NCBI GenBank assembly: GCA_039545355.1
Contig: BCJJ01000035.1
Location: forward strand, 62,001-126,000
Direction of reading: 5' to 3'
Length of the DNA: 64,000 nt
Origin: Trichosporon coremiiforme
Taxonomy: Eukaryota > Basidiomycota > Tremellomycetes > Trichosporonales > Trichosporonaceae
Shown here: positions 1 through 64,000 of the stretch, in pieces
Position numbering within the stretch: the first letter of the stretch is position 1
Layout: every line of letters starts with the position of its first letter
Notes under the pieces: generated by a model
The model's database searches: none
The model's input: only the letters and a program-made list of their open reading frames with translations
What the model was told of the DNA's origin: nothing
Translations under genes and position numbers: made by a program

Positions 1-709
1 GCCTGGCTAGTGTCTTGCTCATTGCACGCCTCGTGGCCCATCACGCCTCGCTCGCTTCCTCATTTTGCGTCAATTATATCCATTCATTCCGCATCTATCT
101 ACGCCGGCGACGCCCATTAATGCTGAAGTGGTGTGTGTTGTGCACAGATTCTGTTGCTACAAGGGTTGGAGAAGAAAAGGCAAAAAAAATATAGAGAACG
201 AGAATAGTCGTACGCCCGCCATTAGCAGGCACAGAGCCAAATATAGTGGTGGTGATGGTAAAATGCTGAGGGAGAGAGAGAGGAGTTAGAAGTGAAGGAG
301 AGTGGAAAGATGTTGGTTGAGTGTGGGGAGCGACAGAAAGTCAGTGTGTGGTGTTCGTGATGGATGGGAGATTTTGGTGGTGACTGGGCGCACGGGAGAA
401 CGACAGTAAGAATGTTGGAAACATTAGAACAACGACGATGAGAGGGTCGGGATCGCAGGATTCGTCTTCCTCAGTTCGTCTCTTTCGAATAAGTAAGGAG
501 GCTGGGATGCGTTCGGGTGCAATGGTGCAGCTCGCGCGAGATAAGATTAACAAAGCATACAGACAGAGCAGTATAGTTCGTCCTCCCACAAGATGAGAGA
601 TCTCCAGACTGCCGATGAAAGGAACTGCGTTGATCCGAGCCGCCTCTATTGGGGTATGATGCAGGGTGTATACGTTCTCGAGTCGTTGATATGGAAAAGG
701 GAAAAGTGT
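1..709. other. Left-edge non-coding stretch
   Basis: No open frame here looks like a protein. The + strand is purine-rich around 260-320 (runs of gag), so the minus strand is pyrimidine-rich, as in the leader or promoter regions elsewhere in the window. It could hold the 3' UTR of the Hsp20-like gene and a promoter for a gene beyond the left edge; neither can be shown. Confidence 0.4.
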
Positions 710-2543
710 TCACTGTTGGCGGATCTCACGGGGCGGGCCGGCTTCGCGAAAGCTCTGGCTTGAGGCCTCTAATTCTCGGCGCTCGATCGCTCCCCAGCCG
801 GTCGAAGGGGAGGACATGCTACGCTCATGGGAGTGGGCAATGGCGGCGCCCGACATGGAGGGCGCGGCCCGCGTCGACGCTGTTCGCATGGACACGTTCG
901 ACGTGTTCGAGTGGTTACCGAACTGCTGGCGGAGGTTGCGCGAGACAGTGATCCGCAGCTCCTGGCCAGTAAACGCAGCGCGGATGGAGTTCATAATCGC
1001 ATCGTCGCCGAGCTTGATCTCCCACTGGGCGTGATCTGCATCTCGTCAGCGGCGTGTCCCACGTGCGAGTCCAGGGGCACCGATAGCACACTCACCATTC
1101 TCATCCCACTGATCGGCAACAATGTGTAGCACCTGATGCCGACGAGAGACAATCGTGATGTCATTTATACTAGTGATGTGTCAGCACGTTTTGGTCCGAA
1201 GCGTCTTCGGGAGAACCCACGAGAATCCCGGGAGCCACACGAGAACTTCGTACTGGGTCGGGGTGCTCTTTATCGCTATACGCCCTTGCTCGCCCTTGAG
1301 CACCTCGATGGGCTCTCCGGACGGGCCCTCGACAGTCTGTACGGGGTTGACGTTCGGCTCGGCCTCTGCAGGCCTGTCGGCGAGACTGCTCTCTAGTGAC
1401 ATGGCGCGTGTCTTCGAGGGCGGTTGCGCCCAGCCAGGCGCAGCGACGTTCGCACTGCTACTCTTGTTCGATCGTGACGATCCTGATGAACACGAGCTGA
1501 TTACGGACAATCGCTCAGGCGCCTGTTCCGTAGCAGCTGCGATTGCTGGGGCGACTGGTGGTTTCAGTGGCGCGGCTGCCACTATCGGATGTCCGGCTTG
1601 AGGCATCGGGTAGCCGACCGGCGGGGACATTGGGGCTGAGATGTAACATCCGGTCGTGGACGAGTGAACGGGTCGCAGTCCGGACTCTGTCGAGGCGGAA
1701 TCGGACTGCAGCGACGACTCGAGGCTGCTTGAGTGGTCCAAGCTGGACTGGGCGCTCTCAAGAGTGGGGTTCGAGGTCCCGCTACTTCTGATGATGGGGA
1801 CCAGAATGCCAGGCGGATTCATGAGAGGTCGTGGTAGTGATGGCGATGATGGTGGCAGTGTGAGAATGGCGATGGTGAGAAGATGATGACGGCGGTTGAA
1901 CATGAGGAAGCGGCAAGTTGCATTCACGACATTGTGAGGGCGCATGTGTCAGTGACAGGAACGATAGGACGAATGAGTTGGGCAGCGGAGCCGGCGCAGG
2001 ATCAGGATTAGATCAGGCGACGAGAAGGAAGAACGGGACGGACGGACGGAATGCGCACAATGGCCGCTGCAGAGCTGCTGCATTGCTGAGCGAGCATCCG
2101 AGCCGATTGACACAAGCCGTGCACCGCATCGCCCGGCACCTGGGCGGCAATGACGTTTGGTGTCTCTCCAAGAAGAAACGCCACCAGGAACGACTGAAAC
2201 TTCAAACTGCGAGACATCACTCCGCTCCAACGAACTCGACTCACCTGTGATATTGACTTCGCCAGCTACCATTCTGATGCAGGGACGAGTCGTTGCTGAT
2301 GGACGATTTCAGTCGTGCCTCCGAGCTCGTGGCCGTCGTGGTCATGCCGGTCGCAGCGTTCCAGTCTCCGGTGCTGACCAGTGCACGAAGTGAATGGTTG
2401 TCCAGGTTGTCCGTGAGGATGCTGGTGCTCACGAGTTCCGGGGTGGCGAGAACGGGTTGAAGGGAGGAGCGCGAGTCGGTCGAATCGAACGAGTTCGCCT
2501 TGGCTGAAGGATAAGGCAACCTCGGCGGCGCGGCAATATCCAT
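710..2543 (-). CDS. Hsp20/alpha-crystallin-like domain protein
   Basis: Four coding exons on the minus strand: 2543-2245, 1787-1221, 1169-1096 and 1035-710, giving about 421 residues; all junction phases agree. The N-terminal half is Ser/Pro-rich and probably disordered. The folded part begins near the end of exon 2 with YEVLVWLPGFS, continues through exon 3 (IVSRRHQVLHIVADQWDEN) and ends in exon 4 with AQWEIKLGDD and TGQELRITVSR, the strand pattern and closing motif of an alpha-crystallin domain. The long tail after it is Ser-rich. Family knowledge suggests a small-heat-shock-like chaperone or a p23/CS-like binding module; the unusual disordered arms make a plain sHsp less likely. The first intron is 457 nt, long for this genome, and an ATG at 1822 reads straight into exon 2, so a shorter form is possible. 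The domain is firmer than the start. Confidence 0.66.
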
Positions 2544-3521
2544 AGTGTGTGGAAGACGTCCACGGCACGCGGATCTGGCCGACTTGAAAGTGTTGCAACC
2601 GACGATTGACTTGTTGTGGGGATGAGAAGGGTAGTCAACAGCCTTGAGACGATCGGTTCGAATCAAAGGTGGAGGCTGGTGCGTGCGATGGTGGAATGAA
2701 CAGCTGGTTGCTGACCAACAAAGGGAAGTAAGGGTCTGTACCGGAGGAAACTGCGTGACGGTACTGAAAAGAGTGCTGATGTTGTCGCTGTACACAGTTC
2801 TTCAGCGAATGGATGACAGCTTACTGAAGGTGAACGGCCGAATGATCAAGTGGACGATCGCGTCGGGTCGGGTAGGATTGTTGTTCGTGAACAGTCGTGA
2901 ACGGTTCGATATGGCCGGGAATCGCACCCGGCCTCTGTTACCTATGATAGCAGCCTGGGTGGACCGCTTCGGGTACTGAGCGAAAGAGGGCGCGCCAGCG
3001 ACAGGTGGGAAGATCTGTCAACGGTCGGGTTTAAGCCGATAAGAGGAGGGAGAGGATCGAGGGAATCGAAGGGGTCAGAGGCGACAGACGTGTGGTATGA
3101 CGACAGTCGCACAAAGTTAACGTGGACTGGCGAGAGTGGGTGAGGTGTTGGTGATGGATGGTGTGCAGGGATACACCAGCGCCGGAATGGGCGTGTGCGC
3201 GCGACTGTGCAATATATGTGAGCGCGATGCTACACTATATGACAGAGTCGTTGACCGCAGACAGAAAGACGCGGCGACAGGTGGGGCTGTGGTCGGCGAC
3301 GGAAGGGGCGGGGGCGGGGGGCTGGGACCTGAGTTGAACGGTGGCGAGGTCGAAGCTTGGTGGTGGAGTGATGGGGGCGGAAAGTGGAGATGTGACACAG
3401 GTGGATGTGCTTGACAGGTGAATGAGAGGAATGAGAGACAGTGGAGTGGTGTCGAGGGTGGTGTGTCGAGCCGTGCGTAGATGCGATGAGAGAGAAAGAC
3501 GAGTAGTGTGAGATGAATGAA

Positions 3522-3644
3522 GGAGCGAGTGAGCGAGTGAGCGAGTGAGAGCAGGCAGGCAGGCAAGCAGGCAGGCAGGCAGGCAGGCTGTCGACAGGTC
3601 AAGGACACTAGGACACTAGGACACTAGGACACTAGGACACTAGG
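3522..3644. repeat. Block of three adjacent short tandem repeats
   Basis: Three different micro-satellite-like arrays lie end to end: GAGCGAGT repeated about three times (3522-3549), CAGG about nine times with one CAAG variant (3552-3588), and the 8-mer AGGACACT exactly five times (3602-3641) plus a partial copy. None lies in a supported gene. Slippage could make this block length-variable between strains. Confidence 0.9.
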
Positions 3645-4370
3645 AGGCTGAGTGCAGGATGCAGGATAGTAGAGTGCGCGAGTGAGGTCGCCGAGTGCTG
3701 GCTGCTGGATTGACGAGTGAGCGGAGAGATGGGACGGTGGGACAGGAGAGGGCAGGCGGGCGCGGGCAGGGGACAGGGGCCAGGGAAGCAGAGAATCAAG
3801 GGTTTCAGGGTAGGGTTAAGGATCCATCCAGGGTCCGCGAGGGATAGCGGGGGCAGGCAGGTCAGCGGAGGAGCAGCGGCGGCGGACTAGGGAGAAGTCC
3901 CAGGGTCAGGGGAGGGGCAGGCTGCGGTACTTGGTGCTGGGTGTGGTAGTATTGCCGTGCCGTCTAACAGCTGACAGCAAAGGATGACAGGATGCAGGGC
4001 ACAGGGTGGTTAGGGCGTGTGTGCGCCGGCACCATTGCACCAGTGCCAGGCGCCAGGACATACCACAGCGGTATACGATTCAGCGATTCAGCGCTGCGGC
4101 GGCGAACGACCAACGACGGTGTACACGGCACTGCGATTCAACGGTCAGCGGCAACGCGGCACGGCGGTACGGCGGCGGCATAGCGGCAGCTGCCTGCGCC
4201 ATGCGCCCTGCCATTGCGCCAATGCCCCGTACCCCGTGCCCAAGTGGGGTAATTGGTAAAGGTGCGCGGAATACCCTCGCCGCTGGGCGCCGCGTCCATT
4301 TGTAATTCGGGATTAGCAACCCCTGGTGAATTCTAATCACTGTGTGACGTGTTGTGGGCCATGCCGCCAT

Positions 4371-4392
4371 GGCACCACGGATTCGTGGTGCC
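4371..4392. repeat. Perfect short inverted repeat
   Basis: GGCACCACG, a 4-base loop GATT, then CGTGGTGCC: a perfect 9 bp stem. No T-tract follows and no gene is adjacent, so a terminator role is unlikely; a protein-binding palindrome or chance are both possible. Confidence 0.5.
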
Positions 4393-7300
4393 GTCGCCCG
4401 ACTCACCCAAACGCTCCTAGCGCCCCAGCTGTCTGTACCTGTGATGCCTGATGCCAACAGATGCCAACAGTCAGCTTCAGGGTTCGAAGAATTTGGTTTG
4501 GTTTCACAAATATGACAAGCTGTCGGATTGCCTGTCGGCCTAACCCTCTGCTCTGAGTTGGTCGCTCGGCGTCCTCTGCTCCTCTGCCTTGGGTGCACTA
4601 GTCAGCGCTGGCTAACACGGTTGCCTCGAGGCAGATGGTCAGATGCCACAGGAGCAGAACCCATGTCACACACGCGAGGAGCAGTCGTCTCGAGCTAGTC
4701 TCCGCGACTAACCCACTTGGCCACAGTCAACCTCTCGCATTCGTTAATCGCTGCGGCCATGACATCGATGACAACCTAGCAACGTAAAGTGCCGTTCGAC
4801 AATCGCTTTGCCTCTGCCATCGCCATGACGTCTTGTTGCCTTCCCCTTGAGTGTCTGCCGTTCCAAGCGCACAGTTCGCCTTCAATTATCTAGTGAGGGC
4901 CCTGCCTTGTTACTGCCACGTCCATTTATTCTGTTGTCTGGAGTGCTGTGTGTCTGGGCAGAACGCAACACATGGCGAGAGCTAGAATGACTGATAGATC
5001 CTGGCCGTGAAGTACTGCGGCAGTCGGCCTTCGCCATTCTCGTTGCAACGTGTGTCAGATTCACTGTTCAAGACGATCGAACGCGTTCATGGCGCGTCGA
5101 CAACCTGCGGGTGGCGGTGTCCACGAGACCCCACATGTCCAGACGATCAGAGATCAGAGAGCGCTTGTGCAGCCTATGGTGTCCTTGGCAAGCTGTGCTG
5201 CTCTCATTCACTGCCTCTGATTGGAACATCACTACACCTCGCTGCCACATCTGCCTCAGCACACGAGGACCTCACCGTCGCTAAGCACTCTGTTCCGCAT
5301 CGTGCGGCCTTTCATTTTTTTGAACAATCGTAGTCTGATCGTAGCCTGCGCACAGGACATCAGGACAAGCGAGCGGCGTGTACAAGATTAGAAACCGCCG
5401 CAGCCAGACGACGGCTTAAGAGGGTCCTGGTACGCCGTGGGGCTTAGAGCATGCAGCAAGCTTCCGAAGGGCCGCATGGCGTCTGGCATGGAATCCCCGA
5501 TCCCCTGTGCCTCTTGTTGTCTGAGCCTATGAGTCAGCGAGGCATATGATTAGGACCAATGTGCGCAGTTAATCGGTAAGCCTGTGTCCGTTCTGAGCAT
5601 GGTTGACTGTCAGAGCGTGCTCGAGGGATGGCCTCAAGCTCAGGGTGGCAGGGCCAGCTCAGCTGCGATCACAGCCTAGCATACCTGGCAGACGCTGCAA
5701 CCTTTCTCGGGCCATCTTATCAGCATTCAGCAGACAGCATCGAGCAGACTGGCCTTACGTGATTGCATCCTGAACAACTTTCGTGCTGCCATCCTCCTGC
5801 CTTCTCCGTACCCCCCGTGTCCTATCCTCAGGCCCTCGAGACCGCTTAGTCTTGGCATTTGGAAATTTGTGTTTGTTGTGGACCCAATGATCCAGGATAG
5901 TGACGACATACGAGGGCAGTCACCGCTCACGAGTAAGACTCGTCCTGGTCAACTCAGGTCGGCCGTTCTGGCGGTCCTGGCGGTGAGCATTGCCCTTGAT
6001 GGGTCCTTGTTCAGTCCTGGGTGGCAACAGTCAAGTTTCGCCCAAATGACGTCAACAGGGCACGCCGTGCGACGACGCCAGCATGTCGCCTGCGGAGGGG
6101 ATTACGCCATGGGGCAACTCCACTCCCATGTCCGTCAGGCCGCCAGGTTTTAACTGCGGCGCTAACGAGGAATCGCTGCCCGCCCTGAGCCAACTGAGCC
6201 AAACCCTCTCTACCTAGCGTCTTCTGACCTCTGGCTCGCCTACGGTCCTTGCCTGTGATCCTGGGCGCCGTGCGGCGCATTGCTTGCACCTAAGCTGCTG
6301 CGGAGCGCGGAGCCTGGCGCCTGCGAGCCTGCCAGAGTGTCACCTACAATTTTCCACCTCCGCACCTCCCGTGGACCCCATCTCGCGCGCCTGTCCGTTG
6401 CTGCGGACTTCGTAGCTGCCTCGCTGTCCGCGGCCCGAGAGCCCGCTCCGAGCCTCCCTCTGTCAAATGCGCAGCAGCATGTTTTGCAATTGTTTGAGAA
6501 CCAATCTCGATGTCGCTGACAACCCGCGCGACCCGACTGACACTGCGAGCGGCCGAGCGGGCGTACGGATGAGCAGTGCGCATGCCCAACTGCAAACTTG
6601 CACGGCCGTCCTGCTCCCCTGCTCGGAATTCCCGTTGTATCATTGCCATTCACGTTGTGTCCGCACGACAAGTGCTTCCGTTAAGCGTTCAGTAAAGAAA
6701 TCAGCCGTGCTTCGGTGCAGGGATTCCGGGTGACTCCGTTCCCCGATGACGTCTCGCAGTGGGTACATTGTAGAAGCGAGAGCTTGTCTGCAGGCTACTC
6801 CAACCGATGGGCCGTCCGCTAGCTCAGATCTAATGCACAGTCAGGTCGTAGTGGGTGAGTGGTGCAGCATGCAGCGACCCAGTCACCGCCCCCGCATGTG
6901 CGGATGCTCGTCTCGCAATGTGCCCCAGGTGCGCGTGATCGATAAGGGCGTTTGAGAATCGTGGTTCCCAATCCATTCAATCGATTATCGATTCCCAATC
7001 TTCATCTGCGCATAAACACTTCCCCTTGTACCTGCATCCTACAAGTGTCTCTCCAGCCCTAAATGGGCGATGATCCCACACCAAGCCGAACGCCCATTGC
7101 ACTCTCCGTTACACAGCTTCCACCTGTCCTTTCCGTTGCACTTCTCTCGCTCCCCACCGACTCGGTCACGATGACGGCGTGCTGTCACGGCGCGCACGAC
7201 CAGCAGTTACAGCAGAGATGCTATGCTTGCTCGTGATAGTCGCAGCAGTGTGCCTCATGCCCCTCGGGTGTACTTGCATACCGCAGGTAGCTCGGTTGGC

Positions 7301-7565
7301 GTCTGGTTAAGCGTTAAGCACACAAGGCGGCAGAGCGGTAATTCAAGCAGCCGGTCAAGCGCAAGGCTGATCGTCGTATCAGTCGTCTGAATTGACCCAA
7401 GGTCACCATACGCTCAATCACACTCACCACGCACCCCTCGCTTCCCCGCGCCACCCGTCCACGAGAATGCGGCATGGCATGCATCCACCTGCACCTGCAC
7501 AATGACGCAACAACATCTAATCTCCCATTGCACTTATCCCACAATACCCCCACGACGCAGGTAGA

Positions 7566-9115
7566 ATGCCTTCCGCCTCCGCATCAACACACACGGTCCC
7601 GGTTCGTTTGGCGCCGACACATGTGCTCACGGGATACGCACTAATGCACCACTCAGGTCCGACTCAGGCATCCCCGCGGGGTCACCACTATCGAAGTTGA
7701 CCCCGAAGCCCAAGGAATAGACGACCTCAAGGTCTTGATCTTCAGTGCATCGGAGATTCCTCCGAGTCAACAAGAGAGTGAGTCAATCACTTCCCACCAA
7801 CAGATATTGCTCCACCTCGGAGTTAGCAGCCCCGGGGTTCTGGCAAGCCCCCGACCGCTAAGAGACTCCACAACGCTTCCCGCGCCGTCGCTGCCGGTGC
7901 TCCGCGGCTAAGCGGCGGCTCGGGCCTTAACACGCATGGGGAAGCGCGCGATGTCTGACACCGTGCCATTTGTCCTGGTGTGACTAACAGCCCTTAGTCA
8001 AATATGGCTACCCTCCCAAGCCGCTTCCGGAAACGTCGGGCCGACTATCCTCGATCCCCCTGACACGCGGCGAGCAGCTGATAGTCACCTCGAACCCCAA
8101 CAAGTTGCGGAGCCCGTCATCGTCCCCTGTTCGCCGCAGACGGCCGAGTGTGAAAGAGCTCGATGCGGAGTTGTCGGCGCCGCGGAGCCCCCCACCACGT
8201 GTTCGCGACTCACCGTTACTCGAGAACGAGATCCCCCTCGAGACAAAGGATAGCGTCCAGGTCAAGGGGCACGATGCAGGTTACGTCCAGCTCAGAATTG
8301 TTCCAGATGACAACTCGTGCTTGTTCTCGAGTGTTGCGGTCGTGTTTGAGGGTGGCATGGAGAAGACCCAGGAGTTGAGGAAGGGTGAGCTCTGACCTGC
8401 GGATGGAGCTGACCTCAGTTGTCGCCGATGCGATCAAGGCTGACCCGGAGAAGTACTCCGATGCCATGCTTGGCATGCCCCGCGATGATTACATGAAGAA
8501 GATCCTGGACAAGAACACCTGGGGTGGCGCGATTGAACTCGCCATCTTTTCGGACCAGTGGGCACCCCCGTTTCACTAACGCACTAGTCGCTGACAAGCC
8601 CAGCTACAAGACGGAGATTGCGTCATTCGACGTGGCGACCGGAAGAAGTGACAGATTCGGCGAGGGCCGTCACGAGAACAGGTGCATCCTCGTGTACTCG
8701 GGTATTCGTGAGTTTCGACGCAGAGGCAGGCGGAGATTGCTTGGAGTGAACCGGAACTCCGGCGCTTGCTGCCACTTGGCATGCCAGGCATTCACCCCGG
8801 AAGCCTCAGCTGACGCCTCGCAGATTATGACGCGGTGACATTGAGTCCCCTACCGGTTTCTCCTCCTGAATTCCACACTACCGTCTACCCCGTGTCCAAC
8901 CAGGCGATCATGGACGCGGCGCAAGAGCTTGTCGCTGGCCTCAAATCCAGAAAATACTACACCGACACGGCAAACTTCGATCTGAAATGCGGAGTCTGTG
9001 GTGTCGGTCTCAAGGGGGAGAAAGGGGCTAGGGAGCATGCCATGCAGACTGGACGTGAGTGTGGCAGGCCATGCGGGGAAGCTGACGAACAGACGTCGAG
9101 TTTGGCGAGTATTGA
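7566..9115 (+). CDS. OTU1: OTU1/YOD1 family deubiquitinase
   Basis: Seven exons: 7566-7601, 7657-7777, 7998-8384, 8419-8557, 8604-8707, 8824-9054 and 9093-9115, giving 346 residues. Order of parts: a UBX-like N-terminus (VRLRHPRGVTTIEVDP...), the OTU protease fold with PDDNSCLFSS carrying the catalytic Cys, SDHYKTEIASFDVATGR, and YSGIHYDAV with the catalytic His, then a C-terminal C2H2 finger (KCGVCG...REHAMQTGH). The YKTE and HYDAV motifs are restored only when the introns are removed, which supports the model. Known family role: a Cdc48/p97 partner that trims ubiquitin chains on extracted substrates in the cytosol and nucleus. Least certain is the first intron (donor GTTCGT at 7602). The 220 nt intron after exon 2 is long here. 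The last exon codes for only VEFGEY plus stop. Confidence 0.93.
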
Positions 9116-9510
9116 GTTACTACATTCATGATGTTTCACGGCGAGCGCGCGCTTCTTGGTTGCTTGTAGGATGACGGTTAAGGGAGGTCGTTGCCCACGC
9201 TCAAGTCTCGGTCCGGTCTTCTTGGGATCTGTTCCAGTAGGTAGATGTAAGATGTACATGTAGATGTCAACACTCACTGGCTAATGCTCGCACACTGACA
9301 TTCGTACGGCCTGCATGCGCCTGCACTCCTACAACTGGCGCGATACGCACTCGCACCCCGCGCGCCTTGCGCCCCCGTGTGTGTGTCAGCGCTCACTGAT
9401 GCTTTCGCGTCACACATGGTTCCGCTGCAACGGCGCCCCCAGTTTGATCTGACACCCCGAGCCTCCTTCTACACAGAGCTGATGATTGTCTTCCTTTTGC
9501 CCTCATCACC
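9116..9510. other. OTU1-to-9511 gene spacer
   Basis: About 395 bp between two tandem + strand genes. It presumably holds the OTU1 3' UTR and the promoter of the next gene; I see no clear TATA box or conserved element. Confidence 0.4.
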
Positions 9511-12500
9511 ATGACTGCTCCGCGGGAGAACGTGAGCAGCATCGCCGACCGCCTGGGGAGGCTGAAGCTGACCGTGGAGGCTAATCTGATCGATAACGAA
9601 GACCCGATCGGCGACGCAGAGGACCTTCCTCGGCCGTCCGCCGTGCCAGTTAACTCCGTCAACTCTATCAACGCTGTGACTTTGGCGCAACAGACTTCCC
9701 CTCCTCTCTCGCCACCGACGGAAACCGCTGCAGCTCCACGATCTGGCTCGCCCAACTCCAGCGCACACGACCCGTCCACTGCCAGCATCAACACGAGCGA
9801 CCTTATGAGCCCCGGCCGGTCCGCCAAGCAGACGTCTGGGACGTCCCCGTCCGTCGACTCAGAGTCCCAGACAGAGCCCTTCTTTTACCTCACCACGTCT
9901 GCCTCACCTTTCGTCCGCCGATCCTCTCTGTCTCACCCCTCGTTGATTATACACCCGTCGACCTCGCAACCTGCCTCATCAACGACACACAGCTCCCCTT
10001 CCTTTTCACAGTCCACCTCATCTCGTTCGCAATCTTCCAGGTGCTCTCCCCCATCCAACCTTTTACCCCTCGCTGCCCCCTTCCAGCCAGCTTCCCAATC
10101 CCCGCCCAGCAGCGGTCTCTCGCCTGCTACCTTCCCCCTGGTGACCTTGGCGTCAGTCCGAAAGTCTACTAAGGTCAGCATTACGGAGCCAGCGGTGACC
10201 GTCTCAACGGCCGCCATGCCGGACACCACCCAGCAGGTCCCTCAGCCTGCTGTGCAGGCTACGCCTCCCAAGGCTCAAGTCAGCGAGTCTCCTGCGCAGA
10301 CTCCCAGCTGGGTCTGTCAGACTCCCGTCTGGGTTACCGCACCAGAGGGGGTGGGGATGGCTACGCCCTCGCCCACTCTGAGCTCGTTCCAGGCCCCCCC
10401 GCCCGGTGACACTGCCACGTCCCCCAAAGGAGTCATGTCCTTCAACGTGCCTTCCCCCATCAAGTCTGTTGGTGACGGCTCCCCGTCCCCTATTCGTACT
10501 GCCTTCAGCTTTGGCTCGTCGATGCCTGCCGTGTTCCAGCCTGCATCGTCCGCCCCGGCGTTTGACAAGTCACCTGCTTCGAAGGCCGTGCCCATCACCA
10601 AGCCAGTACCCAAGGCGTTTACTTGTCCCGGGGAGTCGGTCAGCCTCCTCGGTGACATCCCCGAGGCGGAGGATCTGTTGACTGAGGACGACAGCAATGG
10701 CACAACCCTCGCCGATCAGCTATCCAAAGCGCGAGTCCTGAGCGCAGCTCCCAGCTCCCAGGCCTCGAGCACGGACCCCGCCGAGCTTCGTCCCACGCAC
10801 ACGCCTCTCGAGCGCAACCTCTACGACCACTTTGAGACCAAGATCGAGTCCAAGGAAACCCCTGTCCTCGTACCCAAGAGCACCAAGTATGGCAACATCT
10901 CCCTGGCGGCTTCCATGACCGGCTCTTCTGTTGGTCAAAGTACTCTTGTCGGTGACAACCCTCTCCGGCTCCCTTCCGAGTCTGAAGGACCCAAGCGCTC
11001 AGCTTCAGCCGCCAGTCTCTCGAGCACACCCGGCAAAGAGGTCAGCGTCAAGGCTCTCGCCGCGATGTACGACCATCAGGCGGGCAAGAGCGGCCGCTCT
11101 GCAGTCACTCCCGGCTTCTCTGACGACACCGCCCAGGCTATCGATGACGCCGAGACAGTCACCGGTAACGAGAGCGACACCAAGGACAACACCCCTTCTG
11201 CCACGCTCAGGCGTTTCAGCGAGAAGGGCTTTGGAACCGAGCCGCTTGCGATCGCCGCACCTGGTTTCCGCCCCCAGTCGTCCGTTTACGACGCTGACAA
11301 TGATACGGACACGGAGGCGAGTGCAGGTCGCTGCAAGGACACCGACACCGAGACTGAAGCGCCCAAGCCCAAGAGCCGCAAGCTCGCCAAGGATGGTACC
11401 CCGTCCGCTGACTCTGCGACACTCGACGACATCACCGGGAAGCCTTTCGTCCCCACTGTGATCAAGCCCACGGCTGCCAAGCCTGAGGTTGCTGCAACCG
11501 GTCTTGCCCCGGCCAGCAATGGCTTGGAGGAAGGCAAGGCTGAGGTCGAGGAGCTTGATCGCCTCTGGACCGACTTCAAGGATGGTGTTGCCGTCTTTGG
11601 GGGTGGCATCGACGAGGTCATCGCTCGTCTCAACAAGGAGTTCAAGAAGTAAGTTAACCGACTGTGGGGTGAACTGACGCCACAGTCACAAGTGCAGCAC
11701 GATGCAGATTGCTGCAGTGGCGCCTGCCGCCCCTGCCACCGCGGCCGTGTCAGCGGCTCCTGCAGTCGATGTCAAGGCTCTCGAGATCAAGCGTCAAGAG
11801 TTTGATGACCTCCGCCGCAAGTCCGAAGCACTTCGAGCTCGTGCACTGAAGGCTGAAGGCGAAGCACGCGAGGCTGCTGATCGTACCTGCGCTCTGGAGG
11901 CTGAGGTCGACGCCGCCAAGAAGAAGAGCGAGGCCGCCAAGGACCGCATCGATGAGCTGACCGGTTTGTATGACTCATCGGAGAGCCTGTGCTCCCTGCT
12001 CCGCAAGCGCAACCAGAGCATCGGTACTGATTTCGTCACTCTCGAGGACACCCACAGGCAGCTCGAGGCCGACTTCAACAAGCTGAAGGAGGAGATGAAG
12101 GTAGGCGTCCGAAGCAGTGTTGTGCTAACGGGTAGGAAACTCATGGCTTCGTCGCTGTGTTCATGGAGGGAGAGGGCCGTATGGTAGGTGCCCCTTTTTA
12201 CATGGACCTGACACTTGCAGTTCGATCCCGAGGAGCTTGCTCGCGGCTACGACGGTGGCTCGAAGTGGGCAAGCAGGATCCGCTCTGAGACTGTTCGCCT
12301 CTGCAGGCTCATGAACAACGACACCGAGGTGCCCGTCCTGATGTATCTCTACTTCGACATTGTGAGTCCAATCTTGAAGGTACAGTGGTACTGACTGCGC
12401 AGCAAAAAACACTCACGGAGCTCCTCCAGGTAATAATGCCACACTCGCACTTCACTGACGCAGCAGGCTGGCTCTATCAAGGACATCGCGCAGTTCGACG

Positions 12501-14506
12501 ACTTCATGGAGGGCTTCTCCTCTACTGAGGACCTCATCACTGTTTCTGATGTGTCTGGGGCCGTTGGGGCATCGGTCAAGATGAGGGGTAAGAGCTCACT
12601 CGTTGTGAAACCAAGCTGACAGGCAGCCAAGATGAAGCTCATGTCCGGGTTCCGCGCCTGCCGTCTGATCTACCTCGTTGCGGGAAAGGTGAGTTATCAT
12701 ACGGAGTTTGAACTGACGGACAGGACAAGGGCTATGTCAAGGACATCATGAACTGGCCCAAGTCTGCTCAGACCAAAGTCTTCGCTGCTCGCTCGACGGG
12801 CGCGGACGAAGCTGACAAGGACCCCTTCCTCGAACTCGGTAACGACCACCTGTTCTACGCCGGCTGCTTTTTCCCGAGGACCTTCGACCAGTGGTCCAAC
12901 GAAATCAGGAAAACCGGCGGACAACTCCAGGCTAGTGAGGGCGCTGCTCAGCAGCCACAGTCTGCCGCCGCCCAGCAGCACCTTGGGCAGGGAGCGCCGA
13001 CGCCTCAGCAGCAGCTCCAGACGCAGCAGCTTGCCCCCGAGACCACCCCCAACCCTGGTCCCCTCGACCCCAACCACACAGGGTTGACCGCTCGTCCCGG
13101 CGCTTTCGCCGGCCTGCAGCAGCCCCTCAACCCGACGCAGTACAGCACGCCTCCACCCCAGTCGAGTTACACTCCACTCGCCCCCAGTCAGAGTTCCGTG
13201 GCTCCCATGCAGCCCCAGCAGCAGCCTCCCCCTCAGGGCCAGACCGTTGTCGGCTGGGGTCAGACCCGCAGTGCCACGTACAGCCACAGTTACCTGGCGC
13301 CGCCTCAAGGTCCTCCCCAGGGCGCTCCGCAGGAGAGGCAGCAGACACCTCACGGTGCGGACTGGGGCCAGCGCAGCGCTTCGTGGAGCCAGCCTCCTCA
13401 GCAGCAGCAGCAACAGGCTCCTCCTCAGCAGCAGCAACAGGCTCCTCCTCAGCAGCAGCAGCAAGCTCCTCCCCAGCGGCAGCAGCAGACCCCTCCACAG
13501 CAGTGGCAGCAGGCTCCGCCCCAGCAGCAGCAGGCGCCTCCTCAACAGTGGCAACAGCCTGCGCCTCAGCACCAGGGTCCGCCTCATCAGCAGCCTCCAC
13601 CTCAGCAGTGGCAGCAGGGCCCGCCCCAGCAGTCTCAGCAGCCTGTTTGGCAACAGCCCCAGCAACAGCAGCCGCCCCTGCAGCAGCATCAGCAGCAACC
13701 CCCTCCTCAGCAGCAGCAGGGGTGGGGACAGCAGCCCGCTCACCCCGAAGCTGGTTGGCATCAGCCCGCTCCTCAGCAGCAGTGGCAGCCGCAGGGTGGG
13801 AACCAGCAGCCCCCCGCTCAACAGTGGGGTCAACCTCCTCTGCAGCATCAAGGCCAGCAGCCTCCTGCTCAGTTCCAGGCTCAGCCCCAGCAGCCTCAGC
13901 AAGCTCCTCAGCAGCAGCACGCTCCGCAGCAGCAGCAGCCTCAGCAGCCTGCTCAGTCTCAGCAGCCTCCCTGGAACCAGTACGGCGCCGCTCCTCCTGC
14001 CCAGCCTCAGCAGCCGCAGAAGCAGCCTTCGCCCGCTGCTGAGCACCGCCAGTCTCAGGCGCGTCGCTACAACAAGGTGACTCTCTCCCATCGTCGCGGT
14101 TACGCCGGTTCGATCGGGGGGAGCCCTCCGTCGACCGACGAGGACAACCCTCTGCTCAAGGACGTGCCCCAGACGTCGCGTACCTTCGTCTCGCGCCCTC
14201 CCCAGTTTGCTCGTCCCGAGGACCCCGTCCAGCGTCCTGGAAGCTCCAACTCGCTGATCTCCATGGTCAGCTCCGCCGTGCACGGCCGTGGGGCGGGTCC
14301 TCCTCCCACTTTCCGCGTGCGCGACGTCTCGCAGCCTCACAATCAGCCTGCTCACGCTCCTCATGCACCCCAGCCTGCTGATGTTAAGGCTCCTCCTCCC
14401 TGGACCCAGAACGGTGGTGTTGCCCAGAAGCTCGAGAACAACGCGGCCCACTGGCGCTTGGTGAGTTGACGTCGAGCCGAAGGTCGGAACTAACGCCACT
14501 CAGTGA
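9511..14506 (+). CDS. Large coiled-coil, Gln/Pro-rich protein with DUF7923-like domain
   Basis: Nine exons: 9511-11648, 11686-12100, 12136-12183, 12221-12361, 12403-12429, 12464-12587, 12627-12688, 12724-14460 and 14504-14506, about 1564 residues. Residues 1-715 are Ser/Pro/Thr-rich and disordered. A coiled coil follows (about 750-850, e.g. ALKAEGEAREAADRTCALEA). Next is a folded domain starting HGFVAVFMEGEGRMFDPEEL and including MSGFRACRLIYLVAGKDKGY and DHLFYAGCFFP; from memory this resembles the domain preceding CCCH fingers in fungal zinc-finger proteins (DUF7923). No CCCH finger is visible. About 400 residues of Gln/Pro-rich sequence follow, with many CAG and CCT codons. The role is unknown; RNA handling or condensate formation is only inference. 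The first donor overlaps a TAA stop and the final intron falls just before the stop codon. Splitting it into two genes at 11650 is possible but less likely. Confidence 0.75.
13385..13990 (+). repeat. CAG/Gln-Pro-rich low-complexity tract
   Basis: Within the last large exon, CAGCAG(CAG) blocks alternate with CCTCC/CCC codons and encode repeated QQQQAPPQ-type units, with three nearly identical 15-18 nt units near 13395-13470. The tract is likely length-variable. Its reverse strand stays open for 600 codons as a poly-Leu/Arg artefact. Confidence 0.85.
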
Positions 14507-14854
14507 TGATAAGTAGAACGAGTATCGATCTGAACATGCCGGGGAGATCTCGCGTGCCCATGCCCTGTGTAGTGTGCAGCGAAGCGATGCCTGTGTATAG
14601 CAACTCGTATGAAGTATGGAGTGAACAAGTGTGCAGAGCCTTTGCCGAACATGTAGCCAAACCCCGCAATCAGCAGCATCGGCCAGGGCCGGTTCCATCC
14701 GAGGTGGCGTGTGATGTCATTGAGTGGCTTGCCGGCGGCAGTGCCGGCAGTGACGATAAACGCGACGCATCCGTCTCAGCCGCTTCACACACTCCGAAGC
14801 TTCAGCTCCGCTCTCCTCTCCATCACCCCGAGAACACCAGCGACACGGAGCACA
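14507..14854. other. Spacer before acetate kinase
   Basis: 348 bp between two tandem genes. A pyrimidine-rich stretch (14810-14830, ctccgctctcctctccatca) lies just upstream of the acetate kinase start, as expected for a fungal leader. No other element is evident. Confidence 0.4.
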
Positions 14855-16401
14855 ATGGGCGACGACACGTATCTGATTGCGCTGAACTGCGGCTCGTCCT
14901 CGATCAAGGGACGGCTGTACGTCGTGCCGCACAGCAGGAAGGAGAAGTTTGAGCAGATCGCGACGCTGAGCGTGAGCAACATTGGCGCGCCCGGCGAGCC
15001 GATCCACTTCACGCTCAAGTGGAGCGACAACAAGGGCAAGGATATGGACATTCACACGGACGACGGAGGGAGTGTTGAGCGTAAGTACCTAGGGCTAGCG
15101 AGGCTCCGCAGGAACCGGAGCCGGCAGCTGTGCTTCTCCCTTGGTCGGGAACGGGGATGGTCGACGAAAAGAGTGATAGCTAACACCCAGACAAGGACCT
15201 GTTCCCGCGCATCCTCGACCACCTCTCGGGCTCCGGCGGCGTGAAGAAGGACCAGATCCGCTACGTAACGCACCGCATCGTGCACGGCGGCGAGAACAAG
15301 AAGCCCCTCGTCGTGACGAGGGAGCACCCCGAAGCGCTGAAGGACATGGACAAGCTCGGCGAGTTTGCCCCTCTACACGTATGTCGAGGCTTTCTAAAGT
15401 GGAGGAGCGTAGCTAACAATCGTAGAACTACCACGCCATACTCGGCGTCCGCGCGTGCCTTGATGTGCTGCCTGAGAGCAAGAACTTACTCTGCTTCGAC
15501 ACCTTGTTCCATGTGAGTCACTGACGGCTGTCGGTACGTGCAAGGGCTAACGGGGTGGCAGCAAACCCTCCCGCCCGCAGTGTACAAGTACTCCCTCCCG
15601 CCCACCAAGGTCGAGACCGTAATCCCGCTGCGGAAGTACGGCTTCCACGGCCTCTCCTACGCCTCGATCACGCACACGATCTCGAAGGAGTTCGGGCGAC
15701 CCGCCAACCTCGTCGTGTGCCACCTTGGATCCGGCTGTTCAGCAGCCTGCATCCACGACGGCAAGTCCATCGACACGTCCATGGGCCTGACGCCGCTCGA
15801 GGGTCTCGTCGGCGGAACGCGCACGGGAAGCATAGACCCCACCGCCATCTTCCACCACACGCCCGACTACGCCGAGATGGTGCCCGAGCTGCACGTGAAC
15901 AAGGCAGAGTTCGTCATGAACAAGAAGTCTGGCCTGCTCGGGTTGAGCGGGACGACAAACTTTGGCCACATCTGTGAGCGCAAGGCCGCCAATGTCGGAG
16001 ACGTGCTGGGCAAGAACGAGAAGAGCGACGGCTTCAAGGTTACGAAGGAGGACAAGGCGAACGCGGCGCTCACGTACGATGTGTTCCTGGACCGGCTCAT
16101 GGCGTACCTCTCGCAGTACGTGCTGAAACTGGCGCACGAGACGGGCGGGGTCGAGAACATTGACGGAATCGTGTTCGCGGGCGGTATTGGAGAGCACTCG
16201 GCGGAGTTGAGGAAGGACGCTATTGGACGGTTGGGCGTGCTCGGCGTCAAGATCGATGAGAAGACGAACGACGCTGGCGTGCCCGATGGCAAGACGCAGG
16301 TGCTTGTCAGCACGGGCGACAGCAAGGTCCAGGTGTACATTGTCCTTACGGACGAGGAGGGATGGACGGCGCACATGGCCCGCGAGGTGTTTGATATCTA
16401 G
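14855..16401 (+). CDS. ACK: Acetate kinase
   Basis: Four exons: 14855-15080, 15191-15378, 15426-15512 and 15562-16401, 446 residues, close to the fungal family length. Motifs in order: NCGSSSIKG (N-terminal phosphate loop of the ASKHA fold), THRIVHGGE, the acetate-site motif CFDTLFHQTLP, GFHGLSYASI, HLGSGCSAACI, GTRTGSIDP and the C-terminal FAGGIGEHSAELRKD. The reaction is acetyl phosphate + ADP to acetate + ATP, or the reverse. In fungi that carry it, family knowledge pairs it with xylulose-5-phosphate/fructose-6-phosphate phosphoketolase in a cytosolic acetate bypass rather than with phosphotransacetylase. No partner enzyme is in this window. The start follows from the conserved motif beginning 10 codons after the only nearby ATG. 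A bacterial origin of the family is possible, but the introns show it is long domesticated. Confidence 0.96.
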
Positions 16402-16638
16402 ACTAGAGGATGTGATAAGATAGGAAGTCACAGTGTACACGAGCTGTTCTTTCAGGGAAGAGTTCCTAATCATCGATGTATTGTCAGTTGTTATCAGTGT
16501 GCCAAAGTCATCGCAGAACAAGAGTTAGGCAGAATCTAGTGCATACAAGCGACCAAGGTCGGAGTAGATGTTACAGTCATGTTGGTGTTGGTTTGTGCGA
16601 ATTATTGTTTGTTGCGGAACAGAGAGCGAGCGCGGTGC

Positions 16639-17202
16639 TTAAGCCCTGCGAGCAGGCTCGATGCCCTCAGTAGCGTTCAGCGCCTCCTTGCGACAGCTGG
16701 AGAGACCGCCGGCCCTGCACGCCTTGCACGTCGAGGGGTTGCTGGGAGTCAGCTGAGTCCTTGCGAGCCCGACAACTGTTCTCTGTGTTATCTTGCCGAT
16801 GGCCGCCTCCGGTCCTGCGCTGCCCGATTACATGGCAGGACGGTGGGACGATTGGAGAACGACGCGCGGAGCGATAGACCGTTGGGCGACGGCAGCATTG
16901 TAGCGGCGCAAGCGGCGGCACCAACACAACACCGAGGTCCCACCTCGGCGAAGAGAACACTACAGAACCACCAAAATAACTCACCCAGTGCACTCGGTCG
17001 AGACACAGCATCCGCATCCCTGGCACGCCTCGCACTGTCCCGGGTCGGCAGTGCAGCCACGGCACTCGGTCTTAGCGCAGTGGTCGCCGGTGTGGACCTT
17101 GGCGGCGCCAGTCTGATTGTCAGCTGAAGCTCAGAACAGTGATAGCTGGAAACTTACGCCGCAGAAGCCGCACGAGTCGGGGTTGCCAGTGCACTCGGAC
17201 AT
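16639..17202 (-). CDS. Small Cys-rich protein, metallothionein-like
   Basis: Three exons: 17202-17158, 17112-16985 and 16741-16639, 91 residues with 15 cysteines and no aromatic residue except one Phe. Three related modules are visible: ECTGNPDSCGFC in exon 1, GCTADPGQCEACQGCGCC in exon 2 and ECTGNPSTCKAC across the exon 2/3 junction. The match between the first and third modules appears only after splicing, which strongly supports exon 3. CxxC and CC pairs, small size and a Cys share near 16% are what metal-thiolate proteins show, so I infer cytosolic copper/zinc/cadmium binding; no homologue is recognised by name. A TATA box lies 110 bp upstream. If the second intron (243 nt) is retained, translation stops at once (TGA inside the donor GGGTGAGT), giving 58 residues with 12 Cys. 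A Cys-rich structural protein is the alternative. Confidence 0.75.
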
Positions 17203-17311
17203 TGTTCTTGCGTTGGTGATGGAGGTGAGGAGGTGGGTAGCGAAGGGGGGAGCGTGGCTCGAGAGTTGGAAGCTGGTGAGTTGATGAGTTGAGACAGCAC
17301 AGCGGTCGTGG

Positions 17312-17318
17312 TTATATA
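17312..17318 (-). promoter_or_regulatory. TATA box of the metallothionein-like gene
   Basis: TATATAA on the minus strand, 110 bp upstream of the ATG at 17202. TATA promoters in fungi favour strongly inducible genes, which would suit a metal-response gene. I could not identify a metal-response element with confidence. Confidence 0.5.
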
Positions 17319-18067
17319 TCCAGCCCAGAGCCAGTGCCCTATGGGCCCTATGATGTAACCCGCTATCAGCGGTTGGCCAGGCGTAGGCGGAGTCGGCCGG
17401 GGTAGGACTGGGCGCTGGGTGAGCCGCTGGAAGCCGCTGGATATGGTGGAAGCAGTGGCATGTCATGTCCCGTGGCCAATCAGCGTCTGCGTAATTGTCA
17501 GCTGGACTCGGGGCTGAGTCAAGCATGCGTCAAGATTCCAGGGGGGAAGGTCTGGGGGCGTATTTGGGCCACTGAAATCGCTGCTGAATGTCAGCTGCCA
17601 GCACCGCCAGGGTGTTAAGGTGTGGTACCAGCCGCCGATCTCCGTCACAGTCACAGATTACAATTACGTAACAATGACCGATGACATTGAATGCAGTGCA
17701 GATCTCTCAACTCGGTGCATACCGCCGCAAACAGTTCCGATTCAGTGCTAACTTTTGGCAGCTCGGTGAAAATACATTGAGTTATGCACTGTCCAAATAT
17801 GATGCATGCAGGAGCTGCATGAGGCCGCTGGGAGAGATAAGAGTGACAAGGTGCCCAAGCTGAATGTACATTACGTAACCAGGTCTCAGAAGTCTCCCAC
17901 GGTTAACTTGAACAGCGGGATCAAAAAGTCCAAGTGTGGCACCACACCTCCACCAACCACCACCCACCACCTACGTTCACCCAACCAGATCATTCTCTTT
18001 CGACGTCGAAAGACTGCAGAAAACGATGCAGAACAGTTGCAGGATGCAAAACAGAACGCTGCGCTCG
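17319..18067. other. Spacer upstream of metallothionein-like gene
   Basis: About 750 bp with no protein-like frame. It contains a perfect 16 bp palindrome at 17997-18012. Probably the distal promoter of the Cys-rich gene. Confidence 0.4.
17997..18012. promoter_or_regulatory. Perfect 16 bp palindrome
   Basis: CTTTCGACGTCGAAAG reads the same on both strands. It lies between the Cys-rich gene and the tRNA, 56 bp past the tRNA 3' end. It has the form of a dimer-binding site (TCGACGTCGA core containing ACGT, as bZIP factors prefer). The role is inference. Confidence 0.4.
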
Positions 18068-18151
18068 TGGAGAACTTAGGAATCGAACCAAAGACCTTGT
18101 CAAGGCTAGCTGCTTGCTAATGACACGCTCTACCAACTGAGCTAGATCCCC
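18068..18151 (-). tRNA. tRNA-Ala(AGC) with an 11 nt intron
   Basis: The minus strand folds as a tRNA: acceptor GGGGATC / GTTCTCC, D arm GCTC-AGTTGGTA-GAGC, anticodon stem TGTCA / TGACA with loop TTAGCA...T, variable AGGTC, T arm TTTGG-TTCGATT-CCTAA, discriminator A. Anticodon 34-36 is AGC. An 11 nt intron (AGCAGCTAGCC) sits after position 37, the usual eukaryotic site. The pair 3-70 is G-T (G-U), the alanine identity element, which supports the call. Without the intron it is 73 nt. Two T-T mismatches (6-67 and 51-63) are unusual and raise the chance of a decayed copy. Confidence 0.78.
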
Positions 18152-19071
18152 GAGACTTGGACACGATCGTGACCTGCCGTGGGGGCCGCAAAGCCGTTTG
18201 CACGGAGATTGGGCGTTCTGGCTGTTCTGCGGCGACTGTGTTTGGTCTGGAGCTCTGTTGGGGCTCTGCGGGGGGTGTCGACGGCTTGGAGCAGAAGTTA
18301 CGACGATGGGTAAGGTCGTGCTCTGAACGACACGTGCAGCTCACGCGATGGTGTTCTCCCACGCCCGTCCAACTTTCTTATCGTATACATCCCTGTGAGC
18401 TTTTGAGCCTAGCCAAGCTCACTCGGCTAAGTCAACGCGTACCCTACGCGTACCTACCCCGCAGTGTTCATCACAGGCACATCCTGCACCGAAAGTCGGA
18501 TCATTAGATATCGGGATTACTCCGCAACCTGCTCTGGACGGCTTCGCCGAGGACGGAGATTACAAGAGGAGCTGAAGGTGGACGGGTATGCACGGCCGTA
18601 TTGTAGGGGAAGGTGGAGCATGCCCCGCGTTGCCCCGCTCGCCCCGCTCTGAATGGAGTGAGCTCCGCCTCTCATGCCGACGATGCCTCAGCCAAGCTAT
18701 GTGCCGCTCAGCCACGTCGGCCACGCTATGACTTTCCAAACGCTGCTGGAGTCCGCTTGCCTACACACCACTGCACACACGACCGGCCGGCACGAAGATG
18801 TTGGGCTCTTGCCAGCCTGATTGCTGGACGCCGTTCTCCCCACGCATATCCGCTCCAAACGTCTCCAAACTGCTGACGGACAAGAGTTAAGACCTCGCTG
18901 TTAGTCGTTTGCTCGCCCGGTTCACATTGCTGCGCTGCTCGTGCTATGCTAGATAGTTCATGCCCAAACTTATCGTTAAAATGTGGTGTACAACTGAAGT
19001 GTTGCTGTTTTGTATGGAAAAAGGGAGGTTTATATATGCTAGATTGTTTGCTATGTTACTCAGCTGCACGC
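18152..19071. other. Spacer between tRNA and acyl-CoA dehydrogenase
   Basis: About 920 bp without a supported gene. The A/T-rich stretch at 18950-19070 is probably the 3' UTR of the acyl-CoA dehydrogenase. Nothing else is recognised. Confidence 0.4.
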
Positions 19072-20761
19072 TTAGGCGTACTGCTTCTTGAGGAACTTGG
19101 CAATGGTCTCGAGCTGGATGTTCGAGGTACCCTCGTAGATGGCACCGATCTTCGAGTCACGCCAGTACTTCTCGATACCGGTGTCACGGGTGAAGCCGAC
19201 ACCACCGCACCACTCAATGGCGGAGCCGGCGGCGCGCTGGGCGACGACCGAGGCGAAGTACTTGGCCATGGCGGCCTCCTTGGTGAACTCGCGGCCCTCC
19301 TCCTTGAGACGGGCGGCGTTGTAGGTCATGAGCTTGGCGGCCTCGATCTGGGTGTGGATGTCGGCGAACTGGAAGCCCATGCCCTGGAAGTCACCGACAG
19401 CCTTGCCGAACTGCTTGCGCTGGTAGGTGTAGGGGAGAGCGCGCTCGAAGGCACCCTGGGCGAGACCGATCATCTGGGCGGCGATACCGATACGGCCCTC
19501 GTTGAGGATCTGGATGGCAATCTTGTAGCCCTTGCCGACCTCACCGACAACGTTCTCCTTGGGGACCTTGATGTCGTCAAAGTTGAGGACACAGGTGGAC
19601 GAGGCACGAATACCGAGCTTCTCCTCCTTCTTCATGATCTCGACGCCCATGTCCTTGGAGACGGCGAAGCAGGTGATACCCTTGTAGCCCTTGGAGGGGT
19701 CGACGTTGGCGAAGACAAGGAAGGTCTCAGCCTCACCAGAGTTGGAGATCCACATCTTGGTGCCGTTCAGGACGTAGAAGTCTCCCGAGGGGTCAAGCTT
19801 GGCGGTGGTCTGGAGACCGAAGGCGTCGGAACCGGCTCCGGGCTCAGTAAGACAGAAGGAGCCGACCTTGGTCTGGGCGAGGCCGGGGAGCCACTTCTCC
19901 TTGATGGCGTCCGAGCCGTGGTGGCGGACGACAGTGTTGACGAGGGTGTTGTGGACGTCGACGAGGACGGCGACCGAGGGGTCAACACGCGAAATCTCCT
20001 CAACGGCAATGATAGCCGAAGTGAAGGAGCAGCCGGCACCACCGTACTCCTCAGGGATCTCAATACCCATGAGCTGTGGAACTAGTTAGCCGAAGCTCGT
20101 CGGATCAAAAAACTAAGGGCGGGAAGCCCATGGCGCGGCAGGTTCCGCCAGTCAGAAGTGACAGCTTCGTGTGGGGTAAACTCGGCGCCCGGGCACGAAA
20201 TCTGTCGGTCTTCATCGGTGACCTAACAATGCACACGCGCCATGTGTTCACCCGTCCTAAGCTGATGGTACTTACACCGTTGTCGAAGAGGCCCTGGATG
20301 AGCTCGGGGTCCATGATCTCCTTCTCGTCCATCTCGCGAACACGGGGCTGGATGACCTCGTCGGCGAACTTCTTGACTGGGAATGTTAGCTGGCTGTACG
20401 GAAGGAAAGCTCGGAGCGCAGACAGAGCCGGGGGGATAACGAGTGTGCACACGAGCAATGCTCCAGAGAGCGCCGAGGATTGAGGCAGCAGCGAGCTCAA
20501 GCTCGCCGACCACCTCTGCTCCCCGGCATCCAGCTCCGCAGCTTGTCGTGTGCGCTTTCAACTCTCCCGGAGCACTTCTGACGCTCAGATGGGATACCTA
20601 CCGGAGTCACGGAGCATGTTCTCCTCCTCAGTGAAGTTCCACAGGGACTGCCCCTTCTCGACGGTGGGGTAGTCGTTCATGCGGCCGGCGGTGGCCGAGA
20701 AGGCGCGGGCGTTGGCGACGCGCGAGACGCGGGTGGCGGTGCGGAGGCTGCGGGAGAACAT
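19072..20761 (-). CDS. Acyl-CoA dehydrogenase, short/branched-chain type, mitochondrial
   Basis: Three exons: 20761-20602, 20376-20276 and 20073-19072, 420 residues. The N-terminus MFSRSLRTATRVSRVANARA is Arg/Ser/Ala-rich without acidic residues, a typical mitochondrial presequence ending near AFSATAGR. The core holds IPEEYGGAG, FCLTEPGAGSDAFG (FAD/substrate loop), KMWISNSGEA, LGIRASSTC, YTYQRKQFGKAV, WCGGVGFTRD and, near the end, IGAIYEGTSNIQLETIAK with the catalytic Glu of the YEGT motif. It oxidises short straight or 2-methyl-branched acyl-CoA to enoyl-CoA with FAD, passing electrons to ETF (valine/isoleucine breakdown or beta-oxidation). The exact chain preference is inference. Introns 1 and 2 are over 200 nt. 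A palindromic TATA sequence lies about 85 bp upstream. Confidence 0.93.
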
Positions 20762-22327
20762 TGTGGGGATGTTTTGGGTTGAGAGGGGAGGGGTGATAGG
20801 GAAGAAGAGAGGAAGAGAAGGGGGATGGGGCGTGGTGGTTAGTTTATATAAAAGTCTGGGTGCGGTGTAGCGCAGGCAAGGCTAAGAAGAGAGACGCGAG
20901 CCGAGGGGCAGGAGAAAGGGGTGTGGAGGAAGGGTCCAAGGTCCACGTTGTGGTGCGGGTCTGGGACCAAGGATAGGCGATTTGGGATTTGAGCGAGCCC
21001 AGCACAGCCGGCGAGCCCGGCGAGGTTGTGCATGCAGTGTGCGGGCAGTACGGGCAGTGTGTCATCCAGGACAGTTCGAAAAGGGCCCCCGTACGGTGAT
21101 GAGGGGCTCTCTCGCCTAAAGTCTGAGGTTTGGTTGTAGCCGATTCCCTCAGGGGCCACCACGCGTAATTAAGGCGCGCTCCCAAGCCTTCCAGCGCAGA
21201 GCATGCAGAAGAGGAAGGTCCGGTCTCAACATAGCCGGATCCTGGTCCCGATGTGATTGGCGAGCGCACATACCGGCACAAACGCGTGTGCCTAGCACCA
21301 CTCCCAAGTATGTGCTATGCGGCCCTCGGCGGCTTCCCCAATCCCCAAACTCAACCGCAATGCAGCCCATGACGGCCCGCATCGCAGGACGAGGCAGAGG
21401 ATGCGCAGACCACGGTTTACAAGCCGAATGGCGCGAGATGGCATTCCGTTTCTACCCGCGGAGGCAGGCCATACCCTTCATCCCTCAACAGCTGATCGCC
21501 TGCCAGCCCACATGCAAAATCAAGCGAGCCGTACCTGCCCCCTATCCAAGCTGCCCAGTCACAGCTCCGCACCCTCTCGATCTGCGATCGATCGGTGTTT
21601 CTCTCTCGTGTACTCGTTTCGTTGTGTTTTAGCGCGACGCGTTCTCTCGCTATGGGGCGCGAACGTGTCGCGCCTCTTGGCTTGCTCGGCGTCGATCATA
21701 GGTTGCCTGACATTGAGGGGTTGTTAGCTGTGCTCCCGGTCTGATTCGTCTGTCTGCTGCACGACGCATCGCCCTCCTCTCCTGTCAGCTACAGTCAGCT
21801 CAGCGAAAAAACCAGACGGCCAGCGATGACGCGCAGCACGTTAATCTCGGCACTCGCGGTAGATCCTCGGATCTTGTCCCCCTCTCTACGCCCGGTTTTC
21901 GAATCCCACACAGCCCACACAGACCGGACAGCAGGAGCTGGGGTTCTTCACGTGACTAGAATATCTCTTGACTCTGTTTAACGCCGCACCCTTGCACTTC
22001 GGTCCTCGCTTATCAGCCGCAAAACTCCATTTTCGACCCATCTCCGATGTCGGCTAGCCGAATCTACGGTTGTGGGTCACTGATGGACTTGCGATGGGTG
22101 ACGGGAAATCCTCGGCACTTCTGAATCTGATAAGCCTCTGTTGTTGACAGAAATGTTGGGGCAGCTGGATTGCAGCTGGATGTGCATGCCAGCGCAGCTG
22201 TTGCTGAGCCGTCCGGGGCTTGCGCAAGAAAAGCGCAAAGATTACAAGTTGTTGATACATACACACATCTGTACTCTTCGTTATCGCTACACCATGTATC
22301 CACTCGATCTTCGAAGTCCGACCTCGA
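20762..22327. other. Spacer upstream of acyl-CoA dehydrogenase
   Basis: About 1.57 kb with the acyl-CoA dehydrogenase promoter at its left end and the MMS22 3' end at its right. No coding frame is convincing; open frames here lack homology and splice logic. Confidence 0.45.
20843..20852 (-). promoter_or_regulatory. TATA box of acyl-CoA dehydrogenase
   Basis: TTTATATAAA, palindromic, 82-91 bp upstream of the ATG at 20761, within an otherwise GC-rich stretch. Confidence 0.5.
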
Positions 22328-25300
22328 CTAATCCGTCAAGGTCATCACGCTCGGTACCCGGTCGCTGACCCATACCAACTCGTCCCTCAGCTCGCGCATC
22401 CACAGCCCGTACTCCTCCTTCATGATTACGCCGACAATTCTTCCCTTGTACAGCCTACTCGCGGAGACAAGCTCGTTCAGACATCGGAACACGAACGCCT
22501 TTGTCGAGACCTCGGTGCGGGCGTCTTCCAGCACGGAGCGGAGATTGCCTAAAACCAGCGAGAGGAGCCTATGCCGCCGGCCGAGAAACAGGCCGCGGGT
22601 GATGGGACCGACGACCTCGGGCTCTGGTTCCGGTACAGCTGCGCCGATCGTGAAGTCGCCTGATGCGTCTACTGGCGGAGGCGAGGGCGAGTGTACGGGC
22701 GGGTGAGAAGGCGGATCCGGAGCGCTGAAGACGGACGGGGCGCCGCGGAACAGGGGGTCGGTACCCACGCCCGGGAGTGAAAGCAGCGCTTCGAGATACT
22801 TGTGCTCAGTCGAGATGCGCGTTGCTGTGATTGCCTGGAAGAACAGCAAGGCGTACTCCTCCCGGTACGCGCGGTACGAGGCGGGATCGGCGGACGCCAC
22901 TGTACTCATAAACTGCAGACCGACCTGGATGCGGCCGTACACTGACGACAGGCGGGCCCATGACTGCGTGCCGAAGGAGCCGACGTACATGCTCCAGTCC
23001 TGACGTTAGCTAACGCACATCTTGCAGCTGAATACTCACGGCAATTCCGTGCTCCACCACGACGATCCCGGCGCAGTCGCTCCAGCACTTTGTCAGCTTG
23101 CCGACCAGAACGAGACGTTCTCGCTCGCGCTCGCGCTCCGTTTCGTCTCCCGCATCCGTCGGGAGCATGTCGCTCAGCAGCCGGTAGATCTTAGGGCAGA
23201 TGACGTCCATGATAATGCGCGCAAACTCCGCGTCCATCTTCTCGATCGGATCCTCCTCGCGCTGGCCCGCGTCGCCGAGGTCCGCCCCGCCAAGGAGCTC
23301 AAGGTCAATGTCGTCAAACTCGAACCCGAGCGAGGGGTAGTCATCACTCTCGGCGCGCTTCAGGTCGCGCGCCTTCTTCGCCTTCTTTGGCAGGGCGGCA
23401 GCGCGTGCGTCCAGGAAGGCTTGGATCGTCGACACAATCTCGAGACCAGACTTGACGTCTTTCGCGAGATCGAGCTCGAACACTCTTCCCGTCCATGACT
23501 CGTGCAGTAGTGCCGGGTCAGGGTACACCGGCTCGTCGCGCGGGGTGTACGAGGCGTGCAGGATGATCTGCCGGAAGCACGTCACGACGAGCACCATCGT
23601 GCGCTCGATCTCGATGCGTCGAGGGAAGAACCCTTGCTGAATATACGTCGGCTTCTTGACCTTCTCGAGCTCGGCCTGAAGGATGCCAAGCATCTCGGCG
23701 AGCTTGCCCACGACGCCGTCGAGTGCGTACCCATGGTGACGGCAAGCGACCGCGAGATACATCAGACCACGAATGCACACCTGGCGCGACTCAAAGTCGG
23801 CAGCCTCGAATGAGAGCCATTTGGCGCTGTTCGCGAGCAGCCAAGGCAGTAGCGCTGGCGAGAAGTAGCACGCGACGACCATCGTCGAGTACCGGTTGAT
23901 CAGCGCACCGAGCTGTCGGGGCGTTGGCGGCCGCTCACGCGAGAATGGGACGGCACTGAGCGGGAAGATACTCATGATCAGACGTTGCACGTCGCGCTCC
24001 GCCTGGTGCGCCTCCGTCAGCTCTTCGGCTGACCCGATAAGATCACTTGCTGCGACCGCCGCTAAGCGCAGATACAGCTCGAAGGCGGATGCACGCTTCG
24101 TGTCCTCTGTCGCCGTTAGGGAGAAGTCGAACGCTGAGATGAACGTCGGGAAGTCCGCCGCTGGCTCCGTCGGGAGGTTTCGCTGTTGCCGCTCTTTGAA
24201 GATCATGCCGAGGTCGCGAGTCGCAACAGAGAAGCTCGAGCGGTCGAACGACCACTGCCACGTTGACGACATCCGGAGGCATCGTGCAACCATCGTCTTG
24301 ATGTAGCGGTCGCGGCCGAGCAGCTGATCGCGGTGCGCTGCCTCTTCGACCTCGAGCGAGTGTGTGACTTTGATCAGGCCGAGGGCACGCTTCACGAGCG
24401 ACCATCGCGGGCTGGGCACGTAGTCCTTGTCGACGGAGCCGTCGTGGCTAAACTGCGATACGGCGCAGAGACCGAAGACGAGGAACCACACGCGCTCGGC
24501 CGCCAGAGGACCAAGCTCGTTCTTGTACCGCTGTTCGAGAGCGTCGCCGATCGCAGCTCCAAACGTGTCGTCCTTCTCGTGCAGAGCGTCGAAGGCGGCG
24601 AGAGCATGGCCGACCGCGACCCAGACACCCACGGTAGGATCCCTAATCTCCGGAGTGTCGGAGTCGCCCCGCAGCAGTCTCTTCACAGGCTTCACGGACC
24701 GGTCGAAGCCGTACGTGAGCAGCAAGCTGATGACAGTGGACGCGGCGGATACGATGTCTGGCGAGTTGGTGATAACAGCCAGCTCCAGCAACGCATATCG
24801 CGCGAGCAGGAGCTGGTGCATGAGCAGCCTGTCCTCCTTGCGGCCCGTAACCGAAACGGAGTTGAGGCGCTTCGCAAACGTCGTGAAGAACGTGTAGATG
24901 GTCGTCCGCGTGTCCTCAGTCTTCTGAGCGAGGTAGTCACGGAAGAACACGAGCGGCGAGAAGTCAGGTGGAGCAGAGTCGACATCGTCAGCGAACCGCA
25001 CGACCTGGTCGTAGATGGCGTCGAGAACGATGGGAAGCACAGCAGTGACTTCCTCCGTCGACATCTCTGAGTGCAGGTGCACGCCGCTTGTGCGCAGAGG
25101 CTTCAGCTCATCGGCCTGTCCGCTAAGCACGTCGATGAGAGCGTTCAGACGTCCACTGCCTGGTATCGTGTCGCACGAGAGGAAGACGCCGGTCGGAAGC
25201 GGCTGGATGTCAAAATCGATGGGGAACTTCTCAAAGTTGGCCCAAGACTTTGCCCTTCCAACTCCTTCGTCGACCTGCTCCTTGGTCACTCGTGGAGGTG

Positions 25301-28300
25301 CTGGTGCGGGAGCAGGTGGCGGCGTGAGTGTCGTCTGGATGGAACGGCGCGTACCCTTCGATTGAACTCGCTGGAACGGCCGGTTCGTCCTTCCGATCGG
25401 GTCAGCAGCGCGGGGCGTCGGCGACTTTTCAGCGACGATTTCAACTTCAGACTCGCTCTCGAAAGCGAAGTCCTCAGTTGCAAAGATGACGTGATCGTCG
25501 AGGCGGATAGCTGGTCTCGTCGTGGTCGACCTCTTGCGGCCTTCGGATCGGCCTGCAGAGCGTTGGGCTTCGGGCCGGGAGGCTCGTCGCGACTTCTTGT
25601 TCTTACGGGCGGATCCAGGCTCCTCGACCGGAAAGTCGAGGCGCATTTGCACGAGCCGTCCCGTCGACGAGAGTACACCCCTTCGTTGCTTCGAGAAGCC
25701 GAGAGCGGGCCGGCGCTGCTTCTTCGACCGAGGCTGACCAGCGGGGTCCTTCCGCCGCGGTGGCGGGGTAGTGCGACCGCGCACGATGGACTCGAAGTCG
25801 CCACGTTGCAGCCGCGCGAGGGCGTCGTTCGTTCGGTTGTCCTCCCTCGCTTCGAACCCGTCCGAACTGCTGTCAGACAAGACGTCGACGGCGCCGTCGG
25901 CCTCTGAGCCGTCGGAACCTTCCTCCGCAGCAAGGTCGATGACATGCGGAGCGCTGTCTTCCTCGTCAGAGGAGTCGAACAAGTCCGCCATGTCATCGAA
26001 CCCGCCTCCTCCGCCACGTCGGACGACAGCGTGGCCAGGTCGAACAGGAGATCTAGTGCGGTCTCTAGCTCGTCGCTCCTTCTCCTCCTGCCTTCGACGT
26101 TCTCGCTCGCGGGCATCCTGCTCAAGGCGCTTCAGCATGACACCAGGCAGCATACGCCTTGCGATCTTTTGTCGCTTGTCGCGGGCAGCAGGAGCTGGGG
26201 AAGAGTCATCATCGTCGCTGTCCTCACTGTCCGCACTGGAACTCGAGGGAAGACGCTTCCGCTTGACAGCGGAAGTGGATCTTGACCTACGGGTCTGGAA
26301 TCCCGGTTCATCGTCGTCCTCGCCGTTGTCGACGGGTCCTGGCGAAGGTGTGTGAATACCACCGAAAAATGCAGCACCCATGTCCATGTCGTAATCCATA
26401 CCATTGTCGCCGAAGACATCAGGCGAAAGTGGTGTGGGTAGAGCAGACGCCTCGCGGTAAGGCGGTCCTTGACTCAAAGGCGGAGTTGCATCGGAGTCGG
26501 GCGATAGTGTGACACGAACGGGGGCGATGGGCGGCGCCTCTTCCTCAGGAGGAGGATCGGAGAGCTCAGAGTCGGAGTTGCTCCCAGCACGGTCCATGGC
26601 CTCGCGGTGGCGACGGCTGTAGGTCACGGTTCGAGGCGTCTTCCCCGTCTTCCCCTTACTCTTGGACGCGTTCGACTTTTGAGCTTGCGGAGTCTTCGCT
26701 GGCTGTTTGCGAGCAGTCTGTTGAGTGACGGGCCGTTTGGACTGCTGGTCCTTGGTCTTCGGGGTATCGCGGAGCTGACGAGAGGGAGGCGGCCGGTTGG
26801 CGAGATCCTCGCCTCTCCGCTCGCCCAGGAGAGCCTCGAACTCTCTGCGCTCCCTCTCAGCGCGTCTAGCAGCCCTCCTGGACGCTTTCTCTGCACGGAG
26901 TCGTTTGCGCGCGATCTTCTGCAGTTCCTGCTGTGCGTTCTCATCATCTTCAGCAGCCGCCTCGCCGAATTCGAGCAAGTATTCGTCAAAATCGGCGTCG
27001 ACCAGCTCGACGGGAGGGCGAGATTTGCGCTGCTTTTGCTGCTGCTCGCGTTCTTGCGTTCCGCCTATGACAATCGCATCCGGAGGTGTGACATCCTCGT
27101 CCGAGCTCTTGTCACTGGCGCCTTCCTCTTCCTCATCGATGTCGGAGGCTTCCTTGACCTCCCTCAGCGGGGCCACGGCGCGCTTGCTCTTCGCAAGACC
27201 GCCACGCTTGAGAGCACGCTCGTACATCTGCCGCTCACGAGTGTACGGCTGGAGCTGAAGAGCTGTTCTGTTGCGAAACGTTCGCGCGAACCGGAACTGG
27301 AGTAGAGCTGGGTCGGCGGGGCCATCGCCCTGACGTGACCTGTGAGAACGTTGAGAAGCCGGAATGCGTAAGTCTGCTCGCAGCAGACTGCTGCGCTGAG
27401 ACGCACCCAGTGGCGAGGAAGGGCGAGCACGCTGGCTCGGAACGGCCGAAGGCTGTGTCAGTGCAGAGATCAGCGAGGGAGGGAAGAGCACCGGGTCGTC
27501 CCTCGCGGGAGCCTCGATCTGTTCGACCGCCGGTAGTGAAGTAGGGCCAGCGCGCTGGCTCGGAGCTGCCAGAGGTTGTGTCGGGGCAGATATCAAAGAG
27601 GGAGGGAAGAGCACCGGGTCGTCCCTGGCAGGTGCCTCAACCTGTTGAATCGCCGGTGGTGAGGAGGGGCGAGCACGCTGGCTCGAAGCCACTGGAGGCT
27701 GTGTCGGTGCGGATTTCAGAGAGGGAGGAGAGAGGACCGGATCTTCCCTCGCCGGAGCATCTACCGTGTCGTCTGCAGGTAAGGAATGGTCAACCGGCTG
27801 GGATTCCCAGTCGGCTGCGGGCAACGGCAGGTCGGCTACGCCATCATCTTGAGCAACGTCTGGAAGGAAGGAAAGTTTAGGGGGTGACCGCGGCTGGGGC
27901 TGCTGCCGGTCAGAGGCGGAAGCAACGTTCCCCTGTTCGTCCTCAGCTGCGTCGGGTCCTATGTCGATCTCAATGGGCTGGTGTTTCGGCGGAGACGCAG
28001 CCTGCGACTCATCCTGCAACGCATGTTCGGGTTCAGCGGGAACTTCCGGCACTGGGTTGTCAAAGAACGCCAGATCTTGAGAGTTGAGCGACTTGGGAAG
28101 GGAGAGGGATCGGTAGACGGGAGATGGGTCATGTGGCGGTGGCGAGTCTCGGCGTTCCTCAGTATCAATATGTTGGACCTGGGGGGATTGGCGCGGAGAG
28201 GGTGAACGTAGAGAAGGCTGTGGCGGAGTATGTTGGAGAGGAGGAACAACCTGGGGCTCAGGCTGGGGTGATGGTGTAGGTTCTCGAGCGTCTGGTGGAG

Positions 28301-29236
28301 GTTCTGGTAGTCGTGCTCGCGGAGTCAGCTGAGGTGACTTTGACTCCCGATCTTCCGTTGTCCGGGTCGGTGGAAGCACGTAGTCATCATGATCCGCTGT
28401 TCGAGATGGGGGCAACGGAAACGTCGTCGGTGTTTGAGTGTCCGTACTCGCACTCTCTTCTCCGAATAAGTCGGCCCGCTCCTTGCCCTTGCGCGATGGT
28501 GTAGGTCTTGGCGTCGACGAGCTCGACGACGGGGGGGACGAACTCCAGCCTCCTGATCCGTATGACTCTTGTGAACTGAAGAGCACTTGGAAGTGACCGG
28601 GGCGAGGACTTGGTGACAGCGGGGGTAAGCTCGAAGATGAGTGTATTGGGTTTGGTGACGGCGAGGGCGGGAGGGAGGGGGAGGCGACCGAGCGTAATCG
28701 CGATGGTTGCCGAGAGCGACTAACCGTCGACGGTACTGAGTCGGGCGATAAGATTGACGTGTTCACACGTATGGGGACCTCCTCATAGTCGTCGTCGTAA
28801 TGTAACGCGGGGAACCCAAGGCGGGGCATCGTTGCTGTTCCGGACGGCCCAGCTTCGCTCTGTTGGTCAACACACGTCAGGCACACCCTCTCACACTCGA
28901 AACACTCACCTCATGCTCTAATCGCTCGACCGCCCTTACAGCTCTCCAAGCATCGTACTCCTCATCGTCGCTTGGTGGAATAAGGTCGCTGGGCCCTCCT
29001 TCTTTGGCAGCCTCCTCCTGTCCACGGAAAGGACGGTGGTGTCGAGTTCGGTATGGGGAAGGTCCTACGCCGCCACCGATCGCGGATTGAGCCGCCGCCC
29101 GGCGACGCGTCTGTCGTTGGGTAGTCGGCGGTGGTGTCGACGCTGCTCCGATGACACTCGGTGATGCTGCCGGAGATGCGCTGCTTGCAGCTTGAGTACT
29201 CTGGCGACCGCCGCGGGTGCGCTTCCGCGGCGGCAT
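22328..29236 (-). CDS. MMS22: Mus7/MMS22 family replication-fork repair protein
   Basis: Three exons: 29236-28910, 28859-23040 and 22999-22328, in phase 0 throughout, about 2272 residues. It starts MPPRKRTRGGRQ (basic, nuclear-type). The first 1250 residues are Pro/Ser-rich, acidic and Arg-rich with several basic clusters, and include a three-fold 41-residue repeat. The C-terminal 1000 residues are helical and contain GVFLSCDTIPGSGRLNALID, the signature I associate with Mus7/MMS22 proteins, then long alpha-helical stretches such as LVFFRDYLAQKTEDTRTTIY. Family role: nuclear scaffold acting with the Rtt101-Mms1 type cullin ligase at stalled or damaged forks. The last exon encodes a conserved helical tail ending SDRVPSVMTLTD. 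Length fits fungal members. Several 200-280 codon frames on the + strand are reverse shadows. Confidence 0.9.
27421..27770 (-). repeat. Three-fold 123 bp (41 aa) tandem repeat within MMS22
   Basis: Units begin at 27421, 27544 and 27667 with an exact 123 bp period, so the reading frame is kept. Each encodes a variant of APARDDPVLFPPSLISA followed by TQP...SQRA and a Pro/Ser linker. The copies differ at scattered bases, so the duplication is not brand new. Conservation of the DPVLxPPSL core hints at a repeated binding motif. Confidence 0.88.
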
Positions 29237-29766
29237 GTTAGCTGGATGTGAGTGGTCTTGAAATCGTCCACTCAACAACACGCGTCAAAACAAGTCATGT
29301 ACAGTCTCTTTTGGTCCCGCCGACGCGTTGACACGCGACTGATATCTGACGTCGACGAGGTTGCGATTCCACTTTGTATCATGCACAGATCCACGAGCAC
29401 CTTGGACTTTCTCTCCTGCATATAACATTGATATCTGATATGCTATGTTGTAATACAACCACTAATTGGTAGCGGAACGTCCAGATCCTATTGCAATGGA
29501 TGAAGGAGCAAGAGCGAAAAGCAAAAAAATCAAAAATCTATATCAAGAACAGGTTTTGTAGGACAACAGAACAGTATTAATTACCGTGGCACTGGCGATA
29601 CCGAGGCGTGCTGCTGCAAGCACGCCCATAATAACAGATGGGTCCGCCAGTCTAAGGTATGACTAGGCAGCGCAAACATACTAAGTGTTTGTCTGGTTTC
29701 GTGATCTTCTGGATTCTTCTATCCCCTTCCCCGACTCTGCTGTGTCTTTCCCGCTGATTACGGGGG
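29237..29766. other. A/T-richer spacer
   Basis: 530 bp between two minus-strand genes. It is richer in A/T than its surroundings (29400-29600) and probably holds the 3' UTR of the Gln-rich gene and the MMS22 promoter. No gene is seen. Confidence 0.45.
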
Positions 29767-31452
29767 TTACACTTCCGTCTCGATGCCCGAAGTGCGCCGG
29801 CTCAACATCCCGAGGTTGAGGCTGACCTTTTTACGGACGGAGGACGCAAAATTCTTGTTCGACAGCTCATCGGCAGAGTGTGGCGGTCCGTATGGTTGGC
29901 GCATGACAGCGCTGACCGGTGTGGGCTCCACGACGGGTACTCGAGAGGCGAACTTGTTGGGGCTCAGCTGTGGCGAGGAGAAGGAATGGGATCGAGGTGC
30001 CGGCGCATGGTAACCCCAGTCGAAGTACGTCGCAGGCTCCTTGATCGTGTGGTCCGACTCCGAAGACACCTTCCTTGACTCTACACTCCACTTCCGCTCA
30101 CTCGCCGTTGACATGGTCGAGAAACGAGACTCAACCGACCACTTCCGCGTGTTCTGTGAGCTCTGAGTGCTGCTAGATCCACTGCTGAAACGGTTGACCT
30201 GCGACGGGTGCTCCGAGGTTGGCGAGTTGGCGAGGGTCTCAGACAGAGACAGGGCTGATTCGTTATCGTCATCGATCTGGCGGTACCGGCTTAACAGAGC
30301 GGTCAGGGGTGGAGCACCGGGCGCGGCAGCTTGAGCTGCGGCAAGATCCTGGCGAGTCCGTGCAAATCGTCCGAGGGGCTGCTGAGGGTATGTTGCCGTC
30401 ACGGGCGACGATGCGCGGGAGCTGGCGATCGTCGATGTCGATGACGTGCGCGGCGGGGCGTTCCAAGACCACTCTCCCGCGGACATGGATCCTTTACGAG
30501 AAGAGGACGTCCATCCCACACCGGTGGCAGAGTCGATGGGTGGCGAGATCATGGGTGCGTTTGGGGCGTTCTCAAAGGCCGCCCTCAGTTGCTGGTCGTT
30601 GAGAGGACTCATCGGCCGCGACCGAGATCGCTCTCGCTCCCGTTCCCGCTCACGACGTAGAGTGCCAGCCTCGAGTTGCGAAGCAATCGTGTGACGTTGC
30701 GAGGGATGACCAACGACGTGACCGCCGGTGACTGCCGCATATTGTGCCTGCAATGCAAGGATCTGCTGCTGAAGCGCCTGCTGATATGACTGTGCGTTGA
30801 TAGCAGCCGCCCGTTGCTGAAGAGCTGCCGCGGCATTTGACTGCGCGAGGGCGTTGGCATTCATCTGTGCTCGTTGGAGGTCGAGGAGAGCCATCGCCTC
30901 TCGCAGCTGCTGCGGGTCGCTGGCAGCGTTCTGCAGGAGCACAGCTTGGATGGCGGCAGCCTGTTGGGCCGCTGCAGCCTGCTGTTGCTGCTGTTTGAGG
31001 ATCTGAAGTTGCAGTAACTGCTGCTGTGCCTGGACCTTGCGCTGCAGGTCCGTCGATGACGATTGGGTCGAGAGGGTTCGTCCACGCTGGCTGGTATAAT
31101 GAAAACTGTGGCAGCGGCGACCACCCCTGTCGATGCCTAGCGCAGCCATCTTTGCAGCAATGAAGTCCGAGTCGTCCCCATCTTCTTCGTCGCTGAACGT
31201 CGGCCCGAGAGTATGTGATCCGGAGTTCTTGAAGGCAAGGTGAAGGTTGCCGTTGGACGGTGAGGCGTGCAATGGCGGAGGAGGCGGCGGAGCTAATGGG
31301 GTCGCGAGCGGGGTAGCCACCGGCGTGACAATGTTGGCCAGTCGTGGGGGAACATCGAGGGTGGGGGTAAAACCGGGCGGCAACACCGGCGGCAGCTGCG
31401 GAGCCGCCTGCTGGTTTCGAAAGCGCGGAGCAGTGTTGTTGAGCGCGCTCAT
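29767..31452 (-). CDS. Gln/Ser-rich protein of unknown function
   Basis: Single open exon of 561 residues from the first true ATG at 31452 (MSALNNTAPRFRNQQ); the frame stays open about 70 nt further up but without an ATG. Parts in order: Pro-rich segment, acidic patch TFSDEEDGDDSDF, long Gln/Ala-rich helix-forming region (about 150-260) with runs of 5-6 Gln, RERERERERSRSR basic repeat, Ser-rich blocks with KWSVESR twice, YFDWGYHAP, and a basic C-terminus NFASSVRKKVSLNLGMLSRR ending in ETEV. I do not recognise the family. Gln-rich coiled-coil plus Ser-rich segments are common in fungal transcription or signalling adaptors, but that is inference. Repeated RKWSVES motifs look like basophilic kinase sites. 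The pyrimidine-rich 1-1.5 kb leader upstream suggests regulated expression. Confidence 0.75.
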   Translation of the reverse strand: MSALNNTAPRFRNQQAAPQLPPVLPPGFTPTLDVPPRLANIVTPVATPLATPLAPPPPPPLHASPSNGNLHLAFKNSGSHTLGPTFSDEEDGDDSDFIAAKMAALGIDRGGRRCHSFHYTSQRGRTLSTQSSSTDLQRKVQAQQQLLQLQILKQQQQQAAAAQQAAAIQAVLLQNAASDPQQLREAMALLDLQRAQMNANALAQSNAAAALQQRAAAINAQSYQQALQQQILALQAQYAAVTGGHVVGHPSQRHTIASQLEAGTLRRERERERERSRSRPMSPLNDQQLRAAFENAPNAPMISPPIDSATGVGWTSSSRKGSMSAGEWSWNAPPRTSSTSTIASSRASSPVTATYPQQPLGRFARTRQDLAAAQAAAPGAPPLTALLSRYRQIDDDNESALSLSETLANSPTSEHPSQVNRFSSGSSSTQSSQNTRKWSVESRFSTMSTASERKWSVESRKVSSESDHTIKEPATYFDWGYHAPAPRSHSFSSPQLSPNKFASRVPVVEPTPVSAVMRQPYGPPHSADELSNKNFASSVRKKVSLNLGMLSRRTSGIETEV

Positions 31453-34400
31453 CGCTTGATCATAGTACGGTTGCGGGGGAAGGACGAGGGGAAGGAGGGG
31501 AACGGCGTCGAGGATGTTGAACAAAGTTCGTTCTTTTCAGATGAGGTCGAGCAGTGATGACACAGTGAGGCGTCGCTCAGCAACTGGTGAAGCACAAAGG
31601 CTCGGAAGACCGTAACGGATCGCGGCGGCGCGTTGGAAGGGGGGAAGAGGTCGTAAAGAGGATTGTTCCTTGCGGAAGACACACAGGAAAAGTTCGTAAT
31701 ATGATGGAATCGATGAGGTAAAGATCAGAGGAGGTAGACCGTTGAGAACACAGGAGGAGGGTAGTGTATATGCGTGTGTGCGTGGGACGTGGCCAAGATT
31801 GATTGTCGGGACGTAGAGCTTGAATGTGAAAAGCTGTGTGTTGGAGAAGGTGTGTAGGTCGAATGAGTACAATGGCGAGGGGAAGAAGACAGGACAAGTG
31901 GGGGTGGCACCCGTGCCCGCAGTATTGATGGCAAGAGAAGTGAGGTTTGGCGACAGGTTGAAACACGAGCGAGGACACTTGCGTCTGGTTTTGCGGCTGA
32001 ACCCAGGTTAGCGCGACTAGAGAAGACGTTGGAGGATGGACACTGGCAGAAGTGTGGGCGCGCGGAGCGGAACGCTGCAGTTGAGGCAGGTGCGTTGTAA
32101 AGATCGGAGATCGGGGATCGAGGACCGGCTCTGAGTCTAGCTCTTGTGCTAGCACTGGACCTCGGCAGGCCTGCTGGGGTCGGGAAGTCGAGGAGACGGA
32201 AGGAAGCGAGAGGCCCAGGAGTGAACGAGAGAGAGAAAAGATACAAGAGATTGTTGGTGCGAGTGTGCGTTCGTGCGTTCGAGGGCCGAGTCGCTGGCCG
32301 GCGTACGGTACAGTGGGCGCGGGCGCAGTGTACGGCGAGCGGGGCGAGGCCGACGAGCAGAACTAGGAGGGTCTAGCCTGACAGAAGTCGAGGGTGAGGG
32401 TCTTGGGATACAGGGTGGGGCCCAGGGCGAAGGGGTACGGCACAGGGCGACTGTGAGGAAGGGAGAGAGGGTGGAAGGGTGGAAGGGTGAGGGTATGGGG
32501 GTGTGAGGTGTGAGGTATGAGGTATGAGGGTCGGGTCCAGAGGCAGAAGCTTCAGCCCCTGCAGATGCGCATGCGCGGACGGTCGTGCACGAGCAAGAGG
32601 TGAACAGTACCGTCGCGCAAAAGAGCAAGGTGGGTGTGGGTGGGTGATGGAGGAGCAAAAGCTTGACACTGCGAGGGAAGGGAGCCAGGGCGGCGAGGGT
32701 GTCGAAGGGAGGGGGGAGGGGAGGCGAGCGAGGATCAGTGGGTGTGCAGACTGGAGACTCTGGACGGACGTTTCACTGGTCGACTGCCAGGGCACATTCA
32801 GGACTAGCGCGCACCAGACCATCCGGGGGGGCCAGCCTGGCGAGGCCAGACACCAGACAGACCGCTCCGCCCTGCTAGCCCTGGTAGAGTCACTTGGTCG
32901 CTGGGCCGGTGGACTGGGGACCTGGGGCTCAACACGCTGGCGTCGCAGTTGCGTGAGCTGGCTGGCTGGCCTCCATGGCCGGGCTGGTGGGTTGGTGACC
33001 TGGCAGAACTGGCTGGACCCAAGAAAGAAGAGACAAAAGGGACAGGGACAGGGGTAACCCAGGGTTTCCCGGGTGTAAAACTCGAATCCTCCAACACGAC
33101 CCTGCACGCAAACCCTGTCTGGCACCCATGCACCCAGCCCTTTGCTCTCGTGCCTCTCCAGTTCCCCTCCCTCCCCAGCCTGTATGTCCTGCATGCTCCT
33201 GCACCTACATCACGCACACTTCCACACACGCACACTACCACCACGCCACCTTCGTCTGTTGAGTGCGGCCCGGGCCGGCACGTATCAGGCCCCCCTTCTC
33301 TCGTTCCCTTTCCCCCTCAACCCCCCTCAAAGCCTACCCATACTCATTCGACCCAACCAATCCCCCAGTGTCCACAAGGCGGTAGAGAGCGGTAGCGGCA
33401 GCGGGCGACTCCCCGTGTTCACGAGAACGCGTCTTGTGCTAGGCTCAACCATCCACTCCGCTGGACCGCACGCCGCTATCTCACTGGCCCTCAGTCCCAG
33501 CGCAGCCCTAGACGGCATGCATACTGACGCCTCAAGATGCGGCCATTCACTCACGAGGGGATAAGCTCAACTGAATGCCGGATTGGCTATCGACGATCGA
33601 ACACGCCCCGACTCGCCCTGTCATGTAGACGGCGAAGGAGCTGAGGGAAGCATAAGGTACTAACTGGCTTTTGCCTTTGATTTGCTCGGGGGTCTGGCCG
33701 TGGCCGTCATGTCGTGGCAGGCCGTGTCGGATTCTGCTGCCATCCTCGACAAGATATCCCGCCCGACGTTCACTTCTTCGCATGCACGAGCGAAGAAAGG
33801 CAACGACTGAATGGTTTGCCGCTTGTCTGTCGCCTCGATCTGCAGACCGTTCCAGGATCCAGGAGCGGCCGATCAGGCTGCGCCAAACGTCAGCCTCAAG
33901 GTGCGGCTGGCGGCATGGCTTCCGGCTGCCGGAGGTTACGTGCTGCGCGCACGATGTCGTTGGCTAGTGCTCAGCCGATGATGTGTTCGTGTGTTGCCGT
34001 GAGACATGACACGGCCGTCCGGCGTCCGGCGCCCATGCTGCCCTCAAGATGCAAGGGCGTGTGCAAGCTTCTGAAGGCTAGTGTCAGCGCGCGAAGCCCA
34101 AGACAAAGGCACGAGGCACCGAGGTACGTAAACAGTACAAGACACGGTAGAGTTGGGATTCCAGACCCGTCCTGCAAGAGTCGGCGGAGCGGCCTACGGT
34201 CTGGCGGTCTCGGGTCGCCCATTCCTGCATCACCCAATTAGCGCGCGGAGGACGGCACAGAGGCCGAGAGTGAGGCATGCGAGGCACGAGAGTCTGCCGG
34301 GCGCCCTTCATGTCCCCTTTCCCTCGCCTCGGATGGGTACCCTGGCCTGGGGCAGTACCCTGCGTTTCAGAGTCGCAATTAACCCCGCAACCACCACCCG

Positions 34401-36758
34401 CAAAGCACCGACTGTCTCCAGCATCAGCAAGTGCGCATCCCGCATTTGAGTTGACTGAGTTGATTCCAAGTACGTTTGTTATTCTTATGCTAATGCCTGC
34501 ATGCCACGAAGCTGAGAGAAATGAGCCCAGCGGGCCAGCGGCCATAGGTCATCCAGCCGCGATCATAACTTCTAGATTCGTTAGATTGCATCGATCCTTG
34601 CCGTCCCGATCCCGTCTCCCTGCTCTGCTCCGACAGCAATCCTGCTTCCTCTTTTCCTGCCCATGCTCCCCTCGCTCCCCGTGCATCCACACCTGCACAC
34701 TGCAACGTTCTCTCCATCCAGGTGTCCTCGATCTGTGTCGGCAGCACTTTCTCTAGCGTCTATGTTTATCTCACCCCTGCATGCTCTGAACCTCGGTACG
34801 ATTTGCGATGGCCAACTCTCACATCATCAGGCGCGAATCATACGACAGGCTGATGACACTGAGTGTTCTTTCTGTGACTCTCAGCAATCAGGACCCTACC
34901 TAGTACCTCGCGGCTGTCGCGAAGTCTTTCATTTGCACATCACCCACATGTTCTCCACGCTTGCTGTGCCGGCGCCTCGCTCACCTCAGCCTCCTGAGCT
35001 CAGATACCAGCGCTTCCCAGCTTTCCCCTGTCGATCCTGTCGGTGTGGTAACAACGTGCTCCATCACCCAGCCAGATAGACGTCGTCATGTCTCACCTCT
35101 CGTGTCGAAGAAGTAGGTCTAGGCCCTAAACAAAGCCTGCCGCGCGCCGCACTGCTTGCCGACGCCTGCTGCGCAGCATCCAGCTGGAACCCCAGGTCCA
35201 GGAGCAAAGCTAGCGCAGATCAACTGACCCGGAAACGCGGCAACAGGACGGCATGGCCGGAACGAGCAATCTGACATGGAGCGTGGGTTAGTCCAACTGG
35301 TGCCGCGGCCCGGGCCGCATCACGTATGGTTATTTGGCGAGCCTCGCTCATCCTGTCTAACCTGGCTTTTCTCTGTTCCTTTCCCCTTGCTCTCCATCAC
35401 CCAGAGACTCGACTCTGGTTTCGACTCGGGAGTTACTCAGGCTGGCGAGGTTCGAGACTCTTGACTGAGGACGAAGTTTAGCATGCTCCAACTTTGTGTC
35501 CCCAGTGAATCAGCGGTAGCGTTGACACCGCACAACTCCATGGCGGTGTGTGGGAACTGCCAACGTGCTTGATATGCCTATGCGCTGGAAACGGAGCTTG
35601 TCTTGCATTCTGCGCTTGTCTTCGTCGTTGCCACTGTACCGAGTCGTGAGGAAAGACACTGTCGCTCACGTCGCACAAGTTGGGTTCTTGGGAATAAACC
35701 CAAGCCGCCTACCACACATCACGACAGCATGGAGACTGCCCAGCACGCCATGCCTCGGCGTCTCGGTGGAGCAGGACTGCGCCGGCGTCTGCGCGGACCA
35801 GAGTTGCATCACTGTGCAAAAGAGAGTTCGCCCAGAGCTTGTGCGCACGATGCCTCCAGCACACTGGGTCACCCAGTGGGCCAAGGCATGCGAAGAGTTA
35901 GGTATGCCCCACGTCTCCAGCGTCTCACACCATCGCATCCGTCGCAAGCGACGCACCCGGGCCCACCTGACTGGGCCACGACCGCGCCAAGATGGCAACG
36001 TCGGTGATTGCTGGAGTGGTAACAGTGGGAAGAGCAATTCAGTCGTAAACCGGGATAAGCTTGTCGCTGTGGCCTACGCAGCGGTTGATGTGCGAGCATT
36101 CTATGATTAACCTACTTGTGCCCATTCACCCCTCCCCGCTGTCTCCACTTTCTCCTGCGATTCATTATCGGCGCTGAGGTTGCATGCTGCTCGTGCCTTC
36201 TCTCTCTTGTTTCCGGGCTCTGGATCTGTTGCCCGGATGAGTACCGACGAGAAAGTGTCGTGATGAGCGCGGTTGCTGTTCTCGGGCATAACCATGTAAT
36301 TTGGGAGCAGGCCGGGACGCGCTCGGGTGGTCTACTCGAGTCTGTCAGATCCAGACAACCGGAGACTGAATGGCGACGGGGCCCGATGCTGGCAGTGTGA
36401 TGGCATGGGACGCAGATGTCGGCAGCGGGAAGCTCGGAAGCCATGGTCAGCACGCAGAGCGCAGATCATATGCGTCAACAGGTTCCCATGTGAAACCCGC
36501 TTGACAACGACCGCCCCGCTAGTGCCCTTGGCCATCTTGGGAATGATGGCGTTTCATCCTTCTCACGTGCAGACGCGAAAGATAGGGAGCACGCGACCCT
36601 CACGCGAGCGCCAAAAGACGCCACCCGAAGCGATAACATGAGCACATGACGTAATCTTGCCCCTTGGTGTCAACACACACACACCGCTCTGTCGAGATCG
36701 TAAACAACGGTCCGTTCGCCGGTCTTCTTTTGCCACCAGTCCAGACACGCCAGCACCG
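31453..36758. other. 5.3 kb divergent intergenic region
   Basis: Between the minus-strand Gln-rich gene and the + strand BTB gene. From 31500 to 33100 the minus strand is strongly pyrimidine-rich and carries several overlapping open frames of Pro/Ser/Leu/Thr composition in all three frames, the signature of a CT-rich leader rather than protein. From 33400 to 36600 composition is mixed and no splice-consistent coding series could be built. A (CA)n stretch lies near 36673-36685, just before the BTB gene. Confidence 0.5.
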
Positions 36759-38672
36759 ATGTCGCGCTGGAACCTCGATAACCCGACCCCCTCGGCCGCC
36801 GTCGACCTCGGCTCGCCTTCTCGCGCTCGACGCTCTCTGACGGCCTCGCAGCAGAGCCAGTTCGCGTCGAGCGTGTTTGGCTCCGTTCCGCAGCCCCGGA
36901 CCGGTCCGGGGGTGGCGGCGCGCGACCTCGCCGCCCGGATGCTCGACGGGGCATGCGAGACGAAGCAGACCGCGTTCGAATGGCCCGTCCGGCGAGTGCG
37001 TGCTCTTCAAGCGCAGCTCGAGCAGGCAACAGACGACGAGGAAGTGCACGACGTCCTCTCCGGTGACGGGTGCTACTTTGACGACCTAGCGTACAAGCTG
37101 CACTTAGAGCGGGCGCCGGACGTGCACCTGACCCCGTTCGACGAGATCCCTCCCGCCGCTAACGTCGACCCGAAGGTGACTCTTGCGATCATAGCGCTGT
37201 GGGCGAAATACTCCGACCTACCGCCCGATGAGGCGTTTGAGCGCTACGTCTTCGTCGGCGTGAAGAGGTACGAGAGCGAGGACCAGCGCGAGCTCGGCGA
37301 GCCAAGGTGGCTGTGGACGACGAGCACCAAGACCGAGTTCTCACAACGCAACGAGTACTGGGAAGTCACGCTGCCGAGCCTGTCGGAGCTACTGCGCGAT
37401 CCAGATGTCGCCGAGAAGGACGCGTTCTCGATCCGCGTCGTCGTCAAGCACGCTTCTGAGCCGAGTCTCCCGCCCATGGTCCATGCCGACCAGCAGTTCA
37501 TCTCGCGCCGCGTCACCCGCCAAGCTGCCAGTTTCCTCGACTCGGTACGGACAGGCGATGTCCGCTTCCTCGTCCTCGAACATGCCCCCGCTCCCGAATC
37601 TGACTCACTAGAGCCCCCCGACGCCGAGCCCACGAGTGGCGGAATGGCGCGCCGCCGTGTCATCTACGCGCACAGCGAACTCCTCCAGCACACCGACTAC
37701 TTTAAGGCGGCTCTTGGCCCGAGCTGGTCTGAAGGTTCTGATGTGGGTATCCGCACTCTGAGCGTCGACGACGCATCCTTCGGCACGCTGTACTGGGTCC
37801 TGCGGTGGCTCTACACCGACGAGATTCAGTTCGGCCCCGAACCCGTCCGCACTGTCATGGAACATGTGCGTCTTGACCCGACGGCTGCGGCGCGCGTGTT
37901 GCGGGGAGAGGGGTGGGACTGGACGTCCCTCGACGAGGACGAGGTTCGCACTGTGCGCAGCGTGTCCTCCTCCGGAACAGCAGGGACGAGGGTGAGCGGC
38001 TGTCGTTCGCCATCGGGCGCACCCCCAGTACCACCAGTGCCCTCCGCACCTACTGCCACCGCTTCTGCGAAATCGAGTCCGCATAACCGGCTGAGCTCGC
38101 CCCCGCCCCCTCCGCCCGCACAGCCCGACACAACGCCGAAGAAACAGGCTCCGTCAAGCTTACCCCGCATCGCGGGCGGAGCGCGGAAGAAGCCAGCCGC
38201 CGCGCCGAGTCCCCGCGCCTATGCGCCTAGGCGTTCCCACGCCCCCACCCCGGATCCACACGCACACCCGACCCCAGCCCCGCCGCCGCCGAGCCCACTC
38301 GCTGCATTCCTCCTCGCGCACCGCTATGGACTTGATGAGTTGCAGGTGCTCTGCAGAGATACACTCCTCCGCCAGCTTACGCCTGATACCTGTGTCGCGA
38401 GCCTGCTCGCGACCTACGCCTTCCCAGACCTGCACGCGGCTATTCTTGATTATGTTGTGAGTGCACTCTAACGCCTGTTGGATAGGAGAAGCTTGGAGAC
38501 GCTCTAGCATGCACAAGCTGACGTGCAGAGCGACAACTGGGCCGACGTGACGCAGTCTCCAGAACTCGAGCGGTGTTATCAGGAGGTCTCGGCTGGTGTT
38601 TGGGGCGAGAACCACGGTGGGCAGGTGCTGCTGGGCCTGACGAGGCGTCTGACTGGCATGTCTCTCGGCTGA
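36759..38672 (+). CDS. BTB/POZ-domain protein
   Basis: Two exons, 36759-38456 and 38529-38672, 613 residues. The ATG at 36759 (MSRWNLDNPTPSA) is the first true ATG of the frame. Residues 75-235 hold a region with WEVTLPSLSELL that could be a MATH-like or unknown domain. The BTB half follows: RRVIYAHSELLQHTDYFKAAL, SVDDASFGTLYWVLRWLYTD, then a long Pro-rich insert (about 410-520) and the closing helices AAFLLAHRYGLDELQVLCRD and LLATYAFPDLHAAILDYV. The second exon adds SDNWADVTQSPELERCYQEV, which completes the C-terminal helices. Family knowledge: such proteins dimerise through BTB and often serve as Cul3 adaptors. The target is unknown. The Pro-rich insertion inside the fold region is notable. 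Confidence 0.83.
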
Positions 38673-38836
38673 GCCCGCCTCGCAGTTCCGCGATCCCTCT
38701 TCCTCGCTCCCCTACATCTCTTATAAGCCTATCCTCTCTGATCCCGATCCCTACATGCCCATCCTCGCTTCCGATGTGAGACGCTGTACATACCCGTTGT
38801 AGATTGATACATGATGATGCTACGTCTCCTGTGACG

Positions 38837-41213
38837 CTATCGTCGCCTCTGCGCCTGCTTCGTCTCGCTCTCCCTTCTGAAAGCTGCCACCTCGCTCTCG
38901 TCCGGCACATCGTCGCACCATTCCTTCAGCCACTCGGCCAAGATCTGCTCATCACGCATGAGCCGCGGTCCGTCCTTCTTCACAAGTCGGCGCGGACCCT
39001 CATGTTCGTTCACGAAGAGCAGTGCCGTCATCAGCGTCTTCCTGAGTGGGCGGACCCCCAGAGCGCGCATCCACGCTAGAGCGCGGGGAACGCTGGCTGG
39101 ATCAGCACGCGTTCGTGCCAGAAGCGCGACGTATGCTTGGAAAGCGCGGGGTCCGGGGAGGACGTGTGCCGTCTCTGACGAGACTGGAACAAGCGCGGGC
39201 AGTTTTTCCTCAGACGACCCCCAGAGGCGCCCGACACTGAGCGCTCCGCCCGTCAGAGGCGACTTAACGTTGACGAGAGTAGGCCAATTGCCAAGCACAA
39301 TGCCGGCGAACACGTCCCGCGCAAGCTGCCAAGGCTGCAGTGAGCCGTATTCCTCGCGCCAGCTGTAGCCGTACCCGTTCGCGATGTCGGCAATGTTGCA
39401 CTCGCGCCAGTGACTTTCGGGAAGGCTCATCGGATTTGAGCGTGTGCGCTGCGAGCCGATGGCGTCCGCAATCAGGCGCAGACGCACTGCGACTGAGTCG
39501 GCTGCCTCGAAACGCGCAAAACTCAGCCGCGCCGTGTCGAGGAGAAGAGCTAGCGTGCCATCGTCGGCAGCCAGTCCCCAGCGCGGCTTCGCTGCTTGCC
39601 AGAGACGGAATGCGAGACCGGCGGAGCCACTCGCGCGACACATGGACATGAGGCTGTTCAGTGCCGACACGCTCAGCGGGACGCTGCCCGGCACTTTTGT
39701 CAGGGATGACTTGACAAACAATGTTGGGGCATTGGGGGAAACAGGCAGAGGCGGCTTCGCGGCATACCAGTCTACCAGCTTCAAGGCATCAGGCGTAGGG
39801 TCGTACACCTTCACGCTGCCCGCCTTCGCATCCACAACGCGGGCGTACTTCAGCTTCGCGCCCGCCGTCAAAGCGGCGGCGTCAAGGTACCGCGCCCTTT
39901 CCTCTGGCGGCGCCTTCCTGTGTTTCGCGAGCAGCGTCTCCCAGACCTTCCCCGCAGCCCTGAAGTCGTGGTGACGCATCAGTCCACCAAGGACTGGCGT
40001 AATAACACCGGCACAATACACGTCGTCGGGAACCGTCTCAGCAAGCTTGACCAGCTCCTTGGCCGAGACACGATGGTCCTTCGCGGCGATGGTAGCGAGG
40101 ACGCTCCACGCGTGCCGTCGCAGTTTATCACGGTCTTCCTTCGCCACACTCTTTAGTAGCGGTTCGAGGATGTCTGCAGCTGCGCGGAACGTCTTCTCCT
40201 TCAGCGCGCTGCCCAGTCGCTCCCAGGGCGCAAGCTCCTGTCCCGCCGAGCGTGTCTTTGCGAGTGCCTTTAGGGCCGCAACCGGCTCAGCGGCCGCGAA
40301 GCAGGTTGCGGCGACGTTGGCCCACTGTTTGTCCGACAACTCCACTGCACCAAGATGCGTCATGATCAAATCGAGCGTCTCCGGGGTGCAGTATGCCGGA
40401 GCGAGGAGCCAGTCGAGCGATGCGGGGCGAAGCGCGACGGTGGGCGCTTCGCTCGAGCTGCTCGGTAGATTCCCCAACTGGGCGATGAGGTGTCGCACCA
40501 CGCGGGCAACACTTGCCTGTAGCGTTGCTGGCAAACGCGCGGCACTCGCTGCCGGGTTGGAGTCCGCGATGGAACGCACGAGTTTGTCGTGCTGGTAGAT
40601 CGCCCTTTGAGCGGTGACACGAGTATCGCGCCCCTCGGCGAGGAGGGAAGCTCCAAGATGTTCGAGCAGTTGAAGCGCATGCGACACACCCGCATCGAAG
40701 AAAACCAGAGCGTCCGAACGTCCTGCGGACTGCACGAAGCGGAGTGTTGTAGACAGCGCCCGTCCAGTCTGCGCCGCGCTGCCCGCAGGAAGGTTGGACA
40801 AAATGCGCAGCACGCGCTCCAGCGCCGGTGCGTTGCAAGGTCCGGAGAGGATGACGTCGACCGCCTTCAACCATTCACTTGTTCCAGCATTGTCGAAAGC
40901 ACTCTCGTGCACGGCGTCAAGGTACGTCGATCCCGGTAAGCCGCGGGGAAGGGCGAACAGACGGAGGAAGGGCTGCTCCTCGCTGGCGGTGGGAGCGATG
41001 GCGAGCTGCTCTTCCCGCCGTGCTCTCCTTGTCTCCATCAGTTCCTTCCTCTGCTGTCTCTCGCTAGCCTCGAACTCAGATTCCGGTACATGACCGATAG
41101 TTGCCGTTGCGCTGGCGAGTCGGAGGGAAGGTCTTGTTTTCGGTATCGACACAAGGGGCCGGATGGGCCTGGTACGTCAGCTCAACCGCGGAGGGGAGTC
41201 CAGCTTACCTCAT
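38837..41213 (-). CDS. Probable mitochondrial PPR-like (helical repeat) protein
   Basis: Two coding exons: a 5 nt first exon (ATGAG, 41213-41209) spliced over a 40 nt intron to 41168-38837, giving 778 residues. The joined start MRPIRPLVSIPKTRPSLRLA is basic and hydroxylated, a good mitochondrial presequence; without the intron the long frame has no ATG at its beginning. The body is rich in helical pairs (e.g. LSVSALNSLMSMCRASGSAG, FQAYVALLARTRADPASVPR followed by ALAWMRALGVRP) in the style of degenerate pentatricopeptide repeats; repeat count is uncertain. PPR proteins bind organellar RNA for maturation or translation, so a role on mitochondrial RNA is inferred. The promoter is shared divergently (265 bp) with DCC1. 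Confidence 0.65.
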
Positions 41214-41478
41214 ATGTCTAATCGCGCTCATTAATCTTCTCGCCCGCTTGCCATCGCTCGCCGCGCCGGTGTTGTTGTGAAAGTGTCAGTGACGAGAGCA
41301 AGTCATCTTCCTCGCTCCTGTAACAGTCAGGAAATCGAGGTGAAAGGGTGGGCACGTGGTGCGGACTTTCCATGCCACTCCGCGAATCAATGAAGCCAGA
41401 CGCGTCGCGTAGCCCCGTACGCCCGCGCCAAAGCCACCCAAAAGTCAACATTGCTCTCGGTCCACTCACCCAAGCACC
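41214..41478. promoter_or_regulatory. Shared divergent promoter, PPR-like gene and DCC1
   Basis: Only 265 bp separate the two ATGs, so promoter elements must be shared or interleaved. No TATA box is evident, as expected for housekeeping genes. Confidence 0.5.
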
Positions 41479-42665
41479 ATGCCCGCACCCTCACTACTGC
41501 CGAACGACCGGCTGACGGTTCGATTTCCCCCCGAAGCGGCGGAGGAGAGCTACCAGCTGCTCGAGCTTCCGGCTGAGATCCTGAAGGCAGTCGAGGGCGG
41601 CCAGTCCGTAGGGTAAGCTACTGTTGTCGATCTTAGCTGACGCCAGGTTAACGATCAAGGGCCGGCCGTCAGACGACGCGGTGCTCTGCACCTCGAACAA
41701 GACATACACCCTGCGTACAGTCTCCGTCTCCAACTCGCTCCTCGTCCTCCGACCGCCGGACGACACAACACTGCACCTGCGCGACACATGCCACGAGGTG
41801 CTCGAGTGCGTGCCGAGTGCGGGCCGAGTCGAGCGGATCAGGACAGTGCTCCGCGAGTCGGCGTGGACTGGACTCGACGCGAATGAGCGCAAGCGTAAGC
41901 GCTGCAAGCGGTACACTCGTGCGCAGCTCGAGTCGATCATCCAGGCGTGCGACGAAGAGCTCGAGCGTGGCCTCCGCTCACACAATGTCGTCGAAGTCGA
42001 CGGACACATGATGCTCCTCCCACCTGAGAAGCTCGGCCCGCTGCTCAGTCTCGTGCTCGCACTCATCACGGTGCATAGGAGGGCAAAGGAGTGCCCCGTC
42101 AAGGAGATCTGCGAGGCGCTCTACGACGACCACGAGGTGCCCGCCGACCTGACGCGGGGCGTTATGCGACTCTTCGGAGCCCTCGATGAGGACAAGTGGA
42201 CATATGACTCCACAGGTATCGTGCGTGAGCTCGGAAGGGGACTACTCGTGACGGTTAAGGTGAGCTTCACAGAGGATTGTTCGCAGCTGACAGCAGCAAC
42301 CTCGACCGGAGGACCAGTTCCTGCACGAGTGGCGGTCGGCCGCGACCGACGAGTTCGCAGACCTCGTCGACCTCAAACTCCTCGTCGGCGACTACCTGCT
42401 GAATGACCCGCCGCCATCGGCCTTCCACACCCCCGCCAAGCTTGTCTCGTACTTCCCCGTGCACGCTCTACCGCTGCATACCGCGACGCGCTTCTCAGAC
42501 CTCTTCCTGACCCGCCAGCGCTGGCGCCCAGACGACATGATTCCGTACCTGCAAGGACTGTACCCCGCCGGCGACTCGAAGGCGCGCGACAAGCTCATTG
42601 CAAAGTTCATCCGTGTGGTGAAGGGGAAGGACGGGACGTGGTGGCACGCACGTCGCTCGGGATAG
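41479..42665 (+). CDS. DCC1: Sister chromatid cohesion protein DCC1
   Basis: Three exons: 41479-41612, 41647-42259 and 42297-42665, 371 residues. Diagnostic stretches: YQLLELPAEILKAVE near the N-terminus, VLCTSNKTYTLRTVSVSNSL, MMLLPPEKLGPLLSLVLALI, and the winged-helix C-terminus RFSDLFLTRQRWRPDDMIPY then WWHARRSG. This is the order known for DSCC1/Dcc1. With Ctf18 and Ctf8 it forms the alternative RFC clamp loader that loads PCNA on the leading strand and supports cohesion and fork signalling in the nucleus. Length is near the family norm. Splice phases are exact. Gene pairing: divergent from the PPR-like gene, convergent with the WBP2-like gene. Confidence 0.93.
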
Positions 42666-42825
42666 AGGCTGGAACGGCTGGAAGGGGACCCTGGGAAGGC
42701 GGATGTCCTGTATTCGATACAAATTGCATGTACAACATAGCAGTGTACAGAGCTTCCCGGGTAGTGCTATCCGGAATGCACGGCGCACGCTTCACGCTTC
42801 GCTCGCCTGCTGACTAACTGATTAT

Positions 42826-43674
42826 CTAGCACTGATGTGAACGGGTATCTCGGATCAAGTTGCTCTCGGCGTGTATGCCGCTGAGTTTGTCAGCAACGAA
42901 TGAATTGAACGGAAGGACTGGCCGGAACAAGCGAACATGGTTAGTCATGCTCCATGTGAGGCATGTGGAGTGACGGAAGGCATGTTCCTGCCAGAACTCA
43001 AACTTACGCAATGCCTCTGCGGCCCGGTTACGTTCTACCCAGGCGGCCCGCTCCTTTTCGATCCGTTTCCAAAGGTTGTGCCCGAAACCGTTGTCGATGA
43101 GCATCTTGCACGTGAGGTACTGGCCGATACCCGGATCGGGAAGGTTGGGACAGCGATGCGTCACATCGGGGACGAAGGAGATGAGAATGTTGTTGGCGGA
43201 GAACATGGGGACGTTGAACGCATTATCTCGGATGGTCGACTGCAAATGTCAGTAATGCTTGTTGGGACGCAGAGGACGTACGTAGGGGATGATGAGCGAG
43301 TGCAGTTGCGGGTTAACGTGCCTGCCGAAAAGATAATCATCGTCTCCGGGCTTGTTGGCGATGAAAACCAGCTGCTGTCAGCACGGATCGACGACGGAGC
43401 AGGTTGCTCCGCGTTCGACAACCTTCAGTATCTGCTCGCGCCACAAAGGCGCAGAGCCGAAGCGATGGGACGCCAGCCAAGGCAGCCACAACGCAACACT
43501 CACTCGCTCGTCCGTCAGCCACAGACGGCCCCTAGACGTGTGACTGCATTTCGGACCCTCGATAGTCGCCGGGATCTTGAGCTGAATTTCGGCTCCGTAT
43601 CCGGGGGTCAGGAGGTGTTCGCCGAGATGGATGGGAGTCCGCTCGGCGCCTTCTGGGATGGAGTTGCGCGCCAT
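42826..43674 (-). CDS. WBP2-like GRAM-domain protein
   Basis: Exons 43674-43504, 43371-43282, 43239-43008 and 42917-42826, 194 residues. After a short N-terminus (MARNSIPEGAERTPIHLGEH) come the GRAM/PH-like strands: GRLWLTDER joined to LVFIANKPGDDDYLFGRHVN, SLIIPYSTIRDNAFNVPMFS and NNILISFVPDV, then the helix GHNLWKRIEKERAAWVERNRA. This order is that of WW-domain-binding protein 2 and its fungal relatives, in which the GRAM domain binds membranes or lipids. The usual PPxY tail of animal WBP2 is absent. The last intron (43007-42918) is exactly 90 nt with no stop, so retention gives a 224-residue form. The role in fungi is uncertain. Confidence 0.86.
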
Positions 43675-44182
43675 GGTGGTGGTCGGTGGATGATGATGAG
43701 GTCGTCGGAGCTATGGATAGAGGTACAAAGGAACGCTGACTGATCGGATCTGGTGAATTGCGGAGAGGGGTCGAAATTGGCCACTCGGGTGTTCATGCCT
43801 TATAAACTCGTGCTCGCCTTCCTCCGTCATGCCTGGGTGGGTGCAGGTCATGACGTCCAGGGCGATCCACCCCGTGGGGTCCACTCTACCGGAATGTACG
43901 TGTCATTCTAGATGTTACCGTATCACCACTACTCACCTCGATTGTAGGCGCGTCTGTTTCTGCTCATCTTCGCGTGCTGGACATCGCCAAGAACAACATC
44001 AACCATCGCGTGCAGCTCGACTCGGCTGGTTCATCTCCGTTCTTGACTCCGTATACTTGTTTTTTGGGTTTGCGCTTGCCCAACTCGTCTCCCTCGTCCC
44101 GCCGACACACCGCGCGCCCACACCGGCCATTGTCTGACCTCTTTCACCACAACATTACGCTCCCCCTTCGACCGAACCTTGC
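43675..44182. other. Divergent spacer, WBP2-like and WHIM genes
   Basis: 508 bp divergent promoter region. A TATAAG on the minus strand near 43800 lies about 125 bp upstream of the WBP2-like ATG. No gene is visible. Confidence 0.4.
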
Positions 44183-46227
44183 ATGTCGGTCGCCAATGGA
44201 GGGTTAAGGGAGTCTAGCACCCCGAATGGTGCGGTGAAAGGAGAGTCCGGCCAGAAACCTGGCAGTGGGAAGGGTTCGTTAGCCGTGGAGCTGCAGAGCT
44301 CTAAAGCTCCGTCGGCCGTGCCGGAGAAGCCGCAAGACGAGTGAGTACGCGTTCTCGAACCCGTTCGGCTGCGCAGCGCAGGGGTAGGGCGCGGTTCGAG
44401 CGAGAATGCGCGACACCTTCCCCGCAGCCGGGTCCCGAGCCCATACTGACTCTCACAGCTGGCAGGTTGCATATACCTGGGCGTTTCTTGTCAAGTTCGG
44501 CCTGCGCGACAAGATCAAGGGCTTGGAAACACCAGAAGAGTGAGTACAGATGGTGGATGCATGAGAAAGGCGCCAGAGCTCGGTGGAATCTAGTGCCTTT
44601 GCGTTGGGGGAACGGTGACTGGATCAGCGGTGTTCAGTGCCGTTCCTCACCCCCGCGGTACGCCGAGCCAACGGAAACGAAAGTGCCACATGGCCATTGA
44701 CTGACCCCCTCTCAGCCTCGAACGTTGTCTGACCCAGCCGGTGGCCCTCCGCCCGGACGATGTGCTAGAGGCAATCCTTATCCGCTTCCTCGCCAACCTC
44801 AAACCGGGTCTCAAGCAGTTACGGTCAGTTGCAGGCGAGCTGTTGCCGGCTGTGGCACTCTGGTCGAGCTAATGAGCCCCGCAGAGAAGATAACATCCAG
44901 TCGCAACTGTCCAGCTACATATCCGACCAGCTACTGAATTCCAACGAGTTCACAGTTTGGGATAACCCTTGGCCCCAGCATGAGGACCAGCGCGGGGCAT
45001 GCTGCTCGACAGCGCCGGATCGTTTGGAGCAGGGCCGCTTGCGCCAGCTTGGTGAGGATCCGAAGGAGCGCGTGGCGCGGAACCCAGTCAAGCAAATGGA
45101 GAGCAAGGGCCAGGGTATCTTTGAGCTCGATTGGCAGGAGCGCGCCAAGCTGCTGCGGCAGCTGGTGGACTGGCAGCGTGAGTTGGCCTTGTCGCGCGTC
45201 TGAGCTTTAGCTGATCCGACAGTCACGCACGCTGAAAGTATCCGTCAGACGATCAAGGAGCAGCACAGCATGAGCAAGAAAGCTTACGACGAGCTGAAGA
45301 ACCCGATCAAGCTGGAACCGCTGGGTACGGATCGCAAGAAGGTCCGAATCTGGAGCCTGGATGGTGAGTTTGCATGTTCGTTCCGTGGCTGACGTCAGAC
45401 TCTCCCCGGTTGTACCGTAGCGGCAACCCGTTCAAGCGTCCTTGTCCGCTCGTTCCCTACACCTTCACGCGAGAGGAGCTCCAGGCGGAGCATGACCGCT
45501 TCGCCGCTTACGGCGCTAAGACGGCACCGAAGCTGGTTGGCTCCGGTCCCAAGGGCAAGCCGACCAAAGCTGAGCTCAGAGACCACAACAAGCTCGCCAA
45601 GGGCATCCAGGACGAGGCCAAGCTCGCGGAGAAGCTCGCAGAAATCGTGCCGAACGTCGAGAAGGAGGAAGCTCGAGTGCAGCGCGTTCGCAAGAGAATC
45701 CAGCAGGAGGCTCAGAACCGAGCGCTGTTCGAGATGCGGAGCACTGATCGATCAACGAGAACGAGGCGATCCACGCAGAAGGTCGACTACACGTATGACG
45801 GCTGGGGAAGTGGGGCCAGCGAAGATGACGTGAGTTGAGATCCATGGGCTGCTTGGGTTTGCTGACAGAGCAGGATGAGCCGCGGCGTGGTGGTCGTCGA
45901 GGGCGAGGAGCGGTCGAGTACGAGCCAGACAGCCGACGCCCCGTCATTCCGGGCGAGCGGCGGTCGGCGCGCGTCAGCGCTCGGCAAGCGATCGAGGAGG
46001 ACGAGTACGAGGAGCAGCCGACGCGCAGCCCGACTCCGCCCCCGATCCCGCCAGCGAAACCGACCACTCGTGAGGTTTTCCCCGAGGGTGTGAAAAAGGT
46101 GAAGGGATACGCGTGGGTCGAGGACGTTGGCGGGGAGGGAAGCGAGATGGGCTCGCAACCGAACGGGGGCGAGAACGCGGACTCGGGCGTAGACGTTTCC
46201 AAGGACGAGCCGATAGAGGTTGATTAA
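44183..46227 (+). CDS. WHIM/DDT-type chromatin-associated protein
   Basis: Seven exons: 44183-44340, 44459-44539, 44716-44823, 44885-45177, 45223-45363, 45399-45829 and 45874-46227, 521 residues, every phase correct. After a Ser/Lys-rich start comes WQVAYTWAFLVKFGLRDKIK and ERCLTQPVALRPDDVLEAIL (a DDT-like three-helix region), then IFELDWQERAKLLRQLVDWQ with LTHAESIRQTIKEQ (WHIM1-like), then RKKVRIWSLDDSPRLYRSGN (WHIM2/WSD-like) and a Lys/Glu-rich coiled coil. The C-terminus is acidic and Arg-rich. DDT plus WHIM motifs occur in accessory subunits of ISWI-class remodellers, where they read linker DNA length, so a nuclear chromatin role is inferred. The tail carries repeated RRSARVSAR-type basic patches. 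Which complex it belongs to is unknown. Confidence 0.75.
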
Positions 46228-46431
46228 CCTGTGTATGTAGTCAGACGTTTCAACGTAGTAGCATAGCCTTCATGCATTCTGTTTTGGTTAGTGGATCGGG
46301 CCTGGCGAGTCGCCACCGCTGCCGCGCTTCGTATATTGAAGGTATGCGTTTCGTGCATTGTTTTTCTTTGTTGTTGATTGATGTCAAATCCTGCATGCCA
46401 GCTACTCTCTCGGCGTCGACAATGAATGTAA

Positions 46432-47143
46432 TTAATGGGCTGTGGTATGTCAGCTTCGAAAAGCCCGGTACCTTCTACGTCATGAGATATAAACTCACCC
46501 TCGGGGGTCTGCAATGTGGGAGGCAACGTCAGTAACGTCGATCTCGGTGGCGAGGGTGCAATAACTAACCTGGGCAACGTACTCAATGGCTGTTCGTTAG
46601 CTTTGTCCACAGTGATAGATCAGCTACTCACCGTCGTTCACGGCGTTGATGGCGTCGGCCTCCTGATCGGGGATCTCGATGGCGAACTCCTCCTCAACGG
46701 CCATGACAACCTCGACGGTGTCAAGCGAGTCAAGACCGAGGTCCTTGGTGAAGGAGGCGGTGGGGGTGAGCTGGGGGGTCAGCGTGGGTTGCCGAAATGA
46801 GCGGGGATCTCCGGACAGAAGTTGGGCGAACGTTGACTTCGCGTAGGTGGTTCGGTTCGGGACGAAGCGCGCGTTCACATGCTTGCTTCTGCTTCCTCCT
46901 TGCTCCCCGAACCCTGTCCTTCCGTCCAACGTCGTCGTTCTATGTCGCGCAGAGATCCCAAGCCGATAAAGGGAGGCGACATACCTTGCCCTGGTCGACC
47001 TTCTCGAAGGAGCGGAGGACGTCCATGACCCGCTTGGTGATGTCCTCCTTGGTGAGGGCGGCGGCGGAGTAGGCGCGGGCCGAGATGGGGACGGCAACAC
47101 GGGGGACGGCGCGGGGCGCGGCACGGAGAGCGAGGCGGAACAT
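46432..47143 (-). CDS. ACP1: Mitochondrial acyl carrier protein
   Basis: Five exons: 47143-46985, 46770-46632, 46589-46570, 46508-46499 and 46439-46432, 111 residues. The presequence is [20 protein letters not shown], Arg-rich. The ACP fold follows: [37 protein letters not shown] with the phosphopantetheine Ser in DSLD, then [20 protein letters not shown]. The last three exons are only 20, 10 and 8 nt; joined they give AIEYVAQTPEAH, matching the usual ACP ending (for example ...PDAH in filamentous fungi). Known roles: carrier for mitochondrial fatty acid and lipoate synthesis, subunit of complex I where present, and partner of LYR proteins and the Fe-S machinery. The gene starts 1.2 kb from, and divergent to, bL17m. 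Confidence 0.94.
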
Positions 47144-48345
47144 GGCGATGGAGCTGATACCGGTGGTGTACTGGGTGTGGATCTCACTGCTAGCGCTCGA
47201 TGATGCGAGCGAGTTGACCTGCGACCACCAGACAGAGAGCAGCGCCGGAGCCCGTCGGCGTTATCCCCGTTTGCTTCCGCGTGGCGGATTTCTGACGTTC
47301 GTCCGCCACTCCATTGGCTTATGGTGCTGCATTGTCTGCATTGTCTGCGCTTCGGCATGGGATCTATGCATGAGTCTAGGAGTCGTGTGCATGCATGGCG
47401 AGGGGTGCTGTGTGCTGGGAATGAGTGTTGAGAGCCTGGAATGGCCTGAATGATTGGGAGGGCTGGGGCGGTCGTTGTCTGAGTCTAGCGCCTGGGTGGC
47501 GATTCCCGAGGAATTCAGCAGAGTGTCCTGTAGACCTCTTCACTTCTGCAATGCGTCGGCGGTCCAAGGGCAAGGACAACGTTCGGATGAGTTGGTCTTG
47601 GCAGAGAAATGTCTCCCTCGTGATTGCTCACCTGGCTCTCTTTCAGCACTGTCTCTCTTGACATTTGCTGAGGCGGCTCGAGTGATTCTCAAGCCACGAG
47701 CGCCGGCTGCCGGCCAGAGTTGACCAGTCCATCCAGTGGTCATTGAGATGATATTGGTTCATGAGCCTGTCTCCCGCGCTCCGTGTTGACGAGTGTACTC
47801 GCTGGCCGCATCTTTTGACGCGCTGACGAACGACAACTAACTGCCTTTAAAACGAACGAGTCCGCAAACAGCCGATAAGCCAAGTGACACGAACGGGTCT
47901 CCGCGCAGTTCGTTCGCTTCCTTCATGCGAGCAACAGGCTTCGCAGACGATAAGAAGAGCAGCGATTTCATGCACCCGTAGTCAGCTTTACAGCGCAGAC
48001 TGCTGACGCAATTGCCTACACAGCGATAACACATTCTGGTTCATCTGCTCGCCAACTCTGACCTCTTCACGCTGCAGATCTGTTCTTCTGCCCTCTTTGT
48101 CCCCCCCGCTGTGCTCATTAAGCGTTAACCACCAAGAATAAAAACCTACTTCGACCCCTGCATGCATGCAGTTCGTGAGGAAAAACTGTTCACCGCACGG
48201 TGGTGTGCCACCAAGTCAGGGTCGCCCACGTGGTCATGCCTCACGAAGTAGTTCCGAAAACCCCGCCACTGTAGGGCGTCTCGAGATTTCAAGTCCACTC
48301 TTTACTTCGAGGTCACCCGGGGCGAAAACAGACCGACGAACGACC
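47144..48345. other. Divergent spacer, ACP and bL17m
   Basis: 1.2 kb between two divergent nuclear genes for mitochondrial proteins. No coding frame is convincing. A co-regulatory role is conceivable but no shared element is obvious. Confidence 0.45.
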
Positions 48346-49692
48346 ATGAAGCACGGCCTGAAGGGAAGAAAGCTCCAGAGGACGTCCTCCCACCGACGTG
48401 CGCTCCTCAGGTGGGTCACTGCTGCCTTTTTCGCCTCCGAAAACCTCAATCCGGCGACCTTCAGCGGCTAAAACTAATGTCAGGAACTTGGTGTCGGCGC
48501 TCATTCACCATGAGGTGATCAAGACGACCGTCCCGAAGGCGAAGGAGGCCGCACGCATGGCCGAGAAGGTGAGAACTAGGAGCATGGGAGCTCCCGGGAG
48601 CTAACGACAGATCATCACCTACGGCAAGCGCAATACCGACCCGTCATACCGCGCTGCCCAGTCCTACCTCTTTGTGAGTGAAAGTCGATCGCGACCGCGT
48701 TCGGGCGACGTGCAGCTCGCCCGACGAACGGCACCAGAGCGAACGCTGCTCATTCATGGCCCGGATTTGCTAACAGCAGCCCGCTCACACCTACAACTAC
48801 CCGACAGTACCTCAGAAGGTTGCTCCTCCCCGCCCCCCTCTGGCCATCGAGGACGGTGAGGACTACCGCCCGACCACGAACCTTCTCCCGAAGATCTTCG
48901 GTACTCTTCGTGAGCGCTACGCCGACCGCCCAGGAGGCTACACCCGCATCCAGAGGTTCGGCAAGAGGCCGGGAGACAACGCCCCGGTAGCGATTCTCTC
49001 TCTGGTTGATGGACCGCGCGACCTCCGATTCGAGTTCACCGCCCGCGCGCTCGCCCGCGAGCTTATCTCTGCCGGAAGGACGATCGAGGGTGCCGACCAG
49101 ATGAAGCGCTTCATTGTCGACGAGAAGGCTCAGGATTTCCTCCGACCGAAGACGAAGCAGTTCTTCGGCAAGGTCATGAAGTACCACCCGGAGCGCGCGG
49201 AGGAGTTCTTTGATCTGGTCACCGACTACCAGGTGAGTTCAGCAGGGGGTGCAGAGATTGAAGCTAGCTCGCTGGAGTTGGTAGGAAGGTAGTGTCGTGT
49301 ATCCAGCACTGTCAGGACGACTGCTGGATTCCGATCGCCATTCCGTTTCCCCATCTGTCAGTTGACGTAGCAGCCGTCCTATCCCTGCCTCCATCACGCC
49401 CTTGAGATCCCCGACTTACTTTCAGAACAAGCTGCGAGCGGAGGCCACGGCTGTCGGCCACCTCAGGGAAGGCCCCGAGAGCGAGCACAAGTTCCATCGC
49501 TCGTCGGCGATCACCAAGCCGTCGATGGGCCGCAAGGTGCTCGCTGGAGAGCGCCTCCCCGGCATGTCGGTCACGCACACTGGTCTCAGCCTTGCGCGTG
49601 GTGCCCTCAGCCGCCACAAGCCCAACCTGGACCGGACGCCTCGCTTCGCGACGGAGAAGAAAGCACTCCAGTCGAACCTCGACGTGGACTAG
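48346..49692 (+). CDS. Mitochondrial large-subunit ribosomal protein bL17m
   Basis: Five exons: 48346-48410, 48484-48568, 48611-48673, 48780-49232 and 49426-49692, 310 residues. The start MKHGLKGRKLQRTSSHRRAL is the bacterial L17 N-terminus (MRHxxxxRKLxRxxxHRxAL), and NLVSALIHHEVIKTTVPKAK, EAARMAEKVITYGKRN and GGYTRIQRFGKRPGDNAPVA complete the L17 domain (about residues 1-130). A fungal mitochondrial extension of about 180 residues follows with YHPERAEEFFDLVTDYQNKL near its middle. It assembles near the exit tunnel of the mitoribosome. There is no separate presequence; the basic L17 start probably serves as one. Yeast counterpart: MRPL8. Intron 3 (106 nt) and intron 4 (193 nt) are longer than typical here. 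Confidence 0.95.
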
Positions 49693-50141
49693 ACAAATCA
49701 TGTATGCATCACTCTAACATCATCGGGCTTTTGAATTTCGCTGCAATTAATAGCGACTGCATCTGCGCATGTGCTTGTGCACCAGCTTGGGTTTGGCGCA
49801 TGTCGGCGTCTCAGCGTTTCAGACAGAGCCTTAAAGCAGTCTTACCAGGTCTCAACGGCCGTATGCGCATGAATGAATGCGGGGCCTCGCCTCGGGGAGG
49901 GTTGAAACGACAGGTCGTCGGCGGGTCCGAGGGACGGACTGTTGTGATGTGATTTCGAATCAGGGTCGAGCGGACCGAACGGCGCCGCCTAGTCTGGCTT
50001 TCGTTTGGGTTGGGTGGGACCGTCATCGCGCAGCTGCACCTGCACCGCGGTCGATCAGTCAACCCCCTCGGCCAAGGGGACCATGTACCATTCACCCATT
50101 CTTGTTTACTCACTGTCACACAACACACCTGCTTCAGACCC
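49693..50141. other. Spacer bL17m to PP2C
   Basis: 449 bp between tandem genes; 3' UTR followed by a promoter. No element stands out. Confidence 0.35.
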
Positions 50142-51815
50142 ATGGCGCTTCTTGGTCTCGCCCGCTCGCGCGTCCCGGCCGCCTCGCGCTGCCTCACCCG
50201 CGGAGTGCATGATTACGTCCGTGGCGTCGCCGACCATAGTGAGTACCCCCCTCCCCTCGGTGGAGGCTAGAACGATCACGCGGCTGTGGGCCCCAGGGCT
50301 TGGGTCCATTTCGCTAACAGCCGCAGTCCCATACAAGGTCCACCTGAAGAGCCCCAAGGTCGTCGGCGTCGTCACCTCGCGCGGAAACCGCGAATACATG
50401 GAGGATGCGACGAGCGTGTGTGCATTGGAGATCGACGCGGGCGAACTCGAGCGCTCCCTCCCCCTCTCCGCCGAATGGGCGCCAGAGAATGCAGGCGACC
50501 ACGAACTCGCCCGCCAGGTTGAGTACTTTGGTATCTTTGACGGGTGAGTCCTCCCCCGGCTCGTCGTTGTGCACCAGCGAGGTTGTCAAAATCTGCTTCG
50601 ACGTCGGACACCCGCCCTCCCCCGGTACCGGAAAGTCTGGCCCGCCCATCCAGGGATCGCGGCGGCCCCACGGGCGTAGGGCCCGGCGTCGGCGGCATCG
50701 GCGGCATTGGCGATCACCACCACACCACTACCGGTGATCGCGGGAGTGTCACGAACACGCGCGACGAGCAGAACTAAGGTCGGAGCAACCGGCTGACAGC
50801 AGCCACGGAGGCAAGGCCGTCAGCGCGTACCTGCAGGCGAACCTTGCACGGATCATCGAGACAGTGACGCCCGAGGACATTCAGCCGACGATCGAGTCGA
50901 CCGTCGAGATCGGTGGCTACTTCAAGCGATGGCGAGGCGGCGCGCTGAAGCGCTGGTCGGACTGGAGCCACGACAAGGCGCAGACAGAGAAGGACCACCT
51001 CACCATGGATGAGCGTCTGACCCTCGCATTCCTCAAGGTGAGTAACCCCATACATGTCGGCCGTGCTTCCCTGCCCCAAACAGCGGCAAGAAGCGGCAAC
51101 CTGTCACCCCTCCGAACAAGGCTGACCCCAGGCGGACCAGGAGGTCAAGGCGACAGTCGACAACGGGGCGAACCGGTGCGGCTCGACGGCCAGTGTGGTC
51201 TTGCTGCAATCGCTCGACACGCCAGGCCAGCCGCACTGGGTCGCGGACCGGGTATGGCTCACCGTAGCGCACACGGGCGACACGCGTGTGCTGCTGTGCA
51301 ACTCGGTGAACGGCGAAGTCACAGCCCTGACGGACCGGCACCACGCCGAGTCGCGAACGGAGGCGGCTCGCTTGCGGCGCTTGGGAACCGCCGACGGGGC
51401 GGGTATGATCACGGACTCGTTCGGCGAGTCGCGCTGGATGGGCGCGATCGAGAACACGCGCGGGTTCGGCGATTTCGAATGGAAGCCGATGGGCGTCACG
51501 GCCGAGCCGGAGATCACGCACAAGCTGCTCGTCGGGCGCGAGAACGCGTACATCGTCCTCGTGACTGATGGCCTGACGAACATGCTCTCCGACCAGGAGA
51601 TTGTGGACCTCGCCCGCCAGGCAAGCGATCCTACACGGGCTGCCAAGAACATTGTCCACTTTGGCGAGGACCTCGGCGCGCAGGATAACTGTACCTGCAT
51701 CGTTGTCCCGCTCGCGGGCTGGGGCAATGTTGGGGGAGAGGACACGACAGAGCCGAGGCGAGAGTACAGACGCCGCCAGGCGAGGATGTACAACGGCCGC
51801 ATGCAGCGGCAATAA
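50142..51815 (+). CDS. Mitochondrial PP2C-type protein phosphatase
   Basis: Four exons: 50142-50238, 50327-50543, 50803-51037 and 51132-51815, 410 residues. The presequence MALLGLARSRVPAASRCLTR is basic and Ala/Ser-rich. PP2C motifs are in order: SRGNREYMEDA (RxxxMED), FGIFDGHGGKAVSA (metal-binding DGHGG, formed across intron 2), NRCGSTASVVLLQ, TVAHTGDTRVLL, IENTRGFGDF, VLVTDGLTNMLSDQE and AQDNCTCIVV, so all metal-binding aspartates are present. The basic insert KRWRGGALKRWSDWSHDKAQ and the overall plan resemble yeast Ptc6, which dephosphorylates pyruvate dehydrogenase E1 alpha in the matrix; that substrate is inference. Intron 2 is 259 nt, five times the local norm. It converges on the F-box gene, with its 3' end next to the 77 bp duplication. 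Confidence 0.92.
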
Positions 51816-51935
51816 TCGCCGCTCTTCCACTTGTAATCCGATACCCCACCCCGCCTGCCCTCGTGCTGCCGGACCCTGCCATACCCTATAGACCTGTACT
51901 TCTAGACAAACCTTACAACCAGCAAACCAAGCACT

Positions 51936-52089
51936 GCACAGCATATGCATACGATAATTTCAGCTTCAGCGGCTCATGATCAGATCATAGTTCTCCCCCC
52001 GGTAGCGGTTCCGCACAGCATATGCATACGATAATTTCAGCTTCAGCGGCTCATGATCAGATCATAGTTCTCCCCCCGGTAGCGGTTCC
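51936..52089. repeat. Perfect 77 bp tandem duplication
   Basis: Copies 51936-52012 and 52013-52089 appear identical base for base, starting GCACAGCATATGCATACGAT and ending GTAGCGGTTCC. Copy 2 includes the last 15 codons and stop of the F-box gene; copy 1 repeats them beyond the stop. Exact identity means a very recent event or an assembly error. Confidence 0.93.
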
Positions 52090-53616
52090 GGAACCCCGTC
52101 CCGCTCTCGTAGAAGATATGGTCCAGAACATCATTGTACACCTCAGCCTGGCTCGGTTCGCACCACCGCGCCAGGCCTGCCTCGACCTTGAGCTGGAAGT
52201 CGGGCGTGTCCGGTCGCTCAGCGCGGAGCGCATCGATGTCGGCGATCCAGGCCGCCGTGTCGAACTCGACTCCTTCGTTGGACGGTACGTCGTCGGTGAC
52301 ATTGGTTAGGTCGAAGACCCAGCGCTCAGTGCCGACGATGATGTAGGACAGCAGGCTGGGGATACGAGAACAGCGTTCCATCTCGTGCCAGTCGCCTTGC
52401 AAACCGTGTTCCTCGCAGGGGCCCATAGGATAAGCATAGAAGAAGCGGAGCAAGCCCCAGAACGCTCGCATCGAGGTGAGCTTGATGCGCTCCTTGCCCG
52501 GTGGAACCGGGGGAAGGGGCGCAGGTGGAAGGTCGCGCCTCGTTGTGCCAGTGGTAGTTTCAGAGGGCATAGGTTGCGCGCCCGGCGCGGCAACAGGTTC
52601 CGGAGGGGGCGGGTGGTCGATGAGATCCAGGTCGGCATGAAAGGTAGCGACCTCCTCGTCGACGATTGTAGGCTCCAGGCTTCCCTGCGAGACCTCTTCG
52701 TCCGCCTCGCTCTCCTCGTCTTCGTCATCCTCGTCTGTCCCCTCGTCCGTCTCTCCGTCTGTGGTAGTCCACTCCGCTTCCTCAGCCACCAGAGCGGCCT
52801 TCGCTTGGTCGTCCAATTCTGCGTTCCGTCGCGCTTCCGCGTCTAGCTCCTCCATCTCGCGCTTCCACTCCTCCCAAGCCTTTTCGTTGGCCCGCACCCT
52901 GTTATCCTCCTCCTCGCCTCCGGGTGTGAACACGATGACGCATAGCTTGAATTGCGAGTCCGGCGGCCCGTCCTCCGCCGTGCGTCTCACGGAGATGCGA
53001 GGGAACTCGTTCAGGAGATAAGTGAAGTTCAAGATGAAGCGGGGTTCGCGTTGGACATTCTCTTCAGCTGGTCCTGGGGCTCGTCGTGTGTTCCGATGAA
53101 AGGCTTCCCGGACAGGGACAGCCAGACGCTCTTCTGGCCTAGGATCTGCCCCGCCGGCCCGGACTCAGGCAAGCGCGGATCGGCGACGAAACGTACGACC
53201 ATCGCTCTTCTCGAGAACGGCGTCACGTCCTCGTCGGGAAACAAGCGCACCAGTCGCGCATTCCGCCTCCACGCCAGCTTACCTTCCTTCTCGATCGCTT
53301 CGGCTTTGACCTTCGCCTTGGCCGCGTTTCGTTCTCCTGGATCTGGGAACAGGCCCTCGGTCCAATGCAAGATGTCGAGAACGTCGGGGGAGCCCCAGGA
53401 AGAGCGGGACACACCGTCACGATTAGAATAGGCCTCAGGTCTGCCCCATGCTCGTCCACAGGCGTCGTGGACTACGTGTCGGGAGAGCCGGGCGTCGATG
53501 TGAGCCTGCACTCGGCGACAGGTAGCTCGGAGAGCACGAAGCGAGTCATCGTCGCATGAGACCAGTATCTGGTCGAAGATATGCGGATAGAAGGCGACGT
53601 CGAGCTTGGCTGCCAT
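52043..53616 (-). pseudogene. F-box-like protein gene with an apparent frame break
   Basis: The 5' part (ATG at 53616 to a stop at 53029) opens with an F-box-like motif, FYPHIFDQILVSCDDDSLRA followed by LRATCRRVQAHI, and continues through WLSLSGKPFIGTHDEPQDQL. The 3' part, in another frame, carries EPRFILNFTYLLNEFPRISV, a long acidic stretch (EEEDN, DGETDEGTDEDDEDEE) and the ending NRYRGENYDLIMSR. Both halves look coding and meet near 53062, where one base less in the genome explains the shift; no GT-AG intron that fixes the phase was found. So this is a recent single-base frameshift, a sequence error or an odd intron. F-box proteins recruit substrates to SCF ubiquitin ligases; this group is expanded in these yeasts. 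The gene end overlaps the 77 bp duplication. Confidence 0.6.
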
Positions 53617-53958
53617 GGCCGCCACCCTTCTTTGTGGTGGGAAGGAAGGAACCGAGTTGTGCCCCGCGGTTGAGCCAGTCCGTGTTTCTTCGACCGATGG
53701 ACCTGGGACGTGAAGGTGGAGGCCGAGTTTGGCATCTGAAGTTCTTCAGTCCCGCAGCTAGAGGGACCCCCATCAATGCAACGACCAGCAGAGACGCACC
53801 AGTGTATAGCCAGGTGACAACGAGGAGGTCAGGATATTCCGTGAGTGACACAACTGGATCCTCTGCAACACTTTGAGCATATGTTTAGCAACGATACATT
53901 ATGGGCAAGAATAACCAATTAAGGTCTCCTGCGTGTCCGTTCCAGCTACAGATACAGC
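53617..53958. other. Spacer SNU13 to F-box gene
   Basis: 342 bp between two minus-strand genes, including a short A/T-rich stretch (53875-53930) that is likely the SNU13 3' region. No gene is seen. Confidence 0.35.
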
Positions 53959-54485
53959 TTAGATGAGGAGCTTCTCGATCTCGTTCTTGACGGCCTGGAT
54001 CTGCGAGTTGAGCTCACGGGCCTCGTTGGTGGTGACCGAGGCGGCGATGACGGGGCGCGAGACACCGCAAGCACGGCCGAGGGCGGTCTTCGAGGGGACG
54101 AAGCAGTAGACGACGTTCTTGTCCTCACAGAGGAGGGGGAGGTGGAGAACGATCTCGATGGGCTCAACGTCGGCGGCCATGATGATGAACTCGCAGATAC
54201 CACGGTTCAGGCTGGATGTCAGCTCTGAGTCACGGATGAACAGCTCTGGGCCATGTCGCTCTATCAGCGGCGATGGCACGCAGCAAGTCAATACTTACGT
54301 CTTGGTAGCCTCGTTAGCACCCTTCTTGAGCTGCTTGAAGTCTGGAAAAGTCAGTTCGTGAACAACACAGAAGCTACAGTGGCGGCAAGCCAATACTTAC
54401 GAGAAGCCTGCTGCACAACGTCCAGGATCTGGTTGGTGAGCTGGGCGTTGGCGAGGGGAAAGGCCTTGGGGTTGGGGGCGGACAT
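53959..54485 (-). CDS. SNU13: SNU13 (15.5K) snRNP/snoRNP protein
   Basis: Three exons: 54485-54401, 54341-54299 and 54211-53959, 126 residues, the family length. The protein starts [20 protein letters not shown], continues [18 protein letters not shown] (the K-turn RNA-binding signature of the L7Ae family) and [40 protein letters not shown], and ends NEIEKLLI. It binds kink-turns in U4 snRNA (spliceosome assembly) and in box C/D snoRNAs (rRNA 2'-O-methylation) in the nucleus. Splice junctions are phase-exact. It is divergent from the sugar transporter, with 445 bp between the ATGs. Confidence 0.97.
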
Positions 54486-54930
54486 TGCTGCTGTTTTGAT
54501 GCGATGCGAAGATGCGATGCGGTTTTAGAGTTGACCTCACAAGAAGATCCTAGGTCGATGAAGTGGTTGAGGGTGAGTTGCTTGCTCGTGAGGACCTGAA
54601 GTCGATCTGCGAGAGGGCCTGGAGATTTTCGGATGAAACCTCGAAAATACTCACAGAATAATATCCACGTGGTGATCGCTTACCAGACGCGCTCATTTCA
54701 GGATTCAGGACCAGAGGTTTATTTGGCTCCGCCACCCGCGGGGGCCAGTTCCAGCACCTGCGTGCCTGGCACGCCTTGGCTCATGACGCGATATGCGGCC
54801 AGCCTGGCCAGTCTCTTCCAGCCTGCGCTCGGGCACACCGACCTACAACCGGAACATTTGGATCGTCTTCTCTCACACCGCTCACACACCCCGAGCCCGA
54901 CAGTCACATCTCGCACAGTTCCCCGCCAAC
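54486..54930. promoter_or_regulatory. Divergent promoter, SNU13 and sugar transporter
   Basis: 445 bp between divergent ATGs. No clear TATA box. Nothing coding is seen. Confidence 0.4.
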
Positions 54931-57044
54931 ATGACAGGCGGGGGAGCCTTCGTCACAGCTCCCCGCGAGGAGTACGACCTCGGCGCAAGCGCCTCAGACC
55001 ACAGCGTCCAATGGGTCGGCACGCCTGGCGTCAAAGGGCCCCCGTGGGCCCGCCTCCCCTTGCTCACCGTCGGCATGCTCGGCACACAGGTCGTGTGGTC
55101 CGTTGAGATGGGTTATGGTATGTTCAGCTGATTTCTTCGCGGCATAGCTGATCGGTAGCATCACCGTACCTCCTCGAGCTCGGCCTGAGCAAGTCATGGA
55201 TGTCGCTCGTGTTCGTCGCCGGCCCGCTGTCAGGCCTCGTTGTCCAGCCCCTGATCGGCGCATACGCCGACCGCTGCCGCTCGCGCTTCGGACGCAGGAG
55301 ACCGTTTATGCTCGCTGGCACCGGCATTGCATGCTTCGGCATGATGCTGCTGGCGTGGTCTCGCGAGCTGGCTAGCCTCCTCGGTCTCGGCGCGTGGGCT
55401 GGGATCGCCTGCGCCGTCTTCGCAATCTACCTCATCGACTTTAGCATCAACGCCGTCATGGCGACGGACCGCGCGCTCATTGTCGACACTCTCCCGAGCT
55501 CACAGCAGGAGGAGGGCAACGCGTGGGCCGGACGCATGATCGGTATCGGCGGCGTGGCCGGTTTCTTCGTGTAAGTTGTTCTTACCGTCGGGAGGATCCC
55601 AACTGACATACAGCGGCAATGTCGACCTGACGCATGTTCTGTTCTTCTTGGGCAACACGCAGCTGCAGATCCTGTCCTGCCTGACGTCCTTCCTCCTCGC
55701 CACGGCGCACTTCTCGACCTCGTGGGCCGTCACGGAACGTGTCCTGCTTCGGGACGAGTAAGCTAGCTAATTTTCGATTCCAGCTGACTTCTCAGCCGTC
55801 ACCAGTCCCGATCCGGACTGTGGTCTTCCCTTCGCGCGATCTGGGAGAACATGTTCACGCTTCCGCCCTCGATCCGTACGATCTGCTTTATCCAGTTCTT
55901 CGCTAATCTTGGCTGGTACCCGGTCATGTTCTACACGTCGCTCTGGGTCGCCAACATCTACAAGGAGAACAACCCGCAGGGCACACTGGACAAGAAGACA
56001 TGGGACGCCGACGCCGTGCGGTCAGGCAACCGCGCGCTGTTCCTACAGGCCATCATCTGCCTGTTCGTGTCAGTCATCGCGCCCTTCCTCGTCGCCGACA
56101 GCGGCATCCAGTCATCTGCCAAGGCGGCGTCCTACACCTCCCTACCAACCGAGGCCGGGGGAGCTGCTCCAACGCACCGTCGGCACGGCAGCGTCGGAGA
56201 CCAAGTCAAGGGCATTCTCGGCAGCGCAATCGACTGGGTGCGATCCGGGGGCATTTCCCTCCCCATCCGTGGCCTGACGCTGATCAAGCTCTGGCTCGGT
56301 GCGCAAATCATCTTCGTGTCCTGCATGCTCTGCACATGGTGGACAACAACCGTGGGCGGGGCGTACTTCCTGATCGGCGTAACGGGATTCGGATGGGCGC
56401 TGGCGCAGTGGGCGCCGTTCGCGCTCCTGGGCGAGTTGGTGCTGCTCGACGTGCCGAGTGCGACGCCCGCCGAGCTCGACGCCCTGACCCGTAGCGTGGG
56501 GACGAGCGAGGTGCTCTTCGCCGCTGTGGAGGAGAGCTCGGGCATGAGCAGCGGACATGCGCGCTCGCGGTCTGCGTCCAGGACTCATGTGCGCGCACCC
56601 TCGCACGAGGTTGTGAAGGCCGGCAGCGGATTCGCAACACACCTGAACGACAGCGACGAGGAGGACGAGGAGCACGATACGACCGTCATCCTGCGCCACA
56701 GTGGCGAGGACGACAGCGACGACGAGGAGCCCGTGCCGCGCACACCGTCGCGCACCGCCACGAAGCAGCCGAGCACGGCGGACAAGGCGGGTCTCATCCT
56801 CGGCATCCATAACGTCTTCATCGTCATGCCCCAGTTCGTCATTACTGCTGTCTCGTCCCTCGTGTTCTACATCATGGAACCGGGGCCCGACGCGGTGGTC
56901 AAGCCCGACGCACCCGAGGACGTACCGGCACCTAAGAATCCAGACGCAGTCGGACTCGTGTTCCGTATCGGCGGGACGGCTGCTGCCGTCGGCGCCGTGC
57001 TCAGCTATCGCCTCGCGAAGCGGTGGGCGCGTGGGGAGCAGTAG
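54931..57044 (+). CDS. Sut1-like sugar/proton symporter (MFS/GPH type)
   Basis: Four exons: 54931-55117, 55159-55570, 55614-55757 and 55796-57044, 663 residues with about 12 membrane segments. The first is LPLLTVGMLGTQVVWSVEMG, then SPYLLELGLSKSWMSLVFVA and the loop motif GAYADRCRSRFGRRRPFMLA (the RxGRRRP signature between TM2 and TM3 of sucrose transporters). FFANLGWYPVMFYTSLWVAN starts the second half. A cytosolic acidic/Ser-rich loop (about 530-610, NDSDEEDEEHD) separates late helices. Relatives include S. pombe Sut1, which imports alpha-glucosides such as maltose with protons at the plasma membrane, and plant sucrose carriers. The substrate here is unproven. The large loop has Arg/Ser sites suited to phosphorylation or endocytic control. 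Confidence 0.88.
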
Positions 57045-57646
57045 GTGGCTCGAAAATCGTAGACATAGACTTCTCATCTCTCTGTTTCTGTACCAACAAT
57101 GCATCGTTTGCAATCTCGCTTTCCTCCGTCTCTACTAGTGCGGCATCACGACAGCGCTAAGACGGCAAAATCTTAGCGTCCACGTATGACCGTTTCTTCG
57201 CGCTCGGCACAGTCGCCGTCCAAGTCATGCATGTGTGAATTGGGTATCAATACAAGGAGGAGCTCGAGAACGGATACGGTTGTAGAGTAGGAGGGAATCT
57301 CGCGAGAGGTTTTCAGTCGTCACGGCCATTAGGTGGGGAGACTCTGTACAGAAAGCGCGTCGTGCTTGTCGCTTTTGGGGGACACCGTCGATCCAACTTG
57401 GGGCTGCCTGTCTTGGTCGGGATGTCTAACGAAGGACATCACTAGTGGGTGAAAAAAGAAAAGAAAAAGTTGCAGAGGTAGTGTTCTCGAATCTGTCGAG
57501 GTGTCTCGCGGTGACGGGCGTTCTCCTCCTAGAACGTGATCGTGTGGTTATCGGTCCAGATAGAGGAAGCTTGCCGCACACCCGCGGTCGTGTTGAATTA
57601 AACAAATAGACCAAAGATCTAACGTTGTCGGCCAGCTTCTCCTTCT
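57045..57646. other. Convergent 3' spacer
   Basis: 602 bp between the convergent transporter and SPC2 genes; both 3' UTRs. No gene is seen. Confidence 0.4.
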
Positions 57647-58656
57647 TTACTCCTCCTTCAGACCCTCATCCTCGACGTCAACGAGCCCTGCCTCGCCGAG
57701 AAGTCCGGCGATCCAGCGCGTGACCTCGCCTTCCTCGACACCTCCGTTGTCGTCGACGACCTCTCCGACCGGCTTGCCGGAAACGACGAGCGCCTTGTGG
57801 ATCAGGCTCTTGCCGTTGTTCGAGGTCGTGGAGAGGGTGAGATGGACGAGGTATGTCGGGCCGTTGGGATGCGGCTTGATGCCGCTGTCCCCGTTCAGCT
57901 GCTGTGTGGCAGACGTCTTCAGGGTGGCGGGCGAACAGAGGGGTGACGTCGTGTCGACGGGCGATGAAGGGCGCGAGTTGGGCGAAACGCTGAGCACCGG
58001 CTCAGGAGGGGGAAGGAGGGACGTCGACGTATGGATCTGGATGAGGTCGGTCTCGATCTGTCGCAGAGTCAGCGGTCGGTCGAGCTTCCAAGCAGTGGTC
58101 TCAGCTGACAATACTCACGCGCTTGACGACTCGTCGGCGGCGGCCGCGGAACACCTCGCCACGCTCAACCCATCGCTTCCAAGCCCATAGAGCAGACTGG
58201 AATGCACCGTACGCAATCACTCCGATCCACAGATACGGTTTGCTCTCCTCGAAGGTCATTCCCTTCAGATACGTGTACAGGAAGGCACCGAGCGAGATGA
58301 GACATGACGCATAACCGCAGACAAGGTGAACGGTCGCATGCAGGTGCGAGGGCGTAAACGCCTGATCGGCGAGATACTGTTTTGTTAGCTTATCCGGGCA
58401 CCGGATCCATGGGGGCTTTCTGTGACTTGCGACTCGTCTGACCGGTGCACAAGGTTGGCACACACACCTTTTTGACGATGTCATCGAGCGACGTCTTGAT
58501 CTCCGCGAGATGAGATTTGTTCACTCGGACTGTCGGAAGCGGGTCGGTCGCGAGGCTGAGGGAAGGAGAGTCGGTGATGGACGCATCTACAACTTGGACC
58601 GGCTCCTTTGATGACGCTGCGGCCGAACGCGCGGCAGTGCCCTTGCGTTGGGACAT
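57647..58656 (-). CDS. SPC2: Signal peptidase complex subunit 2
   Basis: Three exons: 58656-58468, 58376-58119 and 58057-57647, 285 residues. After a cytosolic start (MSQRKGTAARSAAASSKEPV) and HLAEIKTSLDDIVKKYLADQ come the paired membrane segments HLVCGYASCLISLGAFLYTY and PYLWIGVIAYGAFQSALWAW, separated by LKGMTFEESK, a pattern typical of SPC25/Spc2. The cytosolic C-terminal domain follows (TYLVHLTLSTTSNNGKSLIH). Spc2 is a non-catalytic subunit of the ER signal peptidase and contacts the Sec61 channel. The C-terminal domain carries a Pro/Ser-rich insertion (SVSPNSRPSSPVDTTSPLCS). It is divergent from VMA6 by 470 bp, pairing two endomembrane genes. Confidence 0.92.
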
Positions 58657-59126
58657 GATCCTTGTCCTTCCTGGGCTTGCTGCAGACGTGCTCGGCACGG
58701 AAAGAAAAGGGGAGAAGGGAGGGAGAGGAGGCGACCGGCGACGGAGGTCGGAGGGTGGTGAAGCAACGAGCTGAAAGAAATTGATGAAGAGAGAGATGGG
58801 AAGCGGATGGCGGCGTGACAGCGAGTAGACTAAGGCGGACCAGCGTACCAGCGTCGAGCGTGAGGACGTGAGTGGACCAGCGCTACCAGCCAAGACCGGC
58901 AGTGTTGTCCTAGGCCCGCAGGCCGCAGGCAGGTGTCGATCGCCTGCCCTGCGTGTCAGCATTCCTGCCCTTCCGTATCAGCAGTGACGTGTCACCGCGG
59001 AACCAAACCTATCACCATGCCGAGCCTCACCGTCACGGCTCACAGCTCGTCAGCCGCTCACGAGGTGACGCACATGCATGTTGTCCGTCAGACTCTCTCC
59101 GCCGTCTGCAGTCAGCAAAGCCCAAC
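58657..59126. promoter_or_regulatory. Divergent promoter, SPC2 and VMA6
   Basis: 470 bp between divergent ATGs. Just upstream of the SPC2 start the minus strand is pyrimidine-rich (58690-58760), as in a leader. No other element is evident. Confidence 0.4.
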
Positions 59127-60348
59127 ATGGAGGCCCTTCAGTTTAACGTGAGTACAAACAGAGCCAAGGGAGGCGGGCATTCCTTCCTCACAATACCCGC
59201 GGCACGATGTCCGCCGCCAACAGGCCACTCCTCAACCCTGTGCGGTGCTAACTCACGTCATAGGTGGACAACGGCTACCTTGAGGGCATCGTTCGCGGTT
59301 ACCGGGGAGCGCTCCTCACCCAGAACAACTACCACAACCTGACGCAGTGCGAGAACCTTGAGGACTTCCGTCTCCAGCTCTCGGCGACCGACTACGGAAA
59401 CTTCCTTGCCAATGAGCTCCTTCCTCTATCCACGGCCACCATCGCGGACAAGGTGAGCTCTCCGCGAGGTCTGACCTAACCCACCAGGCTACTGCCAAGC
59501 TCGTCTCCGAGTTCAACTACCTTAGGACGAACGCTGTTGAGCCGCTGGCCAAGTTCCTCGACTACATCACGTACGCCTACATGATCGACAATGTCATCCT
59601 CCTCACCCTCGGCACCTTGCACGAGCGCGACACCCACGAGCTCCTGGAGCGCTGCCACCCGCTAGGATGGTTCGACACCCTGCCAGCTCTCTGTGTTGCT
59701 ACGAACGTCGAGGAGCTTTACCACACTGTACTCGTCGAAACTCCCCTTGCCCCCTACTTCCGCGACTGTCTTTCGGCCCAGGACCTGGACGACCTCAACA
59801 TCGAGATCATCAGGAATTCGCTCTACAAGGCGTACCTCGAGGACTTTTACAAGTTCTGTCAGACTCTTCCTTCCCCGACGGGTGAGGTCATGCAGCGCAT
59901 TCTTGCGTTTGAGGCCGACCGCCGATCGATCAATATCACAATCAACTCTTTCGGCACCGAGCTCACTAAGGAGCAGCGTGCGCGCCTCTTCCCCACGGTC
60001 GGTCGCCTGTACCCCGAGGGCAACAACGCTCTTGCTCGTGCCGATGATGTCGAGCAGGTCGTTGCGGCAGTCGACTACGTCCCCGACTACAAGCGGTTCT
60101 TCGACAAGGCGGGAACCTCGAGCACGGGACAGGGCAACAACGAGGAGTCTGGATCGAGCCTGGAGGACGAGTTCTTCAAGCACGATGTCGAGCTCAACAA
60201 GAAGAGCTTCCTGCAGCAGTTCCAGTATTCGGTCTTCTACTCGTTCATCAAGCTGAAGGAGCAGGAGGTGCGCAACCTGACGTGGATCGCGGAGTGCATC
60301 GCGCAGGATGCGCGCGAGAGGATCAACGATTACATTCCGATTTTCTAG
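59127..60348 (+). CDS. VMA6: V-type ATPase V0 subunit d
   Basis: Three exons: a 21 nt first exon (59127-59147, MEALQFN), 59264-59452 and 59488-60348, 356 residues, near the family length. Signature stretches: [20 protein letters not shown] at the N-terminus, [70 protein letters not shown] and the end [20 protein letters not shown], which is nearly invariant in Vma6/ATP6V0D. It sits on top of the c-ring and couples the V1 central stalk to the proton-pumping V0 sector in vacuolar and Golgi membranes. There is a short Gly/Ser-rich insert ([14 protein letters not shown]). Confidence 0.97.
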
Positions 60349-60878
60349 AGTTGTGAAAAGCGTGAGCGTTAAGCCGATACAGATTTTTGTAGTCAAGCAC
60401 CATGTAATGCATAGATACCCCGCTACCGCCGGAACCGTCCAGCCAGTAGCCCGGGCTAGGTCTCGCTAGATCTCGCTGATTTCTGCGCACTGATACACTG
60501 ATAACAGAAGGGATCACACGCGCGGTGAGTGCCACGCTCGGCGTTTCCCGGACGGTCGCGTGGTGGACCCTGGCATCTCGAGCACTGAAAATTAGGACCC
60601 GCGCGCGTGCAGTGAACAAGGACAGCAGGGCGTGTCAGAAAGGGTCTCCTGGGTGGGACCCGGCTGAGCGCGCACCAGGCGGGACAGGAGCGCCCAGCCA
60701 GTAGCGCACACCCAGGCTGCCAGGTTTCGTGGACGAGGGACGAGAAGGGCCCGCTGTAGTCGCCCTCCACGTTAGTCGAGGACGGGCCGCAAGCCCAGTG
60801 ACCACCACCTCTACACGGCCTCAACTCTTCTGTTCTTCCATCTACCACTCCTCTACTCCTTTCCACCAACCACACATC
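60349..60878. other. Spacer VMA6 to ARF1
   Basis: 530 bp between tandem genes. A CT-rich leader (60800-60876, ttctgttcttcc, ctactcctttccacc) precedes ARF1. No gene is seen. Confidence 0.4.
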
Positions 60879-62020
<1,142 letters not shown>

Positions 62021-62810
62021 ACGCCTCCAGCGCCCTAGCATCTCTCTCGACCGTGCCCTCACCTCGTTCGACCTCGAGCCCCTTTCGTCATCCCTCGTGG
62101 TCGTTCCCCTCCCCAATATTCCCCTTCTCTCCCCCTTGGCCTGACCCATGCCACATCTTTCCGTCTCTCTCACTACCCGGCCGTTCTGAAATGAAACTAT
62201 TTTATTTATATTCAGTTGTGTCTGGCGGTGCGAAAAATGGATTTAGGTAGATGATATGCCCCGTGACGTTTCCTCTATCCCTAGCCTTCAGTCTTGAAGG
62301 TACACAGCAGACGCTGACAAGTCGTGTCTGGACGAGGTCTTGGCAACCCCGCACATAAGTGGAGTGAGACTCGCGCCGCTCAGTGCAACATAACGTGCCT
62401 TGTGCATTGTATGGCAGGCGGAGTATAGAGGTAAGGCTGCAGCAGGCAAGGTCAGTTAGTCAGATTGTCAGACGACCAGAGCGTCGATTACCAAAAACGT
62501 TTGAAGAGAAGGAGCAGTGCGCTGTAACTGAGTTTGGCGGCAACGTAAGAAGCGTACAATGCATGAAACATCGCGTGAGGTGTCGAGAGTGTCGAACTTT
62601 GAACGCTTCGTACGCGCTTTGGCCGGCTGGATCTGATGGTAGCCAGGCAGGCACACTCAGGAGATGACGCCGGGTGATGGACGGTGATGTAGGGAGGGGT
62701 CGGATAAGGTAGTGGGTTCTTTCGGCGGAACGCTTTCGCAAGAAGTGTAAGAATCATTGCCTCTTTTCCGTCTCATATCCACAAAACAAACTCCCCGCCA
62801 CCTATCCACC
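62021..62810. other. Spacer ARF1 to TOM20
   Basis: 790 bp. A T/A-rich stretch near 62195-62212 (tattttatttatattcag) is a likely 3'-end/poly(A) region for ARF1. The remainder is presumed TOM20 promoter; no gene is seen. Confidence 0.4.
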
Positions 62811-63963
62811 ATGTCCCAGTCCAGCTCCATCCCCCGCGCGGGCAAGATCGCCCTTCTCACCGTCGGTGCCATCACGGCCAGCGCACTCGGTTACGCCGTC
62901 TACTTCGACTACATGCGCCGCAATTCCGCGGAGTTCCGTAAGGGACTGAGTGAGTGTCACAAATGACGATCGCGGCTGGAAAATGGGCCGGAATAGCACT
63001 GCGGCCAGGCGCTCTACGAACTCAACCTTGCATGCGTTACCGGGCTGCAGATCGACCTTCTCCAAACACTCGTGCGAGCTATAGATACGTTTCTAGTGCT
63101 GGAAGCCGATCTGGATCTTCACGCCCTTTTTGCCGAGCAAGGTTCGGTAGCGCCGGAACCTCGGTCGCCGTTGTCATAGGAGCTACATGAGTCGGTCTCC
63201 TTGCTAACAGTCACAGAGAAGCAGCAGAAGAAGGTCAAGCAGCAGCAGGAGGCTGCCGCCAAGCACCAGGCCGAGGCTGACCAGCGTGTGAGTACAAAGA
63301 GTGGCCTACCCGCAGAAAGGTGGAGGTGTGGACTTTACTGACACTTCACAGGAGCTCACCATGGCCCTCGTCGAGCTCGAGCTCGAGATGCCCCCTTCGT
63401 CGCCGGAGCAGATGGAGGTCTACTTCCAGGAGCACGTCGCCACCGCCGAGGCTCTCGCTGCCAAGGGTAAGTACCATCGGATCAACGGCCTTGTCGACGA
63501 TATTCAAGCTGACAAACGCAGGCCCCGAGAACTACGTTAAGGCCGCTACCCACTTCTACCGTGCCCTCCGTGTCTACCCCCAGCCCGTTGAGCTTCTCAT
63601 GAGTGAGTCGTCTACGGCATGACAGCTTGCATTCGCCCACTCGAACATTGCTAACCCCCAGTCTACCAGAAGGTCTGCCCCGAGCGCGTTTTCCAGCTTG
63701 TCCTCAAGCTCACGCAGCTCACCGCCGCTGCCGCTGGTGCTACTGCTGGCGCTGCCCCGGCTGCCCAGCCCGCCTCGGTCGCCGACATCGACGACGCCAT
63801 CGCTCAGGACGAGAAGGAGGAGGAGAAGGAGGTCGCTGCCGAGATCGAGAAGGTTCTCGAGGAGGCCGAGAAGGAGGAGGAGGAGGAGGCTAAGTCCGAG
63901 GACGCCCCCGAGTCCAACAACGGCTCTGGCGCTTCGTGGGACCACGTTAGCCACGAGGCTTAA
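62811..63963 (+). CDS. TOM20: Mitochondrial import receptor TOM20
   Basis: Five exons: 62811-62949, 63217-63287, 63352-63466, 63522-63602 and 63662-63963, 235 residues. The N-terminal anchor is KIALLTVGAITASALGYAVY followed by FDYMRRNSAEFRKGL, then the charged linker KKQQKKVKQQQEAAAKHQAE, and the receptor domain MALVELELEMPPSSPEQMEV, GPENYVKAATHFYRALRVYP and PVELLMIYQKVCPERVFQLV (TPR-like helices that bind presequences). The C-terminus is Ala-rich and then strongly acidic (Glu runs) before GSGASWDHVSHEA. It is signal-anchored in the outer mitochondrial membrane with its receptor domain in the cytosol. Intron 1 is 267 nt. The acidic tail may help bind positively charged presequences; that is inference. 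Confidence 0.95.
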
Positions 63964-64000
63964 GTGCCCCTCACCTCCTCATGAGGCGGTCTGAGGAGCT
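63964..64000. other. Right-edge 3' sequence
   Basis: 37 bp of TOM20 3' UTR. It includes ctcctcatgaggcggtctgaggagct, with ctcct/aggag complementarity, probably chance. Confidence 0.3.

Follow-up and report, generated by a model that had tools for sequence, protein, structure and literature searches.

Does the DNA between an acetate kinase frame (15517–16401, PF00871) and a tRNA-Leu gene (18067–18151) of the window, the whole 64-kb stretch of DNA analysed here, carry a gene that has escaped notice, and if so, does that gene encode a metallothionein? A first-pass annotation had proposed both, on the strength of a 91-residue product with 15 Cys which appears after splicing of three short segments. 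Joining the three minus-strand exons listed in Table 1 reproduced this product exactly. The gene turns its 3' end towards the acetate kinase frame, with the tRNA-Leu gene upstream. Both introns are of the GT-AG type and have CTGAC near the acceptor. All exons are shorter than 130 nt, as had been stated, and are overlain on both strands by longer frames, among them one of 195 aa on the plus strand (16540–17127) and one of 134 aa on the minus strand (16667–17071), so that the product is invisible in any single frame. Its third Cys module is also formed only by splicing: the junction falls between ECTG and NPSTCKAC.

Table 1. Features of the predicted gene and of its upstream region (positions in the window).
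Feature	Position	Strand	Description
Exon 1	17202–17158, 45 nt	minus	residues 1–15; C4, C11 and C14 of module 1
Intron 1	17157–17113, 45 nt	minus	phase 0; GTAAGT...CTGACAATCAG (ends CAG)
Exon 2	17112–16985, 128 nt	minus	C27; module 2 (C35, C42, C45, C51); C32, C48, C50; C56
Intron 2	16984–16742, 243 nt	minus	phase 2; GTGAGT...CTGACTCCCAG (ends CAG); lies within module 3
Exon 3	16741–16639, 103 nt including stop	minus	C63, C66 and C74 of module 3; tail ATEGIE
TATA box	17312–17318	minus	TATATAA, 110 nt before the ATG; scan
AP-1-type YRE-A site	17664–17671		TTACGTAA; putative function; motif count
Second AP-1-type YRE-A site	17871–17878		TTACGTAA; putative function; motif count

Relatives were sought in about 5.8 billion protein sequences, with the window protein alone and then with profiles. 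The search detects only relatives that have short exact words in common with the query, and more distant kin elsewhere may be missed. It returned 25 different relatives (P0001–P0025), 17 with and eight without an organism name. With the window protein alone as query, the top match was a protein from Cutaneotrichosporon spelunceum (E 1.6e-24, 97% of the product covered); P0009 and P0022 reached E values of 1.8e-28 and 3.7e-28 with profiles built without them. The named relatives represent ten genera (Cutaneotrichosporon, Apiotrichum, Vanrija, Cryptotrichosporon, Cryptococcus, Kwoniella, Tremella, Naematelia, Papiliotrema and Kockovaella); Cryptococcus bacillisporus, a species within the C. gattii complex, is among their sources. 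Checked in the taxonomy with one species per genus, all ten belong to the class Tremellomycetes, order Trichosporonales or Tremellales. The last profile search (E up to 10; 21 proteins) gave no named protein outside this set.

The uncharacterized Tremellomycete proteins TREMEDRAFT_57526, L198_05295 and EHS24_001062 are examples of relatives that are databased as hypothetical proteins. They resemble the window protein in sequence, in length, in their 12 Cys and in the tail; the window protein differs by its extra C32, C48 and C50 and by a stretch between C14 and C27 that is longer than in most. By these similarities, the predicted gene is a member of an unnamed Tremellomycete family of small Cys-rich proteins. 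The term 'overlooked' thus needs restriction. It may hold for the lineage of the window, since the 25 relatives include no protein named as coming from Trichosporon and the gene may lack annotation there, but the relatives themselves are already in the databases. Six of their locus tags, when looked for, are mentioned in no paper, and no published account of the 12-Cys family or of its function was recognized in the literature searched. What is new is therefore how the family is defined, the correction of the module and a gene model for a lineage in which the gene seems to lack annotation.

The translated frames of the relatives also allow a comparison of the introns. Of the 17 named relatives, 14 are free of inserts at both junctions; an insert remains in P0006 at intron 1 and in P0017 at intron 2, and the third exception, P0025, is misjoined. 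At the site of intron 1, P0002, P0005, P0006 and P0024 read into a diverged insert beginning with VS, and most others have none; from P0019 and P0020 this intron seems to be absent. At the site of intron 2, the frames of P0002, P0005, P0019 and P0020 stop exactly after ECTG, those of P0017 and P0024 continue into an insert, and P0008 and P0021 reach exon 3 from unrelated sequence. Both introns are supported, as frames of relatives end at, or read into, introns at the matching sites. Frames ending or diverging there also place intron 2 at the same position, in a consistent phase, in Papiliotrema laurentii and the window. The start and the exon 1 residues are common to the window protein and its relatives in the alignment. 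That Cys-rich frames arose by chance and were merely joined by eye might be suspected from the shortness of the exons and the longer frames on both strands, but proteins from many species align across both junctions, and such an accident is hardly conceivable. Judged by these alignments, the short three-exon gene is real.

The alignment revealed a more regular Cys arrangement than had been described. A threefold repeat of C-x6-C-x2-C-x(n)-C, comprising 12 Cys, fits 17 of 26 sequences (the 25 relatives and the window protein); the Cys spacing, whose absence from relatives would have spoken against the proposal, recurs in 16 relatives. The nine that do not fit (P0002, P0005, P0008, P0017, P0019, P0020, P0021, P0024 and P0025) are partial, intron-bearing or misjoined; by reading, P0017 would match without its insert. 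In the window protein the modules are C4-C11-C14-C27, C35-C42-C45-C51 and C56-C63-C66-C74. The three modules claimed by the first-pass annotation are therefore present, but the fourth Cys of each (C27, C51 and C74) had been overlooked as part of it, modules 1 and 3 having been given three Cys each. Modules and exons do not correspond, since the introns interrupt modules 1 and 3. The 14 aligned rows agree throughout at 25 positions, of which 12 are the Cys and 13 are other invariant residues (G6, P8, F13, A28, K29, G34, G47, T57, G58, R75, A81, E83 and G84). The window protein has the marks of the family, namely the three modules, CAK after module 1 and the tail A-x-E-G.

C32, C48 and C50 lie outside this pattern. 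All three occur in P0002 and C32 alone in P0005, while the other 16 pattern-fitting rows have only 12 Cys, save for one Cys in the retained intron of P0006. Read from this distribution, the three are Cys added in the lineage of the window.

Internal triplication, as proposed by the first-pass annotation, was examined here by comparing the modules at their non-Cys positions (BLOSUM62, mean over 17 rows, Cys fixed, 5000 column permutations). Modules 1 and 2 scored 10.2 against a permutation mean of −4.7, a score reached by four of 5000 permutations. The values were 8.2 against −2.8 for modules 1 and 3 (43 of 5000) and 6.5 against −0.4 for modules 2 and 3 (105 of 5000). The modules are thus alike beyond their Cys, and their common origin is supported, most clearly for modules 1 and 2.

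Metallothioneins are small, Cys-rich proteins with prevalent CXC or CC motifs and few or no aromatic residues, which hold metal in thiolate clusters. Small size and high Cys content are found in all 17 pattern-fitting rows (81–107 aa; 12–16% Cys, about 14%). CXC and CC are absent from 16 of the 17, the window protein having one of each. The proteins contain one to four aromatic residues, and F13 is conserved in every one of 14 rows. No metallothionein Pfam family was matched among six, then 14, members scanned; DUF4672, DUF5351 and PF08396 were matched weakly, each by one member. Comparison with solved structures gave no metallothionein; the best matches were a cellophane-induced protein (E 0.1) and a nucleocapsid (E 0.15). 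These and a weak match to NCBIfam SinM (E 2.6) were taken as chance. The fungal metallothionein PF12809 was not matched in the genome either, a weak negative as introns were left unspliced in that search.

Described metallothioneins of the same class offer a direct comparison. According to PMC4755600, the Cryptococcus neoformans proteins CnMT1 and CnMT2 and the Tremella mesenterica protein TmMT are likewise Cys-rich with repeated modules; TmMT is encoded by ten exons, and the CnMTs had been wrongly annotated. These copper metallothioneins are built from seven-Cys CXC blocks (CXCX3CSCPPGXCXCAXCP in TmMT), whereas the 12-Cys family has four-Cys blocks, C-x6-C-x2-C-x(n)-C, that lack CXC. In T. 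mesenterica, P0012 occurs in addition to TmMT, so the two are separate genes. Crs5 of Saccharomyces cerevisiae, with its sequence taken from the same source, is also small and Cys-rich but shows no similarity (hhalign probability 0.5%). In small size, Cys content and repeated modules the protein is like a metallothionein, but the lack of CXC in 16 of 17 rows, the invariant Phe and tail residues and the absence of a match to any described metallothionein family speak against filing the protein there. The family is probably metal-binding without being a standard metallothionein.

The gap of 864 bases between the gene and the tRNA-Leu gene contains the TATA box and both copies of TTACGTAA. These are the only two copies in the 64-kb window, where 0.10 are expected, and two were reached in none of 100 shuffles. 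PMC3111461 names this sequence YRE-A, a binding site of Pap1 and of some Yap proteins; PMC6887862 reports that oxidants induce YAP1 of C. neoformans. The site was noticed before being tested, so the pair is a hint only, in this case of stress control. The 10-base form GTTACGTAAT is not clearly enriched genome-wide (58 copies in 42 Mb against 46 of the reversed control). Close pairs of it, within 300 bases, number four against about 0.02 expected; two of them, on contigs C12 and C99, have the same orientation and 25-base spacing and may be copies of one. At L020:4380–4422, a close pair of TTACGTAA precedes a tryptophan synthase frame; its other neighbour is a minus-strand frame that gave no Pfam match. 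Nine frames near the three other pairs were chosen for comparison with Pfam: two, at L020, are tryptophan synthase, and the remaining seven gave no match. A stress regulon defined by this motif was rejected, no link to stress genes appearing among the nine. Copper and zinc motifs, searched upstream, were not clearly above expectation: one Ace1/Cuf1-like site (0.72 expected), one TGCRCNC (1.47 expected) and none of the others.

The gene has no second copy that could be found in the genome assembly (42.0 Mb), nor have three other stretches of the window, one of which gave other matches of at most about 270 bases. One candidate second copy (L009; E 0.09, 26% identity, one stop) was taken as chance. 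The NAC-domain genes form diverged pairs, C13/C15 and C2/C4 (L001–L004), which are 86.9% and 83.9% identical in DNA across some 3.2 kb. These pairs, together with the nearest relatives, suggest a hybrid Trichosporonales genome, and hybrids occur in the genus Trichosporon according to PMC6642101. Despite the hybrid-looking genome, no homeologous copy of the gene was found. Elsewhere in the window, two adjacent Mus7/MMS22-domain frames on the minus strand (22328–28910) are apparently one gene split by an intron or frame change near 23005–23010. At 12697–14499, frames of 600 and 585 aa overlap on opposite strands; the minus-strand frame has no Pfam match, and part of the region gives short matches of 66–86% at many places in the genome.

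With regard to function, we rather favour a cytosolic protein of three Cys4 modules that would bind soft metal ions through its thiolates. The first Cys already stands at position 3 or 4, and by reading the N-terminus shows no hydrophobic leader, which makes a reducing setting likely. Each module might hold one divalent ion (Zn, possibly Cd), giving about three per protein; alternatively, the 12 thiolates could jointly hold Cu(I) clusters. The protein would then buffer or detoxify metal, and an AP-1 (Yap1-like) stress response may control it. The Cys acquired in the window lineage speak for a role in metal capacity. Against a metal store stand the Cys content, low for a metallothionein, the lack of CXC in all rows but one, the upstream region with no copper or zinc motif clearly in excess, and the 13 invariant non-Cys positions, more than a metal sponge needs. 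These positions and the tail favour a defined structure or a partner. They also speak for the possible, if rather doubtful, view that the protein is a structural one: a conserved surface and tail (R75, A81-x-E83-G84) would be offered to a partner by three fixed Zn(Cys)4 knuckles, and metal would not be stored. F13, A28 and K29 are among the invariant positions as well, and the fixed spacing in 17 of 26 sequences and the single gene copy agree with it. AlphaFold2, however, predicted no confident fold for P0001 and P0010 (pLDDT 44.3 and 45.5, from only 13 and 20 alignment rows), no scanned member matched a zinc-finger Pfam family, and a gain of Cys in and beside module 2 is odd for a fixed site.

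Less probable still, these views might be combined in a redox- and metal-sensitive device: Zn(Cys)4 knuckles would release their metal under AP-1-type stress and so expose the tail to a partner or hide it, and the one lineage adding Cys around its middle module would have moved towards a storage metallothionein. A secreted, disulphide-bonded protein is improbable. It would suit the even number of conserved Cys and the UniRef name 'TNFR-Cys domain-containing' of P0004 and P0013, but none of 14 members matched a TNFR Pfam family. The weak match of one of the 14 to the secreted-toxin family PF08396 (E 0.091) is probably due to Cys alone, and the position of the first Cys and the lack of an N-terminal leader are at odds with secretion.

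Tremellales as well as Trichosporonales have the family, yet in the search results none of its members is named for a function. The locus shows how genes get missed when their exons are below 130 nt and crossed by longer frames. If the family does bind metal, as we favour, Tremellomycetes would have a second metal–thiolate protein, with a CXC-free module, beside their known copper metallothioneins.
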